From Anaerolineae bacterium (GTDB lineage Bacteria; Chloroflexota; Anaerolineae; Aggregatilineales; Phototrophicaceae), in assembly GCA_023382675.1 (NCBI GenBank), contig JAHDWN010000007.1:30072-94071 (forward strand): a stretch of 64,000 nucleotides of DNA, given 5' to 3'. The notes beneath the pieces are model-generated. The model was not told where the DNA came from, did no database searches, and worked only from the letters and a program-made list of their open reading frames with translations. Shown piece after piece: positions 1 to 64,000 of the stretch. The stretch's first letter is position 1, and the number at the start of each line of letters is the position of its first letter. Both the position numbers and the translations under genes were made by a program.

Positions 1-1
1 G

Positions 2-2527
2 CCGGTGCAGGCAATCATGCGCGCGGCGGCGATTATGCGCGGCGAAGAGGTCCCGCCGTTCGAACCGCTCCAGCGCGCTATCCCTGCCCCGCCGGATCTC
101 TTTGGCGGCGTCTGGGACATGGGCGATTTCGGCAGCAGCGGTGGTGATAACGTCGCCACACGCACCCGCATCGCGCCGCCGCTGGTCGTGACGCCGCCGA
201 AAGTACTCACGCTCAAGACGGTCGGCAAGCCGGAGCCGAAAGTCGATGCGGTCAAGCTGGCGGCAGGTAAACCAGTCTACACCGACGATATCGAGATGCG
301 CGGGATGCTCCATGCGGCCATGCTCACCAGCCCGCACGCCCATGCCATCATCAGAAGCATCGACACCAGCAAAGCCAGAGCGCTGCCCGGTGTCCATGCC
401 GTGTTGACTCACAAAGATCTTGCTCGCGTCCATTACGCCAGCGGCGGACAGAGCTATCCCAATCCGAAGCCCTACGATCAGGTCAGTCTGGATCACAAAG
501 TGCGCCACGTCGGCGATCGCGTCGCCGTCGTCGCGGCGGAAACGCCGGAGATCGCGCGCGAGGCGCTCAGGCTGATCGAAGTCGAATACGAAGTCCTGCC
601 CGCTGTCTTCGATCCCATCGAAGCGATGCAACCTGGCGCGCCGGTCATCCATGATGATCCGTCAGTCGAAGGCATCCACGACCGCGAGCACAATATCGTT
701 CATCACGTCGATGCGCAAACAGGCGATGCGGCTGCGCAGTGGGCGAAAGCCGCGCACATCTTCGAAGGCGAATACCGCGTCCATCAGGTCCAGCAGTGCA
801 GTATCGAGCCGCACGTCGTCGTCACCTGGTGGGATGAGGATGACCGCCTCGTCATTCGCACGAGCACGCAAGTACCCTTCCACGTCCGGCGCATGGTCGC
901 ACCGCTCCTGGGGCTGCCCGTCAAGCGCATCCGCGTGATCAAGCCGCGTATTGGCGGCGGCTTTGGCGGCAAACAGGAGATGCTGCTCGAAGACCTGTGC
1001 GGCCATCTCACCATCGCCACCGGGCGACCTGTGCGCTTCGAATATACCCGCGAGCAGGAGTTCACCAGCGCGCGCAGCCGTCATCCGCAAATTCTGCGTT
1101 TCAAAACCGGCGTCGATGCCGAGGGCAAGATCGTGGCTGCTGAGCTTTACATCATCGGCAACACGGGCGCGTATGGCACGCACGGCCTGACGGTACAGAT
1201 GGTCAGCGGCTTCCGCGGGTTGAGCACCTACAATGCCCCTTACAGCCGCTTCATCTGTGACATCGTCTACACCAACATCCCGACGCCGGGTGCGTATCGC
1301 GGCTACGGCGCGCCCCAAGCGCTCCATGCGCTCGAAGTCCACACCGAGGAGATCGCTCATGCGCTCGGCATGGATGTGCTCGAATTCAAGCGCAAGAACT
1401 GGATCAAGGTCGGCGATCCCCTGGTGATGGCGGTTGCGCTCGGTGAAGGCCGCGAAGGCAAGCCGCAGACGGTCAAGACCAGCGCGCTCGCGGAATGTGT
1501 CGACATTGGCGCGCGGGCGATGGGCTGGTATGAAAAGCGCGGCAAAGACCGCTCTGTGCCCGGCAAGCCGCATGTTAAACAGGGCATCGGTGTCGCTGTC
1601 GCCATGCACGGCACAGGCATCGCCGGATTAGATATGGGCGCGGCGTCGATCAAGATGAACGATGACGGCTCATTCAACCTGCACTTTGGCGCGACCGATC
1701 TCGGTACCGGCGCAGATACGGTGCTGGCGCAGATCGCCGCTGAGACGCTCGGCGTGCCGGTCAGCGACATCATCGTTTACGCTGCCGACACCGACATGAC
1801 ACCCTTCGACACCGGCGCATACGCCAGCAGCACGACCTACATCAGTGGCGGCGCCGTGCTCAAGGCAGCCGAGCAAGTCCGCGCGCAAATCCTCCAGCAC
1901 GCCGCCGAACGCATGTTGAAGTGCTCGGTGGATGACCTTGAGCTAGAAGATCGCAAGGTCGTCCATCGCGGCGGGCGCAGCGTGACACTTGAACAGGTCG
2001 CGCTCCACAGTCTGCACCAGGAAGATCAACACCAGATCATGGCGACGGCCAGCCACATGAGCGAGGTCAGCCCGCCGCCGTTTGCCGCGCAGTTTGCGGA
2101 AGTCACGGTCGATACTGAGACGGGGCAAGTGACAGTTGACCGGCTGTTGATGGCGGTCGATTGCGGCGTCGCTATCAACCCGATCACCGCGTCGGGTCAG
2201 GTCGAGGGCGGCATGGTGCAGGCGCTCGGCTATGCTCACTGTGAGGAAATGGCCTACGACGAGGCCGGTGTGCCACAGGCGACGGACTTTCACAGCTACC
2301 ACATCTATCGTGCCGATGAAGTGCCCGATCTTGAGGTCATCTTCGTCGAAACCTACGAGGAGAGCGGCCCTTATGGCGCAAAGGCCGTCGCCGAAATCCC
2401 CAAAGATGGCGTCGCCCCTGCGCTCGCATCGGCCATTTACGATGCGACTGGCGTCATGATCCGCGATCTTCCCTACACACCGGAGCGGGTCTGGCGTGCG
2501 CTCTACGGGGGCACGGCATCTCAATAA
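2..2527 (+). CDS. Molybdenum hydroxylase (xanthine dehydrogenase/aldehyde oxidase family), fused [2Fe-2S] + Mo subunit, 5' partial
   Basis: The molybdopterin-binding large subunit of the xanthine dehydrogenase/aldehyde oxidase family, which oxidises purines, aldehydes or CO-like substrates with a Mo cofactor. The core runs from about residue 75 to the end. A RIGGGFGGKQ cofactor loop lies near residue 316, and a GAKAVAE segment near residue 795 matches the position of the catalytic glutamate. The first visible residues (PVQAIMRAAAIMRGE) look like the end of a ferredoxin-like [2Fe-2S] subunit, which normally closes with CRCTGY..PVQAI. The reading frame is open to the window edge, so this is probably a fusion whose iron-sulfur part is cut off. 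The exact substrate cannot be read from sequence. Confidence 0.88.
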   Translation, partial: PVQAIMRAAAIMRGEEVPPFEPLQRAIPAPPDLFGGVWDMGDFGSSGGDNVATRTRIAPPLVVTPPKVLTLKTVGKPEPKVDAVKLAAGKPVYTDDIEMRGMLHAAMLTSPHAHAIIRSIDTSKARALPGVHAVLTHKDLARVHYASGGQSYPNPKPYDQVSLDHKVRHVGDRVAVVAAETPEIAREALRLIEVEYEVLPAVFDPIEAMQPGAPVIHDDPSVEGIHDREHNIVHHVDAQTGDAAAQWAKAAHIFEGEYRVHQVQQCSIEPHVVVTWWDEDDRLVIRTSTQVPFHVRRMVAPLLGLPVKRIRVIKPRIGGGFGGKQEMLLEDLCGHLTIATGRPVRFEYTREQEFTSARSRHPQILRFKTGVDAEGKIVAAELYIIGNTGAYGTHGLTVQMVSGFRGLSTYNAPYSRFICDIVYTNIPTPGAYRGYGAPQALHALEVHTEEIAHALGMDVLEFKRKNWIKVGDPLVMAVALGEGREGKPQTVKTSALAECVDIGARAMGWYEKRGKDRSVPGKPHVKQGIGVAVAMHGTGIAGLDMGAASIKMNDDGSFNLHFGATDLGTGADTVLAQIAAETLGVPVSDIIVYAADTDMTPFDTGAYASSTTYISGGAVLKAAEQVRAQILQHAAERMLKCSVDDLELEDRKVVHRGGRSVTLEQVALHSLHQEDQHQIMATASHMSEVSPPPFAAQFAEVTVDTETGQVTVDRLLMAVDCGVAINPITASGQVEGGMVQALGYAHCEEMAYDEAGVPQATDFHSYHIYRADEVPDLEVIFVETYEESGPYGAKAVAEIPKDGVAPALASAIYDATGVMIRDLPYTPERVWRALYGGTASQ

Positions 2528-2538
2528 CACTCACTGCA

Positions 2539-2567
2539 TGAGCCTGACTTTCGATGAGCCAGGCTCA
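2539..2567. terminator. Hairpin between convergent genes
   Basis: An 8-bp perfect stem (TGAGCCTG / CAGGCTCA) with a 13-nt loop sits between the stop of the Mo hydroxylase and the stop of galE. There is no U-run on either side, so it may stabilise 3' ends rather than terminate efficiently. Confidence 0.35.
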
Positions 2568-2579
2568 CGCACATCAGGC

Positions 2580-3578
2580 CTACTTGCCGGTGTTGTAACC
2601 CTGGGGATGGCTCTCGTGCCAGTGCCAGGCCGTTTCTAAGATCGTCTCCAGATCCGAATACTTCGGCTTCCAGCCCAATTCTGCCTCGATCTTCTTCGTA
2701 TCCGCCACCAGCACTGGCAGATCACCCGGACGGCGCGGGCCGATGGTGTACGGGATCGACCTGCCAGAGACCGCCGCCGCATTGTCGATGATCTGTTTCA
2801 CCGTATAGCCGCTGCCGCTGCCCAGGTTGTATTTGCGGCTCTTGCCGTCTTTCATCGCCTCGAATGCCAGCAAATGCGCCTCTGCCAGATCGAGCACGTG
2901 GATGTAATCGCGGATGCATGTCCCATCGAGCGTCGGATAATCGTCGCCGTAGACTGTGACCTGCTCGCGCTGGCCAAGCGCCACCTGCAAGACAATCGGG
3001 ATCAGATGCGTCTCCGGGTGATGATCTTCGCCGATGGTGCTGTCCGGGTGTGCGCCCGACGCGTTGAAGTAGCGCAGGCAGCACGACGCCAGCCCGTAGA
3101 TCCGCTCCATCCAACCGAGGATGCGCTCAATTGCGTATTTGCTCTCACCATAGGGACTGCCAGGGGCGATACGCGCCTCGGCCTTGATCGGAATTTCGTC
3201 CGGCGCGTCGAAAAGATTCGCTGTCGATGACAGCACGAACCGGTTCACCCCATGCGCGGTGCCAACTTCGAGCAGATTACAGGCTGACACCACGTTGTCG
3301 CGCAGATAAATCCACGGCTTCTCCATGCTCTCACCGACGAGGATGTTCGAGGCGAAATGAAAGATGCCCGCCACCTCGCGATCTTTGAAAGCCGCTTCAA
3401 TCTGCGCTTTGTCCTGCAAATCCCCGCGCACCAATTCCGCGCGTGGATCGATCGCTTCTACGTGGCCGGTGCTGAGGTTATCCAGAATGACAACCTGATA
3501 GCCGCGATCAAGCAGCAGCCGTGTCGTGTGGCTGCCGACATAACCTGCACCGCCCGTCACCAGAATGGTATCCGTCAT
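2580..3578 (-). CDS. galE: UDP-glucose 4-epimerase
   Basis: An NAD-dependent short-chain epimerase that interconverts UDP-glucose and UDP-galactose for polysaccharide or glycolipid synthesis. The product is 332 aa, the usual length. The N-terminal Rossmann motif TGGAGYVGSH binds NAD, and the SPYGESKYAIE segment carries the catalytic Tyr-x3-Lys. The start at 3578 (MTDTILVTGG) is preferred over an upstream in-frame start at 3623, because the family begins directly at the Rossmann strand. It converges on the preceding gene and diverges from the LysM lipoprotein gene. Other NDP-sugar epimerase specificities are possible, but the whole length fits GalE best. Confidence 0.9.
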   Translation of the reverse strand: MTDTILVTGGAGYVGSHTTRLLLDRGYQVVILDNLSTGHVEAIDPRAELVRGDLQDKAQIEAAFKDREVAGIFHFASNILVGESMEKPWIYLRDNVVSACNLLEVGTAHGVNRFVLSSTANLFDAPDEIPIKAEARIAPGSPYGESKYAIERILGWMERIYGLASCCLRYFNASGAHPDSTIGEDHHPETHLIPIVLQVALGQREQVTVYGDDYPTLDGTCIRDYIHVLDLAEAHLLAFEAMKDGKSRKYNLGSGSGYTVKQIIDNAAAVSGRSIPYTIGPRRPGDLPVLVADTKKIEAELGWKPKYSDLETILETAWHWHESHPQGYNTGK

Positions 3579-3781
3579 GAGTCCAACTTTCTGAGTATAA
3601 GCATTCGCGATCTGTACACACATTGTACCCGGCGTTGCGTGTCATTGACCGGATACTTTCGCCGCTCAGGCGAAAATGACGACTGCCCTACGTCGTGCCT
3701 ACGCCGCCACCACCTAGGGCAACGCATATCGCATACTGGTCGTAGATCATATGGACACGTGGCCTCGCCAGGAGGACAACT

Positions 3782-4861
3782 ATGCGTTTATTCGCCACCG
3801 TGATCGTCATCGCCCTCTGTACGCTCACATCTGCCTGCAACATCAGTATCCAGCGTGAGCCAACGCCACCGCCAGCCACAGCGCTGCCATCACAGACGCC
3901 GATGATTTTCAACACTGACACGCCCGTACCGCCGACCAGCACACCGACTTCGATTCCACCCACGAGCATCATCATCATCCCGCCGACGGCGTGTGTACCG
4001 CGCACCGATCTGCCTACTTATACAGTCGTGGTCGGCGATACCCTTGCCAGCGTTGCCCGGCGTGCCAATTCGACATCGAACGATCTGGCGCGCTACAACT
4101 GTCTGGCGAATCCGAATGTGATCACCGTCGGGCAGGTGCTGCGCGTGCCGAATCCGATTCTGCCGCCCACGATTACGCCGCCCAGCGTCCAGGTGATTGG
4201 CGCAGTCAGCGTCGCACCGGTTCTCAGAGTCGAGGGGGATGTCAACGTGCTCGTCCCGGATGGCAATGTCACGCTCACCTGGAACGTCCCCGGGCTGACA
4301 AACGTCACCGGAAGCACCGCACGGATGCAGTTCTACGTGACGCCCAGCGGCACCGGCTCAACCCCGGTGCTAATCGGCACGGATGCCAATCTGGCGGATG
4401 GCGGCGCGATCACCTGGCATGTGCCCAACAGCGCCCTCGGCTGGCTGACGGCGCAGATCGTCAGCGCAGATTTCGTCGTCATCGCGCGGACGGCGGCGTC
4501 AACGCGCATCGCTGTCGAGTGGCAAACGCCCGTGCCTTCGCCGGTCATCGTCAGCTTCACCGCCTCCAACGCTTCGGTCAATGCCGGTGAGTCGGTTACA
4601 CTCAACTGGGTAGTGACAAACGCCGATGGTGTCTCCATCAGCGTGATCAACCCGAACGGCAGTGAGGTTGTCCGTTATAATAATCTCGCGCTCAGCAGCA
4701 GCTTGATCTACGATGTACCATCGACATATTCCGGCGCGCTGATCTTCCGCCTCGTGCCGCAGGCAGCCAGCACGAACATCCCGACACAGCAAATCTCAGT
4801 GACGGTCGTGCTGCCACCGAGCGAGTTCAATGATCCGGGAGAGCAAAGCGCCACCGAATAA
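3782..4861 (+). CDS. LysM-domain lipoprotein with Ig-like repeats
   Basis: A secreted, lipid-anchored envelope protein. Residues 1-19 form a signal peptide ending in a lipobox (LTSAC). A Pro/Thr-rich linker runs to about residue 75, followed by one LysM module (YTVVVGDTLASVARRANS ... VGQVLRVP, about 78-122), which typically binds peptidoglycan or chitin-like glycans. The rest (about 130-345) looks like two beta-rich Ig-like repeats, the second starting near PVIVSFTASNASVNAGESV. A strong AGGAGG ribosome site precedes the ATG. No catalytic domain is visible, so a structural or adhesion role is inferred. Confidence 0.75.
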   Translation: MRLFATVIVIALCTLTSACNISIQREPTPPPATALPSQTPMIFNTDTPVPPTSTPTSIPPTSIIIIPPTACVPRTDLPTYTVVVGDTLASVARRANSTSNDLARYNCLANPNVITVGQVLRVPNPILPPTITPPSVQVIGAVSVAPVLRVEGDVNVLVPDGNVTLTWNVPGLTNVTGSTARMQFYVTPSGTGSTPVLIGTDANLADGGAITWHVPNSALGWLTAQIVSADFVVIARTAASTRIAVEWQTPVPSPVIVSFTASNASVNAGESVTLNWVVTNADGVSISVINPNGSEVVRYNNLALSSSLIYDVPSTYSGALIFRLVPQAASTNIPTQQISVTVVLPPSEFNDPGEQSATE

Positions 4862-4905
4862 CGCGAACAATGCCTGCCTTCACAGCCAGACGCGCCACAC
4901 ACTCA

Positions 4906-4911
4906 TATAAT
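4906..4911 (+). promoter_or_regulatory. Candidate -10 box for the TIR-UDG gene
   Basis: A perfect TATAAT lies 39 bases before the start codon of the TIR-UDG gene. No good -35 lies at 16-18 bases; TTCACA at 4879-4884 is 21 bases away, too far for a standard promoter. It suggests the gene is transcribed on its own. Confidence 0.35.
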
Positions 4912-4949
4912 GAGAGGAGAGTGGCGCGGCGGCAGGCAGGGAAAGACAG

Positions 4950-6047
4950 ATGAGCCGGATCTTCATCAACTATCGCAGGCAGGACAGCGAAGGCTACGTC
5001 GGACGCCTCTACGACCATCTGAGCCAGCAGTTCGATCCGTCGGACATCTTCATGGATGTGGAGGCGATGAAGCCGGGCGTCGATTTCGTCAAAGTCCTGG
5101 AAGACGCCGTCCTCGCCTGCGACGTGTTTATCGCCATCATCGGCCCGCAGTGGCTTGATGTGCAGAACGAAGCGGGGACACGGCGGCTCGATGAAGAGCG
5201 GGATTTTGTCCGCATCGAAATCGAATCGGCGCTCAAACACAACAAGCTCGTCATCCCGGTGCTGGTCGGGCGAGCGGCCATGCCCGGCACGCGCGATCTG
5301 CCGAAAAGCATCGCGGCGCTGGCCCGGCGCAACGCCTTCGAACTCAGTCACCAGCGCTTCGCTTACGACGCCGAACAGCTTGCCCAGACGATCAAGACCG
5401 CGATCGTGCCGGTCAACCCATCGAGTAAACCGCGCGCCAGCAGCGAGACGCTGCGCCGTAAGATGCGCGAACTCAAGAACCTGCGCGATCAGCTTTTCGA
5501 CGCGAGAACCTCGCCGCTGTATGCCTATCGCATCGAGAACCGCTACTTCCCGGTACTCGGCGATGGCAGCCCGGATGCCAACATTCTCTTCATCGGTCAG
5601 GGGCCGGGCGAATACGAAGCCATGCAGGGCATTCCGTTCGTCGGCGCATCCGGTGACGTGCTCGACGAAATGCTGCTCACCATCGGCCTCAAGCGCGAGG
5701 ATACCTACATCACCAATATCATCCACGACCGCACGCCGGACAACCGCGACCCCATTCCGGCTGAAATCGAGTTCTATGCGCCCTACGTGGACAAAGTCAT
5801 CGAGATCATCCAGCCGGGCGTGATCGTGCCGCTCGGCCGCTTCTCGATGGGCTATATTCTGCGCAAGTACGATCTGCCGGAGAAGCGGATGCGTATCGGC
5901 CAGCTTCACGGCAAGCTGCTGCAATCCCAGGCCAAACACGGCAACATCTTCATTCTGCCGATCTATCACCCGGCGATGGTGCTCTACAGCGCCCGGGAAC
6001 GAGACACGCTGCGCCAGGACTTCCAGCAGCTCAAGCCGTTCGTCTAA
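4950..6047 (+). CDS. TIR domain fused to a family-4-like uracil-DNA glycosylase domain lacking Fe-S ligands
   Basis: 365 aa in two parts. Residues 1-150 are a bacterial TIR_2 domain: FINYRRQDSEGYVGRLYDHL, FMDVE at 34-38, then DFVRIEIE, where E90 or E92 fits the catalytic glutamate of NAD-cleaving TIRs. Residues 165-365 have the uracil-DNA glycosylase family 4 fold signature: GQGPG (216-220), GIPFVGASG, TNIIHDRTPDNRDP (255-268) and a YHP motif (339-341). Family 4 enzymes bind a [4Fe-4S] cluster with four cysteines. Aligning by motif, those positions are P189, A192, D260 and Y276, and the only cysteine in the protein is C57 in the TIR part. The usual Glu of GE(A/G)PG is Gln217. The stop codon overlaps that of convergent lysC by three to four bases. 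A DNA-damage or phage-sensing NADase is inferred, not shown. Confidence 0.85.
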   Translation: MSRIFINYRRQDSEGYVGRLYDHLSQQFDPSDIFMDVEAMKPGVDFVKVLEDAVLACDVFIAIIGPQWLDVQNEAGTRRLDEERDFVRIEIESALKHNKLVIPVLVGRAAMPGTRDLPKSIAALARRNAFELSHQRFAYDAEQLAQTIKTAIVPVNPSSKPRASSETLRRKMRELKNLRDQLFDARTSPLYAYRIENRYFPVLGDGSPDANILFIGQGPGEYEAMQGIPFVGASGDVLDEMLLTIGLKREDTYITNIIHDRTPDNRDPIPAEIEFYAPYVDKVIEIIQPGVIVPLGRFSMGYILRKYDLPEKRMRIGQLHGKLLQSQAKHGNIFILPIYHPAMVLYSARERDTLRQDFQQLKPFV

Positions 6048-7471
6048 TCGCCACTCGCCAGCGGGGCCGTCTCCAATGCCAGATCATGCAGCGTGACGAC
6101 CGCGTGTTTCAAGTCGGCCTGATCGATGACGAACGAAATGCTGCATTCGGATGATCCCTGAGCGATGGCGATCACGTTGATGCGATTGTCGCCCATCAGG
6201 CTGAAGACACGCCCGGCGATGCCCGGCGTCCCGCGCATTCCTGCGCCAACCACCGTCACAATCGCCACCTGATCGAGTACGTCAACCGCGTCCACGTCCT
6301 GATGCGCCATCTCCGTGCCCAACTCGCTCTCGATCTCGTGCTTAACTCGATGTGCGCAATCGGCGACGACGACGAAGCAGAAACTCTGCTCGGACGATGA
6401 CTGCGAGATCATCAGGATGTTGCAGCCCGCGCGCGCCGCCGCCAGGAACGTGCGCCCGGCAATGCCCGGCACGCCGATCATGCCGCGTCCGCTGACCGTG
6501 AGCAGGCTGACATCCTTGACAGTGGTCACGGCTTTGACGACCGTATCGACCTGACGGCGCTCGTCGCCGATCAATGTGCCTTCGAAGCTGGGGTTGAATG
6601 TATTGCGCACGCGCAACACCGTGTTCTTGCCGATGATCGGCTGCACCGTTTTGGGATGCAGCACCTTGGCGCCATAGAAAGCCAGCTCGCCGACCTCCTG
6701 GTAGGAGACGTAGGGCAGCACGCGCGCGCGGCTGTCCAGGCGCGGATCGGTCGTCATGACGCCGTCCACGTCCGTCCAGATGATCAGCTCGTCGGCGGCG
6801 GTGGCGGCGGCGAAGATCGCCCCACTGTAATCGCTGCCACCGCGCCCCAGCGTCGTCATGTGGCCGTCGCGGGTCTGGCCGATGAAGCCGGTGATAATGG
6901 GCGTCACGCCGTTCGCGATTTGCGGCAGCAGCCGTTCGTGAACGTGTGCTTCCGTCTCGTACCAGAGCGGGTTGGCGCTGCCGTACTGCTCGTCGGTGAT
7001 CAGGAACTGCCCGGCGTCGTAGGCACGCGCATCGACCCCCTGGTCGCGCAGCACGGCAGCGATGACGCGGGCGCTCAGGCGCTCGCCGTAGGCATAGATC
7101 GAATCAACGATGCGCGGCGTGACCTCGCCCAGAACGTTGACCGCCTGGCAGAGTTCGCCATGCTGCGCGATTAGCGATGCGACTTCGGTTTTGACCGCGT
7201 CACGATTCCTGCCGGGTTTGGTCAGCAGATTGATGACTTCGTCGTGCCGGTCGCGCAGCTTTTGCCCGATGGACAGATAGCCCCACTTGTTGCCGCTGGC
7301 GGCATCCTGGGCGGAATGTATCAGTTGGTCGGTCACGCCGGACATGGCCGAAACGACGGCGATCACCTGGTCGCCGCGTGCCAGTGCATCGCGCACGATC
7401 TCGGTCATACTGCCGATCGCTTCTGGGCTGCCTACAGACGTGCCGCCAAATTTCATCGTAATGAGCGCCAT
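6044..7471 (-). CDS. lysC: Aspartate kinase
   Basis: Phosphorylates aspartate, the first step to lysine, threonine and methionine. The 475-aa product has the kinase signature KFGGTSVG at residues 7-14, a GRGGSDYSGAI segment in the catalytic domain, and two C-terminal ACT domains that usually bind the end-product amino acids (VSGRGMIGVPGIAGRTF and VGAGMRGTPGIAGRVF). There is no fused homoserine dehydrogenase. It is preceded by a leader containing a promoter, a Thr/Met-rich leader peptide and a hairpin with a U-run, which implies attenuation. It converges on the TIR-UDG gene with overlapping stop codons. Confidence 0.95.
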   Translation of the reverse strand: MALITMKFGGTSVGSPEAIGSMTEIVRDALARGDQVIAVVSAMSGVTDQLIHSAQDAASGNKWGYLSIGQKLRDRHDEVINLLTKPGRNRDAVKTEVASLIAQHGELCQAVNVLGEVTPRIVDSIYAYGERLSARVIAAVLRDQGVDARAYDAGQFLITDEQYGSANPLWYETEAHVHERLLPQIANGVTPIITGFIGQTRDGHMTTLGRGGSDYSGAIFAAATAADELIIWTDVDGVMTTDPRLDSRARVLPYVSYQEVGELAFYGAKVLHPKTVQPIIGKNTVLRVRNTFNPSFEGTLIGDERRQVDTVVKAVTTVKDVSLLTVSGRGMIGVPGIAGRTFLAAARAGCNILMISQSSSEQSFCFVVVADCAHRVKHEIESELGTEMAHQDVDAVDVLDQVAIVTVVGAGMRGTPGIAGRVFSLMGDNRINVIAIAQGSSECSISFVIDQADLKHAVVTLHDLALETAPLASGD

Positions 7472-7503
7472 GGTCGTGATCCCCGCCTTTCATCGACAAC
7501 AAA

Positions 7504-7530
7504 AAGCGTGTGGAGGATTTCCACACGCTT
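7504..7530 (-). terminator. Intrinsic terminator (attenuator) in the lysC leader
   Basis: On the minus strand an 11-bp perfect stem (AAGCGTGTGGA / TCCACACGCTT, loop of 5) runs straight into a TTTTTG tract. It lies 33 bases before the lysC start codon and after the leader peptide stop, so it would stop transcription before lysC unless prevented. Confidence 0.75.
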
Positions 7531-7559
7531 GTTACACCCTTCTGATCGCGCCGGTGCGA

Positions 7560-7649
7560 CTATCCCATGCGGAAATACCCTCTGTGTGCCTTCGTGCACA
7601 TAGTGGTCATGGTCATAGTCATACCGGTACCGAATTGCAGCCGCTTCAT
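7560..7649 (-). CDS. Thr/Met-rich leader peptide for lysC attenuation
   Basis: A 29-codon reading frame that starts MKRLQFGTG and carries the run GMTMTMTTMCT: six Thr and five internal Met codons. A ribosome site (AAGGAA) lies about six bases upstream. The peptide sits between a promoter (7681-7709) and an intrinsic terminator (7504-7530) directly before lysC. In the coding run an RNA hairpin TGTGC/GCACA (7585-7600) could form, and its second arm (CACAC) can pair instead with GTGTG of the terminator arm. This is the layout of thr-operon type attenuation: stalling at Thr or Met codons would free the antiterminator. The peptide resembles enterobacterial ThrL in its MKR start and Thr run, but it is not obviously homologous. 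A longer in-frame start at 7775 is less likely because it lies upstream of the promoter. Confidence 0.7.
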   Translation of the reverse strand: MKRLQFGTGMTMTMTTMCTKAHRGYFRMG

Positions 7650-7680
7650 GCGCGTTTCCTTGCAGCAATTACAGGATATA

Positions 7681-7709
7681 ACGATAGCGCGGGGGCGTTG
7701 GAGTGTCAA
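7681..7709 (-). promoter_or_regulatory. Promoter of the lysC leader
   Basis: On the minus strand TTGACA (7704-7709, perfect -35), 17-base spacer, TATCGT (7681-7686, 4 of 6 to the -10 consensus). It would start the transcript about 25 bases before the leader peptide. Confidence 0.6.
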
Positions 7710-7971
7710 GGTTTTGGCTGGGGGCTGGGCGGCTAGATGTCGGCTTTGTGGATTCACAATGATAATCTCATCCATGTTTCGCTGTAGTTGATACGTGTCA
7801 GCTGCACGCGAAGTAGATACGGTTCAGGACCCCGAGCTTGCGAACGAATAAATGCCGGAAAGGTCACCAGGTACTTGTTTGCCGGATGGCAATTGTCGTC
7901 AGAACAACATGTTATCTGCAGGCAAATTGACGGTGAAGCACTCACGCTACCAACACCGATTTCGATCAAGA
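7710..7971. other. Non-coding gap between the lysC promoter and TIR gene
   Basis: About 260 bases, visibly richer in A+T than lysC. Short open frames are present on both strands, but none has a ribosome site or recognisable product. I see no repeat or RNA element here. It may be flanking DNA brought in with the TIR gene. Confidence 0.4.
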
Positions 7972-9015
7972 TCAGTTGCCGCGCCTTCGGAATAGTCCTG
8001 CCAGCCAATCAGCAATGAAACCCGCGCCAGCAAAGAAAATGAATGTCATGATGAAGAGCGGCAGGCTGAAATAGTTTTCGCAGTTGTAAAAATCGTAACA
8101 GCTTTGCGCACTATTTGCGAAGGCGTAGCCGATCAACACCCCGAGAACGACGCCAATAAGCTTGAGGTTGCAGCCAGCGCCCCGGCGTGCGGGAATTGGC
8201 TGTTGCGACACTTGCGCCTGAGTCGTGCTGGATGGTGGGACTACCTGTCTCGGTTCAATAACGGTCGCAGGACCTGTCGAGCTACCGCCAGACTTCGGTA
8301 AGGGAGGAGTGCTGGTGGTTGAAATGCCCAACTTCAACTTGATTTCAGGCGGAAGATCTTCGAGTGTGCGATCGATTTCCTGCGCGATTTGGGCAAGCGC
8401 TGTCGGATGTTGTTTCAGCGTAAGCATATGACGATAGGCGTCTTGCGCCTCATCGGGCTTTGTCAAGTAATGCTTCAGTTTCCCTACAAGTGACCACTGC
8501 GTATCCATGTCCAGCCGTTCCGCCTGAAGCTGTTGCCTGATACCACTTAAAGGTGGCATCGGTGCTTCCGGCGCCACGGGCAACGGCACGGGCAGAGGCG
8601 ATGGCGGCTCCAATGTCTTGAGCGCGTCAAGCAGTTTCTGAAATGCCGCTTTGTCCTGTGTTCTATAATCCACAATCTGTTTGCGCTGCAAACGCGGATC
8701 GAGATCGGCTGGCACCAAATCCCCGGCAACCCAGACGGGCAGAATGCGTTTGTTCAGACTGAAGGCATAACGCCATTCGCGGTCGCATGCGTCCGATTCC
8801 AATGACTGTGGTGAGAGTGCAAACACAAATAGATCGCAATCTTGCAGCGCGCCGAGAATGGCATTCCACCAGTCGTGCCCCCCGGTGATTTCCTGATCGA
8901 ACCAGACCTTGTACTGAGTGGAAGGCGATATCGCTCGCACAGCGGTCTCTAAATCGGCGGCGAGCGCCTTCACGTAGTCACGGTTCTTACTGCTGTAGCT
9001 TATGAATACTTTCAT
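7972..9015 (-). CDS. TIR-domain protein with C-terminal membrane helices
   Basis: 347 aa. Residues 1-135 are a TIR domain (MKVFISYSSKNRDYV start). WFDQEITGG is the BB-loop region, and SLESDACDREW gives the expected catalytic glutamate, E80, of NAD-hydrolysing TIRs. A Pro-rich linker is followed by a helical stretch (about 160-230) that looks TPR-like, a second Pro/Ser/Thr linker, and two likely membrane helices near 283-300 and 316-340 ending in LFRRRGN. The start at 9015 is chosen because the TIR domain begins there; the frame is open upstream to 9225. Base composition is AT-richer than the neighbours. A membrane-linked signalling or defence NADase is inferred from the family; no partner gene is adjacent. 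Confidence 0.8.
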   Translation of the reverse strand: MKVFISYSSKNRDYVKALAADLETAVRAISPSTQYKVWFDQEITGGHDWWNAILGALQDCDLFVFALSPQSLESDACDREWRYAFSLNKRILPVWVAGDLVPADLDPRLQRKQIVDYRTQDKAAFQKLLDALKTLEPPSPLPVPLPVAPEAPMPPLSGIRQQLQAERLDMDTQWSLVGKLKHYLTKPDEAQDAYRHMLTLKQHPTALAQIAQEIDRTLEDLPPEIKLKLGISTTSTPPLPKSGGSSTGPATVIEPRQVVPPSSTTQAQVSQQPIPARRGAGCNLKLIGVVLGVLIGYAFANSAQSCYDFYNCENYFSLPLFIMTFIFFAGAGFIADWLAGLFRRRGN

Positions 9016-9327
9016 TTCTTCTCGCATCCTTTCGGAGTGAAAGGGAAGAGAGTAGATTGTGACTGTATGTTCATGCAGCACACGGAATGCAGCAATCTTC
9101 GGGCATTGAACATGCGTTATGTCGCCGCGCAACCACGCACGATCATTTTGATGATAGTCAAAAGTACTTTGAACGTCTATTATGTGAAGAGTGTCACAAG
9201 ATTTGGGCGTTAGAGCGCGCATCACCGAAAAGTGGATTCACACGGCTTGTGTTGAGAGGATCTATCATGAGCGTGGGCCGAAGCGAGTAGCGCTTCGTGG
9301 GGAGAGGAAGTTTCGAGCGCAAGTCCC
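9016..9327. other. AT-richer intergenic stretch upstream of the TIR gene
   Basis: No convincing gene. It presumably holds the TIR promoter on the minus strand. A short hairpin (GAAGCG / CGCTTC) occurs near 9282-9297. Confidence 0.4.
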
Positions 9328-9510
9328 GGGCAATTCCCCCCATCCCGCGGCATAATGGAAGCAGCGCAAACACACATACGCGCTGAGAGAGACCATGCCT
9401 GACCCCAAACGCATTCTCATCTTTGTCGCCGACCTTGGCTTCGGCGCAGCGCTGCCAACGCGATCAAGACGGCGCTGCTCAACCAGCATGGCGAGGCGTG
9501 CAGCGTGAAG
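9328..9510 (+). repeat. Left copy of an imperfect direct repeat (about 183 bp)
   Basis: Near-identical to 14952-15138 in the same orientation, covering the promoter region and first about 39 codons of the glycosyltransferase gene at 15020. Shared landmarks are GCGGCATAATGGAAGCAGCG, CGCTGAGAGA, and ATGCCTGACC. The two copies flank the whole imuA-imuB-dnaE2 operon. Confidence 0.85.
9395..9510 (+). pseudogene. Truncated, frameshifted 5' fragment of the 15020 glycosyltransferase gene
   Basis: The fragment starts ATGCCTGACC and encodes MPDPKRILIFVADLGFG, matching the gene at 15020 almost exactly. A 4-base deletion after GGCTTCGGC then shifts the frame, and homology stops after about 115 coding bases. 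It cannot make a functional product. It marks the left end of the direct repeat around the mutasome operon. Confidence 0.85.
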
Positions 9511-9567
9511 AAGTAACAGCTGATGTTGAGAATTGAGATGATACGCGAGAGCTACCATCGTTTGCAA

Positions 9568-12500
9568 TCAAACATTCGGCACAGGCGAAGCGCGATCGCA
9601 CAGGATGTTGATGACGCCCTCATCGCGTTCGACGATCCCGCTCACCCACAGCACAGGTGCGCAGCGCAAGACATCTTTGTAGCGCTTGTAAACACGCGGG
9701 CGGACAATCACGTTCATCATGCCCGCGCTGTCTTCCAGGGTGATGAAATGGAAGCCCTTGGCCGTCGGCGGTGCCTGGTGCATGACCGTCTCTCCGGCTA
9801 CGTCCACCCGCGCGCCGGAACGCAGCTGGGCCAGATCGTGGCTGCCACAGATGCCACGTGATTTCGTCCACTGCCGGTAATGTGTCATCAGGTGTGGCCC
9901 GGTTGCGATGCCGACGTAGCGTGCTTCGAGCGTGAATTCCTCTAAGGGTGTCAGCGGTTTCAGATCAAGCTGCTCGTCGTCAAACGTCAATCCCAGAGCA
10001 TTCTCCCCCATCAGTGTACGCGCTTCCCAGAGCAGCTTCCGGCGGTTGCGCTCCCAACTGTCGCACGCGCCGACGACGATCAGCCGGGTGAGCAGGCGCG
10101 GCGGAATGTGTGTCCGACACACGAAGTCAGCCAGATCGCGAAATGCGCCGTTCTGTCGCGCCGCCTCGATGCGCTGGCCCAGGCTCTCACCGATGCCCTG
10201 GACGTAGGCAATGCCCAGCCGGATGCTGCCCCCCTCGACCGTGCAGCGGGTTGCGCTCTGGTTGACGTCCACGCCGAGGACGGGGATGCCATGCCGCCGT
10301 GCATCATTGGCGACGACGGCGGGTGTCCAGAAGCCCATCGGCTGATGATTCAGAATTGCCGTCAGAAAGGCAGCCGGATGATAGCGCTTGAGATAGGCGG
10401 ACTGGTAAACCAGCACCGCGAAGGCGGCGGCATGGGACTTTGGGAACGAATACCCACCAAAAGCCGTCAGACTGTCGAAGACGGCCTGGGCGACGTGCTC
10501 CAGGACATCTTGCTGCTGTGCCCCAGCCACAAATTCCTCACGCAGCCGCTCGATCGCTTCCGGCGCACGTTTTGCGCCCAATGCGCGCCGCAGCAGTTCC
10601 CCCTGTCCCGGCGTGAACCCGGCCAGATCGCGGGCGACCTTGAGCACTTGCTCTTGAAAGAGGATGACGCCCAACGTCTCTTCCAGGGCGGCTTCCAGGC
10701 GCGGATGTGGGTAGATGACCGGCTCTGCCCCGCGCCGCCGCCGCAGATATGGATGCACCATGTTGCCCTGGACGGGGCCGGGACGGATCAACGAGATCGA
10801 GACAATCACGTCGTTGAACGTTTTCGGCTTCAGGCGCGGCAGCGTCTGTGCCTGCGCCCGGCTCTCGACCTGGAACACGCCAATCGTGTCCGCCCGTTCC
10901 AGCATCTTGTAGAGTGCCGGGTCATCTGTTGGCAGCCGGTCGAGATCGAGCTTCTCTCCGGTGGTCGCCTCAATGATCCTGACCGCCTCGTCGATAGCCG
11001 ACAGCATCCGTAAGCCAAGAATATCGATCTTGACGATACCCGCCTCTTCCAGAGCCTCTTTGTCCCATTGGACGACGGTTCGCCCTTCCATCGTCGCCGG
11101 TTCGGTCGGCAGCCGCAGCGCCAATGGCGCGCCCGTGATGACCATGCCGCCGTTGTGGACGCCGAGATGGCGCGGATGCCCTCGTAGCGCCTCGCTCAAG
11201 CGCACCAATTCACGGGCATAAGGCGAATTGGACGGCAGTGGCCGGTCAAGCTCGATAGCCAGCAGCGCGTCGTCCACCAGATGCGGCGATAACCCCAACG
11301 CCTTGCCGACCTCGCGCACGCTGCTGCGTCGCCGGTAGGTGACAAACGTGCAGGCCATCGCTGCGTGGTCGCGCCCGTACTTGTCGTAGACGTATTGGAT
11401 GACCTCCTCCCGGCGGGCGGCGTCGAAGTCGATGTCGATGTCGGGCACGGAGACGCGCTCCTCGGAGAGAAAGCGCTCGAAGACGAGGTTATGCGTCAGA
11501 GGGTCAACCGGGCTGATGCCCAGAAGATATGCCACCAGCGAATTGGCCGCCGAGCCACGTCCCTGGCAGCGAATCCCTTGCGCACGCGCGAAATCCACAA
11601 CGTCCGCTACGAGCAGAAAGTAGTTGGCGAGTCTGGCGCGCTCGATCACGGCCAGTTCATGGTCGAGCAGCGCGCGCACTTCGTCACGCCGATCCAGACG
11701 CCGCGACAACAGCGCCGCCTCGCAGCGCGCTTTCAGGTGCGAAATGGCGCTCTGCCCGCCCGAAGTCGCACTTGCGGGTAAATCCTGTACGCCAAAGGTG
11801 GGCGTGAAATGGCAGCGTTCAGCCAGGCGCTCGGTCGCGCGGATGGCCTCCGGATAATGCTTGAACAACGCCGCCATCTCCGCCTGAGATTTGAGGTAAT
11901 ACTCCGAATTGGGACGCCGGACGTGATGCGACGTATCCAGGGTCGTGTGTGTGCGGATGCAGACGACGACGTCTTGCAGCTCGTGCTCGTCGCGGCAGGC
12001 ATAATGCACGTTGTTGGTGGCGACATAGGCCAGTTCGAGCGACTGCGCGATGGCGACCTGGCGCGCATTCAGCCGCGTATCCTGCGGCAGCAGATGATGC
12101 TGAAGCTCGATGACGAAGTTGTCACGCCCGAACCAGTCGCGATAACGCGCCGCGATGTCACGCGCTTCCATCAGCCGGTCGGCGAGGATAGCCTGAGCGA
12201 TGCCCCCCTGCCGGCAGCCGGATAGCGCGATCAGCCCGGCAGCATGGCTTTCGAGTGCGCGTTCCGGCAGCGCCGCCTCGCCTTTGGGCGCGTTCGCCCG
12301 CGCCATCGTGATCAGCGAGCACAGGTTTGACCAGCCCTCCGCCGCCTCTACCAGCAGCGTCAGATGCGAGTCATCTTCCAGCGTCATTTCCGCGCCGACA
12401 ATCGGTTTGATCCCTTGCGCGCGCGCGGCAGCCACAAACGCCATCACGCCGTAGATCGCGTTGTGGTCGGTCAGCGCCAGGGCGGGCATGTTCAAGTGCG

Positions 12501-12582
12501 CCGCCTGCCTGACGAGCGCTTCAGGCGACGACACGCCATCCAGCAGGCTGTAATACGAGTGCGTGTGCAGATGGACGAACAT
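9568..12582 (-). CDS. dnaE2: Error-prone DNA polymerase III alpha subunit (DnaE2/ImuC)
   Basis: The polymerase of the SOS mutasome, which carries out translesion synthesis with ImuA and ImuB. The 1004-aa product begins with a PHP domain (HLHTHSYYSLLDG). It has the C-family polymerase acidic motif PDIDIDFD near residue 378, a finger domain, helix-hairpin-helix region, and a C-terminal OB-fold (VDVAGETVMHQAPPTAKGFHF). Length and context fit DnaE2 rather than replicative DnaE1, which is about 1150 aa. Its ATG overlaps the stop of the small upstream gene by one base (TGATG). The operon is probably LexA-controlled. It ends 58 bases from the glycosyltransferase remnant. Confidence 0.92.
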   Translation of the reverse strand: MFVHLHTHSYYSLLDGVSSPEALVRQAAHLNMPALALTDHNAIYGVMAFVAAARAQGIKPIVGAEMTLEDDSHLTLLVEAAEGWSNLCSLITMARANAPKGEAALPERALESHAAGLIALSGCRQGGIAQAILADRLMEARDIAARYRDWFGRDNFVIELQHHLLPQDTRLNARQVAIAQSLELAYVATNNVHYACRDEHELQDVVVCIRTHTTLDTSHHVRRPNSEYYLKSQAEMAALFKHYPEAIRATERLAERCHFTPTFGVQDLPASATSGGQSAISHLKARCEAALLSRRLDRRDEVRALLDHELAVIERARLANYFLLVADVVDFARAQGIRCQGRGSAANSLVAYLLGISPVDPLTHNLVFERFLSEERVSVPDIDIDFDAARREEVIQYVYDKYGRDHAAMACTFVTYRRRSSVREVGKALGLSPHLVDDALLAIELDRPLPSNSPYARELVRLSEALRGHPRHLGVHNGGMVITGAPLALRLPTEPATMEGRTVVQWDKEALEEAGIVKIDILGLRMLSAIDEAVRIIEATTGEKLDLDRLPTDDPALYKMLERADTIGVFQVESRAQAQTLPRLKPKTFNDVIVSISLIRPGPVQGNMVHPYLRRRRGAEPVIYPHPRLEAALEETLGVILFQEQVLKVARDLAGFTPGQGELLRRALGAKRAPEAIERLREEFVAGAQQQDVLEHVAQAVFDSLTAFGGYSFPKSHAAAFAVLVYQSAYLKRYHPAAFLTAILNHQPMGFWTPAVVANDARRHGIPVLGVDVNQSATRCTVEGGSIRLGIAYVQGIGESLGQRIEAARQNGAFRDLADFVCRTHIPPRLLTRLIVVGACDSWERNRRKLLWEARTLMGENALGLTFDDEQLDLKPLTPLEEFTLEARYVGIATGPHLMTHYRQWTKSRGICGSHDLAQLRSGARVDVAGETVMHQAPPTAKGFHFITLEDSAGMMNVIVRPRVYKRYKDVLRCAPVLWVSGIVERDEGVINILCDRASPVPNV

Positions 12583-12833
12583 CAGTCATACACCCGCTGC
12601 AAATACCATGCGCCGCTCACATTGTTGCGGAAAATGATGACCAGCAGCCCGGTTTCGGTGGCGAGTTTGTAGTAGGTGCGATGCTTGCGCCCATGCCACC
12701 AGCCATCGTCGACCACCCACGTATCGACCCACTCCCTGACCCGATGCCGCCCGTGCCAGACAAGCTCGGTTGGTCGGTCGTCTTGATCCACGGAGGCGCT
12801 AATCGGCAGGCCATCCGCCCAGAACTGCGTCAT
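12582..12833 (-). CDS. Small DUF6504-like protein embedded in the mutasome operon
   Basis: 83 aa, rich in Trp and aromatic residues (VVDDGWWHGRKHRTYYKL, then GAWYLQRVYD at the end). It resembles the DUF6504 family often encoded next to imuB or dnaE2. The gene is locked between imuB (4-base ATGA overlap) and dnaE2 (1-base overlap), so its product is likely made in step with both. Function unknown; a small accessory of the ImuB/DnaE2 complex is inferred from position only. Confidence 0.7.
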   Translation of the reverse strand: MTQFWADGLPISASVDQDDRPTELVWHGRHRVREWVDTWVVDDGWWHGRKHRTYYKLATETGLLVIIFRNNVSGAWYLQRVYD

Positions 12834-14047
12834 GCAATCGACACCTCGCTGACACGGAAGCGCTGCTCCAAAGCGAGATGCTCACGTTCCCACACCTCGA
12901 ATGCGTACAGGCTGTGAGCGTCGACTCGATCCACCAGGACAGTGAGCAAGTCTTCACGCGAGTGCGGGGTCGGGGCGGGCGTGCCGAACAAATCGAGCTG
13001 CTGCCAGGCGACCGGCGCAAGATCGCGCGCCATGACGGCGATACCGGTCACACCTGCCCCGACCTCCATTTGAGCACGCAGGCGCATCAACGCGCGCCCG
13101 ATGATCGCCCGGTGGCTCGTCGGCTCATGCAGCCTGCGTTGTCCGGTCACAGGCTGGCCGCGCTCAAGCATGAGGCTCAATTCCAGTATCTGCAGCGTTT
13201 CGTTGGATGCTGCCAGACGCTGCGTGAGTTCTTCCGCGATTTCCGAGAGGATGATATCCAGGTGCAGGCTGTTCTCGATCACGCTTTCAAAGCTGCGCTC
13301 GATGCGCTCCGTTCGCGCAACGGGTTTGGGAATGACTTTGCGCGGATCATCACCCTGCGCGATCCGGTGTGCCAGCTGTCCGCGCTTACCGTCAAGCACC
13401 GCCACCGCGGCGCGCGGCAGGTCGGCAACCTGACTGATAGTGGTCATGCCAAGCAACTGCAAATGCTCAATCGCATCGCGCGCGAGCGGCAGCAAGGCCA
13501 GCGAAAGCCGGGCCAAAAAGGCGCGCTCGTCACCGCGCCGGACAAGTACCGGCGCGTTCGCCGTGGCTTTGTGCGCGGCCACGGTCGCGGGGAATTTACC
13601 GGCGGCCAGGCCGAAAACGGCGTTCAACGAAAACTGTCGCGAGAGGCTTTCGCCAAGTTCCCCTACCAGAACCAGCGCATCCCGCGGCGCGAGTTTGCCA
13701 ATGTCGAGATACCAGGACGCGGCTGACAGCGGCAGCGCTGGATTGGGCTGCATGCGCTTGTGCCAGAAAGGCGCAATCGGTTCGACGTAGGTCGTCAGCG
13801 TATGCAGCTCGCGCTCGATGGCTTCCGCCAGTTCTCGATAAGGCGCTTCGCGAAAAGATACGACCGCTGCATCCGGGCAGACCGATCTGGCCTGGCGCAG
13901 ACGCTGCCCACGGGTGACGCCCAGACGAACGGCGGCAGCCGAGGCGCTGACTACCGTGTCCTGGTCGCTCGCCAACAAAACATAGCGGTTCTTCTCCGCC
14001 CGCTCCACATAGGACACAACATCAGGCACGACAGCACAGACGATCAC
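12830..14047 (-). CDS. imuB: ImuB, inactive Y-family polymerase homologue
   Basis: Scaffold of the ImuA-ImuB-DnaE2 mutasome. The 405-aa product follows the Y-family layout, but the catalytic acids are missing: the N-terminal strand reads IVCAVVPDVVSYVE without the D-x-D/N pattern, and the SxDE motif is replaced by SAASWYLDIG (108-117). A clamp-binding peptide QLDLF lies at 350-354, matching how ImuB links DnaE2 to the beta clamp in other bacteria. It starts with GTG, overlapping imuA's stop by four bases (GTGA). Strong call from the set of three genes together. Confidence 0.88.
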   Translation of the reverse strand: MIVCAVVPDVVSYVERAEKNRYVLLASDQDTVVSASAAAVRLGVTRGQRLRQARSVCPDAAVVSFREAPYRELAEAIERELHTLTTYVEPIAPFWHKRMQPNPALPLSAASWYLDIGKLAPRDALVLVGELGESLSRQFSLNAVFGLAAGKFPATVAAHKATANAPVLVRRGDERAFLARLSLALLPLARDAIEHLQLLGMTTISQVADLPRAAVAVLDGKRGQLAHRIAQGDDPRKVIPKPVARTERIERSFESVIENSLHLDIILSEIAEELTQRLAASNETLQILELSLMLERGQPVTGQRRLHEPTSHRAIIGRALMRLRAQMEVGAGVTGIAVMARDLAPVAWQQLDLFGTPAPTPHSREDLLTVLVDRVDAHSLYAFEVWEREHLALEQRFRVSEVSIA

Positions 14048-14769
14048 ACGGCACCCCCGGCGAAACTATCCGGAAACACCAGATCGAGCGTGAGGGTTTG
14101 CCCGACGAGGCCACCCAGATTGCGCTCCACACGCACACTTGTCCGGCAGCCGGTGATTTCGCCCTCCTTGCGCGTCCACGTCTGGCGCTGGAACGACAGC
14201 CGCACAGCGGCGTGTTGGTGAGCCAACGTTGGCAGCCCTTTTCCCGACAAGAGCAGCAGGATGATAGTCTCTGTCGCCGTCAGCAGGGACGCCATTTGTC
14301 GCAACGCTTCACGCGCCCGTTCCGCATCGGTAGGCGGGACAATCTCTGGCAGATCGAGCAGGATCAGGCACGGGATGCGGCTGCCGATCACGTCACGCAT
14401 GAGCGCCAGAGAGGCATCAAGCGGTGAGCGAACCAACAGCATGTCGTCGTGTGAGACGCCTAGATGAGTGAGATAATCCGGATCTGAGTGATTATCGACA
14501 TCCAAATAGACGACAATTACACCGTCTCTCTGAGCGGCTGCTAGCGCCGAAAATGCCAGCGTCGTTTTCCCGGACGTGGGTCGCCCCAGGAATTCTGTCA
14601 TCCTGCCGCGTGGGATGCCGCCGGATAGCAGCTGGTCGAGAGCACTGTAGCCCGTGGGCAGATACGACCGGGCGACGTAGTCGCTGGCACGCACCACACT
14701 TCGCTGTCCCCAACGCTCGCGGATGGCCGCGAGAACATGGTCTAGATTATCGGTCTGGATGGCCTTCAT
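14044..14769 (-). CDS. imuA: ImuA, RecA-like mutasome protein
   Basis: First gene of the mutasome operon; a RecA/SulA-like ATPase-fold protein that partners ImuB. 241 aa from the preferred start at 14769 (MKAIQTDNLDHVL), which has AGGAA eight bases upstream; another ATG exists at 14787. The Walker-A-like motif is GRPTSGKTTLAF, followed by a strand with YLDVDNHSDP. A LexA-type box lies about 80 bases upstream. Named by homology of layout (RecA-like + ImuB + DnaE2); ImuA proteins vary widely, so the symbol is a family-level call. Confidence 0.8.
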   Translation of the reverse strand: MKAIQTDNLDHVLAAIRERWGQRSVVRASDYVARSYLPTGYSALDQLLSGGIPRGRMTEFLGRPTSGKTTLAFSALAAAQRDGVIVVYLDVDNHSDPDYLTHLGVSHDDMLLVRSPLDASLALMRDVIGSRIPCLILLDLPEIVPPTDAERAREALRQMASLLTATETIILLLLSGKGLPTLAHQHAAVRLSFQRQTWTRKEGEITGCRTSVRVERNLGGLVGQTLTLDLVFPDSFAGGAV

Positions 14770-14846
14770 TGGGGTTCCTAGAAACATGCTCTGTTAGAAA
14801 ACTGTAATCTCAACAAGCGTAGCACACAAGTTCTGCTTTTGGGATA

Positions 14847-14858
14847 GAACACTTGTTT
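14847..14858 (-). promoter_or_regulatory. Candidate LexA (SOS) box upstream of imuA
   Basis: GAACACTTGTTT matches the Gram-positive-type LexA operator GAAC-N4-GTTC at 7 of 8 fixed positions. Its place before an imuA-imuB-dnaE2 operon, classically SOS-induced, supports the call. Confidence 0.5.
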
Positions 14859-14951
14859 TGTATTTGATACGAAGTTCGTTTGAATAGGGCAAGATCATTT
14901 CCCTGCCAGCAGCCTTGCCTCGCTTCGGACGCGTGTCACTAATCATCCATT

Positions 14952-15138
14952 CGGGCTTTTCCCATCATCTCGCGGCATAATGGAAGCAGCGCAGAATCGT
15001 ACATGCGCTGAGAGAAGACATGCCTGACCTCAAACGTATTCTCATCTTTGTCGCTGACCTTGGCTTCGGCCACCGCAGCGCCGCCAACGCCATCAAGACG
15101 GCGCTGCTCAACCAGCACGGCGCTGCGTGCAGCGTCGA
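14952..15138 (+). repeat. Right copy of the imperfect direct repeat
   Basis: Intact parent of the 9328-9510 copy, covering the upstream region and start of the glycosyltransferase gene. The conserved non-coding part includes a CATAAT at 14976-14981, which could be the -10 box of that gene. Confidence 0.85.
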
Positions 15139-16150
15139 GATCGTCAACCCGATGGACAGCCCGCACACGCCGTCGTTCTTCCGCAGCAGCCAGCAGGAAT
15201 ATGACCACTGGGTGCGCGAACTGCCCGATCTCTACCAGATCAACTACGAGATCAGCGATACGCCCATGGTCTCCTCGCTCTACGAGAGCGCCTACGTGCT
15301 CATGCTGCTGCGGGCGATCCTGGATACGTTGAGCCGTTTCGAGCCGGATGTCATCGTCGTCGTTCAGCAAACGTTTCTCGCGCCGTTGGACGCGGCTTTC
15401 ACACTGCTCAACAAGCGTGTGCCGGTCGTCACCGTCATCACCGATCTCACAACCATTCACCGCATGTGGTTTCACCCCGTCTCGACCTACTGCGTCGTGC
15501 CGACCGACGACGCTCGTGTCCAGGCGCTCGCCGCTGGGCTGAGCAAAGCGCAGGTCAAGCAGGTCGGCATCCCGGTCAACCCGGCGTTCATGCTCGAACA
15601 GCGCAGCAAGGCAGACATCCGCGCCGAAAACGGCTGGGCGCAGGATATGACGACTGTGCTGGCAGTCGGCAGCAAGCGCACGCGCCAGTTGACCGACATG
15701 CTGCGCATCCTGAATCATTCCGGGCTGCCACTGCAACTGGTGGTTGTTGCTGGCGGCGATGAAGAGCTGCATCAGGAACTTGAACGCACGGACTGGCATC
15801 TGCCGGCGCGAGTCTATGCCTACGCCGACAACATGCCCGCCCTGATGCGCGCGGCGGATGTGATCATGTGCAAGGCGGGCGGCCTGATCGTATCCGAGGC
15901 GCTCGCCGCCGGGCTGCCGATCCTGCTGTTCGACGTGATCGAAGGCCAGGAGACCGGCAATGCCGATTACGTCGTCGAGCAGGGCGCGGGCGTGCTGGCG
16001 CATGAGCTGATCACGCTGCTGGAGACGCTGTTTCACTGGCTGCAGCATGACCAGGCCGGGCTGCGTAAAACGGCGGCACAGAGCAAACGTACTGGCCGCC
16101 CAAATGCCGCCTACGAGATTGCCAAACTGATCTGGAAAGCCACGGAATAA
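15020..16150 (+). CDS. MGDG-synthase-like glycosyltransferase (GT28/MurG type)
   Basis: 376 aa. The N-terminal domain (RILIFVADLGFGHRSAANAI) matches the MGDG_synth family that binds diacylglycerol. The C-terminal GT-B domain has CKAGGLIVSEALAAGLPILL, the nucleotide-sugar binding loop of MurG-like enzymes. It most likely transfers glucose or galactose to diacylglycerol at the inner face of the membrane to make a glycolipid. A broken copy of its 5' end lies at 9395. The next gene follows after 11 bases, so the two may be cotranscribed. The exact sugar cannot be told from sequence. Confidence 0.82.
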   Translation: MPDLKRILIFVADLGFGHRSAANAIKTALLNQHGAACSVEIVNPMDSPHTPSFFRSSQQEYDHWVRELPDLYQINYEISDTPMVSSLYESAYVLMLLRAILDTLSRFEPDVIVVVQQTFLAPLDAAFTLLNKRVPVVTVITDLTTIHRMWFHPVSTYCVVPTDDARVQALAAGLSKAQVKQVGIPVNPAFMLEQRSKADIRAENGWAQDMTTVLAVGSKRTRQLTDMLRILNHSGLPLQLVVVAGGDEELHQELERTDWHLPARVYAYADNMPALMRAADVIMCKAGGLIVSEALAAGLPILLFDVIEGQETGNADYVVEQGAGVLAHELITLLETLFHWLQHDQAGLRKTAAQSKRTGRPNAAYEIAKLIWKATE

Positions 16151-16161
16151 TCAGGATCGAC

Positions 16162-16995
16162 ATGATGCCCACACTGATCAAAATCCTCACGCCTGACGGC
16201 CTGGAACCTGCGTCCTACAGCGCCGATTCGCTGGCGGATGCCACACGCTACGAGCCGCACGACGGCGTCTACACCGTCGCCAATACTTTCGCCCGCACGC
16301 AGGTACTCAAGCTGGATGCCCATCTCGACCGGATGGAAGACTCGGCGAAGCGCGAAGGCATCCCGCTCCACCTTGACCGGACGCGACTGCGCGCCGCCCT
16401 GCGCTCGATGATCCTCGACACGGATTTTGGCGACGTGCGCTTCCGTGTGACCGCCGGGAGGGACACGCCGGAGCGGCTGATCCTGACTATCGAGCCATAC
16501 AAACCGCCGAGCGAGACCATTATCAAAACCGGCATCCGCGTCATCACCGTGCCGAACAGCGCCCGCCCTCACCCGGACGCCAAGACGACTGACTGGCTGC
16601 ACGACCGCGGCAAGATCGAGAGCTCGCTGCCGGAAGGTGTCTACACAGCCCTGCTGCTGGATGGCGAAGGCTTCATCCTGGAAGGAGTCAGCAGCAACTT
16701 CTATGCCATCCTCGGCGGCGAGCTGCGGACGGCGGGCACGGGTGTGCTGCCAGGGATCGCCCAGCAGATCGTGTTCGCGGTCGCGCCGGAGATTCTGCCG
16801 CTGCGTAAAGAGGCGATCCACCTGCGCGATCTGCCCCAGGTGAGCGAAGCCTTCATCACCAGCAGCAGCCGGGGCATCATCCCGATTATCCAGATCGATG
16901 CACAGGTGATTGACGGTGGCGTGCCGGGACCGATGACGGCAGCGCTACGCAGCGCCTATGCCGCGTGGACGCAGGCGCACCTCGAAGAGTTGTAA
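16162..16995 (+). CDS. Class IV aminotransferase (PLP-dependent)
   Basis: 277 aa, of the branched-chain/D-amino-acid/aminodeoxychorismate-lyase fold. The PLP lysine is expected in DAKTTDW (about 135-141), and the LEGVSSNFYAI segment is the conserved Glu and phosphate-binding region of the family. AGGA precedes the paired ATG codons. Length fits a D-amino acid aminotransferase or ADC lyase slightly better than IlvE, which is usually about 300 aa or more. Substrate is left open. Confidence 0.8.
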   Translation: MMPTLIKILTPDGLEPASYSADSLADATRYEPHDGVYTVANTFARTQVLKLDAHLDRMEDSAKREGIPLHLDRTRLRAALRSMILDTDFGDVRFRVTAGRDTPERLILTIEPYKPPSETIIKTGIRVITVPNSARPHPDAKTTDWLHDRGKIESSLPEGVYTALLLDGEGFILEGVSSNFYAILGGELRTAGTGVLPGIAQQIVFAVAPEILPLRKEAIHLRDLPQVSEAFITSSSRGIIPIIQIDAQVIDGGVPGPMTAALRSAYAAWTQAHLEEL

Positions 16996-17006
16996 GCACA
17001 GTCGCG

Positions 17007-17906
17007 TCAGACTTCGATAGCTGCCTTGAAGTCGTAAATGCCGTCGCGGATGACCCAGCGCTGATTGTCGCGCGGGCAGAAGATGCTCTCGTCCTCGTGG
17101 ACGAGATCGCCGCCACACTCCGGACAGGCAAAAATCGAGCCGTGTCCTAGGTTGTCCGGGCTGCTACCGACCGCTTTCGCGCGGATGAAGATGCTCGGCG
17201 CGTAGAGCAAGCCGCTCAACTGGACCAGACCATCAATGCCCACCAGCAGATCCAGCGGCAAGCTGCGTTTGAGCGCATCCAGGCGAAAGAGCGAGACCGG
17301 AAGCTGCCGTTGCAGGGAAAAACCCGCGCCGGTCATCGAGCGGCGGATGTATTCGGGGTGGAAGTCGAAGTTAAGTTCGACAAACTCGACCGGCTCAAGA
17401 TCGTTCGGATTCCACGTCTGGCGCTTGAGCGCGTAGCGCAGTATGGACTTCAGATTGCGCTTATTGGCGTGCTCCAGAATGAAAATACCATCGCGCACCA
17501 GCACCCGACGCACCTGCGCCAGCACCGCTGGCACATCTGAGATGTGGTGGATGACGCGAATCATGGTCGCGCCGTCGAACACACCGGCGCGGAACGGCAA
17601 CCGGTAGGCATCAGCAGCTACGTAGAGATAGCGCCCGCCGCTGCCAAGCTGCTCCTGCGCATATTGAAGCTGCGACAGCGAGTAATCGAGCAGGATCACC
17701 TGATCGTAAGCATCGTACTCCTGGGTCAAGCGGCCAAAACCTGCGCCAATTTCGAGCAGCCGCCGTCCTTGCTTGGGTAACAGGCGATGCAGTGCCACAC
17801 GTTCGACTCGATCCTCGTAATCGCGCCCTTTGCCATCCCAGAAGCGGATGCGATAGTCGGAGCCTTCGTAATCACAGATATCGGGGCGTGGCTCTCGTTC
17901 AGGCAT
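17007..17906 (-). CDS. SAM-dependent methyltransferase with C-terminal zinc-ribbon
   Basis: 299 aa. The SAM-binding motif LLEIGAGFGRLTQEYD lies near residue 50, with post-I motif VILLDYS and motif IV-like GVFDGATMIRVIHHI. The last 40 residues form a Trm112-like zinc ribbon: CPECGG, then CPRDNQRWVIRDGIYDF. This pairing is seen in methyltransferases acting on lipids, quinones or glycans; the substrate here is unknown. The start is placed at ATG 17906, with AGG eight bases before it, rather than GTG 17909. It converges on the aminotransferase gene. Confidence 0.78.
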   Translation of the reverse strand: MPEREPRPDICDYEGSDYRIRFWDGKGRDYEDRVERVALHRLLPKQGRRLLEIGAGFGRLTQEYDAYDQVILLDYSLSQLQYAQEQLGSGGRYLYVAADAYRLPFRAGVFDGATMIRVIHHISDVPAVLAQVRRVLVRDGIFILEHANKRNLKSILRYALKRQTWNPNDLEPVEFVELNFDFHPEYIRRSMTGAGFSLQRQLPVSLFRLDALKRSLPLDLLVGIDGLVQLSGLLYAPSIFIRAKAVGSSPDNLGHGSIFACPECGGDLVHEDESIFCPRDNQRWVIRDGIYDFKAAIEV

Positions 17907-18093
17907 CACGGTCGCCTATCCTTAAAAACAATCGTTCGCAGACTGTCCTGATTCTATCATTGTCTGCCCCATGAGCAATATGCGGCCATCAGTCAGTGCA
18001 CCCATTGTTAGAACCTGATATTGCCCAAGTACGGCGCGCGTGGTAATTTTCACACAGCAACACAGTTTTCCGACAAGCGGGGATACCGACGAC

Positions 18094-19962
18094 ATGGGTC
18101 AAATCCCGTCCGCACCTACCTGGCGCGATTGGTATGTGTTTGGAATTCGCTGGGTAATCATTGGCGGCTTCGTCTTACTGTTAATGACAGCGCGCAACAT
18201 TACCAATCTGCCAGCTGATCTCAATAATGCACTGCTGGTCGCTGCAGCGGCCAATTGCCTGCTGGCACTAACGCTGCTTCTGCCCTTTAAGAGCGCATCG
18301 ACTGCCGTGACACTGATCACGGACTGGGTGATTCTGGGCGCGCTCGCCTGGGTCAGCACAGAATTCCCCCTGATCGTGACGGGACTTGCTGCGATCATGA
18401 TCCTGGTATCGCTGCTGCAAGCCAACGCAACTTACAGTCTGTTCCATGCGCTCGGCTCGCTCATCCTGGCAGCGGCAGGCCTGCTCAATGTAGGTAGGCA
18501 GATCGATGTCACAGATTACGTCTTCGGCCCGGCGCGTTTGCCCCTCCTGGAGATTGCGCTTGTGGGCATTGTCGTGGTCATCAGTGCCTATCTTCTGGAA
18601 AAGATGATCTGGCATCAAAAACGCACGTTCAAAGCGCTGGAAGCGGCGCGCTCGGCGCAGATCGTCGACATCCACGAACGCACACGCGCCATCTACGAAA
18701 TGACGACGACATTTCGGGAAACGCTGAGCTTCGAGCGCATCCTGAATGCCGCACTGGATGCCGGTCAGCTAGGCTTGAGCGGGCATACGCGGCGGGCACT
18801 GGTCGCTGGGGTGCTGCTGTTCCAGGCCGAAGACCCAGGACTATGCGTGGTGGCTGCCCGCCGGATGACGCGGGGCGATATGAATGTCATCGCCCCCGGC
18901 ACGAGTGGCATCATCGGCGAAGCGCTGGCAGAAGGGGTCCCCATCATCGGCGGACATGCGCGAAAAGACCCGGAGCTACAGCGTTTCGTCGGCTTTCAGT
19001 CGGCGCGCTCAACACTATGTGTGCCACTGCGCGCAGGTTACGACAATTTCGGCGTGCTGCTCTACGGCGCAGACATTTCCTACGCATTCACTAACGAGCA
19101 TATTGAATTACTGGCCGCTATCGGCGTCCAGGCAACAATCGCGTTGCAAAACTACGTGCTCTACCAATCGCTGCTTGAAGAAAAGAACCGGATCGCCCGC
19201 GTCGCAGATGATGAGCGCAAACAACTGGCGCGCCAGCTCCACGACGGCCCGACGCAAAAAATCTCCGCGATTGCGATGATGGCGAGCATCATGCACAAGA
19301 TGCTGGAGCGTACACCGGAGCGCGTGCCGGAAGAACTGAGCAAGATGGAGGAAATCGCGCGCACGACGACACGCGAGATGCGTCATATGCTGTTCACGCT
19401 GCGGCCTCTGGTGCTCGAAAGCCAGGGACTCACGGCAGCCCTGAATCAACTCGCGGAAAAGATGCGCGAGACACACGGCCAGAAAGTCTCAGTCTACATG
19501 CAACCGGGTGTTGAACAACTCCTGGACTCGAGCAAACAGGGCATCATCTTTTATCTGGTTGAAGAAGGTCTCAACAACGCGCGCAAACATGCACAGGCAT
19601 CCTTGATCTCGGTCGATATTGTCAAACAGGGCAGCGATCTCAAAGTGACAATCTCGGATAATGGCGCTGGGTTTGATACGGGCAAGGTTTCACAAAACTA
19701 TGAAAATCGCGGCAGCCTGGGCATGGTAAATATGCACGAGCGGGCAGCCATGCTTAATGGATCGCTGCAGATCGCTAGCACGCCCGGATCAGGCACGACC
19801 ATCACCTTGATCGCACCGCTCTTCGCGGAATCCAGACCCAAGCTCAAACTCAATGATGACACGATCATTGAGATCCCACTGGAAAGGCTGAAGCTCGGCA
19901 ATATACAGGGATCGGGTACGGCGTTCCGTAGCCAGAGCAACGGGAGCTTCATCCGCCAATGA
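18094..19962 (+). CDS. Membrane sensor histidine kinase (NarL/LiaS type)
   Basis: 622 aa. The N-terminus has about five or six hydrophobic helices (20-160), then a coiled stretch, a GAF domain (about 205-360), and a HisKA_3 dimerisation helix with phospho-accepting H383 in RQLHDGPTQ. The C-terminal HATPase has N box EEGLNNARKHA and G boxes DNGAGFD and RGSLGMVNM. Kinases of this class normally signal to NarL/FixJ-type regulators; none is adjacent. The start at ATG 18094 is preferred over GTG 18040 because GGGGAT precedes it. The stop overlaps the next methyltransferase start (ATGA). The signal is unknown. Confidence 0.88.
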   Translation: MGQIPSAPTWRDWYVFGIRWVIIGGFVLLLMTARNITNLPADLNNALLVAAAANCLLALTLLLPFKSASTAVTLITDWVILGALAWVSTEFPLIVTGLAAIMILVSLLQANATYSLFHALGSLILAAAGLLNVGRQIDVTDYVFGPARLPLLEIALVGIVVVISAYLLEKMIWHQKRTFKALEAARSAQIVDIHERTRAIYEMTTTFRETLSFERILNAALDAGQLGLSGHTRRALVAGVLLFQAEDPGLCVVAARRMTRGDMNVIAPGTSGIIGEALAEGVPIIGGHARKDPELQRFVGFQSARSTLCVPLRAGYDNFGVLLYGADISYAFTNEHIELLAAIGVQATIALQNYVLYQSLLEEKNRIARVADDERKQLARQLHDGPTQKISAIAMMASIMHKMLERTPERVPEELSKMEEIARTTTREMRHMLFTLRPLVLESQGLTAALNQLAEKMRETHGQKVSVYMQPGVEQLLDSSKQGIIFYLVEEGLNNARKHAQASLISVDIVKQGSDLKVTISDNGAGFDTGKVSQNYENRGSLGMVNMHERAAMLNGSLQIASTPGSGTTITLIAPLFAESRPKLKLNDDTIIEIPLERLKLGNIQGSGTAFRSQSNGSFIRQ

Positions 19963-20690
19963 CACATGACGCTCTCGCGGCGCTGCGCGGCGTCCCCAGC
20001 CTCGTCTGGCGCGCAGGTCAGGAGCGCCGTCTGCTAATGATCGCGCGCTGGGTCACGTTAGAAAATGCGGTTGTCCTCGAACATGGTTGCGGCGTCGGCA
20101 TGTATTCAGCGCAGATTCGGCAGCGTTATACGCCACACGTTGAGGCCTTCGACATCGAAGCCGAGCGCGTTCAGGAAGCCAGGACAGCAACGCCTCATGC
20201 ACTGGTGGCGGCAGCGGAGATGCTCCCTTACCGCTCGAACAGTTTTGACACCGTTATCACACAGGATGTGCTGGAACACGTCGCAGACGACCAGCGTTCG
20301 GCGCAAGAGATCGTGCGTGTGCTCAAGCCAGGGGGGCGTGCATTTGTCCTTGTCCCCAATCGCTGGTATCCGTTCGAAACGCATGGGCATTACTGGCGCG
20401 GGCACTATCACTTCGGCAACACGCCGCTGATCAATTATCTGCCGGACTCACTGCGTAATCGCCTTGCGCCACACGTGCGCGCCTACACCGCGCAAGGACT
20501 GCGGCGTCTGTTCGAGCAGACGTCGGTGAGTGTGATCACGCATCATCGCGTCTACGGCGGTTACGACAACATTGTGGCACGTTTTGGCACAGCCGGGCGC
20601 GCCCTGAGATCAACCCTCCAGGCCATGGAAGGATCCTTCCTGGATACGTGGGGACTGGCGCACGTGCTGGTCATCGAAAAGGATAGATGA
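19959..20690 (+). CDS. Class I SAM-dependent methyltransferase
   Basis: 243 aa Methyltransf_11-type fold: VVLEHGCGVGMYSAQI (motif I), FDIEAERV, then FDTVITQDVLEHV and LKPGGRAFVLVPN. It is translationally coupled to the histidine kinase through ATGA. The C-terminal part (WYPFETHGHYWRGHYHF) is typical of methyltransferases acting on glycans or polyprenyl-linked molecules, but no substrate can be assigned. Confidence 0.8.
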   Translation: MTHDALAALRGVPSLVWRAGQERRLLMIARWVTLENAVVLEHGCGVGMYSAQIRQRYTPHVEAFDIEAERVQEARTATPHALVAAAEMLPYRSNSFDTVITQDVLEHVADDQRSAQEIVRVLKPGGRAFVLVPNRWYPFETHGHYWRGHYHFGNTPLINYLPDSLRNRLAPHVRAYTAQGLRRLFEQTSVSVITHHRVYGGYDNIVARFGTAGRALRSTLQAMEGSFLDTWGLAHVLVIEKDR

Positions 20691-20697
20691 CAGGCAA

Positions 20698-21255
20698 TCA
20701 GTCTTTGTCGATAAACACCGGCAAATGCCCCAATGCGATAATATTCTCCCACTGTGCCCGGTCACCCTCGGTAAAAATGGCCGCCTCAGCAACCACATCC
20801 GCACCGGCTTTGTCCATAATCAAGCGCAGTCCCTGCAATGTGCTGCCGGTCGAGATCACGTCGTCGAGTAAGATCACGCGTTTACCCTTCACCTGGGCGC
20901 GATCTTTTTCGTCCAGGTAAAGCGTCTGTGGCTCACCTGTGGTGATGCTGAGCGTCTCGGACTTGAGCGCGAAGCCCATGTACGGTTTGTAGACCTTGCG
21001 TAGAATCACATAACCGATGCCGGATACCACAGACAACGCGTGTGCGAGAGGAATGGCTTTCGCTTCCGGCGCGACGATTAGTTCGGCGCGATAGGCTTTG
21101 AGCTTTTCGTTCAAAGCCTTTGCCGATGCCTGCACCAATTCGGTATCGCCGAGGATATTGAGAATGGCTATGCGCAGGCCGGGCTTGACAGCAAACAGCC
21201 GCAAATCACGGCGCACCCCGGCAACTTCCACCGAATAAGCTTCATAATCGGACAC
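20698..21255 (-). CDS. Phosphoribosyltransferase, adenine/xanthine PRT type
   Basis: 185 aa type I PRTase. The PRPP-binding loop reads VILLDDVISTGST, and a flexible loop region includes RKVYKPYMG. It probably salvages a purine base into a nucleotide. It starts with GTG, with GAGGAGG six bases upstream. The ABC ATPase gene upstream on the same strand is 24 bases away, so both may be cotranscribed. Apt is the closest guess, but the base is not certain. Confidence 0.8.
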   Translation of the reverse strand: MSDYEAYSVEVAGVRRDLRLFAVKPGLRIAILNILGDTELVQASAKALNEKLKAYRAELIVAPEAKAIPLAHALSVVSGIGYVILRKVYKPYMGFALKSETLSITTGEPQTLYLDEKDRAQVKGKRVILLDDVISTGSTLQGLRLIMDKAGADVVAEAAIFTEGDRAQWENIIALGHLPVFIDKD

Positions 21256-21279
21256 ACAAGCCTCCTCAATTGGGACTGA

Positions 21280-21999
21280 TCAGCGCTTCACAGCATTTCT
21301 ATCCGCCAGAGAGTCAGGGACGATCCGCCCATCGACCAGCGTAATGATCCGGTCAGTGCGTTTCGCCAGATCCGGATCGTGCGTGACGATGACAACGGTC
21401 GTGCCAGTTTCAGTGCGCACCTTCTCCAGAGCATCCAGCACAACTTCGCCAGACTCACTGTCGAGATTACCCGTTGGTTCGTCTGCAAGCAAGAGCGGCG
21501 GGTTATTTGCCAGCGCGCGCGCGATAGCCACACGCTGCTGCTGCCCACCGGATAACTCGGTTGGCCGGTGATTGAGCCGATCTGCCATGCCGAGCATGGT
21601 CAGGAGTTCTTTTGCGCGTTTGTCGCTGGAAAACCTGGCTTTGCGGGCAAACTGAATCGGCAGCGCCACATTCTCCTGGGCTGTGAGCGTAGGAATCAGA
21701 TTGAAGAACTGGAAGATAAAGCCGATCTTCTCGTTACGGATCTCGGTCAGTTTATCTTCGCTCAATTTGCTGATGTCAACGCCGTCAATCTCAATCGACC
21801 CGCGCGTCGGCTTATCCAGCCCGCCGATGAGGCCAAGAAGTGTGCTCTTGCCGCTGCCGGACGGGCCGACGATGCCCACCATTTCGCCGGGTTGAATCTC
21901 AAGATTGACCCCGCGCAGCGCATGAACCACCGTTTTACCCAGAGGCAGGTCTTTCGTGAGATCGCGAGTTCGAATCACCGGGCGACTCGTTTGCGCCAT
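21280..21999 (-). CDS. ABC transporter ATP-binding protein (LolD/MacB type)
   Basis: 239 aa ATPase subunit. Walker A is GPSGSGKST, signature LSGGQQQRVAIARAL, Walker B LLLADEPTGNLD, and H-loop VIVTHD. This subfamily drives FtsX-like permeases in lipoprotein release, peptide resistance or macrolide export. No permease gene is adjacent, so the partner is encoded elsewhere. A TATAAT on the minus strand at 22039-22044 may be its -10. Confidence 0.88.
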   Translation of the reverse strand: MAQTSRPVIRTRDLTKDLPLGKTVVHALRGVNLEIQPGEMVGIVGPSGSGKSTLLGLIGGLDKPTRGSIEIDGVDISKLSEDKLTEIRNEKIGFIFQFFNLIPTLTAQENVALPIQFARKARFSSDKRAKELLTMLGMADRLNHRPTELSGGQQQRVAIARALANNPPLLLADEPTGNLDSESGEVVLDALEKVRTETGTTVVIVTHDPDLAKRTDRIITLVDGRIVPDSLADRNAVKR

Positions 22000-22038
22000 G
22001 TATTTAGCTCCCTCAGTGGTACAAGATCGTCACAGTGG

Positions 22039-22044
22039 ATTATA
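22039..22044 (-). promoter_or_regulatory. Candidate -10 box for the ABC ATPase gene
   Basis: Perfect TATAAT on the minus strand, 40 bases before the start codon. No clear -35 at the expected distance. Confidence 0.3.
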
Positions 22045-22046
22045 CG

Positions 22047-22071
22047 CAGCGCAAGCCAATGGGTTGCGCTG
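22047..22071 (-). terminator. Hairpin after the 22074-23051 gene
   Basis: An 8-bp stem (CAGCGCAA / TTGCGCTG) with a 9-nt loop, starting 3 bases past the stop codon. It lacks a U-run, so it is a weak terminator candidate. Confidence 0.35.
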
Positions 22072-22073
22072 CA

Positions 22074-23051
22074 TCATCCTCCGGCAGCTGGCGTTGGCAT
22101 GATCCCCATGTCGTTGGGTGGTGGTTGCACAGCCTCCTGTGACGTCAGATCCTGCTCCACTGCGCCCGCCAGCGCACCTTCGGCGGGAGGTACCGATCCT
22201 TGATAAGCGACGGCGGGCACAGACTGAGCTTCCATCGCGAGTGCTGCCTGCGCGTTGACCGCCTGCGGCCCGCCCTGCGCATAGATCTCAGGGCGAAGCT
22301 GTTGATCTAGCCCTGGAATGCCGCCGACGGGCACAATGCCTGTCTGGATCGGCAGATTGACGGGCGGCACAGACTCGTTGGCCAGCGTGTAGCCAATACC
22401 AGCAGTCTGGGAAAAACCGGGCCAGGGATGCTCCGTATAAGTATTGTCGGCCAGCAGATTGACGCCATCACCATCCAGCACGTCAGCAGCAAAAGCCGGA
22501 ACCTCGTCAAAACCATTCGGCAGATTCACAAGTATGCGCGCAAGCGGATCGAACATCAACTGAAGATTAGCCAATGGGTCATGAAGCTGTGTGCGGTCTA
22601 ACGGGATCACCGCACGCACGTCGAGCGCAATCGGCAGCGTATCCCGCACTGGCACATTGAGATCAAGCGCGACCGGTAAACGGGTCCCGGCGGGCAGCGT
22701 CAGCGCAACGCTGGCATTATTGAGATTGCCAACACCGGGCAAGATGATGTTTGCGCTGACGTTGAGCGGCACCGACTCGGTGAGAACGACGACGGTGTTC
22801 TGCTGAAGCGCAATATCCAGGTTGACCGGCACATCGGCACGAACGGGGATCGTCCAGTCAATCGTCGCTTCATCCAGGCCGACAAAACTGCTGTGCAGGC
22901 CAGACACCAGCGGTGTCGCGATGTTATTCTTGATCTCGAACAGCATCAACCCCAGCACCACGAGGACGACAACCAGGATGAGATTGACGATAAACGAAAA
23001 GAGGATCATGAAGTTCTTGATCGAACCGCCGATGGCTTTGAGGGCGCGCAT
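22074..23051 (-). CDS. Membrane-anchored protein of unknown function
   Basis: 325 aa. One strong transmembrane helix at about 14-38 (FMILFSFIVNLILVVVLVVLG), then an extracytoplasmic region with repeating beta-like segments such as VRADVPVNLDIALQQ, LPVALDLNVPVRDTLPIALD. The C-terminal 110 residues are Pro/Ala/Gln-rich and probably disordered. No catalytic motif is seen. The start at 23051 is preferred because GGGAG lies seven bases upstream; an in-frame ATG also exists at 23081. It resembles conserved hypothetical proteins of filamentous environmental bacteria, but I cannot assign a family. Confidence 0.65.
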   Translation of the reverse strand: MRALKAIGGSIKNFMILFSFIVNLILVVVLVVLGLMLFEIKNNIATPLVSGLHSSFVGLDEATIDWTIPVRADVPVNLDIALQQNTVVVLTESVPLNVSANIILPGVGNLNNASVALTLPAGTRLPVALDLNVPVRDTLPIALDVRAVIPLDRTQLHDPLANLQLMFDPLARILVNLPNGFDEVPAFAADVLDGDGVNLLADNTYTEHPWPGFSQTAGIGYTLANESVPPVNLPIQTGIVPVGGIPGLDQQLRPEIYAQGGPQAVNAQAALAMEAQSVPAVAYQGSVPPAEGALAGAVEQDLTSQEAVQPPPNDMGIMPTPAAGG

Positions 23052-23153
23052 GTTCGCTTCTCCCGGTCGTTGAATGCTCACACGTTCTCACTATACAGCG
23101 AGAATACGGTCAGCGACACCATAAGATGGCTGGTGGCGGCATAAAGAAAATGA

Positions 23154-23181
23154 AACGAGGTGATCGGTCGATCACCCCGTT
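23154..23181 (-). terminator. Intrinsic terminator of metK
   Basis: On the minus strand a stem of 8 + 4 bp with one mismatch (AACG.GGTGATCG / CGATCACC.CGTT) follows the metK stop by about 7 bases. It leads into a T-rich tract (TTTCATTTTCTTT). Confidence 0.6.
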
Positions 23182-23187
23182 ATGCAA

Positions 23188-24426
23188 TTAAGCGAGACCG
23201 GCTGCGTTGCGCAGGAGATCGGCTTTATCGGTCTGTTCCCAGGGGACGACGACATCCTCACGCCCGAAATGCCCGTAGGCCGCCACCTGCTTGTAGATGG
23301 GGCGACGCAGGTTGAGATCGCGAATGATCGCCGCGGGACGCATGTCGAAATTTGCCCGGATTAGCTGCTCGATTTGCTCGTCAGGAATGACGCCTGTGCC
23401 AAATGTTTCGACGGCGAGCGAGGTGGGCTGTGCCACACCGATAGCATAGGAGACCTGCACCTCGAAGCGTGTGGCAAGCCCGGCTGCCACAATGTTTTTG
23501 GCAATGTAACGCGCCATATAGGCCGCGCTGCGATCCACTTTCGTCGGGTCTTTGCCGCTGAAAGCGCCGCCGCCATGCCGTGCCACGCCGCCATAGGTAT
23601 CAACGATGATCTTACGTCCGGTCAGACCGGCATCGCCGAGCGGGCCACCGGTGACAAAGCGTCCGGTGGGATTGACAAAGACGCGCGTCTTGCTGTCGAT
23701 CATCGCTGCCGGCACAACGCGGTTGATGATCCCCTCAATGACGGTCGCGCGGATTTCTTCCTGGCTGACCTCTGGCGCGTGCTGAGTCGAGATGACAATC
23801 GTGTCGATACGTTTCGGCTTACCAAACGCATATTCGACCGTCACCTGGCTCTTGGCATCCGGGCGCAGCCAGGTGATTTCACCACTCTTGCGCGCCTGTG
23901 CCAGGCGATGTGTCAGTTTGTGCGCCAGGGAGATGGTAAGGGGCATCAATTCCGGCGTTTCATCGCAGGCGAACCCGATCATCATGCCTTGATCGCCCGC
24001 GCCAATGGCTTCGATCTGCGCGTCGGACATACCGCCTTCGCGCGACTCCAACGCATGATCAACACCCATGGCAATATCTGCCGACTGCTCTTTGAGCGAG
24101 ACGATCACACCGCAGGTATCGGCATCGAAGCCATACTTGCCCCGCGTATAGCCAATGTCGCGTACAGTATCGCGCACGAGCTTCTCAATATCGACGTAGG
24201 TGCTGGTCGTGATTTCGCCGATCACAACGACGAGTCCGGTCGTTGTCGCCACTTCACAGGCGACACGCGCATTAGGATCGTGGGCGATGATCGCATCCAG
24301 GACAGCATCCGAGATTTGATCGCACATCTTATCCGGGTGTCCCTCCGAGACCGATTCCGAGGTAAAGAAGTAGCTCGGCGAGGTCATGAAGGTGGTATTC
24401 GCTTTGCGCGTTTGTGTTTCGATCAT
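23188..24426 (-). CDS. metK: S-adenosylmethionine synthetase
   Basis: Makes SAM from methionine and ATP. 412 aa, near the family length of about 390. Signatures seen: [20 protein letters not shown] near the N-terminus, [12 protein letters not shown], and [19 protein letters not shown]. The start at 24426 (MIETQTRK) has GAGGAGG seven to eight bases upstream and lies just after the riboswitch terminator; MTSPSYFF thirteen codons in is an alternative. Expression is controlled by the SAM-I riboswitch before it, giving feedback from the enzyme's own product. Confidence 0.97.
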
Positions 24427-24447
24427 AAGATCCTCCTCAGATAATAC

Positions 24448-24478
24448 AAAACGCCTCTCTTGAGATGAGAGGCGTTTT
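24448..24478 (-). terminator. Riboswitch-controlled terminator before metK
   Basis: On the minus strand an 11-bp stem (AAAACGCCTCT / AGAGGCGTTTT) ends in a U-rich tract. The loop side holds CTCATCTC, complementary to GAGATGAG in the 3' strand of aptamer helix P1. Ligand binding would thus choose between P1 plus terminator and an antiterminator. Confidence 0.8.
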
Positions 24479-24492
24479 CTGGTCTGAAAGCC

Positions 24493-24602
24493 ACTCCTCA
24501 TCTCTCAGAACCATCAGGTTCTGGCGGACTTAGCACCTTCCCGGGGCTCCGGGGGTTGCCGCGGTTTCAAAGGGCCGATCCCTCCACCGCTCTTGATGAG
24601 TG
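24493..24602 (-). ncRNA. SAM-I (S-box) riboswitch aptamer
   Basis: The minus strand carries the conserved S-box core in order: TCAAGAGCGGTGGAGGGA, GGCCCTTTGAAACC, CGGCAACC, AAGGTGCTAAGTCC, then AGAACCTGATGGTTCT and GAGAGATGAG closing P1 (CTCATC / GATGAG). It lies directly upstream of metK with a downstream terminator, so it should switch metK off when SAM is plentiful. Confidence 0.93.
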
Positions 24603-24635
24603 CTGGAAAAAGCACTGTTGTAGGTTGTGAAAATC

Positions 24636-24664
24636 AGCATATCATGAGCGCGGTTATGTTGCAA
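24636..24664 (-). promoter_or_regulatory. Candidate promoter of the metK riboswitch transcript
   Basis: On the minus strand TTGCAA (24659-24664), 17-base spacer, TATGCT (24636-24641). Each box matches consensus at 4 of 6 positions. Position fits transcription starting just before the aptamer. Confidence 0.4.
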
Positions 24665-24832
24665 GATGCGAGAATATACTTTGTGTCTTGTCTCAAATGA
24701 AGCCAGCCACTGAATGTAAGCGTGGGTACCCGCCGATTACCCTACCCAACAACGTTCGCACAAACTCAAGCCTACGCCAGCACAGAGGATGCGGTAAAAT
24801 GCGGTGTCACGTCTCAAGATTAGGACTGCGGA

Positions 24833-25489
24833 ATGAATCTAATCGATTACGGACAAATAATCGTACGGCGCGGATGGATCATCCTGTTACTGGCATTGAT
24901 CACCGCTGTAAGCGCCTATTTACTCAGCCGCGTGCAGACCCCAATTTACAGGGCGACACAGACTGTGCTTGTCCAACCGGCACGCGCGGATCTCAGCCTG
25001 ACCGAGTCAGCATCACGTCTTGTGAACAACTACGCGCTTTATCTTGACAGCGACACCACTGCCGCGCGGGTGATTGACGCGCTTCAGCTCGACATGACCC
25101 CGGGCGACCTGAACGGTGACGTGGTGGTCAACCCGGATGCACTCCGCTTCTCGATCCGCATCGAAGTCGAGCTGCCGGATGAGCAAATGGCGTACCAGGT
25201 CGCGCAGGAATATGGCAATCAGCTTGTCCAGTTCCGCTTCCAGGAAAACCAGAAGAACAAGATTGAGGATCGGATCGATGCACAGATGGTCGATGTGCCT
25301 CGCGTAGGGCTGGATAGGCCGCGAACGGTTCTCAATACACTGGCGGGCGCTGTTCTGGGGGCGCTGCTGGGCATGGTCATCATTTTTATCCTGGAATACC
25401 TCGAAAGTGCCATCGTTCGCCGTCGCGAAGACGTTGAGAGGGCATTGTCTCTGCCTGTGCTGGCAAGTATCCCCGACTTAGATCGATAG
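24833..25489 (+). CDS. Wzz-like polysaccharide chain-length protein
   Basis: 218 aa inner-membrane protein of the Wzz/YveK family that regulates polysaccharide polymerisation or export. There is an N-terminal helix (GWIILLLALITAVSAYLLS), a periplasmic domain, a second helix near 165-190, and a short cytoplasmic tail with AIVRRREDVERALSLPVLASIP, which normally contacts the BY-kinase partner. The likely partner gene starts 8 bases after the stop. A second protein of the same build lies at 38375. Confidence 0.82.
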   Translation: MNLIDYGQIIVRRGWIILLLALITAVSAYLLSRVQTPIYRATQTVLVQPARADLSLTESASRLVNNYALYLDSDTTAARVIDALQLDMTPGDLNGDVVVNPDALRFSIRIEVELPDEQMAYQVAQEYGNQLVQFRFQENQKNKIEDRIDAQMVDVPRVGLDRPRTVLNTLAGAVLGALLGMVIIFILEYLESAIVRRREDVERALSLPVLASIPDLDR

Positions 25490-25497
25490 GAGCGACT

Positions 25498-26148
25498 GTG
25501 GCAAAAGTGAACTTGATCACGCTGACAGATCCGCGTTCGGCAACCGCGGAGGCGTACCGAACGCTGCGTACCAACTTGATGTTCGCGAACGTTGAGCGGC
25601 CTGTCAGCACGCTGCTTGTGACCGCACCCACGGAGATGCAGGACAAGAGCCTGACGCTGGCGAATCTCGCCGTCACATTTGCGCAGGCAGGCAACAATAC
25701 GATTCTGGTCGATAGCAACCTGCGGCAGCCGGTGCAGCACGAATTGTGGGGGCTGCCAAATGACCGTGGTCTGACGACGATGATGAGCCAAGATGCAGCG
25801 CTCGCCTCACCACCCTTGCAGACGACAGAGGTACCGCATCTCTCAATCCTGACTAGCGGCCCCGGCCCGGACATCCCGGCGGATGTCTTGAGCAGCCAGC
25901 GCATCAATGAGGTCATCGGCCTGCTGAAGGCGCGCGCGAATTTTGTGCTGTTCGATAGCCCGCCTGTTCTGGCATACACCGATGCCTCACTGCTAGGGAT
26001 CAAGCTCGATGGCGTACTGATGGTCGCGCGGGCTGGCAACACACGCCGCGATCACATCCAGCGCGCGCAGCAGGCGCTGGAACGTGTTCACGCTCGTCTT
26101 TTGGGTGTTGTTCTCACCAATGCGCCGCGCAACGCGATAGGAAATTAG
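25498..26148 (+). CDS. BY-kinase/CpsD-family ATPase with degenerate Walker motifs
   Basis: 216 aa, GTG start. The fold and order of motifs match CpsD/CapB tyrosine autokinases, cytoplasmic partners of Wzz proteins in capsule synthesis. Walker A is altered: APTEMQDKSLTLANLA where the family has G-x-GKS/T. Walker A' reads LVDSNLRQP instead of hhDxDxR. Walker B (FVLFDSPP) is intact. No C-terminal tyrosine cluster is present; the end is LTNAPRNAIGN. It may be a catalytically weak or dead regulator of the adjacent Wzz-like protein. Confidence 0.78.
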   Translation: MAKVNLITLTDPRSATAEAYRTLRTNLMFANVERPVSTLLVTAPTEMQDKSLTLANLAVTFAQAGNNTILVDSNLRQPVQHELWGLPNDRGLTTMMSQDAALASPPLQTTEVPHLSILTSGPGPDIPADVLSSQRINEVIGLLKARANFVLFDSPPVLAYTDASLLGIKLDGVLMVARAGNTRRDHIQRAQQALERVHARLLGVVLTNAPRNAIGN

Positions 26149-26150
26149 GA

Positions 26151-26804
26151 ATGAGTCTGAACAGCCACCAATATGCTTACGGCGGTGCCCGGATCGGCTA
26201 TTTGCTGTATTCACCCGGCAACGGTGACGATACTCGCCGCAAACAACCGCTGATCCTGTTCTTGCACGGCGCAAGTGATCGCGGCAGTGATCCGGAACTC
26301 TTGAAGCAGCATGGACTGCCCAAAATCGTCATGAATAATCCGGATTTTCCGTTCATGATGCTTGCGCCTCAATGTCCCGAAGGGGAATGGTGGATTCACG
26401 ATGAGCGCCTGGTGCTGGCGCTACTCGATCATGTCATCATGCACTATCTGGCTGACGAGAAACGTATCTATTTGACGGGGTGCAGCATGGGTGGCTATGG
26501 CGCGTGGATGCTGGCTGCGGCGCATCCAGAACGCTTCGCCGCAGTCGTACCCGTGAGCGCTCCGGCACTGCATCAGCCGGAACAGGTTTGCTCGCTCAAG
26601 AATACGCCGATCTGGGCTTTTCATGGCAGCGCGGACACAGTCGTGCCCGCTGAGCAGACGATCATCATGATACAGACTCTGCGTGCCTGCGGTGGCACTC
26701 CGGAAGCGAGTTACGTGTCCGGTGCTGGTCACGAGCTAACTACGACCGTTTACGAGGACCCGAAGTTATTCGCCTGGCTGCGAAAACAGACTTTACCCAA
26801 GTAG
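26151..26804 (+). CDS. Alpha/beta hydrolase (esterase/phospholipase type)
   Basis: 217 aa. A catalytic triad can be read: S112 in GCSMGG, D162 in HGSADTVVP, H194 in GAGHEL. The oxyanion-loop region is LFLHGASDRGSD. It resembles bacterial esterases and feruloyl/phospholipase-like hydrolases. No signal peptide, so cytoplasmic. It follows the BY-kinase gene by two bases with AGGA at the start, so it is in the same operon; a link to polysaccharide deacylation is only a guess. Confidence 0.78.
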   Translation: MSLNSHQYAYGGARIGYLLYSPGNGDDTRRKQPLILFLHGASDRGSDPELLKQHGLPKIVMNNPDFPFMMLAPQCPEGEWWIHDERLVLALLDHVIMHYLADEKRIYLTGCSMGGYGAWMLAAAHPERFAAVVPVSAPALHQPEQVCSLKNTPIWAFHGSADTVVPAEQTIIMIQTLRACGGTPEASYVSGAGHELTTTVYEDPKLFAWLRKQTLPK

Positions 26805-26836
26805 ATGGACATTTTTTCCGTCACCCAGGATGAGCG

Positions 26837-27019
26837 ATGCCACGCGAAGTACTGCCGCCTGACCCCGATGCAGAAGCACAATGGCGGTCACTCAAGCAGA
26901 CCACCCCTTCGAAACGCGCCAGTCCGCCAATCATGGGGGGAAACAGATGGCTCTGGGCGCTGCTGATCATCGGTTTGATTGTGACCGTATTGGGCATCGT
27001 CTCACGCTTATTCGGCTGA
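26837..27019 (+). CDS. Small single-pass membrane protein
   Basis: 60 aa. A charged N-terminal half is followed by one clear transmembrane helix (WLWALLIIGLIVTVLGIVSRL, about 38-58). AGGA lies upstream of the ATG. It is placed between the hydrolase and rmlA in the same direction. No family recognised; a genuine small gene is supported by codon pattern and spacing. Confidence 0.5.
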   Translation: MPREVLPPDPDAEAQWRSLKQTTPSKRASPPIMGGNRWLWALLIIGLIVTVLGIVSRLFG

Positions 27020-27095
27020 GTGTGTCACCCTTTGAATCATACGAGTCTGGTAACACAGAAAGAACCCGGCTCATGAATGAACAGGAGAGACGTAT

Positions 27096-28166
27096 TTGAA
27101 AGGGTTGATTCTGAGCGGCGGTAAGGGCACGCGGCTTTACCCGCTGACCTATACGCGCGCCAAGCAGTTGATCCCGGTCGCCAATAAGCCGGTGCTAATT
27201 CGGGTGATTGAATCGATCCGCGCCGCGGGTATTGTAGAGATAGGCATCGTCATCGGACAAACGGGGCCAGAAATCCGCGAGGCGGTCGGCGATGGATCGC
27301 GCTGGGGCGTTCGAATCACGTATATCGAGCAGCCCAGCCCTGATGGCCTCGCGCACGCTGTGAAAATCGCCGCAGATTTCCTGGGCGATGAGCGATTTGT
27401 CATGTTCCTGGGCGACAATGTCATCGAGGGCGGCATCAGCAAACTGATCGCGGATTTCGCGAACAGCGGCTGGAACAGCCAGATCGTGCTCAAGGAAGTC
27501 GCCAACCCATCCGCCTTTGGTGTCGCCAAACTGCGCGATGACGGCAAGATCGAGCGTCTGATCGAAAAGCCCAAAGACCCGCCGAGCAATCTGGCACTCG
27601 TTGGCATCTACATGTTCGACGCCAATATCCTGAAGGCGGTACACGCGATCAAACCCTCGTGGCGCAACGAACTGGAGATCACCGACGCGATTCAGTGGCT
27701 GATCGACCAGGGCTACACCGTCATGCCCCACGTTCACGAGGGCTGGTGGATCGATACCGGCAAGCCCACGGATATGCTCGAAGCCAATGCGTGTGTGCTG
27801 GATGAACTCAAGCCGCATATCGACCCAACGGCAGTGATCGAAGACTCCGAAGTTGACCGGCGCGTGACCGTCGAAGCGGGCGCGCGCATCATTAACAGCA
27901 TCGTGCATGGGCCAACCATCATCGGCGAACACACCGTGATCGAGAATGCCTATGTCGGGCCATACACAAGCATTTACCATCACGTCCAGGTCTTAAATTG
28001 CGAGATTGAGCGCTGTATCGTGCTGGAACACGCCGACATCCGGGATCTGGGCGCGCGGCTCGGTAACAGCCTGATCGGTCGCAATGCGTCGATCAAGCGC
28101 AAGCAGCGCAAGCCGAGCACCATCACTATGAACCTGGCCGATCATAGCAGCGTCTGGTTAGTTTGA
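27096..28166 (+). CDS. rmlA: Glucose-1-phosphate thymidylyltransferase, long (StrD-like) form
   Basis: Makes dTDP-glucose from glucose-1-phosphate and dTTP. The nucleotidyltransferase core starts LILSGGKGTRLYPLT; VANKPVLIRVIE and FLGDNVIEGG are further conserved blocks, and EKPKDPPSNLALVGIY follows. At 356 aa it is the long type, with a C-terminal left-handed beta-helix (from about 245: VIEDSEVDRRVTVEAGA). It starts with TTG, AGGAG eight bases upstream. First gene of the rml set here; the product feeds RmlB at 29064. Confidence 0.92.
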   Translation: MKGLILSGGKGTRLYPLTYTRAKQLIPVANKPVLIRVIESIRAAGIVEIGIVIGQTGPEIREAVGDGSRWGVRITYIEQPSPDGLAHAVKIAADFLGDERFVMFLGDNVIEGGISKLIADFANSGWNSQIVLKEVANPSAFGVAKLRDDGKIERLIEKPKDPPSNLALVGIYMFDANILKAVHAIKPSWRNELEITDAIQWLIDQGYTVMPHVHEGWWIDTGKPTDMLEANACVLDELKPHIDPTAVIEDSEVDRRVTVEAGARIINSIVHGPTIIGEHTVIENAYVGPYTSIYHHVQVLNCEIERCIVLEHADIRDLGARLGNSLIGRNASIKRKQRKPSTITMNLADHSSVWLV

Positions 28167-28182
28167 AGGAGCGATTGTCATT

Positions 28183-29067
28183 GTGAGCAGCGAAAACCCG
28201 ACCCCGATCAAGCTCATCGTCACCGATGTCGATGGAACGCTCTTGAACAGCGAGCATGGTCTGAGCGAGCGCAACACCGCCGCCCTCAAAGCCGCCGCCG
28301 CCCAGGGTATCCATCTTGTCCTGGCAACCGGCAAGTCACCGGCATCGTGCACGTCGATCCTGGAGCAGCTTGGCGTACCGGTCTATGGACTCTATTTGCA
28401 GGGACTCTTGACTGTCAATGCTGAGGGCAAGACGCTGAGCCAGCAAACTCTCGACCCGGAAGTCGCGCGCCAGGTGATCACGTATGCCGACGAGCGCGGC
28501 TATTCGGTGGTGGCGTACAGTGGCAACCGCCTCCTCACCCGCGCCATGAATGCGGAGGTGGAAGCGTACACGGTTCGCTATCACGATCCGGTGCCCGAAT
28601 CCACGGGACCGCTCCAGAATCTTCTGTGGACGACGCCGATCCACAAGCTAACGGCCATCGGCGAACCGCGGGCCATCGTGGCGCTGCGCTGGCAGCTCAA
28701 CACACAGCTCGGCAGCAGCGTGCGACTGATGCAAGCGGGCGTGCCAAATATGCTGGAGATACTGCCGCCCAAAGGTGGCAAAGGCAGCGCATTGAAAGCC
28801 CTGCTGAAGGAACTCCAGATTCCATCAGAGCAGGTGCTGGCGCTTGGCGATGCCGAAAACGACATGGAGATGCTGGAGATCGCCGGGATCGGGGTCGCGG
28901 TTGGGAACGCGCACGAAAAGGTGAAAGCGGCGGCTGATCACGTCGTTGCCAGCAATGACGAGGATGGCGTCGCCGAGGCGATTGAGCGCTTTGTGCCGAG
29001 TGTCGCCACAACCAGTGCTAAGCCGGGAGAGACCGAAGCCTCTAAAGCCGAGGAGACCAAGGCATGA
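28183..29067 (+). CDS. HAD-superfamily phosphatase (Cof type)
   Basis: 294 aa, GTG start after GAAGGAG. HAD motif I is TDVDGTLLN, motif II VLATGKS, motif III lysine in PPKGGKGSALK, and motif IV GDAENDMEM. The Cof-type cap lies between motifs II and III. These enzymes dephosphorylate sugar phosphates or flavin-type cofactors. The last 25 residues are a low-complexity Glu/Ala/Thr tail. It overlaps rmlB by four bases (ATGA), so a role in nucleotide-sugar metabolism is plausible. Confidence 0.85.
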   Translation: MSSENPTPIKLIVTDVDGTLLNSEHGLSERNTAALKAAAAQGIHLVLATGKSPASCTSILEQLGVPVYGLYLQGLLTVNAEGKTLSQQTLDPEVARQVITYADERGYSVVAYSGNRLLTRAMNAEVEAYTVRYHDPVPESTGPLQNLLWTTPIHKLTAIGEPRAIVALRWQLNTQLGSSVRLMQAGVPNMLEILPPKGGKGSALKALLKELQIPSEQVLALGDAENDMEMLEIAGIGVAVGNAHEKVKAAADHVVASNDEDGVAEAIERFVPSVATTSAKPGETEASKAEETKA

Positions 29068-30101
29068 AAAATATCCTCGTGACGGGGGGCGCGGGCTTCA
29101 TCGGCAGCGAGTTCGTGCGCTATCTGGTCGAGCGCTACCCGGAATATCACGTCGTTTGTTTCGACAAGCTGACCTATGCCGGGAACCTGGATAATCTGCT
29201 GCCGGTGGGCGATGAGCCGAACTACCGCTTCGAGCGCGGTGACATCGCTGACCGTGAGATCGTGCGGCGCGTGCTTGAGACGCACGAAATCGACACCATC
29301 GTCAATTTCGCGGCGGAGAGCCACGTCGACCGGAGCATCCTGGCGGCGGATGCCTTCGTGCATACCGATGTCGTCGGTGTGTACATCTTGCTCGATGAAG
29401 GCAAGAATCATGGCGTCGAGCGCTTCTTGCACGTATCGACCGACGAGGTTTACGGCGACATCCCTGAAGGCTTCTCGGTCGAAGGCGATGCTTTCGAGCC
29501 GAACAGCCCATACGCGGCAAGCAAGGCGGGCGGCGAACTGATGGTGCGCGCCTATCACGTTACGCACGGCATGAACACCGTCGTCACGCGCGGCAGCAAC
29601 ACCTACGGGCCGTATCAATACCCGGAAAAGGTGCTGCCACTCTTCATCACCGAAGCGATAGACGACCGCCCGCTGCCGATCTATGGCGATGGCAGACAGG
29701 TGCGCGATTGGCTGTTCGTTCACGATCACGTGACGGGGATCGATACCGCGCTGCATAGAGGCGTCCCCGGTGAGGCCTACAACATCGCTGGCGAAGACCT
29801 GCGTCACAACATCGACGTAACGCACATGCTGCTCGAACGGCTCGGCAAGCCGACGACTCTGATCAAGCACGTGCCCGACCGTGAGGGCCACGACCGGCGC
29901 TATGCCATGCGCGCCGACAAGCTGCGGGCGCTCGGCTGGCAGCGCGAGTATGATTTCGAGCACGGGCTGGCGCTAACGATCGATTGGTATCGCGATAACG
30001 AGTGGTGGTGGCGCAAGATCAAGACTGGCGAATACCTGGACTACTACAAGCGTCAGTATATGGCCCGGCTGGCAGCAGCGGACGGCGGTTCCGAGAGCTA
30101 A
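29064..30101 (+). CDS. rmlB: dTDP-glucose 4,6-dehydratase
   Basis: Converts dTDP-glucose to dTDP-4-keto-6-deoxyglucose, the branch point for rhamnose and amino-sugars such as Fuc4NAc. 345 aa. NAD motif TGGAGFIGSEF; AAESHVDRSI and STDEVYGDI are typical of RmlB, and SPYAASKAGGELM carries the catalytic Tyr-x3-Lys. It is translationally coupled to the HAD gene. Its product can supply RmlD (32650) and WecE (55020) in this window. Confidence 0.95.
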   Translation: MKNILVTGGAGFIGSEFVRYLVERYPEYHVVCFDKLTYAGNLDNLLPVGDEPNYRFERGDIADREIVRRVLETHEIDTIVNFAAESHVDRSILAADAFVHTDVVGVYILLDEGKNHGVERFLHVSTDEVYGDIPEGFSVEGDAFEPNSPYAASKAGGELMVRAYHVTHGMNTVVTRGSNTYGPYQYPEKVLPLFITEAIDDRPLPIYGDGRQVRDWLFVHDHVTGIDTALHRGVPGEAYNIAGEDLRHNIDVTHMLLERLGKPTTLIKHVPDREGHDRRYAMRADKLRALGWQREYDFEHGLALTIDWYRDNEWWWRKIKTGEYLDYYKRQYMARLAAADGGSES

Positions 30102-30106
30102 CAGCC

Positions 30107-30865
30107 ATGTCCTCGATACGGATACAACGCTACAAGCCAGTGCGCCGCCGGTCGCCAAATTCGCCGATCATCACGTGCGCAGTCGTCGGTTTCGGCACTC
30201 TGCTGATCTGTGGTCTGAGCGCCCTGCTGATCTTGCCACGGCTGACCGGGATCGCGGCCAGCGCCGCTGGGCTGCGCGAAGCCGGGCGGACTGAGGCAGT
30301 ATTTGCGAACGTCGCTGCGCCCGCGCCGGTGCAGATCAATAACGGCGTGCTGGAGACTCAGGTCACGGTCACGCTGCCCGAATATGGGCAGAGCACGGTG
30401 GACGTACAGCCGCAGTACGTCCAGGTCGTAAGCGGAACGGATGAGAACGGCATTCCTGCGGCGACCGTCACTGTCAACGAGCAAAATATGGTGACACTGT
30501 GCGCGCAGTACACGCCGCTGTGCCAGAATGGCGATCCGCGCTTCCAGAACGTGAGCATCGATCTGCGCCCTAGCGGTGTGATTGTCTATGCCGATGTGTC
30601 CGTGCCGGAACTGGGTAGCGTGTCACAGCGTGTCGGCGCGGTCATGCGCGTGGATGCGAGCGGGCGGCAGGTCGAATTCGCCGGTGTTGACATCGGCGGC
30701 ACGCTTTACGCCGCAGCACCGGGCAATCTGAGCAGCCAGATCGCAGAATATGAGCAGGCAGCGAACAACGCCCTGCAAGAACTGATCGTCCAGACGAGCG
30801 GCGGCCTGTACCGGCTGAGCGCCATTCAGATCGACGATGTGACACTCATGCTGGTCATGCGCTAA
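30107..30865 (+). CDS. Membrane-anchored protein of unknown function
   Basis: 252 aa. A basic N-terminus (QRYKPVRRRSPNSP) precedes one transmembrane helix (about 22-45, VVGFGTLLICGLSALLILP). The rest is an extracytoplasmic beta-rich domain with SIDLRPSGVIVYADVSVPELG and a C-terminal QIDDVTLMLVM. ATG 30107 is preferred because the frame upstream overlaps rmlB. No known motif; possibly a LipoPolysaccharide-region envelope protein by position only. Confidence 0.6.
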   Translation: MSSIRIQRYKPVRRRSPNSPIITCAVVGFGTLLICGLSALLILPRLTGIAASAAGLREAGRTEAVFANVAAPAPVQINNGVLETQVTVTLPEYGQSTVDVQPQYVQVVSGTDENGIPAATVTVNEQNMVTLCAQYTPLCQNGDPRFQNVSIDLRPSGVIVYADVSVPELGSVSQRVGAVMRVDASGRQVEFAGVDIGGTLYAAAPGNLSSQIAEYEQAANNALQELIVQTSGGLYRLSAIQIDDVTLMLVMR

Positions 30866-31002
30866 AGCTGCCCGTCAAAATAGGCATAGTCATTTGGCGA
30901 ATAAGACTCTTCCCCCAAGTAGGCAACCGTCTGGTTTGTGACCGAGAATGGGTTCAATCAGGTCATGAATGTACCAGGCGCAAGATGTGAGGATGCGTAC
31001 CA

Positions 31003-31377
31003 GTGGATGGGAAGCAAATTCAAACGGTAACTTCGGAAGGACTAACCTATCTGGATGAAAACGGCGATGAGAAGTTCATCGACTTTTCTGCATGTCATGA
31101 AAGGGCGCTCGCAGAGTTCATGGAACCCAACAACCTAAGATACTTCCAAGAGATTAATCGGTATAGCGCAGAACAATTGGAGGAGAGCATTCAGAAACAT
31201 AAAAAGTGGAAAGTGGTAGCTGACAGGAATATTCTAGGGGAGCCTATGGGAACGACTCCGTACATTGAGTTTTACACTGAACCGCCCATTCGTTTCGAAT
31301 TTGCCACACTGGACGAGTACCACAAGACACGATTCTTATTAGAACGGAACGGATGGAGAACTCGTGATCTCACCTGA
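31003..31377 (+). CDS. Hypothetical protein in AT-richer DNA
   Basis: 124 aa, GTG start with GAGGA nine bases upstream. Soluble and charged, no signal or membrane helix, no motif I recognise (TSEGLTYLDENGDEKFIDFS near the start). The coding bases are clearly richer in A+T than the genes on both sides, which suggests a recent arrival. Flanked by non-coding stretches on both sides. Confidence 0.55.
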   Translation: MDGKQIQTVTSEGLTYLDENGDEKFIDFSACHERALAEFMEPNNLRYFQEINRYSAEQLEESIQKHKKWKVVADRNILGEPMGTTPYIEFYTEPPIRFEFATLDEYHKTRFLLERNGWRTRDLT

Positions 31378-31443
31378 TTGATTTCTGCGCATCAGTCTTG
31401 TAGAGAGTAGAGTGATTTTATATGAAGCATGAGGGTTGATACG

Positions 31444-31818
31444 ATGTCATTTGGTCGAGCACGAGTCAAAGTGACCGAGGCGGAGCGCAGCGCCATCAAA
31501 GACGAGATGCGTGCGATCCTGATCGAACAGGCGCGCACCCGCCAGACGATCACCTATGGCGAACTGGCAGGCCGGCTGACGACGGTGACGTTGCATCCGC
31601 ATTCGTTCGTCTTCACGCGGCTGCTGCAAGCGGTCTGCGATGAAGAAGAGCGCGCCGGGCACGGCCAACTATGCGCGCTGGTGGTCAGCAAAGCGACAGG
31701 GATGCCAAGCGGCGGTTATTTCGGCATGGCGGCCAAGCAGGACTTATCGACCGGCGATCTCGAAGCGCGCTGGCAGGAGGACTTGCAGACGCTCTTCGAT
31801 CACTGGGCGGCGCAGTGA
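31444..31818 (+). CDS. Conserved hypothetical protein
   Basis: 124 aa from ATG 31444, which has GAGGG upstream; ATG 31429 is an alternative. Compact, soluble, with helix-rich start (EAERSAIKDEMRAILIEQ), then TITYGELAGRL and ALVVSKATGMPSGGYFGMA. The latter two blocks recur in a family of bacterial proteins of unknown function. No catalytic residues stand out. Confidence 0.6.
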   Translation: MSFGRARVKVTEAERSAIKDEMRAILIEQARTRQTITYGELAGRLTTVTLHPHSFVFTRLLQAVCDEEERAGHGQLCALVVSKATGMPSGGYFGMAAKQDLSTGDLEARWQEDLQTLFDHWAAQ

Positions 31819-31873
31819 CGCGGATTTGCGTTGCACGGGCGCATCTGGCACACTTAGCGCGCTAATCGTCCAA

Positions 31874-32644
31874 ATGTTCGCTTTGCCTATGCCATCCGGA
31901 TTCGATCTCGACTCGCTGCTCCACTTCAACCCACCGCACTATGTGTGTGAGCGCTGCTTCGCGCTGCTGACGGACGTCCCGGCGAACTTTGCCTATCGCT
32001 GCCCGGTTTGCGATGTTGCCTACGTGCCGACCGACGAATTCCCATCCGTGGGCGACTACCTGTCAGCGCGCGGGCTAGCGCTGGCTTACGAGGATGTGAT
32101 GGCGCACGGCCAGCGGCTGGCGGAGATCGCACGGCGGACGCGCGCAGGCTTGACCGGGCAGCTGCCGGATTACACACCGATGCGCGCCCTGCTGGAAGCC
32201 ATCGGCAGCGCACAGCACTGTGTCCACTTCACGACCTTCGGCATCAGCGCCTGGTTCGTCGGCGCGCTCAAAATGGCGGCGCAGTACATCGACGTGCGCG
32301 GTGTCATCAGCGGCATCAAGCGCGACGAAGTCTTCCGCGAACTCACGACCTACGCCGGCGATGCGCCCCGGCTGCAAACGCGGCTCTTTGGGCAGGAGAG
32401 CCAGTGGTTCCCACACCAGAAGATCATCGTCATCGACGGCCTGATCGCGTTCAAAGGCTCGGCCAATCTGACGGACATCGGCTGGCGCAAGGCGGCGCAC
32501 GGGCGCGAAGTCGTCGAAGTCATCACCGATATCGCCGAAGTCATCGAATTGAACAATCGCTTTTTCAGCCCGGTCTGGGTCGGCTTTGAGCAGCGCGCTC
32601 AGCCCGAAGCTCCGAATACCGCGGCCTCATCCTACGGACGGTAA
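31874..32644 (+). CDS. Zinc-ribbon protein with a single phospholipase-D HKD domain
   Basis: 256 aa. The N-terminus has a four-cysteine zinc ribbon (C25-x2-C28, C43-x2-C46). The C-terminal half carries one PLD HxKx4D motif: H181, K183, D188 in HQKIIVIDG, followed by GSANLTDIGW. Single-HKD enzymes usually work as dimers, as nucleases or phosphodiesterases. No signal peptide, so a cytoplasmic nuclease is likelier than a phospholipase. It lies 5 bases before rmlD in the same direction. Confidence 0.75.
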   Translation: MFALPMPSGFDLDSLLHFNPPHYVCERCFALLTDVPANFAYRCPVCDVAYVPTDEFPSVGDYLSARGLALAYEDVMAHGQRLAEIARRTRAGLTGQLPDYTPMRALLEAIGSAQHCVHFTTFGISAWFVGALKMAAQYIDVRGVISGIKRDEVFRELTTYAGDAPRLQTRLFGQESQWFPHQKIIVIDGLIAFKGSANLTDIGWRKAAHGREVVEVITDIAEVIELNNRFFSPVWVGFEQRAQPEAPNTAASSYGR

Positions 32645-32649
32645 ACCGA

Positions 32650-33504
32650 ATGCGCATCCTCATCACCGGGGCGGCGGGCCGCCTGGGCAGCCTGTTAGTG
32701 GCAAGATTGCAGGAAAACCACGATGTGATCGGCGTCGATCTGGCCGATTTCGACATCACCGATTTCCAGGTGACGCGGGGTTTTATCGTGGATGCTGCGC
32801 CTGAACTGGTCATCCATGCCGCCGCCTGGACAGACGTGGATGGCTGCGCGCGCGAGCCGGACAAGGCGCTGCTCATGAATGGTTACGGCACGCAGCATGT
32901 GGCGCTCGGCGCGGCGGTAGCCGGCGCGGCCATGCTCTACGTCAGCAGCAACGAGGTCTTCGACGGCAAGCGGCCTCATGCGTACCGAGAATATGATCCC
33001 ACTTCTCCAGCGAACCCCTACGGCTACAGCAAGTGGGTCGGCGAGCAGGTCGTCATGCGCCACGCAGCGCGTCATTACATCGTACGCACCGCGTGGTTGT
33101 TCGCGCATGGCGGCAAGAACTTCATCCAGGCGATTCTGAATGCAGCGCAGGCAGGCAAAACAATCCGCGTCGTCGTCGATGAGGTCGCCAACCCGACCTA
33201 CACCAACGATCTGGCGGCGGCGATTACGCAGTTGATCGCGACCGAGCGTTACGGACTCTATCATTTCGTCAATGAGGGGATCTGTTCGCGCTATGTGTTC
33301 GCGCGCTACATCCTCGACCGGGCGGGCTACACGGATACGCCCATCACGCCGATCGCCAGCGCCGAATGGCAGCGCGCGTCAACACCGCCGCCGTATTCGC
33401 CGCTGGCGAACACCGCCGGACGTGCGCTCGGCATCCACCTGCGGACGTGGCAGGCAGCGGTCGATGCCTTTCTGGACACAGAAGATCTCCTTGCGAAGAG
33501 ATAA
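32650..33504 (+). CDS. rmlD: dTDP-4-dehydrorhamnose reductase
   Basis: Last step of dTDP-L-rhamnose synthesis, an NADPH-dependent SDR. 284 aa. Rossmann motif ITGAAGRLGSLL; HAAAWTDVDGCAREP is a hallmark of RmlD, SSNEVFDG and NPYGYSKWVGE (catalytic Tyr-x3-Lys) follow. RmlC, the 3,5-epimerase needed before it, is not in the window. The four genes between rmlB and rmlD appear unrelated to the pathway. Confidence 0.9.
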   Translation: MRILITGAAGRLGSLLVARLQENHDVIGVDLADFDITDFQVTRGFIVDAAPELVIHAAAWTDVDGCAREPDKALLMNGYGTQHVALGAAVAGAAMLYVSSNEVFDGKRPHAYREYDPTSPANPYGYSKWVGEQVVMRHAARHYIVRTAWLFAHGGKNFIQAILNAAQAGKTIRVVVDEVANPTYTNDLAAAITQLIATERYGLYHFVNEGICSRYVFARYILDRAGYTDTPITPIASAEWQRASTPPPYSPLANTAGRALGIHLRTWQAAVDAFLDTEDLLAKR

Positions 33505-33580
33505 TGCCCGATTTGCACCGGAAGGGATACAAGGTGCGTATAGGGAGATAGAAATAGTTGTTTCACCGGGAGTATTGACC

Positions 33581-33997
33581 GTGAATGTTCCGCCTCCCAC
33601 CGATCCACGGACGCGCCTGCGCGCTTCGCTTCTGATCACGATTGGCCTGGTCGCCGCGGTTTATGTGGCATTCATCATGCTCTTCGGCGGCACGTCAACG
33701 CCGCTGCTGCTGCCGGGGCTGCTCGCAATCGGGATCGTGATCGCCGGGGGCGCGATGCTGATCAATATGGTGGCGCGACAGCAAACCGCACCTGCCAAGG
33801 ACAAGCGCAGCTTTAGCGATCTTGATATGTACTCGCTGATCAACCGACTGGTGGATGACCTGGACGAGGATGAACTCGCCTATCTGGAGCGGAAGCTGGA
33901 CGAGCGCAGGCGGTACACAGACAACAGGTTGACAGAGGACATCGGTCTGCTGCTCGAACATCGCGACGAGGAGCGGCAGGCTGGAAAACGCGCCTAA
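33581..33997 (+). CDS. Small two-helix membrane protein
   Basis: 138 aa, GTG start with GGGAG nine bases upstream. Two transmembrane helices (about 17-36 and 42-62), then a cytoplasmic charged tail (LDMYSLINRLVDDLDEDEL, then AYLERKLDERRRY) likely helical. Recognised only as a conserved hypothetical type. Confidence 0.6.
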   Translation: MNVPPPTDPRTRLRASLLITIGLVAAVYVAFIMLFGGTSTPLLLPGLLAIGIVIAGGAMLINMVARQQTAPAKDKRSFSDLDMYSLINRLVDDLDEDELAYLERKLDERRRYTDNRLTEDIGLLLEHRDEERQAGKRA

Positions 33998-34069
33998 GCA
34001 ACGAGCACTGCTCAGAGCATCCACGATCTAGATCGCCCTGGGCAACAGCACCAGTCATCCTGTAAATTG

Positions 34070-35077
34070 ATGCACATGAGTCAAGCAGCCAACACCGATA
34101 CCCAAACTGCAGGCACACCGTTCGAATCCGGGCTGCTGTCCGTGGTCATCCCGCATTGGAACGCCGTGCGCTTCTTGCCGACCTGCCTGGAGGCGCTGCA
34201 CAGGCAGACGTACCCACATGTCGAAGTCATCATTGCCGACAACAACTCGACCGACGGCTCGAAAGAACTCGTGCGCGAGCAGTATCCGTGGGTGCGGCTG
34301 GTCGAACTCGACCGCAACTACGGCTTTACCGGCGGCTGCAACGCCGGCATCCGCGCTGCACGAGGTGAATACATCGCCCTGCTCAACAACGACACTGAGG
34401 CCGATCCGGGCTGGGCAGCGGCAGTGGTCGATGCGTTCGCCAGGCACAACGAAGCAGGCAGCATCGCCAGCAAGATGCTGCTGTTCGACAAGCGCGATCA
34501 TATCCATGCCGCGGGCGACTTTTACACACTTGATGGTCTGCCGGGCAACCGGGGCGTATGGCAAAAAGACGAAGGCCAGTTCGAGCAGGAAGATTACGTT
34601 TTCAGCGCCTGCGCCGGGGCGTCGAGTTATCGCCGCGCGCTGCTCGATGAGATCGGACTGCTGGACGACGATTTCTTCTTCTCATGCGAGGATGTCGATT
34701 TGAGCTGGCGCGCGCAGTTCGCCGGGTGGCGCTGCCTTTACACACCCCGCGCCATCGTGTACCATCATCTATCGGCCAGCGGCGGCGGCGTCACCGCCAG
34801 TTATTACACCGGGCGCAACACGATCTACGTCATCGTCAAGAATTACCCGGCGGAACTCTGGCGCAAACACGGCATCGCCATCATCCGCGCGCAAGCTGGC
34901 ATCGTCTGGGAAGCGTTACGCGCCTGGCGTGGCGAAGCAGCGCGGGCGCGGCTGCGGGGCATGTTTGCAGGGATACGCCATATCCCGCGCATGATGAAGA
35001 AACGACGGTCTATTCAAGGTGGACGCCGCGTGACCATCGCTTACATCGAGTCGATTCTTGCGCCGATCCAACACTAG
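34070..35077 (+). CDS. GT2 glycosyltransferase (rhamnosyltransferase-like)
   Basis: 335 aa. GT-A fold: LSVVIPHWNAVRFLPTCLEAL, then IIADNNSTDGS, NYGFTGGCNAGIRAARGEY and LLNNDTEADP (the DxD-like metal site). The FFFSCEDVDLSWRAQFAGWR segment is typical of WbbL-like rhamnosyl transferases. Located right after rmlD, so transfer of rhamnose onto a lipid-linked glycan is likely but not proven. Start at ATG 34070 or 34076. Confidence 0.82.
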   Translation: MHMSQAANTDTQTAGTPFESGLLSVVIPHWNAVRFLPTCLEALHRQTYPHVEVIIADNNSTDGSKELVREQYPWVRLVELDRNYGFTGGCNAGIRAARGEYIALLNNDTEADPGWAAAVVDAFARHNEAGSIASKMLLFDKRDHIHAAGDFYTLDGLPGNRGVWQKDEGQFEQEDYVFSACAGASSYRRALLDEIGLLDDDFFFSCEDVDLSWRAQFAGWRCLYTPRAIVYHHLSASGGGVTASYYTGRNTIYVIVKNYPAELWRKHGIAIIRAQAGIVWEALRAWRGEAARARLRGMFAGIRHIPRMMKKRRSIQGGRRVTIAYIESILAPIQH

Positions 35078-35136
35078 ATCGGCGTGTTTTGCGTAAACAG
35101 AGGCGCAGACCCGCGCCTTGACGGAGTAACAAACCG

Positions 35137-35901
35137 TTGATCGATCACGAGCGCCCGCACCTCTCCATCGTGATACCGGCGCACAACGAAGAAAAACGTC
35201 TGCCGATAGCCTTTGAGAAAATCGACGCCTTTCTGCAAACCCAACCGTATATTGCAGAAGTGATCGTGGTCGAAAATGGCAGTCAGGATCGGACGGCAGA
35301 GGTCGCCGAGGCCTACAGCCGGACGCACCCTTTCGTGCGCATGCTTCGGGTGGAAACGCGCGGCAAAGGTCTGGCCGTCAAGGCGGGGATGCTGGCGGCG
35401 CGCGGCGACTACCGCTTTATCTGCGATGTCGATCTGTCGATGCCGATTGAGGAGATCACGCGCTTTTTGCCACCGTACAGCGATGGCTTCGACATCAGCA
35501 TCGCCACTCGCGAGGGCAAGGGCGCGCGGCGCGTCGGCGAGCCGGAGTATCGCCACGCCATCGGGCGGATCAACAACTGGATCATCAAACTGACGGCCGT
35601 GCGTGACTTCGAGGACACGCAGTGCGGCTTCAAGATGTTCAGCCGGGCAGTGGCAGAGGATTTGTTCGAAGTCCAGCGCATGAGCGGTATCGGTTTCGAC
35701 ATCGAGCTGCTGTATGTCGCCAAGCGGCGCGGCTACAAGATCCGCGAAGTGCCGATCACGTGGTACTTCGACCCTGATAGCCGGATGCGCCTGTTCGAGG
35801 ACTCGTTCAAGCTGCTGCTGGAAATCTGGGAGATTCACCGGAATTGGCGGCAGGGGTGCTATGAAAAGCAAATCGCGCAGAACCGCCAATTTGCTCCATG
35901 A
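35137..35901 (+). CDS. GT2 glycosyltransferase, dolichyl/polyprenyl-phosphate glucosyltransferase (ALG5) type
   Basis: 254 aa, TTG start. LSIVIPAHNEEKRLPIAFEKI, VIVVENGSQDRTAEVA, RGKGLAVKAGMLAARGDY and FICDVDLSMPIEEI follow the ALG5/DPM family. The product is likely a polyprenyl-phosphate-linked hexose donor used outside the cell. It has no C-terminal transmembrane helices of the GtrB kind. The stop lies 41 bases inside the next gene (rnhB). Confidence 0.82.
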   Translation: MIDHERPHLSIVIPAHNEEKRLPIAFEKIDAFLQTQPYIAEVIVVENGSQDRTAEVAEAYSRTHPFVRMLRVETRGKGLAVKAGMLAARGDYRFICDVDLSMPIEEITRFLPPYSDGFDISIATREGKGARRVGEPEYRHAIGRINNWIIKLTAVRDFEDTQCGFKMFSRAVAEDLFEVQRMSGIGFDIELLYVAKRRGYKIREVPITWYFDPDSRMRLFEDSFKLLLEIWEIHRNWRQGCYEKQIAQNRQFAP

Positions 35902-36535
35902 GCGGCAGTACTTCGCCTATGGCTGCCGTCACATCGTCGGCCTGGACGAAGCCGGTCGCGGCGCATGGGCGGGGCCGGTCGCAGCGGGCGCAGTCTGTCT
36001 GCCGATTGACAATCCCGATCTCCACAAATTGATGCGCGGCGTCAACGACAGCAAGCAGCTTTCACCGTTACAACGGCAACGCCTGGTCGAGACAATCAAG
36101 ACTCATGCGCTCACCTGGGGCATCGGCAGTGCCAGCAACCAGGAGATCGACGCTCACGGAATCGTCCCCGCGACGATGCTGGCGATGCAGCGCGCACTGC
36201 GTGATGCCCTGGCGCGCACGCCCGGCTTCGCAGTGGACACGCTCTTCATCGACGCGATGCTGCTGCCAGAACTGCGCCAGTACCGGCAGGTGAGCATCAT
36301 CGGCGGTGACGCGCGTTCGCTGAGTATCGCGGCGGCGAGCATCCTGGCGAAGGTCTGGCGCGACGATCACATGAGTCAACTCGACCTGGATTACCCCGGC
36401 TACGGCTTTGCGGAGCATAAAGGCTACGGCGTGCCGCAGCACAGCGCGGCGCTCAAGCAGGCTGGCCCCTGCCCTGTTCACCGCCTGACATTCAAGCCCG
36501 TGCGCGCATTTCTGACCGACGGAGACGACTCATGA
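35861..36535 (+). CDS. rnhB: Ribonuclease HII
   Basis: Cuts RNA in RNA-DNA hybrids and removes misincorporated ribonucleotides. 224 aa from ATG 35861, which has AGGGG upstream. Active-site motif GLDEAGRGAWAGPV (D29, E30), VNDSKQLS, third acid in FIDAMLLP, and IAAASILAKVWRDD. It overlaps the preceding glycosyltransferase by 41 bases and the following one by four (ATGA), a housekeeping gene inside a glycan operon. Confidence 0.92.
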   Translation: MKSKSRRTANLLHERQYFAYGCRHIVGLDEAGRGAWAGPVAAGAVCLPIDNPDLHKLMRGVNDSKQLSPLQRQRLVETIKTHALTWGIGSASNQEIDAHGIVPATMLAMQRALRDALARTPGFAVDTLFIDAMLLPELRQYRQVSIIGGDARSLSIAAASILAKVWRDDHMSQLDLDYPGYGFAEHKGYGVPQHSAALKQAGPCPVHRLTFKPVRAFLTDGDDS

Positions 36536-37659
36536 AGCTGGCACTCGTCCACGATTGGCTCAATCAGCGTGGCGGTGCGGAAGACGTGCTCGAAACCCTG
36601 GTCGATCTGTATCCGAACACCCCGCTCTACACGAGCATCTACGCACCGGAACTGATGCCGGAGAGCTACCGCGCCTGGGACATCCACACGCTCTGGATCG
36701 ACCGACTGCCGGGCATCCACCGCCATCACCAGCCGTATTTTCCTGTGTATCCGCTGGCGTGGGGTGGCCTGCATCTGGACGACTATGACGTGGTGCTCAG
36801 CAACAAGAGCGGCTTCTGCCACGGTTTGCACAAGGGTGATAAGACACTGCACGTCTGTTACTGCCTCTCGCCGACGCGCTATGTCTGGCAGTTGGATGCC
36901 TACATCGCCCGCGAGGGCTTGGGCGGCGCGGCACGAGCAGCCTTGGGGCCGCTGGTGAGCTACCTGAAGCGCTGGGATTTCGAAGCAGCACAGCGGGTCG
37001 ATCACTTCATCGCCATCTCGTCGGAGATTCAGCAGCGCATCAAAACGTACTATGCACGCGACTCGGTCATCATCTATCCGCCGGTGGATACAAGCCGGTT
37101 TCAGCCGTCGGCGGTTGTTGAGGATTACTTCCTGATCGTCTCGCGGCTGATCCCGTACAAGCGCATCGACCTGGCCGTGCAGGCGGCGACACGCCTCGGC
37201 CTGCCGCTCAAGATCGGCGGCACGGGGCGCGACCTGGATCGGCTCAAGGCGATGGCCGGGCCGACGGTCGAGTTTCTCGGCTTCGTGCCGGACGGTCAAC
37301 TGCCGGATTTGATGGCGCGCTGCAAGGCGTTCTTGTTCCCCGGCCTGGAAGATTTCGGCATCACGCCGGTGCAGGCGCAGGCGGCGGGCCGTCCGGTGAT
37401 TGCCTACGCTGGCGGCGGCGCGCTGGATACGGTCATCCCGGGCCAGACGGGTGCGCTATTCGACACGATGACCGTCGAGAGTCTGATGGCGGTGATGGCA
37501 GATTTCGACGCGGACAGCTACGACGCGCGCACGCTGCGGGCACACGCGGAGCGCTTTGATACGACCGTCTTCAACCGGCAGATCAGCACTTACGTCGAGG
37601 GTGCCTGGGATGCGTTCCAGCGCAAGCAGCCGTTTGTCTGGCGCGATCCGGTTACTTAA
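36532..37659 (+). CDS. GT4 glycosyltransferase
   Basis: 375 aa GT-B enzyme. N-terminal ALVHDWLNQRGGAEDVLETL, C-terminal IVSRLIPYKRIDLAVQAA and FPGLEDFGITPVQAQAAG; this last block replaces the usual E-x7-E with E-x7-Q, as in WbaZ/MtfB-like mannosyltransferases. Probably adds a hexose from GDP- or UDP-sugar to a growing chain in the cytoplasm. It starts within the rnhB stop (ATGA). The 3' end overlaps the convergent methyltransferase gene by eight bases. Confidence 0.85.
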   Translation: MKLALVHDWLNQRGGAEDVLETLVDLYPNTPLYTSIYAPELMPESYRAWDIHTLWIDRLPGIHRHHQPYFPVYPLAWGGLHLDDYDVVLSNKSGFCHGLHKGDKTLHVCYCLSPTRYVWQLDAYIAREGLGGAARAALGPLVSYLKRWDFEAAQRVDHFIAISSEIQQRIKTYYARDSVIIYPPVDTSRFQPSAVVEDYFLIVSRLIPYKRIDLAVQAATRLGLPLKIGGTGRDLDRLKAMAGPTVEFLGFVPDGQLPDLMARCKAFLFPGLEDFGITPVQAQAAGRPVIAYAGGGALDTVIPGQTGALFDTMTVESLMAVMADFDADSYDARTLRAHAERFDTTVFNRQISTYVEGAWDAFQRKQPFVWRDPVT

Positions 37660-38293
37660 TGGCGATGCCGGCGACGTGAGGCGCGGCGACGAAGTACGGC
37701 AGGTTGAAGCGCTCGATTTCGACCTGGGAGAAGCCTGCGCACTCGATGATACTGCCCGTGTCACGGCTCAGACGGCAGCCATCTCCGGCGAAACGCCACG
37801 GCGGCTCGATCAGGCGCTGTATGAAGCGCAAACGGCTGTCCTCCGGCGCGGCGACGTGCTCGACAAAAGCGAACTTGCCACCCGGCTTGAGCACGCGCAT
37901 CACTTCGCTGATCACCTGCGTCTGATCATCGACCGAGCAGAGCACGTGTGAGGCAACCACCGCATCCATGCTGGCATCATCGACGGGTAGGCGCTCACCC
38001 CGCGCAGAGCGGACATCCGGCGCATAGCCATGTTTCTCGGCAGCTCGGCGCAAATGCCGGTGCATGAACACGTTCGGCTCAACGCCGATCCAGCGCACGT
38101 CCGGCGCGAAGTAAGGGAAGTTGCCGCCTGTGCCCGCGCCGATCTCCAGCAGTGCGCCGTGCAGATCGCTCAGGTATTTGCGTTTGATCGCCGCCAGACC
38201 AGAATCATCGTCGGCGAAGTCCCCACGTGAGTAAAACCAGGCGAACCAGCGCTGGCGCAGCCCACTGCGTGCGGCTCCGTTCGGTGTTGACAT
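37652..38293 (-). CDS. SAM-dependent methyltransferase (UbiE/PmtA-like)
   Basis: 213 aa from ATG 38293. ALLEIGAGTGGNFPYF (motif I), WIGVEPN, MDAVVASHVLCSVDD and LKPGGKFAFVEHV. The sequence order resembles small-molecule and phospholipid methyltransferases. It is the only minus-strand gene in this stretch and starts 82 bases from the divergent Wzz-like gene. Confidence 0.8.
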   Translation of the reverse strand: MSTPNGAARSGLRQRWFAWFYSRGDFADDDSGLAAIKRKYLSDLHGALLEIGAGTGGNFPYFAPDVRWIGVEPNVFMHRHLRRAAEKHGYAPDVRSARGERLPVDDASMDAVVASHVLCSVDDQTQVISEVMRVLKPGGKFAFVEHVAAPEDSRLRFIQRLIEPPWRFAGDGCRLSRDTGSIIECAGFSQVEIERFNLPYFVAAPHVAGIAIK

Positions 38294-38331
38294 GGGCGTC
38301 TCTTTCCGTAGCCTGACATCTGAAGGTCGAT

Positions 38332-38337
38332 TATAAT
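38332..38337 (+). promoter_or_regulatory. Candidate -10 box for the second Wzz-like gene
   Basis: Perfect TATAAT in the divergent region, 38 bases before the preferred ATG at 38375. It overlaps an alternative ATG at 38336, arguing against that start. No clear -35. Confidence 0.35.
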
Positions 38338-38374
38338 GCCGAATGGTAATGACTCCAGATGTGGAAACCCGCCT

Positions 38375-39061
38375 ATGGATCTCGTACAACTTGTTCGCAT
38401 CCTCGTGCGCCGCTGGTGGCTGGTGCTGATCCCGGTCGTCATCGCCGCCGCGCTGACGCTACCCGATCTGCTCAACCGCACCCCGGCAGCCTCCGGCGGT
38501 TTCTCGACCGGCTTCAGCTACAGCGCGGCACAAAACCTGGAGGCGATCCCGCGCACCGAGGGCGACTACCAGGACATCTGGCTCTCATCCGAACTGACAG
38601 TGAACGCGCTGACCGACTGGATCAGAAGCAGCAGCTTTGCGGATGAAGTCGCGACAGCAGCGGCGGTGCAGGGCGTCGAAATCCCAGCGGGCGCGCTCTA
38701 CGGCCGATTCAGCAGCGATAACGAGCGCAGCGTCGGCCAGGTCGGCATCAGTTGGGATGACGCCGCAGCGCTCGAAGTCATCGCCAATGCCGCCATCGAC
38801 GTGCTGCAAACGCGCAACGCAGTCTACTTCGCGCAGCTTGGCGGCACGCCCGCCACCGTCACCATCCTCGACGAGCCGCGCATCAACGCCGCCCCGCCGC
38901 CGCTGACCGATCGCTTCGGGCCGATCATCCGCATCGGTCTCGGCCTCGTGGCCGGCGTTGCGCTGGCGCTGCTGGCGCACGCGCTCGACCCGGCGCTGCG
39001 CCGGCGCGAGGATGTCGAAGCGCTCGGTTTACCCGTGATCAGCAGCATCCCGAAACAATAG
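38375..39061 (+). CDS. Wzz-like chain-length protein, second copy
   Basis: 228 aa. Membrane helix at about 12-32 (WWLVLIPVVIAAALTLPDLL), extracytoplasmic domain, second helix near 188-208 (IGLGLVAGVALALLAHAL), and a tail with RRREDVEALGLPVISSIPKQ nearly matching the tail of the 24833 protein. No BY-kinase follows here, so it may share the one at 25498 or act alone. Confidence 0.78.
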   Translation: MDLVQLVRILVRRWWLVLIPVVIAAALTLPDLLNRTPAASGGFSTGFSYSAAQNLEAIPRTEGDYQDIWLSSELTVNALTDWIRSSSFADEVATAAAVQGVEIPAGALYGRFSSDNERSVGQVGISWDDAAALEVIANAAIDVLQTRNAVYFAQLGGTPATVTILDEPRINAAPPPLTDRFGPIIRIGLGLVAGVALALLAHALDPALRRREDVEALGLPVISSIPKQ

Positions 39062-39063
39062 TC

Positions 39064-40290
39064 ATGCGTCAGATTGGCATACTCATCCTGGGAGTCGTGT
39101 TCGTCCTGGGCATTCAGGCCGTGCGCGCGCAGGATACAGACTTGATCCCGTTCTCCTGGACAAAGGGCGACGCCGCGTTCGCCTACCCGGCGGACTGGGC
39201 AGCGCCGATCAGCTCAGATACGGACACAGGCGCGATCCTGATGCTCATGCCGCAAGCCGATGGCAGCGATGCACATGTCGCTATCGAAACCGTCCTGGCT
39301 CCGGCAGCACGCCCATTCGATCTGCTGGCTGCTCGCTTGAGCGCTGTAGGCGTCACGGCAAGCGCCCCCACAAACACGACGCTTGGTGGGCTGGCAGCGA
39401 TTGAGGTGCGTAGTTCTGCCGGAGATGGCATCGGGCGGGCAACGGTGCGCGCTGATGGCAGTGTGCTGCTCATTTACGGCTCTACTGACGCCCCGACAGG
39501 CGATGCGATGCAGCTCGCCTTCGAGCAAATCGCGGCGAGTCTCGCTTTGGGGGCGCGGCAAATGCCGACTGTCCCTGACGGCGACGGCGCGACCTTCACT
39601 CGCATGGGCAGTGAACGGTTGGAAGCAGGGACAGCGGCACTCGGCAGTCTACAACCTGGGGCGGCCGCGCAAACGTGGACATACGCGGGCGCGACAGGCG
39701 AGGAAATCAGCGTCTTTTCGACCGACATCAACCGCCTGGAGACGCTCAACGTGCGCCTACGCCTGAACGGGCCGGATGGGGTACTGCTGGCGGAGAACGA
39801 CTCGCACGGCGGCGGTGTGCTCTATGGTTTGTTCAGCCTGTACGACGCGGCGCTATCAAATATCGTGCTGCCCACGGACGGGATCTACACAATTACGGTC
39901 GAGAGTGTTTTTGGCGCGGGTGTGTATGGGATCGGCATCGCGCGCACGCAGTCGCTGGTGCTGAACTCGGACAGCGCCACGCGGGTGCAGGGCGTCATCG
40001 ACGACGTGTTCGCAGCGGAGACGTGGAGCTTTGCCGGGCACGCCGGACAGGTCTATACCTTCACCATGTTCGCCGCCGAAGGAACGACACTCGACCCGGC
40101 GCTGCGGTTGTTCGGGCCGGATGGCGACCTGATCGCGCAGAACGATGATGCCCGTGATGTCGCACTGGGGCTGAATGCCCAGTTGGTGCAGGTGCAGTTT
40201 CCTGTAGACGGTATCTACCGGTTGGAAGCGACGCGCTACGCCGGGGAAGGCGAAGGCGCTTACGAGATCGTCATCGTGACGACCTCGTGA
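39064..40290 (+). CDS. Secreted protein with two PPC-like beta domains
   Basis: 408 aa with a signal peptide (about 1-22, ending VRAQD). Residues 30-165 are a PsbP-like or uncharacterised alpha/beta region. Two repeats of the pre-peptidase C-terminal (PPC) type follow, each with RLRLNGPDG..LAENDSHGG or LRLFGPDGDLIAQNDDA. PPC modules accompany secreted enzymes and help folding or surface binding. No protease domain is present. Its start lies two bases after the Wzz-like stop. Confidence 0.72.
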   Translation: MRQIGILILGVVFVLGIQAVRAQDTDLIPFSWTKGDAAFAYPADWAAPISSDTDTGAILMLMPQADGSDAHVAIETVLAPAARPFDLLAARLSAVGVTASAPTNTTLGGLAAIEVRSSAGDGIGRATVRADGSVLLIYGSTDAPTGDAMQLAFEQIAASLALGARQMPTVPDGDGATFTRMGSERLEAGTAALGSLQPGAAAQTWTYAGATGEEISVFSTDINRLETLNVRLRLNGPDGVLLAENDSHGGGVLYGLFSLYDAALSNIVLPTDGIYTITVESVFGAGVYGIGIARTQSLVLNSDSATRVQGVIDDVFAAETWSFAGHAGQVYTFTMFAAEGTTLDPALRLFGPDGDLIAQNDDARDVALGLNAQLVQVQFPVDGIYRLEATRYAGEGEGAYEIVIVTTS

Positions 40291-40296
40291 CCAGAC

Positions 40297-40599
40297 TCAG
40301 TTGCCGTCCGACGACCGGGACTGGGATTGCCGTGCGTAGCCCTGCTTGACATTGAAGTAGCGTGCAACGGCGACCGTCGCCCCGCTGAACAAGACACCGA
40401 GGACAAGACCGACAACCACAGCGTGGAGGGCGTTGTTGCCTTGAGACACAGACATGAGCAGCATACTGATGACCGTGCCGACGATGCCGACGGCCACGAC
40501 GAAACCCGTCGCCGCCCATTGCCTGCGAATCGCCAGATACATCCAGACCAGGATCACTGAAAAGACCAGATAGAACACGAAAGAGAACCCGCTCGTCAT
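40297..40599 (-). CDS. Small membrane protein, three helices
   Basis: 100 aa. Three hydrophobic segments (about 4-22, 30-50, 58-80) and a polar Gln/Ser-rich tail. It lies 12 bases downstream of the cyclase-family gene on the same strand, so the two are likely cotranscribed. No family recognised. Confidence 0.55.
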   Translation of the reverse strand: MTSGFSFVFYLVFSVILVWMYLAIRRQWAATGFVVAVGIVGTVISMLLMSVSQGNNALHAVVVGLVLGVLFSGATVAVARYFNVKQGYARQSQSRSSDGN

Positions 40600-40611
40600 C
40601 GTTTTCGCTCC

Positions 40612-41238
40612 TCAGCCCAATTCACGTAAGATTGCGCGCACCGGCGACCCACAGGCAGCGTCCAGCTTGAGTGGCAAAGCGACCAACTCATAATCACCGT
40701 CCGGCACGCCGCGCAGATACAGACATTCCAGATTGACCATCTTATGCGCCTTGAGCGCATGATGGCATGGCAAATCTTTGCTATCGAACGCATCCACCGA
40801 CGGCGAATCGAGGCCGATCAGACGCGTGCCCTGAGCTGCCAGATAGGCGATCAGGGCTTCGCTCAAATAAGGAAACGTCTCGGCGAATTGATCGTCCGGC
40901 AGATCGCTGACGTGGCTGTGAATCAACAGGCGCTCGACGTTCGCGAGCGCGCCGGGCGCAAAATCGGCAGGCACAAGCGCACCATCGCGCTTCGTTACGG
41001 AGATCACGCGCGCCGGGCCGATATAGGCTTCCAACGGCATCCCTGCCGGATGCGCGCCGTCGCTCTCGTAGTGATAGTAGGCGTCGGCGTGCGCGCCTGT
41101 GTGCGGGCTGAAGGTCAGGCTTGTCAGATTCACCGACTCCCCCGCCGCCAGACTCATTTGGGGAGCAGCCACATAGGCCGCGTCGCCGGGCCAGACCGCC
41201 AGCCTGGATGTGATTGTCCGGGTGATGTCATAGAGCAC
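40612..41238 (-). CDS. Cyclase-family hydrolase, arylformamidase-like
   Basis: 208 aa. The metal-binding signature SPHTGAHADAYYHYE (about 45-58) matches the HxGTHxDxxxH motif of the KynB/cyclase family. GLDSPSVDAFDSKDLPCHH further supports it. KynB hydrolyses N-formylkynurenine in tryptophan breakdown, but no other kynurenine gene is nearby, so related amidase or cyclase roles remain possible. Confidence 0.8.
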   Translation of the reverse strand: MLYDITRTITSRLAVWPGDAAYVAAPQMSLAAGESVNLTSLTFSPHTGAHADAYYHYESDGAHPAGMPLEAYIGPARVISVTKRDGALVPADFAPGALANVERLLIHSHVSDLPDDQFAETFPYLSEALIAYLAAQGTRLIGLDSPSVDAFDSKDLPCHHALKAHKMVNLECLYLRGVPDGDYELVALPLKLDAACGSPVRAILRELG

Positions 41239-41333
41239 GGTCGCGCACTCCCACGCATTCCATCTGCCGCGATTTCAGTGTAGCAGACATGGCAATCGAA
41301 ATCCGTAAAGGCAAAGTGGCTGGAAACGCAAAA

Positions 41334-41352
41334 CGCTCCCTCATCGGGAGCG
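41334..41352 (-). terminator. Intrinsic terminator after the 41380 gene
   Basis: On the minus strand a 7-bp perfect stem (CGCTCCC / GGGAGCG, loop of 5) followed by TTTTGCG, 28 bases past the stop of the small membrane protein gene. Confidence 0.6.
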
Positions 41353-41379
41353 CCTTGACAGAGTGTCATTTCATCACGG

Positions 41380-41598
41380 TCAAACGAACCAGTGATACTC
41401 GTCGCGATTGACCATTTTGCCGACCTGTTGGCGATAGCGCCTGGCTGCCCAGCCTGCCGCCAGCAGACTTGATCCAGCAAAGACAAAACCGAGCGCCACC
41501 ATCAGCGCCAGCAGTTCAGGGAAGGCGGCTACGAGCAGACCAAAGATCAAGAGCGCCGCGCCAGGCAGCCACCAGGGCACATCCATGCGGTACATCAT
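41380..41598 (-). CDS. Small two-helix membrane protein
   Basis: 72 aa. Two hydrophobic segments (about 9-28 and 30-50) and a basic/aromatic tail (RRYRQQVGKMVNRDEYHWFV). A terminator follows. No family recognised. Confidence 0.55.
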   Translation of the reverse strand: MMYRMDVPWWLPGAALLIFGLLVAAFPELLALMVALGFVFAGSSLLAAGWAARRYRQQVGKMVNRDEYHWFV

Positions 41599-41811
41599 TC
41601 ATTCCTCATCGACTGTTTGATCATGACTCTAGCCTGTGAAGATATGCGGCGCGTCAGCCGTGCGTAAGAAGGCTGCAAGAATGCCACATTTGACGCACAC
41701 CCCCCTAGCGCGCATAATCTGCGAAGTAATCGGCTATTGGCTTTCGGCATTCAATTTTTGACACTCGGCTTTGGGCCACAGTAAAGCTTAGAAAACGACC
41801 TGGAGCACATT

Positions 41812-42582
41812 ATGGCTTCTTTATTCGACATCACCGGCAAGGTTGCAATCGTGACCGGCGCATCGCGCGGCATTGGCCAGGCGATTGCTGAAGCCCTGGC
41901 GGCAAGCGGCGCCAAAGTCGTGCTCAGCAGCCGCAAGCCGGACGACCTGACGGCGGTCGCAGATGCGATTAAAGCGAAAGGTGGCGAAGCCATGGCAGTC
42001 GCCGCGCACAACGGCGACAAGAACGCGCTGCAAGTGCTGGCGCAGGCGGCCATCGACACCTACGGCGGAATCGATATCCTGGTGAATAATGCGGCGACCA
42101 ACCCGCACTTCGGGCCGCTGCTCAACGCCGAGGACAGCCTGTGGCAGAAAACCATCGAAGTCAATCTCATGGGCAACGTCTGGCTGACGCAGAGCGTCGT
42201 GCCCGTCATGCGTGAGCGCGGCGGCGGCAAGATCATCAATATCGCGTCGATCAATGCGCTGCGCCCCGGCAGGATGCAGGGCATCTACAGCATCACCAAA
42301 GCGGCTGTGCTGAGCCTGACTCAGACGCTGGCGATGGAGCTGGCTGAGTTCAACATCAAGGTCAACGCTGTCGCGCCGGGCTTGGTCCAAACGAAATTCG
42401 CCCGCGCCATCTGGGATAATGAGTATCTGCTCGATCCGATCCTCCAGCGCACGCCGCTGAAAAGAATCGGCCAGCCGGAGGACATCGCGGGGATCGTGGT
42501 CTACCTCGCCTCGCCAGCGTCGGATTTTGCCACCGGGCAGATTTATGTGGTCGATGGTGGGTTGACGATCCCCACGCTTTAG
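41812..42582 (+). CDS. SDR-family oxidoreductase
   Basis: 256 aa classical short-chain dehydrogenase. TGASRGIGQAIAEAL binds the nucleotide, NNAATNP follows, and catalytic Ser/Tyr/Lys sit in IINIASINAL and YSITKAAV. Family members reduce ketones or oxidise alcohols; many next to enoyl-CoA hydratases act on acyl-CoA substrates. A TTGACA lies at 41758-41763. The substrate is unknown. Confidence 0.85.
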   Translation: MASLFDITGKVAIVTGASRGIGQAIAEALAASGAKVVLSSRKPDDLTAVADAIKAKGGEAMAVAAHNGDKNALQVLAQAAIDTYGGIDILVNNAATNPHFGPLLNAEDSLWQKTIEVNLMGNVWLTQSVVPVMRERGGGKIINIASINALRPGRMQGIYSITKAAVLSLTQTLAMELAEFNIKVNAVAPGLVQTKFARAIWDNEYLLDPILQRTPLKRIGQPEDIAGIVVYLASPASDFATGQIYVVDGGLTIPTL

Positions 42583-42603
42583 CCGACGAATTGGAGTATC
42601 AGG

Positions 42604-43113
42604 GTGCGTGTTGTCTTCTTTACCGACAAGACCGTCTCACAGTGTATGACCGCGCTGCACGAACGTTTGCAGGCGAAAGGCACACGCAGTCTGGAAGGCT
42701 GGGTCGAAAAGAACGGTAATTTCGAACTGAGCATCGCCACGCCGGTGATCGGCAGGGTGACACGGCGGACATATCTGCGCGGCAAAGCAGAGCGCGAAAG
42801 CGGCGTTACGCAGGTCAAAGTCGACGTTTCCAGCGGGGCAGATCGGCGCGGACAGATCATCATCTTCGTCGCCTGCACCCTGGTTGCCGTGGCGCTGCTG
42901 GCAAATGGCGCGCTGGCCTTCGCGCTGCTGGCACTGGCAGCCGGCGGCGCGCTCTACATTCCCCTGGCAGGCGATCATAGGAACAGCCCGCTGTTGATCG
43001 GTGAGGTGCAGCGCACGCTCAAAGCCACGACCAAACAGCCTAAGAAAGCCTCGGACAGCAAAACTACCGCCCGACGCACGACCGGCGCATCATCCGCGAC
43101 TTCGCGAAAATAG
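42604..43113 (+). CDS. Two-helix membrane protein of unknown function
   Basis: 169 aa, GTG start after GGAG. The N-terminal soluble part (1-78) is followed by two adjacent transmembrane helices (about 83-118) and a Lys/Ser/Thr-rich tail. It lies between SDR and enoyl-CoA hydratase genes in the same direction. Confidence 0.6.
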   Translation: MRVVFFTDKTVSQCMTALHERLQAKGTRSLEGWVEKNGNFELSIATPVIGRVTRRTYLRGKAERESGVTQVKVDVSSGADRRGQIIIFVACTLVAVALLANGALAFALLALAAGGALYIPLAGDHRNSPLLIGEVQRTLKATTKQPKKASDSKTTARRTTGASSATSRK

Positions 43114-43125
43114 GGGGCATTTTTC

Positions 43126-43902
43126 ATGAGCGACATTCTTCTGGTTGACCGCCATGAGGCCGTGACTGTGCTGACGATCAACCGCCCTGAGGTGCGCAAT
43201 GCACTCGACGCGGCGGTTGTTGACCGGATGCAAGAAGCGCTGGCCGCCTGCGAGACGGATGGCACGCGCTGTATTGTGATTACCGGTGCGGGAGGCGCGT
43301 TCTCTTCTGGCGCAGATCTGCGTCAGGCCGTCGGCAGCACCCCCGACGACGTGTACCGCATTTTGACCGATCATTATGCGCCCACGCTCAAAGCAATCCG
43401 CAGTGCGTCTTGGCCTGTGATCGCGGCGGTCGACGGTTACGCGGCGGGCATTGGCTGTGACATGGCGTGTGCCTGTGATATGCGGCTGGTGAGCGCACGC
43501 GGCAAGTTCGCGGAATTGTTCATCCGCATCGGGCTGGTTCCCGATGGCGGTGGCACGTACCTGCTGCCACGACTGGTCGGGCTGGGACGTGCGATGGAGA
43601 TGATGTTCAGCGGGCGCGATGTCGAAGCGGAAGAAGCGCTGCGCATCGGGCTGGCAAACCAGGTTCTTCCAGTCGAGGACTTCATGGGGCGGGTACTCAA
43701 TTTTGCGGACGAGATCAGCCGTAAATCGCCCCATGCGCTGAGGCGTGGAAAAGCGGCGATGCTCGCGGCTCTGGACAGCAGCTACAGCGATGCCATGGCG
43801 CGCGAAGCCGGACACCAGCGTGAAATCCTGATGAGCGAGGATGGGACAGAAGGCTTCCTCGCCTTCATCGAAAAGCGTCCGCCGGTGTGGTCAGGCCGTT
43901 AG
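43126..43902 (+). CDS. Enoyl-CoA hydratase/isomerase family protein
   Basis: 258 aa crotonase fold. NRPEVRNALDAA, GAGGAFSSGADLRQA (oxyanion hole), and DGYAAGIGCDMACACDMRL with FIRIGLVPDGGGTYLLP. The second catalytic glutamate of hydratases lies in the segment here reading FIRIGLVPDGG, where Asp is present, so isomerase or thioesterase-like activity is also possible. A fatty-acid or aromatic degradation role is inferred. Confidence 0.85.
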   Translation: MSDILLVDRHEAVTVLTINRPEVRNALDAAVVDRMQEALAACETDGTRCIVITGAGGAFSSGADLRQAVGSTPDDVYRILTDHYAPTLKAIRSASWPVIAAVDGYAAGIGCDMACACDMRLVSARGKFAELFIRIGLVPDGGGTYLLPRLVGLGRAMEMMFSGRDVEAEEALRIGLANQVLPVEDFMGRVLNFADEISRKSPHALRRGKAAMLAALDSSYSDAMAREAGHQREILMSEDGTEGFLAFIEKRPPVWSGR

Positions 43903-43906
43903 CAAC

Positions 43907-44407
43907 CTAAAGCTTGTGTTCCGCGCGGATGTGAGCTAGCAAGACCTCGCAGCCCGCGCGCACCAGGTCATACACCTCTTCAAAATTGCCGACATAGTAA
44001 GGATCGGGCACCTCGTCGGTCCTCACTTGCCCGATGTGATAGGCATATCCCAACAGCAGGCCAACATGCGCCTGCTGACGATCATCGAGCAACCGGCGGA
44101 CGTAGCTGAGATTCTCGCGGTCGGCAACCAATACGTAGTCGTAATCGTCAAAGTCAGACTGGACAATACGACGGGCACGCCCATCATAGGCAATGCCATG
44201 CTTGCGCAGGACAGAGAGCGTACCCCGATGCGGCGGTTCGCCGACATGCCAGGGGCCAGTCCCCGCCGAGTCGATTTGGATGCGCTCACTCAAGCCCGCT
44301 TCATCCACCAGATGCCGGAAGATGCCCTCGGCCATGGGCGAGCGGCAGATATTGCCAGCGCACACGAACAAGACTGCGACCCGAGTGTCATTCGGCTGTT
44401 TCATCAT
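43907..44407 (-). CDS. Low-molecular-weight protein-tyrosine phosphatase
   Basis: 166 aa. Nucleophile loop CAGNICRS (C16-x5-R22) and general acid in VPDPYYVG. Such phosphatases often reverse BY-kinase action or act on arsenate, but here it overlaps the bactofilin gene by 20 bases. Its cognate kinase might be the degenerate BY-kinase at 25498, which is only an idea. Confidence 0.88.
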   Translation of the reverse strand: MMKQPNDTRVAVLFVCAGNICRSPMAEGIFRHLVDEAGLSERIQIDSAGTGPWHVGEPPHRGTLSVLRKHGIAYDGRARRIVQSDFDDYDYVLVADRENLSYVRRLLDDRQQAHVGLLLGYAYHIGQVRTDEVPDPYYVGNFEEVYDLVRAGCEVLLAHIRAEHKL

Positions 44408-45023
44408 CTCTTACGTCAGTATCCATCATGTCTTCGGCAGTGTCTTGAACATCGTCGGCATAGGGATCAGCGATGACCGATTCGTAGGCCACAGGCTCAG
44501 CAACAGCGACAACCTCGTCATCCGGTTCTTCCGGTGTTTCGAGCGCTTCCACAACCGCTTCAGGTGCTTCGTCGATCGCGGCCACCGGCTCCGCTTCCAC
44601 GGCGGGCTGATCGTAGCCGACCATGGTGATCTTGCCGTCGATAAACGCGCCCTCTTCAGTCGTCAGGGCTGTGGCGCGGATGTCGCCCCAGATGCGCCCC
44701 GTGCGCAAAAGTTGCACCTTCTTGCCCGTGATATTGCCGCGCACAGCGCCGGCGATGGAAATATTCTTCGCGTTGACATCGGCATTGATGCGCGCGGTTT
44801 CGCCGATAAGCACGTTGCCGGTGATTTCCAACGTGCCGGAAAAGGTGCCATCCAGACGGACGTTGGCGTTGCTGCGGAGCACACCTTCCATGACACTGTT
44901 CGCGCCGAGCACAGTCTCAAAACCGACCGGTGTCTGCGGAATCGGCGGCGCAGGCGGGGGTGTTTCTGAACGCGGTTCAGGCGGCGGCGTCTCGATTTGT
45001 CTACGACTACCAAAGAATGACAT
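44388..45023 (-). CDS. Bactofilin (polymer-forming cytoskeletal protein)
   Basis: 211 aa. A Pro-rich N-terminal tail (TPPPEPRSETPPPAPPIPQT), then the bactofilin beta-helix core (about 33-140): MEGVLRSNANVRLDGTFSG, ITGNVLIGETARINADV, ITGKKVQLLRTGRIWGD. The C-terminal 70 residues are acidic and disordered. It forms filaments at the inner membrane and helps cell shape or polysaccharide placement. Cotranscribed with the phosphatase gene downstream. Confidence 0.9.
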   Translation of the reverse strand: MSFFGSRRQIETPPPEPRSETPPPAPPIPQTPVGFETVLGANSVMEGVLRSNANVRLDGTFSGTLEITGNVLIGETARINADVNAKNISIAGAVRGNITGKKVQLLRTGRIWGDIRATALTTEEGAFIDGKITMVGYDQPAVEAEPVAAIDEAPEAVVEALETPEEPDDEVVAVAEPVAYESVIADPYADDVQDTAEDMMDTDVRDDETAE

Positions 45024-45168
45024 AGTGACCTCTCCACCCAGGCTCGATCAACACTTTTGACTATAGCAAAAACCCACCGGATCGCAATTGAAGAATTTCT
45101 GCTATGCTTGATTTCGGAGGATGCAGCAACACAAAATCGAACCTCAATCTGCAATCTAATCGTACTCT

Positions 45169-46434
45169 ATGACAACCTTATCCAGCACCCCTACCCTGGC
45201 GGTGGAAAATGCCAATTTCCGCCATCTCGTCGCGGATATTGCCTGGTTCGGCCTGGCATTTACGTCTACGAACCGCTTTCTCTCGGTCTTTGCCTTACGC
45301 CTCGGCGCATCCGAAGCTGATCTTGGCTGGTTGACATCACTGCCTGCCCTGCTGTTGGCGTTTTCGACGACGTTCGCACTGGCCTGGCGTGCGCGCCGTC
45401 GCAATACCATCGATGCCCTGGCGGTGCCAGGATTCGTCTTCCGCCTGACGTTTCTGCTGCCCGCGCTGACGCCGCTAATGCCACCGGCATGGCAGATTCC
45501 ATGGCTGGTGCTTTCGGCGTCGATTCCGGCGCTCGGACAGGGAATTGCGTCTGTGATGTTTGTCTCCGGGCTTCAGGAGTCGGTTTCGCCGTCGCGAACA
45601 ACTGATCTATTCAGTAAGCGCTCACGCTCTTTCAACATCTCGCTCGCGCTTTCGGCGATTGTGTTTGGCGCACTGCTACAGAGGATTCCGTTTCCCGCCA
45701 ACTACCAATTGATGTTCATTGCATCCTTCGGTTTCGCGCTTCTGAGCCTGTGGCACTGTACACGAATCGAGCCGATCTTCGGCAGTCAAACGTCTCATTA
45801 TTCCAGTCGAGCGATTCTTTCGGCGTGGCATGCGCGCGAGTTTCGTTCGCTGGTCGCGACGATGGTGGTGACGTTCGTGGCGTTCTATTCGGTCTACGCG
45901 CTGGTCAACTACCGGCTGGTGGAACAACTCGGCGCGGACGAGAGCTACATGGCCGTCTACGCGCTGATCGAGCTGGCGGCGGGCGCGTTGATCTCACATT
46001 TTGCGCCGCGCATCGTCGCGCGCCTGGGACATCGCGGCGCGACGGCCATCGCCATGGGGCTGACAGCTATCCCCCTGGTGATTCTGGCAACGACTTCGAG
46101 TCTGTGGATCGCAGCCATCTCCGCGGTCATCTCCGGCGCAGCATGGACATTCGTTGCTATGGTCGGGATCGTGGGTCTGTACGTGCAGGCTGTGCCCGTG
46201 GCCGAAGCCACAGCCTATGGTGTCGCGTACCATCAGATCTATGGACTGGCGATTTTTGCTGCACCGTTCCTCGGCACATTCCTGGTCACGTCAGGTATTC
46301 ATATCGAGCACGCGCTCATAACCGGAGCTGCGCTCAGGCTGCTGGCAGGTCTCGCGGTGGGCCTCTCCTGGTGGCGGCATGGCCATTCGAGACTGCCTCA
46401 CTCGGCTATCGAGCCGGGCGCGAGCGTCAGTTAG
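45169..46434 (+). CDS. MFS-type membrane transporter
   Basis: 421 aa with about 11-12 hydrophobic helices. Layout fits the major facilitator superfamily (N-terminal FGLAFTSTNRFLSVFALRLG; loop SRTTDLFSKRSRSFN; mid-loop around residue 205). No substrate-specific motif. The 3' end overlaps the convergent gene by four bases. Confidence 0.72.
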   Translation: MTTLSSTPTLAVENANFRHLVADIAWFGLAFTSTNRFLSVFALRLGASEADLGWLTSLPALLLAFSTTFALAWRARRRNTIDALAVPGFVFRLTFLLPALTPLMPPAWQIPWLVLSASIPALGQGIASVMFVSGLQESVSPSRTTDLFSKRSRSFNISLALSAIVFGALLQRIPFPANYQLMFIASFGFALLSLWHCTRIEPIFGSQTSHYSSRAILSAWHAREFRSLVATMVVTFVAFYSVYALVNYRLVEQLGADESYMAVYALIELAAGALISHFAPRIVARLGHRGATAIAMGLTAIPLVILATTSSLWIAAISAVISGAAWTFVAMVGIVGLYVQAVPVAEATAYGVAYHQIYGLAIFAAPFLGTFLVTSGIHIEHALITGAALRLLAGLAVGLSWWRHGHSRLPHSAIEPGASVS

Positions 46435-46991
46435 CCTGACGACGGCGGCATGGTCGGCTGAGCCGAATCCGGTGGTTGCGTGAGTCCACTCTCCGGTGCG
46501 GCTGTCTCGTCTACAGGAATCGGTGTGATGGTGGGCAATGGAGAAGATGTCGCCGACGGTGTCGCTGTCGGGTTGAGCGGCACAAGCACACTTTCGTGCA
46601 TGTAAGCGATCTCGTGGCGGCGGGTTTCCGGGTTCGCGTCGATGGCATAGAATTCGCTGTTCGGCTCACGCCAGAGAACACAGACAAGCGTTCCAGATGG
46701 GAAAGCGTCAATAACCGCCGCTGAGAGATTGGGCGCTTCGCGCACAAGCGCATTCGGCGCATCAACAACTTCGACCTGAAAATCCTGGCACGTAGGCAGC
46801 GCCGTGCCGGTGGGCAGCGGCGTGCGCGTGATGATGGCGCGCGCCTCGGAGCGTTCCGCCGTGGCCGTTTCCAGCACTTCGGCACGCTGTGTCGATTCGG
46901 CAACGCCAAGCCCGCCTGTGCGCAAAAAGCGCTGCAATCCATCCCAGAGATAGAACCCGCCCATGACGAGCGCAATCACGACCACCACCAC
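46431..46991 (-). CDS. Membrane-anchored SH3b-like protein, N-terminus uncertain
   Basis: 186 aa from GTG 46991. One transmembrane helix at the very start (VVVVIALVMGGFYLW), a linker, an SH3b-like region (about 68-125, VVDAPNALVREAPNLSAAV), and a Pro/Thr/Ser-rich tail. The frame stays open upstream for about 25 codons, encoding ILRSYHPPPRRRGGPPAWI, which looks like a natural cytoplasmic start, but there is no ATG, GTG or TTG before the stop. ATG 47061 lies in another frame. See findings. Confidence 0.6.
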   Translation of the reverse strand: MVVVVIALVMGGFYLWDGLQRFLRTGGLGVAESTQRAEVLETATAERSEARAIITRTPLPTGTALPTCQDFQVEVVDAPNALVREAPNLSAAVIDAFPSGTLVCVLWREPNSEFYAIDANPETRRHEIAYMHESVLVPLNPTATPSATSSPLPTITPIPVDETAAPESGLTQPPDSAQPTMPPSSG

Positions 46992-47141
46992 GATCCAGGC
47001 GGGTGGCCCTCCGCGACGGCGCGGCGGGGGATGATAACTGCGCAGGATCGCACTCTCCCATACGGCCTAATCCACATCAAGTCCAATTATGCGCGAAGAA
47101 CGTGCCTACGCATTGAGAGTTGCCGAAGCGGCGGGCATTCG

Positions 47142-47543
47142 TCATGTTGACAGATCGAGCAATTCACGAATACTCGCCACAACACGCGAGAGGTTGACCG
47201 TTTTGGTGATAAACGCGATGGCCCCCGCCTCAAGTGCGTGCGCATGGGCTTCATCAGTAGATAGGGCGCTCAGCATGACGACCGGAATTTGACTGGTCGA
47301 TCTGTCAGCTTTAAGGTCGCGACAGACATCATAACCATCGACTTCGCCCATACGAACATCAAGCATGATGAGATGGGGTTGATGTTCACGCGCTATCGCC
47401 AGCGCGGATGTTGCATCATGCGCTAACAGAACCCGGAATCCTGTGCGTTCCAGATAGGCTTGCATCATCTCGCGGTTCATCCAGTCGTCATCGACCACGA
47501 GGATAAGCGGTGCCGCGTCAATTGAATTATCGCTCATAGTCAT
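47142..47543 (-). CDS. Single-domain response regulator
   Basis: 133 aa receiver domain alone, no output domain. Acidic pocket VVDDDW, phospho-acceptor D62 in MLDVRMG, Ser in MLSALS, and K114 in FITKTV. Could take phosphate from a kinase elsewhere; the nearest kinase (18094) is 27 kb away. Confidence 0.88.
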   Translation of the reverse strand: MTMSDNSIDAAPLILVVDDDWMNREMMQAYLERTGFRVLLAHDATSALAIAREHQPHLIMLDVRMGEVDGYDVCRDLKADRSTSQIPVVMLSALSTDEAHAHALEAGAIAFITKTVNLSRVVASIRELLDLST

Positions 47544-47591
47544 CCCGGCTGAGGAGGAGGCGCAATCATGCCCCCCTCCCCTCGCCTATCG

Positions 47592-48842
47592 CTATGCGTC
47601 CATGTTGCGGATAATGGCGGTCGCAAACTCGCTTGTGCGCACTTCGGTAGCGCCGTCCATCTGCCGCGCAAAATCGTAGGTGACGATTTTCTGCTGGAGA
47701 GTGCGCTCGTAGGCACGGGTGACGAGATCCGCAGCTTCTTGCCAGCCGATATGCTCCAGCATCATGACCCCGCTGAACAGCAGCGAGCCGGGATTGACCT
47801 TATCCAGGTTGGAGTACTTGGGAGCAGTACCGTGTGTAGCCTCGAACAGCGCAACCGCATCGCCGATATTCGCGCCGGGAGCAATGCCCACACCGCCAAC
47901 CTCAGCAGCCACGGCGTCACTCAGATAGTCGCCATTGAGGTTGGGCGTTGCCAAGACGTCGAACTCGCTGGGGCGCAGTATCATCTTCTGGAAGATGATG
48001 TCGGCAATGACATCCTGAACCAGGATCTTGCCTTCCGGCACCTTGCCGCCATGTTTCGCTTCGACTTCGCTCCAGGGAATCGTCTCATTCGGGAATTCAG
48101 CGGCGGCGACCTCATAACCCCATTTCATGAACGCGCCTTCGGTGAATTTCTGAATATTGCCCTTATGGACGAGCGTCACACTCTTGCGATCATGTTGAAT
48201 GGCATACTTGATTGCTGCACGGACGTGACGCTTGGTGCCGAATTCACTGATCGGCTTGATGCCGATGCCAGCGCCCTCGAAGAAATTCGCGCCCAATTCC
48301 TCGCGCAGGAAGCGCGCCAGGCGTGCATTCTCCGGCGTGCCTGATTCGTATTCGATACCAGCGTAGACATCTTCGGTGTTTTCGCGATAGATGACGACAT
48401 CCACTTCCTGCGGATTCTTGAGCGGGCTGGGCACACCCTGGTACCAGCGCACCGGGCGCACGCAGCTATACAGATCAAGCACCTGCCGCAGAGTCACGTT
48501 CAGGCTGCGGAACCCACCACCCACAGGCGTCGTCAGCGGCCCTTTGATACCGATCAAATATTCACGCAGGGCATCGAAGGTTTCTTCCGGCATGTAGTTG
48601 CCGTCATACTTCGCTGCGGCTTTTTCGCCGCAATAGATTTCCATCCAGGCGATTTTGCGTGAGTGATTGTAGGCTTTTTCAACCGCCGCATCCCAGATGC
48701 GCTTGCTGGCGGTCATAATATCCGGCCCGATGCCGTCGCCTTCGATAAAGCACAAGATCGGATTATCGGGCACATGCAATTCGCCATTTTGGGCCGTGAT
48801 TTTCTCACCCTCACTGGGCACCGTAATTTTATCGAACGACAT
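47592..48842 (-). CDS. icd: NADP-dependent isocitrate dehydrogenase
   Basis: Oxidises isocitrate to 2-oxoglutarate in the TCA cycle. 416 aa, typical for the bacterial type I enzyme. [10 protein letters not shown], the substrate serine loop [29 protein letters not shown], and the cofactor region [12 protein letters not shown] are all present. The start at ATG 48842 (MSFDKI) has GAGGAAAG upstream; the frame is open from 48872. It diverges from the membrane protein gene at 48959. Confidence 0.96.
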
Positions 48843-48958
48843 ATGGACACTTTCCTCATTATGCAGGTGCAACTTTGACTGACTGCAAGTATACCAGCTT
48901 GCGCACTGAACAAGTATTTTGATGCTACACTTACATCTGCAACGGGAGGCGATTTCGT

Positions 48959-50230
48959 ATGTTGAACTCAGCCATCGTCGAGGTCATCATCGGGATGATC
49001 TTCATCTTCAGTCTGCTCAGTATCCTGGTGACACAAATCAATACGCTGATTACGAACATTTTGAATACGCGCGCCAAGCATTTGAAGGCGGGCATCCGCG
49101 ACATGATTACCGACCCGGTTGTTCAGGCGAAATTCATGTCGCATCCACTGATACGGTTGATCCCTAGCGATGAGCGCGCCATGCCGAGCGAGCAGCTATC
49201 GGCGCAGGCTGCCGACGCCGTCAGCGAGAAGCAGCCACATCCGGTGAACTGGATTCCCGCGCCGTTATTTTCGCAAGCGCTGTTGGATATTGTCTCCGCA
49301 GAAGCGGAGCGCAATCTGTATAAGCCGCTCTACGATGCCGTCGAGCGTTCGCTCAATGGTGCGGACGAAGCGCGCGCCCGTGAAATGATACGCCGTCTCC
49401 AGGGATCGACGATCACGCTGGATGAACTGCGCGCGTATTTCGAAACGCTTCCCGCTCCGGCGCGGCAAACACTTAGCCTCACCCTTGAACGGGTGCGCAA
49501 GGCGCAGCAGGCGATTGCCGAAGACGACGCCAACAGCAAGTTGATCCCCTTGCTGGAAGGCATCCGCCACATTGAGGAACCGGTCTTTCAAAAGGCGCTG
49601 GACACGCTGCTGGCAACAGCGCATTCGGTGGAGGAAGCCGCCGCCAAGCTCGAATTCTGGTTCAACACGCGCATGGAACAGCTCAGCGATACCTACAAGC
49701 GTAATATCCAGTATTTGTCGCTGATCGTAGGTTTCCTGCTGGCCTTTGCCTTGAACGCGGACAGCCTGCACGTGGCGCGCACCCTGTGGGACGACCCGGC
49801 ACTGCGCGAGACGCTGGCAGCCACAGCGCGCGAGAGCCTCGCCAGTGGCTCGCTCGGCTCAGAAATCGACCAGGCACAACAGCAACGTGACACACTGGTC
49901 ACGCCAGAGCAAACTGAACAAGTGCCAAGCAATGCCGATCTGGCCCAGGAAGCCCAGAGCACCATCGAACAACTGCTCAGCCTGCGTCTGCCAATCGGCT
50001 GGGAATTGACGGCGGTTCAAGGAGGCTGTTTTCAGGCCGGAGTCAACAGCGAGGTATGCGACAACGGTCGCAACATATGGAATTTACTGCCCGGCAACAA
50101 TCCCGGCTGGCTCGGTTTGATCGTCCGCAAAATCCTGGGCTATCTGATCACGATGGTCGCCGTCGCCCAGGGCGCACCTTTCTGGTTCGATCTGCTCAAT
50201 CGAGTGGCGCGTGGCGGCAGTCGCAGCTAA
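48959..50230 (+). CDS. Conserved membrane protein of unknown function
   Basis: 423 aa, GGGAGG before the ATG. N-terminal helix ([21 protein letters not shown]), a long cytoplasmic helical region, a helix near 260-275 ([13 protein letters not shown]), a loop, and a C-terminal helix with [17 protein letters not shown]. The final FWFDLLN motif recurs in a family of uncharacterised bacterial membrane proteins. A bidirectional terminator follows. Confidence 0.7.
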
Positions 50231-50233
50231 AGC

Positions 50234-50262
50234 AAACGTCCCGGCTGAACACCGGGACGTTT
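50234..50262. terminator. Bidirectional intrinsic terminator
   Basis: An 11-bp perfect stem (AAACGTCCCGG / CCGGGACGTTT, loop of 7) between convergent stops, with A's on one side and T's on the other. Confidence 0.75.
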
Positions 50263-50287
50263 CATATCTGGTCAATGTACGCACACG

Positions 50288-51307
50288 TTAACTGGCACTA
50301 TTCAGCCCGGTGATAGAAAGTAATTCATCAACGCGCTCGGACGTCAAATCCAAATCATGCACGATGCTGTACGGCAGATCGTGTTTGCGAACATATTCTG
50401 GCAGGATGCGAATCGTGTCTGCAATATCATTCGGGCGAAGCTGCCCCAGGCGCACACCTGCCGAGATCAGCGTTGACCGCAGCGGCTGGATGTCCTGGCC
50501 GTGCAGGGCAGCGGCGACGAGCAGCCCTGGGCCGACAAGATCGGCGTAAGGCATGGGATGCCCACCGCTGGCGCGCGGCTCGATAGCATAGGCGAAGAAC
50601 TGCTCGCTGCCTTCCTGCGGGCGATTGTGGCCGAGCTGATTGGTCAATTGAACTTCGACGCAGACGAGATCGAGAAGATTACGCAGCGATTCCTCGTTGC
50701 CCTGCCCAACACCCGCTGCAATCTTGAATGCCTGCTGCGCAATCCCTGCCGCCAGCCCCGCCGCCCAGGGAACAAAGCGGGTTTCCGGCGTGGTCTTGTT
50801 GTGCTCGGCGGCATAGCGCCAATCGAGCAAGCCGGTCACCATGGTCAGCAGTTCCAGGACAGCCGCGCCTCGAACGTGACGCGGCGCGTTGCGAATCACG
50901 TCCCAGTTAATGATGATCTTGCTGGCCGGGCCGGTCGTCACGTAATGGACGGAGCCTTCACTGCGAACGGCTGCCAGCGCTGTGAAGAACCCGTCAACAC
51001 TGAGCGCCGTCGGTACGACGACGGTCGGCAGCTTACGTGCCCAACCCAGGTACTTGGCGACGTCTGATACCAAACCGCCGCCAACACCGTAGACAACCTC
51101 GACTTCCGGCGGCAAGCTGGCAGCCATGTTATCCAGGTATGGGACGTCGACACGGGTTGGCTCTGCCTGTACCACCAGGGGCAGATCCAGCAACCCATTG
51201 ACAGCGCCCCATGATCGCACGCCGGTTACCAGCGCGGTCGGACGCGATTCTTGCACATCGCTCAAAGCCATGATCTCGATCGGCGGTAGCGGGTAAATCT
51301 TTTCCAT
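50288..51307 (-). CDS. Glycerol-1-phosphate dehydrogenase-like (AraM/EgsA family)
   Basis: 339 aa iron/zinc alcohol-dehydrogenase fold. NAD motif GVGGGLVSDVAKY, and VPTALSVDGFFT matches the EgsA/AraM family that reduces dihydroxyacetone phosphate to sn-glycerol-1-phosphate. Metal ligands expected: Asp in GLLDW (present), His in the SEH motif (here SEQFFAY, so Gln), and a second His (in GGHPMPY, present). One ligand is therefore changed. ATG 51307 is preferred over an upstream in-frame start. Divergent from the GCL-like gene. Confidence 0.75.
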   Translation of the reverse strand: MEKIYPLPPIEIMALSDVQESRPTALVTGVRSWGAVNGLLDLPLVVQAEPTRVDVPYLDNMAASLPPEVEVVYGVGGGLVSDVAKYLGWARKLPTVVVPTALSVDGFFTALAAVRSEGSVHYVTTGPASKIIINWDVIRNAPRHVRGAAVLELLTMVTGLLDWRYAAEHNKTTPETRFVPWAAGLAAGIAQQAFKIAAGVGQGNEESLRNLLDLVCVEVQLTNQLGHNRPQEGSEQFFAYAIEPRASGGHPMPYADLVGPGLLVAAALHGQDIQPLRSTLISAGVRLGQLRPNDIADTIRILPEYVRKHDLPYSIVHDLDLTSERVDELLSITGLNSAS

Positions 51308-51429
51308 GCAGCGCGCTCCATCTGGGGGACAGGCTTGGCACATTCACACTATAGGCAATAATGATAGAGCGAAATCCTATTCTTTTCCAGCGACCCAATT
51401 CGGGATGAACCGAGGAGTATTGTCTCTTG

Positions 51430-51441
51430 CCTTGATCAAGG
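51430..51441. promoter_or_regulatory. 12-bp palindrome in the divergent promoter region
   Basis: CCTTGATCAAGG, a perfect palindrome, lies 50 bases before the GCL-like start and 123 from the opposite start. It could be a repressor operator; no known regulator site matches. Confidence 0.3.
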
Positions 51442-51490
51442 GCATAAGTCACAATACGAGATACGACGCGCCAACAAACGCCCGAACATA

Positions 51491-53302
51491 ATGCTGACAA
51501 ATCCACTACCTGATAACGACACACTTATCGCATACAGTCACGATGTCTCCTGGCAAGAAATCGAACGTCAGCGTAGGCAGTTCAACCAGACACTGGCCGA
51601 GCTGGCGCGGGCTGAGCAGGGGCAATCGCTGCCTCTTGACGCGCTCTTGAGTTCATTCGGCCAGGATGTGACCAGTTTCTATGCGCCGGATGATTGCGAT
51701 AAGGGTAACGTCATCCTGACGCAGCATAACGGGCGCAAGTATCTGCTGGGCAGCGCAGTCAGCAAACGCTATCGCAGCGGCCACGGTCTGATGGAAAGCA
51801 TCGTCCCGTACAATCTCAACCCCAGCGTTAACCATACCAACATTCACGAGACAGAAGACTCCTCCACACGGATGCGCGTGATCGGCGCGGAAATCGAGTT
51901 AGGCGTGGTCTTTGCGGATGGCGGTTCGCCAAGTGAAGCACAGGTACAGGATTACATCGAGGTCTACAGCCGCTATGCCCAGCGTATTGGCATCTATCCG
52001 CGTCTCGACCGCGAAGCCTGCCAGTATCAGGTCGAAGCGCACATCGCGCCGAGCGTGGGCTATCAGAAGACTCGAAGCGCGCTCAATGGCATGATGACGG
52101 CATTGGTGCTGGCCGGTGAAGATACCGGTCTGATGACGACGATGATGGCGTGTTATCCGACCGAGTCGGACTTCAAGATGACCGATCATCCAAAAGTCCA
52201 GACGGCGGTCGATCTGATGCTGGAAGTGAACGATCTGTTTCCTGAGTACAGGCAGCGGCTGGCGGAGGCGCAGGCGCGCTATCACATCGACCCGGCCACG
52301 TCACATCACGTCAACATCTTCCGCAACCAGGGCTGCCATATCCACATCGATCTTGCTGGACGTTCCGAGGCACTCGGAATGCTCACCTTCTACACGATTT
52401 TGCGCAGCGCCACCGCAGTGGCGAATGCAGCTGTGCTCAAAGGCTGCCCCTTCGTCAACGGCACATGTGACGAAGAGCTGCTGTGCGTGCGTGAATATTT
52501 GCGCAGCACGACCGTCACAGGGCGTTATCTGGACTTGCCGATCAGCCCGCACTTCACCGAGGATGGCATCGAAAAGTATGCCAGTCTGCTCAAGCTTGAG
52601 CGCGCGAACGCGGTCGGGCGCGCAATCCTCTATGACGACAGCCTGGGAACCCCGGTGTCGCTGATGCATAACCCGGTCGGGCGCGTCCGGTCGGATCTGA
52701 TGACACAGAAGCGGGTCTGTACGGTCGAGAGCACCGGTATGCCGACCAACGTGAGCGCTTCACGCATGGCCGCCGTACTGACCGACTTCGAATTCAGCCA
52801 CGCGGTCATCGAGAGTTATTTCCGCAAGCATGGGTGTGACCTCGAACCGATGTACGCGGACAAGATGATGTGGGCGGTGCTTGGCCCGCTGGATCGTGCG
52901 AGCCTCGTCGCCCAGAGCGATGAATCAGATCGGCTATGCACGGATATGACGCTCGTGACCGCAAATGGCGAGCGGATGCGCCTGTCAGAGTTCTACGAAA
53001 TGAAACGACGGTTCATGCATCGCGCTATGGCTCATATCGACGAAGTTGCGCCAAGAGACATCGACGAGGTCTATATGAGTCTCCAGCGCATGTTGGAACC
53101 ACCGAGCGGGCAGGCGGCGGAGACCATCGATGAATACATCTGCGACGCCAAAAAACGCAGCACAGGCAATTGGGGCAGCATCTTGCGAAATGCCTTTGTG
53201 GAAGCAGGCGGCGTTCCCGGCACCCACAATCCTGATGCGGTGCTGACGGTCGTCCGCAAAGTGCATGAAGCACTGCGCAAACGCTATCTGGAGCAGCATT
53301 GA
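51491..53302 (+). CDS. Glutamate-cysteine-ligase-fold enzyme of unknown substrate
   Basis: 603 aa. Family cues: VIGAEIELGV (E134, E136) as in the GxExE strand of GCS2-type ligases, QYQVEAHIAP with E182, and GCHIHIDL (H283, H285) as in the HVHV strand. These fit ATP/metal binding in the glutamate-cysteine ligase superfamily, which joins amino acids or amines with ATP. It is longer than YbdK-type proteins and its sequence is unlike the classical GshA. It leads an operon with a GT2, WecD-like and WecE genes, suggesting an amino-acid decoration step in glycan synthesis; this is inference. Confidence 0.65.
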   Translation: MLTNPLPDNDTLIAYSHDVSWQEIERQRRQFNQTLAELARAEQGQSLPLDALLSSFGQDVTSFYAPDDCDKGNVILTQHNGRKYLLGSAVSKRYRSGHGLMESIVPYNLNPSVNHTNIHETEDSSTRMRVIGAEIELGVVFADGGSPSEAQVQDYIEVYSRYAQRIGIYPRLDREACQYQVEAHIAPSVGYQKTRSALNGMMTALVLAGEDTGLMTTMMACYPTESDFKMTDHPKVQTAVDLMLEVNDLFPEYRQRLAEAQARYHIDPATSHHVNIFRNQGCHIHIDLAGRSEALGMLTFYTILRSATAVANAAVLKGCPFVNGTCDEELLCVREYLRSTTVTGRYLDLPISPHFTEDGIEKYASLLKLERANAVGRAILYDDSLGTPVSLMHNPVGRVRSDLMTQKRVCTVESTGMPTNVSASRMAAVLTDFEFSHAVIESYFRKHGCDLEPMYADKMMWAVLGPLDRASLVAQSDESDRLCTDMTLVTANGERMRLSEFYEMKRRFMHRAMAHIDEVAPRDIDEVYMSLQRMLEPPSGQAAETIDEYICDAKKRSTGNWGSILRNAFVEAGGVPGTHNPDAVLTVVRKVHEALRKRYLEQH

Positions 53303-53328
53303 GCGTTTCAATCACGGCAGGATCACAA

Positions 53329-54276
53329 ATGACGCTTTCCGTCGTTATCCCCTGTTACCGGAGCGGCGAAGGGCTTGCCCAATTAGTCGATTTGCTGGCC
53401 GAGATCTTGCCCAATCTGGCCGATCCCTACGAAATCATCCTCGTCGATGATGCCAGTCCAGACAACACGTGGCAGATCGTGGAAGCCCTGACGGCGCGCT
53501 ACGCATGGGTGCGCGGAATACAACTCATGCGCAATTATGGGCAGCATAACGCGCTGCTCTGTGGGATTCGTGCGGCGCAAAATGAGATCGTCGTGACGAT
53601 GGATGACGACCTTCAGCATCCTCCCGACCAGATCCACCTGCTGCTGGACAAACTGGCCGAAGGTTACGATGTCGTTTACGGATCGCCAGAGCACGAACAA
53701 CACGGCATCCTGCGCGATCTCGCTTCCCAAATCACCAAACTCATGCTGCAGAACAGCATGGGCGTCGAAAACGCGCGCAGCGTGAGCGCTTTTCGCGCAT
53801 TTCGTACGCAAGTGCGCGATGCATTTGCCCAGTATCAGAATCCCTACGTGTCCATCGACGTGCTGCTGACATGGGGCACGACGCGCTTTGCCTCTGTCCA
53901 TGTCCGGCATGATGCACGCCAGTACGGTGTTTCGCATTACACGATGCGGAAGCTCATTCGCCACGCTGTCAACATGATCACCGGCTTCAGCACCATGCCC
54001 CTGCGATTAGCCAGCATTGTTGGTTTTGCGATGACACTGTTTGGATTGGGCGTTCTCGTCTATGTGATCGGGCGGGCGCTGTTTTTTGGCATCGTCGTTC
54101 CAGGCTTCGCTTTTCTGGCGTCTGTGATCGCGATTTTTTCGGGCGCGCAGTTGTTTGCGCTGGGCGTGATCGGTGAATATCTGGCGCGCATCTATTTCCG
54201 CAGTCTGGATCGACCGGCATACACCGTGCGCACAACCACAATTGAAGATCGGGCTGATGTCGAACACAGAGCATGA
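53329..54276 (+). CDS. Membrane GT2 glycosyltransferase (GtrB/DPM type)
   Basis: 315 aa. GT-A core (LSVVIPCYRSGEGLAQLV, IILVDDASPDNTW, VVTMDDDLQHPPDQ) and two C-terminal transmembrane helices (about 228-253 and 258-285). Enzymes of this type charge undecaprenyl phosphate with a sugar on the inner face. ATG 53329 has AGGA six bases upstream and is preferred over TTG 53299 in the previous stop. Next to WecD/WecE genes, so Fuc4NAc-type sugars are candidate donors. Confidence 0.85.
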   Translation: MTLSVVIPCYRSGEGLAQLVDLLAEILPNLADPYEIILVDDASPDNTWQIVEALTARYAWVRGIQLMRNYGQHNALLCGIRAAQNEIVVTMDDDLQHPPDQIHLLLDKLAEGYDVVYGSPEHEQHGILRDLASQITKLMLQNSMGVENARSVSAFRAFRTQVRDAFAQYQNPYVSIDVLLTWGTTRFASVHVRHDARQYGVSHYTMRKLIRHAVNMITGFSTMPLRLASIVGFAMTLFGLGVLVYVIGRALFFGIVVPGFAFLASVIAIFSGAQLFALGVIGEYLARIYFRSLDRPAYTVRTTTIEDRADVEHRA

Positions 54277-55003
54277 CACTTGTGAGTTTCTCCCATGGGA
54301 CTCGGAGTTTTTCGGTCTGAGGATCGCGCGCGTCCGTGAGCGCCATCTCACGCGGCACAATGTCCAGCAGATCATGGATTGGTGTACGCAAGCACAGATC
54401 GATTGCCTCTACTTCCTGGCTGAAGCTGATGACCCCGCCACCATCGCGCTTGCGCAGGCACACCGATTTCAACTGGTGGACATTCGCGTGACGCTGGGTT
54501 TGCGCTCAAAGAATCGTCCGCAGCACCCTGCCCTGCCGCAATCTCACGTGCGCAGCGCGACCGCTGCCGATGTCGAAGCCTTGAAAGCCATTGCGCGCGT
54601 AAGCCATCTGGACTCACGCTTCTTCTTCGATCCTCATTTTGACCGCGCGCGCAGCGCAACGCTCTATGCTGTCTGGATCGAGAAAAGCTGCCAGGATTAT
54701 GCGGACGCCGTACTCGTCTATGATGATGGTGGCGGCGCTGCGGGCTATATCACGTGTGATCTCGACAGAGACAATTCAGGCAGCATCGGCCTGGTCGGTG
54801 TGGCGGCAGCTTGGCAGGGAAAAGGCGTTGGCAGCACACTGGTCGGCGCGAGCATTGATTGGCTGGTGAAATCCGGCGCTGCCCATGTCAGTGTGGTAAC
54901 ACAAGGGCGCAACGTGCGCGCCCAGCGGCTCTATCAGCGCCATGGCTTCGTGACTGAAACCATGCAACTCTGGTATCATCGCTGGTTCATCGACCAGGAC
55001 TAA
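54257..55003 (+). CDS. GNAT acetyltransferase, WecD-like
   Basis: 248 aa. N-terminal FLPWDSEFFGLRIARV is the small WecD-type lid. The GNAT core is at about 125-245: IGLVGVAAAWQGKGVGSTLV binds acetyl-CoA, and RAQRLYQRHGFV is the C-terminal GNAT strand. WecD acetylates dTDP-4-amino-4,6-dideoxygalactose, the WecE product. It overlaps the GT2 gene by 20 bases and precedes WecE by 16, so the assignment rests on sequence plus context. Confidence 0.78.
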   Translation: MSNTEHDTCEFLPWDSEFFGLRIARVRERHLTRHNVQQIMDWCTQAQIDCLYFLAEADDPATIALAQAHRFQLVDIRVTLGLRSKNRPQHPALPQSHVRSATAADVEALKAIARVSHLDSRFFFDPHFDRARSATLYAVWIEKSCQDYADAVLVYDDGGGAAGYITCDLDRDNSGSIGLVGVAAAWQGKGVGSTLVGASIDWLVKSGAAHVSVVTQGRNVRAQRLYQRHGFVTETMQLWYHRWFIDQD

Positions 55004-55019
55004 TTTTTCAGATCACGCT

Positions 55020-56165
55020 ATGAGCCAATACCGTATCCCGTTCAATAAGCCATATCTGGTCGGCAGCGAACTGGCATATATTTCCCAGGCAGTCAAATCC
55101 GGTCATATTTCAGGCGACGGCACATTCACTCAAAAATGCCATTCGTATCTTGAGGCGGCTCTAGGTGTGCCCAGGGTGTTGCTCACAACATCATGCACGC
55201 ACGCACTGGAAATGGTGGCGCTGATCCTGGACATCAAGCCTGGCGATGAAGTGATCATCCCATCGTTCACCTTCGTCTCCACGATCAATGCGTTTGTGCT
55301 GCGTGGTGCGCAACCCGTTTTCATCGACATTCGCCCTGATACGCTCAACCTCGACGAGACGCTGCTGGAACGCGCCATTACGCCGCGAACGCGCGCTATT
55401 GTGCCCGTGCATTATGCTGGCGTCGGCTGCGAGATGGACACGATCATGCGGATCGCAAACGCGCATGGCGTGCCGGTGGTCGAGGACAACGCCCATGGCC
55501 TGTTTGGCTGCTATCGCGGGCGCAACCTGGGCACATTTGGCGTGATGGCGACGCAGAGCTTTCACGAGACGAAGAATTTCACCTGCGGCGAAGGCGGCGC
55601 GCTGCTCCTCAACGACGAGTCGCTGGTCGAGCGCGCGGAGATCATCCGCGAAAAAGGCACCAATCGCAGCCGCTTCTTCCGCGGCATGGTCGATAAATAC
55701 ACCTGGGTAGATACCGGCTCCAGCTACCTGCCGTCGGATGTGCTCGCGGCCTATCTTTACGCACAGCTTGAACAAAAAGACCAGATCCAGGCGAAGCGCC
55801 GCTCCATCTGGGAGACGTACTGGCAGTCTCTTCAAGATTGGTCTCACGAGCACAATGTACATCTGCCGGTTGTGCCTGAAGGGTGCGACCAGACATATCA
55901 CATGTTTTATCTGCTGCTGCCATCGCTGGAGATACGCACCGCATTAATCCAGCATCTCAAGGCGCGCGGAATACTGGCCGTGTTTCATTATCTGCCCCTC
56001 CACCTTTCCGAGATGGGCGTGAAGTTCGGCGGAAAACCCGGCGATTGCCCGGTGACGGAGGATGTGAGCGACCGGCTGCTGCGGTTGCCCTTCTTCAATG
56101 ACTTGAGCGACGCAGATCTGGCTGAGGTCATTCAGGCGCTGCACGACTTTGATGCCTGGGGCTAG
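55020..56165 (+). CDS. wecE: dTDP-4-amino-4,6-dideoxygalactose transaminase
   Basis: Transfers an amino group to dTDP-4-keto-6-deoxyglucose, the RmlB product. 381 aa DegT/DnrJ/EryC1 fold. The sequence follows E. coli WecE closely: IPFNKPYLVGSELAYI, LLTTSCTHALEMVALILDI, EVIIPSFTFVSTINAFVLRG, and PLP lysine K185 in SFHETKNFTCGEGG, then REKGTNRSRFFRG. With the WecD-like gene upstream it should make dTDP-Fuc4NAc. No clear ribosome site; translation is probably coupled to the gene before it. Confidence 0.92.
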   Translation: MSQYRIPFNKPYLVGSELAYISQAVKSGHISGDGTFTQKCHSYLEAALGVPRVLLTTSCTHALEMVALILDIKPGDEVIIPSFTFVSTINAFVLRGAQPVFIDIRPDTLNLDETLLERAITPRTRAIVPVHYAGVGCEMDTIMRIANAHGVPVVEDNAHGLFGCYRGRNLGTFGVMATQSFHETKNFTCGEGGALLLNDESLVERAEIIREKGTNRSRFFRGMVDKYTWVDTGSSYLPSDVLAAYLYAQLEQKDQIQAKRRSIWETYWQSLQDWSHEHNVHLPVVPEGCDQTYHMFYLLLPSLEIRTALIQHLKARGILAVFHYLPLHLSEMGVKFGGKPGDCPVTEDVSDRLLRLPFFNDLSDADLAEVIQALHDFDAWG

Positions 56166-56285
56166 AGAACATTCGGCATTCGAGCTTCATCTCGGTGTCG
56201 GTGTCCTCATGCGCCGTGAAACAGCTTCAGCGCGATTGGTGAGAACAATCTCATACGATTCATGGTAGAATGAATTTTTATGAAA

Positions 56286-56314
56286 TTGAAGATTGAAAGA
56301 AACTTTTTTATAGG
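56286..56314 (+). promoter_or_regulatory. Candidate promoter of RNase J gene
   Basis: TTGAAG (56286-56291), 17-base spacer, TATAGG (56309-56314), each 4 of 6 to consensus, in an AT-rich stretch. Confidence 0.35.
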
Positions 56315-56348
56315 CGTTACTTTAGTTGTATAGGTTGAGGAAAGGAAA

Positions 56349-56373
56349 GCCCGTGTACTGTCGTACATCGGGC
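56349..56373 (+). promoter_or_regulatory. Hairpin between ribosome site and start of RNase J
   Basis: Stem GCCCG.TGTAC / GTACA.CGGGC with one bulge and a 4-nt loop. GAGGAAAGGAAAG lies directly upstream and the only in-frame start, ATG 56384, about 34 bases after it. No closer ribosome site is seen, so the hairpin may bring the site and start together, or regulate access. Confidence 0.5.
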
Positions 56374-56383
56374 GTATTGTGCT

Positions 56384-58039
56384 ATGGCGAAGAAACTCCG
56401 TATCGTTCCACTGGGCGGCCTGGGTGAAATCGGCAAGAACATGACCGTGTTCGAACTTGGTAATGACGCCATCATTATCGACACGGGCATCATGTTCCCC
56501 GCCAACGATATGTTTGGTGTGGATTACATCATCCCAGACTTCCGGTATTTGAACGAGCGTAAAGATCTGACAGTTCATGGCATCCTGTACACACACGGCC
56601 ATGAAGATCATACCGGCGCGGCGGCGCACGTGGCCGCGGCGCTGCCAGGCGTGCCGATTTATGCGACCCCGCTGACCGCAGCGCTGCTTGAAGTCAAGCT
56701 GCGCGAGGGAGGACTGCTCGGCAAGACGCCGATCAATGTCTTCCGCGCGGGTGACGCCATTCAGGCTGGGCCGTTCAAAGTTGAAAGCTACCACGTCAGT
56801 CACAGCATCCCGGATTGCGTCGGCTTCGGCATTCACACGCCGTTCGGCATTGTCGTACACAGCGGCGACTACAAATTCGACAACACACCGATTGACGGCA
56901 AGAAACCCGACTACGCCAAACTGGCCGAGTTTTCACGCAAGGGCGTCTTGCTGTTGATGGGCGACAGCACCAATGCCGAGCACCCCGGCTGGACTCCGTC
57001 CGAGGCCCTGGTGCAAGACGCGCTGGCCGACATCTTCCGCGAGGCCACCGACGGGCGCATCATTGTCGCCACGTTCGCGTCGCACATTTCGCGCATCCAA
57101 CAGATTGCGACGCTCGCCAAGCGTTACGGACGCAAACTGGCGATTGCCGGTCACAGCATGACAGAGAATGTCAAGACGGCGCGTAAGATGGAAATCCTGG
57201 ACATCGATGACGATCTGCTGGTCGATCCAGGCCGCATCAACAGCATTCCGCCGCACCAATTGGTGATCATGGCGACGGGTTCACAGGGCGAGCCGAGCGC
57301 CGTTCTCGGCAGATTGGCGACCGGGCAGCATCGCTTCCTGGACGTGATCCCTGGGGATACCATCATCCTGTCCGCTCACACGATCCCCGGCAACGAAGAA
57401 CTGGTCAGCCGCACCATCAACCGGCTGTATCAGCGCGGCGCGAATGTAATCTACGATCCGATTGCGCCGGTTCACGTTTCCGGCCATGCCTGTCAGGAAG
57501 AAATGAAGCTGCTTATGAGCCTGACCAACCCCAAGTTCTTCCTGCCCATCCACGGTGAACTGCGCCACCTGAAAGCAAACCAGCGGCTGGCGATTGCATC
57601 GGGCATCCCGGAAGAGCGCACGTTCTGTGTCGAAAACGGCACCGTAATCGAGGCGGACAAGCACGGCGTCCGCGTGGGCAAGCGTGTGCCTGGCGGCTAC
57701 GTGTTTGTCGATGGCAGCACGATTGGCGGCGATATTGGCAAGGCGGTGCTGCGCGACCGCGAAATCCTGTCGCGCGACGGCATGGTGATTGTGGTCGTCA
57801 ATGTCGATCAACGAACGGGACGGCTGCTCGGCGAACCAGAGGTCATCTCGCGCGGGTTCGTCTACATGCGCAGCGACGCGGCGCAATTGTCGGAACAGAT
57901 TAAGGCGACAGCGCGTGACGTATTGGAATCGTCGCGGAATGGGCGGCGGCGCGAACGCCTGCAAGACAGCATCAGCCGGGTGGTCTACAACGAGACGAAA
58001 CGGCGACCGATGGTGTTCAGCATCATCAACGAGCAATAA
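56384..58039 (+). CDS. rnj: Ribonuclease J
   Basis: A 5'-exonuclease/endonuclease for mRNA decay and rRNA maturation. 551 aa, the family length. Metallo-beta-lactamase motif THGHEDH (H71, H73, D75, H76), LLMGDSTNAEHPGWTPSE, the beta-CASP histidines in ATFASHISR and GHSMTENV, and the C-terminal domain with GVRVGKRVPGGYVFVDG. Its start follows a hairpin (see separate entry), a possible autoregulatory site. Confidence 0.96.
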   Translation: MAKKLRIVPLGGLGEIGKNMTVFELGNDAIIIDTGIMFPANDMFGVDYIIPDFRYLNERKDLTVHGILYTHGHEDHTGAAAHVAAALPGVPIYATPLTAALLEVKLREGGLLGKTPINVFRAGDAIQAGPFKVESYHVSHSIPDCVGFGIHTPFGIVVHSGDYKFDNTPIDGKKPDYAKLAEFSRKGVLLLMGDSTNAEHPGWTPSEALVQDALADIFREATDGRIIVATFASHISRIQQIATLAKRYGRKLAIAGHSMTENVKTARKMEILDIDDDLLVDPGRINSIPPHQLVIMATGSQGEPSAVLGRLATGQHRFLDVIPGDTIILSAHTIPGNEELVSRTINRLYQRGANVIYDPIAPVHVSGHACQEEMKLLMSLTNPKFFLPIHGELRHLKANQRLAIASGIPEERTFCVENGTVIEADKHGVRVGKRVPGGYVFVDGSTIGGDIGKAVLRDREILSRDGMVIVVVNVDQRTGRLLGEPEVISRGFVYMRSDAAQLSEQIKATARDVLESSRNGRRRERLQDSISRVVYNETKRRPMVFSIINEQ

Positions 58040-58045
58040 GATCAG

Positions 58046-58072
58046 ATCGGGGCGTTGGTGAAACGCCCCGAT
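58046..58072. terminator. Bidirectional intrinsic terminator
   Basis: An 11-bp perfect stem (ATCGGGGCGTT / AACGCCCCGAT, loop of 5) between the convergent RNase J and pullulanase genes. T-rich flank (ATTGATTCCT) on the plus side is weak. Confidence 0.6.
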
Positions 58073-58091
58073 TGATTCCTGCGCAGAGTGA

Positions 58092-61000
58092 TTAGCGCTG
58101 GCGCTGGCCGACGACAAAGACGGCGGTCGTGCGTGCGGGCACGGTGAAGATACCCGACTCCTCGGTCGCCTCACGCACGACAAGATCGACCGACTCCGCC
58201 AGTACAGGATGCAAATCCCACTCGAACGCGCCCAATTCCTGAATCGTGAGCGTTTGCGTTTCCGGCGTCGCATTGAAGATGACCATGATCAAGCCGTAGT
58301 TGGGATCAAGATCCTCGCCGGTCGTGTCGTCAAGCATCATGGCGATCAGGCCGGGTGTCTGGTTAATGCCCGTATTGAAGAAACGTACACGCGCCTGGAC
58401 TTCCTCTGCCGTATGCAGACGGAACAGCGGCGAACTCCGGCGAATTTGCAGCCATTCGCGGAAGACGCCATTGGCAAACTGAATGTCGTCCGCTGCTGCG
58501 TGCAGATCCGGATTTTCGAGCAGCGGCGCGACAAGCTCCCAGTTGCCTTCGTTATCGCCCGCAGGCGGCAGGCCGACGCCGAAGTTGTTCGTCTGGTAGC
58601 TCCAATCGAGCCGGTTGAACCAATCGCCCGAATTATAGCTGTTGCGGTCGAACGACTTCGAGCGCAGGATGTCATCACCGGCATGGAAGAACGGTACGCC
58701 CTGGCTGAACATGACGACGCTCAGCGCAAGGTTGTTCATACGGATGCGATCCGCCAGCGTCCACGTCTCCGGCGCTTTCGCCATCAGCGCATCGAAGATC
58801 GTCTCGTTGTCGTGCGCCGAGACGTAGACAATATTCTCCTGGGGATCGAGCGTATACCCCGCAGGATTGCCGTTATAGTCGATGTCCGCTCCGGTGACCT
58901 GTCCCCCTAGGGAGTCGGTAAAGGTGTAATCGCGAAGGTTGCCGGCCAGCCCGACGCGGATCTGATCCATGTGCAGCAGTAAACGATTTGCCTGAGCCGC
59001 CTCGTCACCCTCGGTTGCGCCGTTCGGCTCCAGCGAAAGACCGGTGGCGAAGCCCTGATTGCGAATGGGGCTGAAGGGGCCGCCGCCGCGCACTGCATCA
59101 CGCAGGCGGTCGTTGAATGTGCCGATGCCCGTGCCGGGCAGATTGAGCTGCGTAGCGTTGACGCCGCGAGCATTATTCGCGACCTCGCCAAAATTCCAGC
59201 CTTCGCCGTAGACATAGACCGCAGAACCATCAACGCCGCCTGCCGCCGGTGTGAGTGCATCCAGCGCGGCGCGCACGGCTTCCATATCGCTGACCATGTG
59301 ATGCCCCATGAGATCGAAGCGGAAGCCATCGACCTTGTAAGCAGTCGCCCACATGACAACCGAATCGACCATGAAACGCCCCATCATCGCGTGTTCGGTG
59401 GCAGTGTTCTGGCAGCATGTGCTGGTTTCGACGCCACCATCAGCATTGAGGCGGTGGTAGTAGCCAGGCACGATACGGTCAAAAACAGATTTTTCGGCCT
59501 GGCCGCTGGCGTTGGTGTGGTTGTAGACGACATCCATGACGACGCGCAGTCCGGCTTGATTGAGCGACTGCACCATCGAGCGGAATTCGCGGATGCGGAC
59601 TGCTCCTTCCGGCTCAGTGCTGTAGCTGCCCTCCGGCGCGTTGAAGTGGTAGGGATCGTAGCCCCAGTTGAAGCCGTCAAGCTCGCGAATCGGCTCGATC
59701 AGCGCCTGCTGCTCCGGCGAGGCGGGGCCAAACTCGGCGAGTTCGTCCATGTTCGGTTCGGTGCGTTCGGCAGCGTTTTCGTTAATGGTGGCGATGTCGA
59801 ACGACGGCAGCAGATGTATGTGCGTCAGTCCTGCCTCTGCCAGCGCGCGCAGGTGCTTCATTCCATCGGACTCAGCCTCGGTGAAAGCCATGAACGTGCC
59901 GCGATAATCCGGGCGCACCGTCTGATCGGTGATGCTGAAGTCGCGCACGTGCAGCTCGTAGACGACGATGTCTTCTGGCGCTGCCAGCGGTGGCTTCTCG
60001 GTCTCCAGCCAGCCATCCGGCATCAGCGCAGGATCATCAAGGTTGACGATCTGGCTGCGTGTGCTGTTCATGGAGAGGCTGAGCGAATATGGGTCGGTCA
60101 CGAGGTTGGTGACAACGGCATTTTCTGAGCGCGCGTAGACCTCGACCTCGTACAGATAATACTGGTAGTTCCAATCCGACGCGCCGGTGATGCTCCAGAC
60201 GCCATGCTCCGCATCGTGGGTCATGTCGAGCACCGTGGCGGTCGCATCCGCGCTGCTGTCGGCGAACAGATGCAGCTTGACCGAGCGCGCCGTCGGTGCC
60301 CAGACGCTCAAAGTCGGCACATCGCCGTTCCAGGTCACACCGAGCGGCCCGTCATAAGTGTACAGATCGTCAAGCACGCCGGGGAACTGGAGCAGCGTTG
60401 CGCCCAGCAGCAGCCCCTGCTGCGTAACACCATCGATAGCGATCTGCCCCTTGAGAATCTCTGGTACGGCGGCCAGATCCTCCGGCTTAAGTTTGAAAGC
60501 TGAGAAACGAGCAAGCTGCGGAAACTTCGCGGCAATCTCGTCGGTTACGCCAGCACGATCCGGCGTGAGTTCGATGAAGTCGCCGCCGGCGATGCCCGCT
60601 TCGGTCAGTTCCAGCGCGCCATCCAGGCTGTAATGCAAGCGGTAGCTCGCCCCCGGCACACGACCGATGTCCCAGAGAATCGTGTCAGCAGTGACCCAGT
60701 GAGCCTGGGCGGTGAAGAGGTTACCGACGAGCGTGGATGCGGCTTCTCCGCCAACATTGATGGTCATGACATGATCGCTCGTGTTGAATACAAACTCGAC
60801 CAGTGTGTTGTCTTCCGGGACAACAAAGGGAATGTTCGCGCCATTCTGAGCGCCGTTTGCGCCCCAGTTGAGTGCCCAACTCTGATCAGCGGCGACTTTG
60901 GCCTCGAAAGCGCCTGCCGGGATCGCCTCGGTGCGAAAAGTGAACACTCCATCGCCGTCCGGATCTTGTAACCAGGAGCGGAGACAGGTCGGTGCCCAAT

Positions 61001-61442
61001 CATCGGTGCAGCCAATTTCGCTCTGGTAGCTGCCGGGCACATTGACGATCAGGGAGTTGACATCATCGGTGATCCATCCCGTATTCGCATCGAAGAAGAA
61101 GGTCACGGTTCGCTCTTCTTCAAGCACCAGCGGGATATTCGGCCCGTTCTGTTCCGCGCCTGCGCCATAGTTCAGATCCCACGAGTCGTTGAGTGCAGCC
61201 TTGTACTCGTACTCCCCGGCTGGCAGGACGAAGCTGGCTTCCCAGAGCTGATCCTCTTCGTCAAAGGTCAAATGCGTCAGCGCGCATTCGGGCTGCCAAT
61301 CCCCCGGGCAGCCAAGTGCCGATTGGATGGTACCGGCGATGGTGACGCTGTCCGGCACGTTCACAGCCTGAGCCAGAACCCAGGCATTTGAAAACAGAAT
61401 CAACAACAAACTCAGGCATACGTAAAGTGAACGCCGTTTCAT
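58092..61442 (-). CDS. Secreted type I pullulanase (GH13)
   Basis: Hydrolyses alpha-1,6 links of pullulan and branched starch outside the cell. 1116 aa. Signal peptide 1-25 (LLLILFSNAWVLAQA). Two X25-type repeats follow (about 30-125 and 130-235, each with GCPGDW or GCTDDW and LNYGAGAEQNG or LNWGANGAQNG), then a CBM48-like region (about 370-470) and the GH13 barrel: FNWGYDPYHF, VVMDVVYNHT, nucleophile Asp in DGFRFDLMGHH (near residue 710), acid Glu in VYGEGWNFG, and VSAHDNETIFD. The C-terminal beta domain ends the protein. Confidence 0.92.
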   Translation of the reverse strand: MKRRSLYVCLSLLLILFSNAWVLAQAVNVPDSVTIAGTIQSALGCPGDWQPECALTHLTFDEEDQLWEASFVLPAGEYEYKAALNDSWDLNYGAGAEQNGPNIPLVLEEERTVTFFFDANTGWITDDVNSLIVNVPGSYQSEIGCTDDWAPTCLRSWLQDPDGDGVFTFRTEAIPAGAFEAKVAADQSWALNWGANGAQNGANIPFVVPEDNTLVEFVFNTSDHVMTINVGGEAASTLVGNLFTAQAHWVTADTILWDIGRVPGASYRLHYSLDGALELTEAGIAGGDFIELTPDRAGVTDEIAAKFPQLARFSAFKLKPEDLAAVPEILKGQIAIDGVTQQGLLLGATLLQFPGVLDDLYTYDGPLGVTWNGDVPTLSVWAPTARSVKLHLFADSSADATATVLDMTHDAEHGVWSITGASDWNYQYYLYEVEVYARSENAVVTNLVTDPYSLSLSMNSTRSQIVNLDDPALMPDGWLETEKPPLAAPEDIVVYELHVRDFSITDQTVRPDYRGTFMAFTEAESDGMKHLRALAEAGLTHIHLLPSFDIATINENAAERTEPNMDELAEFGPASPEQQALIEPIRELDGFNWGYDPYHFNAPEGSYSTEPEGAVRIREFRSMVQSLNQAGLRVVMDVVYNHTNASGQAEKSVFDRIVPGYYHRLNADGGVETSTCCQNTATEHAMMGRFMVDSVVMWATAYKVDGFRFDLMGHHMVSDMEAVRAALDALTPAAGGVDGSAVYVYGEGWNFGEVANNARGVNATQLNLPGTGIGTFNDRLRDAVRGGGPFSPIRNQGFATGLSLEPNGATEGDEAAQANRLLLHMDQIRVGLAGNLRDYTFTDSLGGQVTGADIDYNGNPAGYTLDPQENIVYVSAHDNETIFDALMAKAPETWTLADRIRMNNLALSVVMFSQGVPFFHAGDDILRSKSFDRNSYNSGDWFNRLDWSYQTNNFGVGLPPAGDNEGNWELVAPLLENPDLHAAADDIQFANGVFREWLQIRRSSPLFRLHTAEEVQARVRFFNTGINQTPGLIAMMLDDTTGEDLDPNYGLIMVIFNATPETQTLTIQELGAFEWDLHPVLAESVDLVVREATEESGIFTVPARTTAVFVVGQRQR

Positions 61443-61538
61443 TGCTTTTCCTTCTAACTATGAACACCCGCGGTGAACGCGGATTTGCCACAAGTATAGG
61501 AACCTGGCACGCGCTTTTGCCAATGTTTTCATGACAGC

Positions 61539-62198
61539 TTACGGGAAGTTGCTGGCGCTCGCGTCTGTAATGTATTTTTCCAGGCGCTTGCGGGCTTCTT
61601 TGCTCAAATGCGATTTCTTGAGCCAATCCTTGAGAAATGCGGTGGCTTGAGCAGGATAAACCACGAGCAGATTTTCCGCCATGTAGAGGATTTGCCACTC
61701 TTCCGTCTGTTCAAGAAAAACTGATTTGATCCACTCATAGGCGCGCGCGTCATCCTTGGCAACATCCGCAAGCAGTCCGGCTGCGGTTGTGCGCGAGTCA
61801 CCTTTTTGCGCGTGGGCGAAGGCCAGCAGTTCATCCGTGATGGATGGAGGCATATTGCTTACTGCGACGAATGCCGCGCTCGATATGATCGTTTCATCAT
61901 CTTCGTCGGAGATAATCTTGAGCAATCGGGGTACAACATCCGTCACCTGCCACTGACCGAGCAAGCGGATAGCATTGATCGGTGCCCACCCGCCGCCAAA
62001 GCCGGTGTCCTCGTAGAGTTCTTCCATGTCGAGAATCTCGTACAGCCAGGGGATAATCTCGTCTTTTTGTGCTTCCAGCAGGCGCGCGATGCCTTCCGGG
62101 CGCTTCGACTCGGTAAACAACACCCACGCGGCCTTGTGGCGCGGATGATTCGCGTCTTTAATGGCTTCGCGCCAGATGGCAATTTTCTCGTCACTCAT
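61539..62198 (-). CDS. HEAT-repeat-like protein
   Basis: 219 aa from ATG 62198, with GAGGAG nine bases upstream. All helical, with repeat-like segments: APINAIRLLGQWQVTDVV, ISSAAFVAVSNMPPSITDE, and RTTAAGLLADVAKDDARAY. No enzyme motif. Probably a protein-binding scaffold. Confidence 0.6.
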   Translation of the reverse strand: MSDEKIAIWREAIKDANHPRHKAAWVLFTESKRPEGIARLLEAQKDEIIPWLYEILDMEELYEDTGFGGGWAPINAIRLLGQWQVTDVVPRLLKIISDEDDETIISSAAFVAVSNMPPSITDELLAFAHAQKGDSRTTAAGLLADVAKDDARAYEWIKSVFLEQTEEWQILYMAENLLVVYPAQATAFLKDWLKKSHLSKEARKRLEKYITDASASNFP

Positions 62199-62273
62199 GG
62201 GCACATCTCCTCAGTTGTGACACGACTTCTCAGCCAGGATAAGTCGATCATGGCGCATCGCACAACGAGAATC

Positions 62274-62301
62274 AAAAAGGCGTGCCCTGGTGAGCACGCC
62301 T
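62274..62301 (-). terminator. Intrinsic terminator of the DEAD-box helicase gene
   Basis: On the minus strand an 8-bp stem (AGGCGTGC / GCACGCCT, loop of 8) followed by a run of five T, about 25 bases past the helicase stop. Confidence 0.75.
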
Positions 62302-62325
62302 CTGTTCATATCTCGCATACGCCTC

Positions 62326-64000
62326 TTAACGCACGCGCTCGCGATAGCCGCGCTTGCGTGGACGCTCATAGCCATCGCCATCACCACGTGGGCGGCGCGG
62401 TGGACGCGACTCCTCATCCGCGACGCGCACGCGCGCAGGCACGCCACGCAGGGTGATGCGGTTGGCATCGCGCAGGATGCGCTCCACATATTCCTCACGC
62501 ACGTCAAAGAAGGCCTGGCGCGCCTCAAGATCGATTGCGCCAATGCTTTTGCCAGGGATATTGGCCTCGCTGGCAACCGCGCCGACGATGTCGCCCGGCT
62601 GGACACCATCCGCGCGACCGGCATCGATCGTCAAGCGCACCATCCCGGCTTCGCGGCCCGTGCGCCGGCGGGTCGGACGGTCATCGAAGCGGTCAAACCG
62701 GTCGCGACGCTCAAACCCATCGCGACGCTCATAACCACCCCGTCGTTCACGGCGTTCGCGCCGCTCATCGTGCGGACGTTCGACGACTTCGTGAACATCA
62801 TCCAGCGGGCGCAGCGCCTCGACCGCACGTGCCATCTGCATCAATGCGGCAGCGATTTCCGTCGGATCAAGACCGTTTTCGGCCAGCCTGGCGATTATCT
62901 CGCGCTCGCGCGCCAGTTCTTCGCTGCCCATCATCGTCTGCAAGCGCTCGATAAAGCGGGTATCCCGAACGGCGAGCACGTCGTCGCGCGCAGGGAGTTT
63001 GCCCCGTTCAATCGGCTGGCGCGTGTAACGTTCGATAGTCTTGAGCAGGCGATGTTCGCGCGGTGTCACCAGGGTAATGGCGACACCCTCACGCCCAGCG
63101 CGACCTGTGCGGCCAATGCGATGCACGTAATCTTCCGGGTCGAAGGGAATATCGAAATTGAAGACGTGTGACACGCTTTCAATGTCGAGGCCGCGCGCCA
63201 TCACATCAGTGGCGACCAGAGTCGTCACCCAACCCTGACGGAAACGGCGCATAATCGTCTCGCGTACGTCCTGTGCCAGATCGCCATGGATGGCTTCGAC
63301 CGGATAGCCGCGCCCAATGAGCGTTTCCGCGAGCGCTGCCGCGCCGAGCTTTGTCCGCGTGAAAATCAGCGCGCTCTTGACATCTTCGACTTCGAGCAGC
63401 CGCATCAAAACTGCTTCTTTGTCGTCCTGGCGCACCATGTAATAGCGCTGCTCGGTCTGCTCGACGGTCAGCGTTTTGCGTTCGATGCGCACGGTCGCCG
63501 GTTCGCGCATATAGCTGCGCGCCAGCCTGAGCACTTCTGTCGGGAACGTCGCCGAAAAAAGCGCCGTCTGTCGCTCGGCAGGTGTTTGATTGAGGATCGT
63601 CTCTACATCTTCCGCGAAGCCCAGGTCGAGCATCCGGTCGGCCTCATCGAGCACAACCGTTTCGACATGGCTAAGGTTGAGCACCCCACGATTCAGCAGG
63701 TCGAGCACGCGCCCCGGCGTCCCGACAACGATCTGCGCGCCTTCGCGCAGCTTCTTGATTTGTCTGGAATAGGCAGAGCCACCATAGATCGGTGCAATGC
63801 GCGCACCGCGATACTTGCCGTACTGCTCGACGGCTTCGGCGACCTGCAAGGCCAGTTCTCGCGTGGGCGTGAGCACAATGCCGCGCACGCCGTCCCCCAT
63901 CAGGTCGAGCCGCTGGAGCATCGGCAGCGCGAATGCTGCCGTCTTGCCCGTCCCGGTCTGCGCCTGCCCCAATACATCCCGCCCATCCAGCAATGACGGA
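62326..64000 (-). CDS. DEAD-box RNA helicase with DbpA-type RNA-binding domain, 5' partial
   Basis: ATP-dependent RNA helicase, cut at its N-terminus by the window edge; codons for PS-LLDGRDVLG run to 64000, so the Q motif lies outside. Motifs seen: AQTGTGKT (I), TPTRELA (Ia), TPGR (Ib), DEAD (II), SAT (III), and HRIGRTGRAGR (VI). The C-terminus has an Arg-rich linker (RRERRERRGGYERRD) and a DbpA/CsdA RNA-binding domain (MVRLTIDAGRADGVQPGDIV). Likely a cold-shock or ribosome-assembly helicase. Confidence 0.93.
   Translation of the reverse strand, partial: PSLLDGRDVLGQAQTGTGKTAAFALPMLQRLDLMGDGVRGIVLTPTRELALQVAEAVEQYGKYRGARIAPIYGGSAYSRQIKKLREGAQIVVGTPGRVLDLLNRGVLNLSHVETVVLDEADRMLDLGFAEDVETILNQTPAERQTALFSATFPTEVLRLARSYMREPATVRIERKTLTVEQTEQRYYMVRQDDKEAVLMRLLEVEDVKSALIFTRTKLGAAALAETLIGRGYPVEAIHGDLAQDVRETIMRRFRQGWVTTLVATDVMARGLDIESVSHVFNFDIPFDPEDYVHRIGRTGRAGREGVAITLVTPREHRLLKTIERYTRQPIERGKLPARDDVLAVRDTRFIERLQTMMGSEELAREREIIARLAENGLDPTEIAAALMQMARAVEALRPLDDVHEVVERPHDERRERRERRGGYERRDGFERRDRFDRFDDRPTRRRTGREAGMVRLTIDAGRADGVQPGDIVGAVASEANIPGKSIGAIDLEARQAFFDVREEYVERILRDANRITLRGVPARVRVADEESRPPRRPRGDGDGYERPRKRGYRERVR

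What the first reader, a model, noticed from the sequence alone, without database searches (positions are those of the whole stretch)
7504..7709. Thr/Met-rich leader peptide and attenuator upstream of aspartate kinase
Seen: promoter TTGACA-17-TATCGT, a 29-codon frame with ribosome site and the run GMTMTMTTMCT, a TGTGC/GCACA hairpin inside it, then an 11-bp terminator stem with U-run 33 bases before lysC. The CACAC arm can pair with GTGTG of the terminator instead. This matches ribosome-mediated attenuation sensing Thr and Met, both products of the pathway. Such control is well known in enterobacteria, not something I recall for this kind of organism.
Basis: partly seen in the sequence, partly recalled or inferred. 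Interest (0 to 1): 0.78.

Follow-up and report, generated by a model that had tools for sequence, protein, structure and literature searches.

The report
Thr/Met leader-peptide attenuator before aspartate kinase
A short Thr- and Met-rich reading frame and a switchable RNA terminator sit in front of the aspartate kinase gene of a Chloroflexota bacterium and are conserved across nearly all of its family, so this poorly studied phylum appears to use ribosome stalling to sense amino-acid shortage, as the enteric bacteria do.

Summary
In detail: promoter, 29-codon Thr/Met-rich frame and 11-bp terminator precede lysC. Named relatives are Anaerolineae, Chloroflexota. Of 89 family lysC upstream regions read, 85 carry such a frame plus terminator, 83 with at least 6 Thr/Met in 12 codons; 6 of 1,700 shuffles reach that. 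The 85 hold 84 different peptides. The antiterminator is not mainly the CACAC arm: the frame's last codons (7582-7566) pair with the terminator's 5' arm and loop (7527-7513), -20.6 against -7.6 kcal/mol. That pairing is species-matched (0 of 20,000 permutations). Spacing fits a ribosome switch: control codons about 18 nt before it, stop codon about 4 nt after. A promoter-like site precedes the leader in 78 of 84. Phe/Tyr-rich leaders precede aroH in 26 of 30 loci, own genome included, so it is one of a set. Best reading: classical ribosome-mediated attenuation sensing Thr, probably Met too, in a phylum where my searches of the held library found no report. No expression data exist here.

The parts
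7681..7709 (-). sigma-70-type promoter TTGACA-17-TATCGT of the lysC leader transcript
   Evidence: a site of at least 9 of 12 lies before the control run in 78 of 84 family members against 125 of 1,680 shuffles
7560..7649 (-). leader peptide frame MKRLQFGTGMTMTMTTMCTKAHRGYFRMG, stop TAG at 7562-7560
   Evidence: Thr/Met frame plus terminator in 85 of 89 family upstream regions
7593..7622 (-). control codons ATG ACT ATG ACC ATG ACC ACT ATG TGC ACG (Met/Thr run, where the ribosome would stall)
   Evidence: 10 Thr/Met in 12 codons, 0 of 2,000 shuffles
7566..7582 (-). antiterminator strand inside the end of the leader frame (codons for RGYFRM)
   Evidence: RNA duplex with 7527-7513, -20.6 kcal/mol; species-matched pairing, 0 of 20,000 permutations
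7513..7527 (-). partner of the antiterminator strand: most of the terminator 5' arm, the loop and the first two bases of the 3' arm
7504..7530 (-). intrinsic terminator, 11-bp stem, loop of 5, followed by a T-rich tail
   Evidence: -17.5 kcal/mol; 6 of 10 consensus stem pairs show two-sided compensatory changes over 54 aligned leaders
6044..7471 (-). lysC, aspartate kinase, the regulated gene (the next long frame, 4950-6047, is on the other strand and converges)

Best explanation
This is a ribosome-mediated transcription attenuator controlling lysC. RNA polymerase starts just downstream of the promoter (about 7674, inferred from the -10 site) and a ribosome translates the 29-codon leader behind it. 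When charged tRNA-Thr (and probably tRNA-Met) is scarce the ribosome stalls in the Met/Thr run at 7622-7593. The following stretch 7582-7566 then stays free and pairs with 7527-7513, which holds most of the terminator's 5' arm and its loop, so the terminator cannot form and lysC is transcribed. When Thr and Met are plentiful the ribosome runs to the stop codon at 7562-7560, covers 7582-7566, the terminator at 7530-7504 folds, and transcription ends before lysC. Shown by sequence: the frame, the two competing helices, their conservation and species-matched pairing, the spacing of control codons and stop codon, and a promoter-like site upstream. Inferred: start site, translation of the frame, stalling, termination and readthrough, and that Met codons are sensed as well as Thr codons.
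For: Frame plus terminator in 85 of 89 family upstream regions with 84 distinct peptides of 85, so composition, not sequence, is kept. At least 6 Thr/Met in 12 codons in 83 of 89 but 6 of 1,700 family shuffles. Antiterminator pairing better with the cognate terminator: -15.95 against -12.04 kcal/mol over 53 distinct terminator cores, 0 of 20,000 permutations; leaders outside the family solve the pairing with unrelated sequence (L147, L150, L151). Stall simulation: RNA from 7594 or 7586 folds into the antiterminator (-26.9 at 7508) while the terminator 3' arm is incomplete; RNA from 7548 (ribosome at stop) forms only the terminator (-18.0). Geometry in the family: last control codon to antiterminator median 18 nt, antiterminator to end of stop median 4 nt. 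Thr codon ACT is 202 of 432 in control runs but 15 of 245 in six long frames of the window. Phe/Tyr leaders with a similar layout before aroH in the same genomes. A T/M leader precedes a hom-lysC operon in another family (L258, coordinates).
Against: No expression data. The pairing evidence is not uniform: against whole terminators the cognate advantage is small (-25.4 against -22.7; on average 35% of foreign terminators pair as well), only 41 of 85 antiterminators beat 95% of shuffled leader tails, and permutations ignore relatedness. In 8 leaders outside the family the spacing differs (medians 11.5 and 18.5 nt), so ribosome coverage at the stop codon is less clear there. With stall points 7586 and 7580 the complete RNA prefers the terminator by about 1-4 kcal/mol, so the switch must be kinetic there. 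A ribosome-site-like motif before a start codon was found in 63 of 85 only. Four family members lack leader and terminator, and no leader was found in 5.4-6 kb upstream in the three checked. The Rfam Thr_leader score on the window is far below its cut-off (20.7 against 55).
Confidence: 0.87

Rival explanations
1. Only threonine is sensed; the Met codons are incidental, or serve as spare start codons inside the leader.
For: Thr outnumbers Met (438 against 207 of 1,020 residues); many leaders have several in-frame start codons; the aspartate kinase is nearest, among solved structures, to 3c1m (that this is the threonine-inhibited M. jannaschii enzyme is recalled).
Against: Met is by far the second residue even when windows are chosen by Thr alone, at least 2 Met in 68 of 85; some leaders have more Met than Thr in the run (for example L082, MMTMGMGT).
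Confidence: 0.35
2. A riboswitch, T-box or protein-binding attenuator whose RNA happens to contain an open frame.
For: Terminator and antiterminator alone would also fit those classes; T-boxes do occur in these genomes, before trpE.
Against: No Rfam family reached its gathering cut-off on L002, and none matched 20 relatives at E up to 1; the conserved part is a Thr/Met reading frame with rapidly changing order, and RNAalifold on 54 leaders finds only the terminator.
Confidence: 0.05
3. The short frame encodes a functional micro-peptide and the terminator belongs to ordinary upstream transcription.
For: Frame and terminator are both real features.
Against: 84 different peptides among 85 with varying residue order; terminator position nearly fixed relative to the frame (stop to stem median 23 nt, range 19-37); leader and terminator are complementary species by species.
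Confidence: 0.03

Closest known systems
E. coli thr operon attenuator (thrL; Rfam RF00506 Thr_leader)
   Same: Thr-rich leader peptide, terminator/antiterminator switch, in front of an aspartate kinase gene (E. coli details recalled)
   Different: Rfam model scores only 20.7 bits (cut-off 55) on the window and nothing at E up to 1 on 20 relatives; second codon type is Met here, Ile in E. coli (recalled); single lysC, not thrABC; Chloroflexota
Other amino-acid leader-peptide attenuators (trp, his, phe, leu, ilv of Proteobacteria, recalled; Actinobacteria, PMC1262725; His leaders of Firmicutes, PMC2965389 and PMC9413887; passages seen)
   Same: Mechanistic class: control codons, terminator and antiterminator arranged for ribosome switching
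   Different: Different phylum, gene and control residues; PMC1262725 states that no conserved RNA element was seen before threonine or methionine operons in Actinobacteria
aroH Phe/Tyr leaders of the same genomes (found here)
   Same: Residue-rich leader, terminator, species-matched pairing
   Different: Phe/Tyr codons, chorismate mutase gene; exact ribosome spacing not measured
T/M leaders before long aspartate kinase genes (813-815 residues from the KFGG motif) of some Bacteroidota and Ignavibacteria (L041, L047, L057, L061, L078)
   Same: Thr/Met-containing short frame, terminator, aspartate kinase gene
   Different: Long, presumably bifunctional gene (recalled from its length); homology of the leaders not tested, may be convergent; may be described in papers not held

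Membership tests
ribosome-mediated transcription attenuator (leader-peptide type) | short leader frame rich in codons for a product of the controlled pathway, conserved in relatives | tested here: met
   85 of 89 family upstream regions, 83 at the strict cut; 6 of 1,700 shuffles at that cut
ribosome-mediated transcription attenuator (leader-peptide type) | intrinsic terminator between leader and gene | tested here: met
   two-sided compensations in 6 of 10 stem pairs
ribosome-mediated transcription attenuator (leader-peptide type) | competing antiterminator, supported by covariation | tested here: met
   weaker by other measures
ribosome-mediated transcription attenuator (leader-peptide type) | spacing such that a stalled ribosome frees, and a ribosome at the stop codon covers, the antiterminator strand | tested here: met
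   family medians 18 nt and 4 nt; footprint size recalled; 8 leaders outside the family differ (11.5 and 18.5 nt)
ribosome-mediated transcription attenuator (leader-peptide type) | transcription start upstream of the leader | tested here: inconclusive
   promoter-like site in 78 of 84; no RNA data
ribosome-mediated transcription attenuator (leader-peptide type) | expression responds to amino-acid starvation through leader translation | not testable with these tools
   needs bench work
Rfam RF00506 Thr_leader | score at or above the gathering cut-off of 55 bits | tested here: not met
   20.7 bits on the window; no match at E up to 1 on 20 relatives
T-box riboswitch RF00230 | match to the family model at its cut-off | tested here: not met
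   none on L002; four trpE loci in the same scan do match

The most novel reading that the evidence does not exclude
Anaerolineae (Chloroflexota) run a leader-peptide attenuation regulon of several operons: Thr+Met for lysC or hom-lysC, Phe+Tyr for aroH and possibly DAHP synthase, and in some families His for hisG. It would have arisen independently of the enterobacterial attenuators, with the lysC leader acting as a dual Thr/Met sensor through a Thr codon (ACT) that is rare in the window's long frames.
Probability: 0.5. Interest if true: 0.72.

Novelty: new member of a known kind. Interest (0 to 1): 0.62.

Why it matters
Textbook attenuation was worked out in enterobacteria (recalled); [quoted passage not shown] A family-wide system in Chloroflexota would widen the range of the mechanism, give a Thr+Met sensor for the entry enzyme of the aspartate pathway, and imply close transcription-translation coupling in a phylum known largely from metagenomes. 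Its layout gives a simple way to find more in uncultured phyla.

Tried and rejected
CACAC arm as main antiterminator: rejected, -7.6 against -20.6 kcal/mol. Protector hairpin between control codons and antiterminator as a family feature: weak. The first swap test, against whole terminators, had little power because the arms are alike; repeated on the terminator core. RNA model R1 over 301 genomes of the phylum matched 32 at E up to 0.01; apart from the own genome and one family member (E below 1e-20) the best is 9e-7. Its second full-length window hit at 62393-62267 is a plain terminator behind a helicase-like gene (gene name recalled). Thr/Met leader before hom: 1 of 30 against 1 of 600 shuffles, not supported, apart from the hom-lysC operon of L258, which is not among the 30. 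Thr/Met or Lys leader before the second aspartate kinase of this genome (L263): none. Leader upstream in three of the four leaderless family members: none. Trp leader before trpE: none seen; T-boxes instead. Loci L203-L220 and the leuA loci L377-L406 were fetched but not analysed. In the class sample I read 48 of the 113 genomes with a match at E up to 1e-60, picked mostly by rank with some skipped, and 13 from other families of the order; G005 was left out of the family set because its match starts at residue 196.

Full report
What is there. The window belongs to a 6.4-Mb genome; the named records with the closest lysC (52-87% identity) are Anaerolineae metagenome-assembled genomes (L032-L036). 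lysC is on the minus strand at 7471-6044. Upstream, on the same strand, lie TTGACA-17-TATCGT (7709-7681) and an 11-bp terminator (7530-7504), and between them a 29-codon frame at 7649-7560, MKRLQFGTGMTMTMTTMCTKAHRGYFRMG. Ten Thr/Met in 12 codons is not reached in 2,000 dinucleotide shuffles. The protein is an aspartate kinase: over the cut-off of the NCBIfam subfamily model asp_kinases, below those of the equivalog models shown; closest solved structure 3c1m. A second aspartate kinase (35% identical) lies elsewhere in the genome without such a leader.

Conservation. lysC orthologues were found in 90 of 98 family genomes at E up to 1e-110. I read the upstream regions of 89 (29 loci, 60). Eighty-five have a Thr/Met frame followed by a terminator at the expected place; 83 have at least 6 Thr/Met in 12 codons, and L012 and L097 pass only the looser cut. 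The four without (L022, L029, L129, L135) have no terminator; in L022 and L029 the preceding open frame ends 42 and 11 nt before lysC. Shuffles of the upstream regions reach 6 of 12 in 6 of 1,700 cases. The peptides are 84 different ones of 85. In the 33 nt of the Thr-richest stretch the +1 frame holds a stop in 77 of 85 and the Thr/Met frame has the least varied composition, though the stretch was chosen by Thr content. The stop-to-terminator distance is 19-37 nt. A promoter-like site of at least 9 of 12 precedes the run in 78 of 84, against 125 of 1,680 shuffles (one leader dropped because too little sequence lay upstream).

Mechanism. That duplex is -7.6 kcal/mol. The end of the frame, 7582-7566, pairs with 7527-7513 at -20.6, against -17.5 for the terminator hairpin. 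Folding the RNA left free 3' of a ribosome stalled in the control run gives this antiterminator while the terminator's 3' arm is incomplete; with free RNA from 7594 it wins on complete RNA too, from 7586 and 7580 the terminator is then preferred by about 1-4 kcal/mol. With a ribosome at the stop codon only the terminator forms. Across 53 distinct terminator cores (from 93 leaders, 85 of the family and 8 outside) the leader tail pairs best with its own terminator: -15.95 against -12.04, 0 of 20,000 permutations; family only, 45 cores, -15.72 against -12.68, 0 of 20,000. Different sequence solutions include GGGGTC:GACCCC (L007), GGAGAGTT:AACTCTCC (L027) and GCCGGTTGCTTC:GGAGCAACCGGC (L150) (sequences). 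In a small set of 7 cores from the phylum sample the advantage is -16.69 against -13.55, 53 of 10,000 permutations. Against: whole-terminator swaps discriminate little, and only 41 of 85 beat 95% of shuffled tails (mean 16% of shuffles as good). Family median spacings (18 nt from last control codon to antiterminator, 4 nt from antiterminator to end of stop) fit a ribosome footprint as commonly given (recalled); in the 8 outside leaders they are 11.5 and 18.5 nt. ACT makes up 202 of 432 Thr codons in control runs but 15 of 245 in six long frames of the window; the first figure is family-wide, the second from one genome.

Which amino acids. In windows chosen by Thr count alone, Thr is 438 and Met 207 of 1,020 residues; at least 2 Met in 68 of 85, at least 2 Ile in 7 of 85. 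Thr and Met are both products of the pathway that aspartate kinase opens (recalled), so dual sensing is plausible but inferred.

Spread. Outside the family, 7 of 61 lysC upstream regions from other families of the order and class pass the strict test (L147, L150, L151, L157, L171, L184, L185) and L187 the looser one; I find the L184 terminator doubtful. L035 (52% identical, family not determined) also has frame and terminator. In a phylum sample 48 of 201 genomes had an orthologue at E up to 1e-90; of 29 upstream regions read 5 pass at 6 of 12, against 2 of 580 shuffles, all 5 in one family (f34) of the same class and partly the same genomes as in the class sample. In L258 the leader precedes hom, with lysC behind it, in another family of the order. 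So the system is nearly fixed in this family and patchy elsewhere.

Sister systems. Weak hits of the RNA model led to Phe/Tyr-rich leaders before aroH. Of the 30 aroH loci read (37 of 41 genomes had a match) 26 have at least 5 Phe/Tyr in 12 codons, against 17 of 600 shuffles; own genome L292 is one. None of the 30 has a Thr/Met frame at the strict cut, and 3 of 89 lysC upstream regions have a Phe/Tyr one. Cognate pairing again exceeds foreign pairing (-15.17 against -12.11, 22 cores, 0 of 10,000). His runs precede hisG in 3 of 25 loci (L342, L344, L350), against 7 of 500 shuffles. trpE instead has T-boxes in the four loci scanned, own genome included.

Known or new. Thr_leader scores 20.7 of the 55 bits needed on the window; 20 relatives give no Rfam match at E up to 1; loci L002, L292, L293, L342, L344, L350, L258, L150, L041 and L047 give none at gathering cut-offs. 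Paper searches listed nothing that I could recognise, by title, abstract start or the passages opened, as a leader-peptide attenuator in Chloroflexota. I saw passages of PMC2965389, PMC9413887, PMC1262725, PMC4833913, PMC8632094, PMC4959651 and PMC6497799 (the last two use 'leader peptide' in other senses), and listings otherwise. Two key surveys are not held, so the absence claim covers those searches of the held library only. I file it as a new member of the leader-peptide attenuator class and not as a member of Rfam Thr_leader.

Noticed in passing
L292 (own genome G000:C15, upstream of aroH at 31200), L271-L300, L251-L261: Phe/Tyr-rich leader peptide plus terminator before the chorismate mutase gene aroH (26 of 30 loci with at least 5 Phe/Tyr in 12 codons), with species-matched pairing: a sister attenuator; L292 and L293 match no Rfam family at its cut-off.
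   Followed up: partly
L342, L344, L350 (upstream of hisG, other families of the order): Short frames with four to five adjacent His codons before a terminator upstream of hisG: likely His leader attenuators in other Anaerolineae families (3 of 25 loci).
   Followed up: partly
L252 (G023:C37, about 145588-145730): Tyr-containing short frame and terminator before a DAHP-synthase-like gene (gene name recalled, frame read by eye).
   Followed up: no
L041, L047, L057, L061, L078 (Bacteroidota, Ignavibacteria): Thr/Met-containing short frames with terminators before long aspartate kinase genes; L062 and L071 have Thr/Ile runs without a recognised terminator.
   Followed up: partly
L369, L360, L373, L364 (upstream of trpE; L369 is the own genome): T-box leaders over the Rfam cut-off before trpE, so the same genomes mix T-boxes and leader peptides.
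   Followed up: yes
L262 (G016:C65, 181-321): Short frame MSNQYHTMRPMSISPRHDRRRVLRLG and terminator before a methionyl-tRNA-synthetase-like gene (name recalled).
   Followed up: no
window 62267-62393, minus strand: Weak hit of the leader model is an ordinary terminator behind a helicase-like gene (name recalled).
   Followed up: yes
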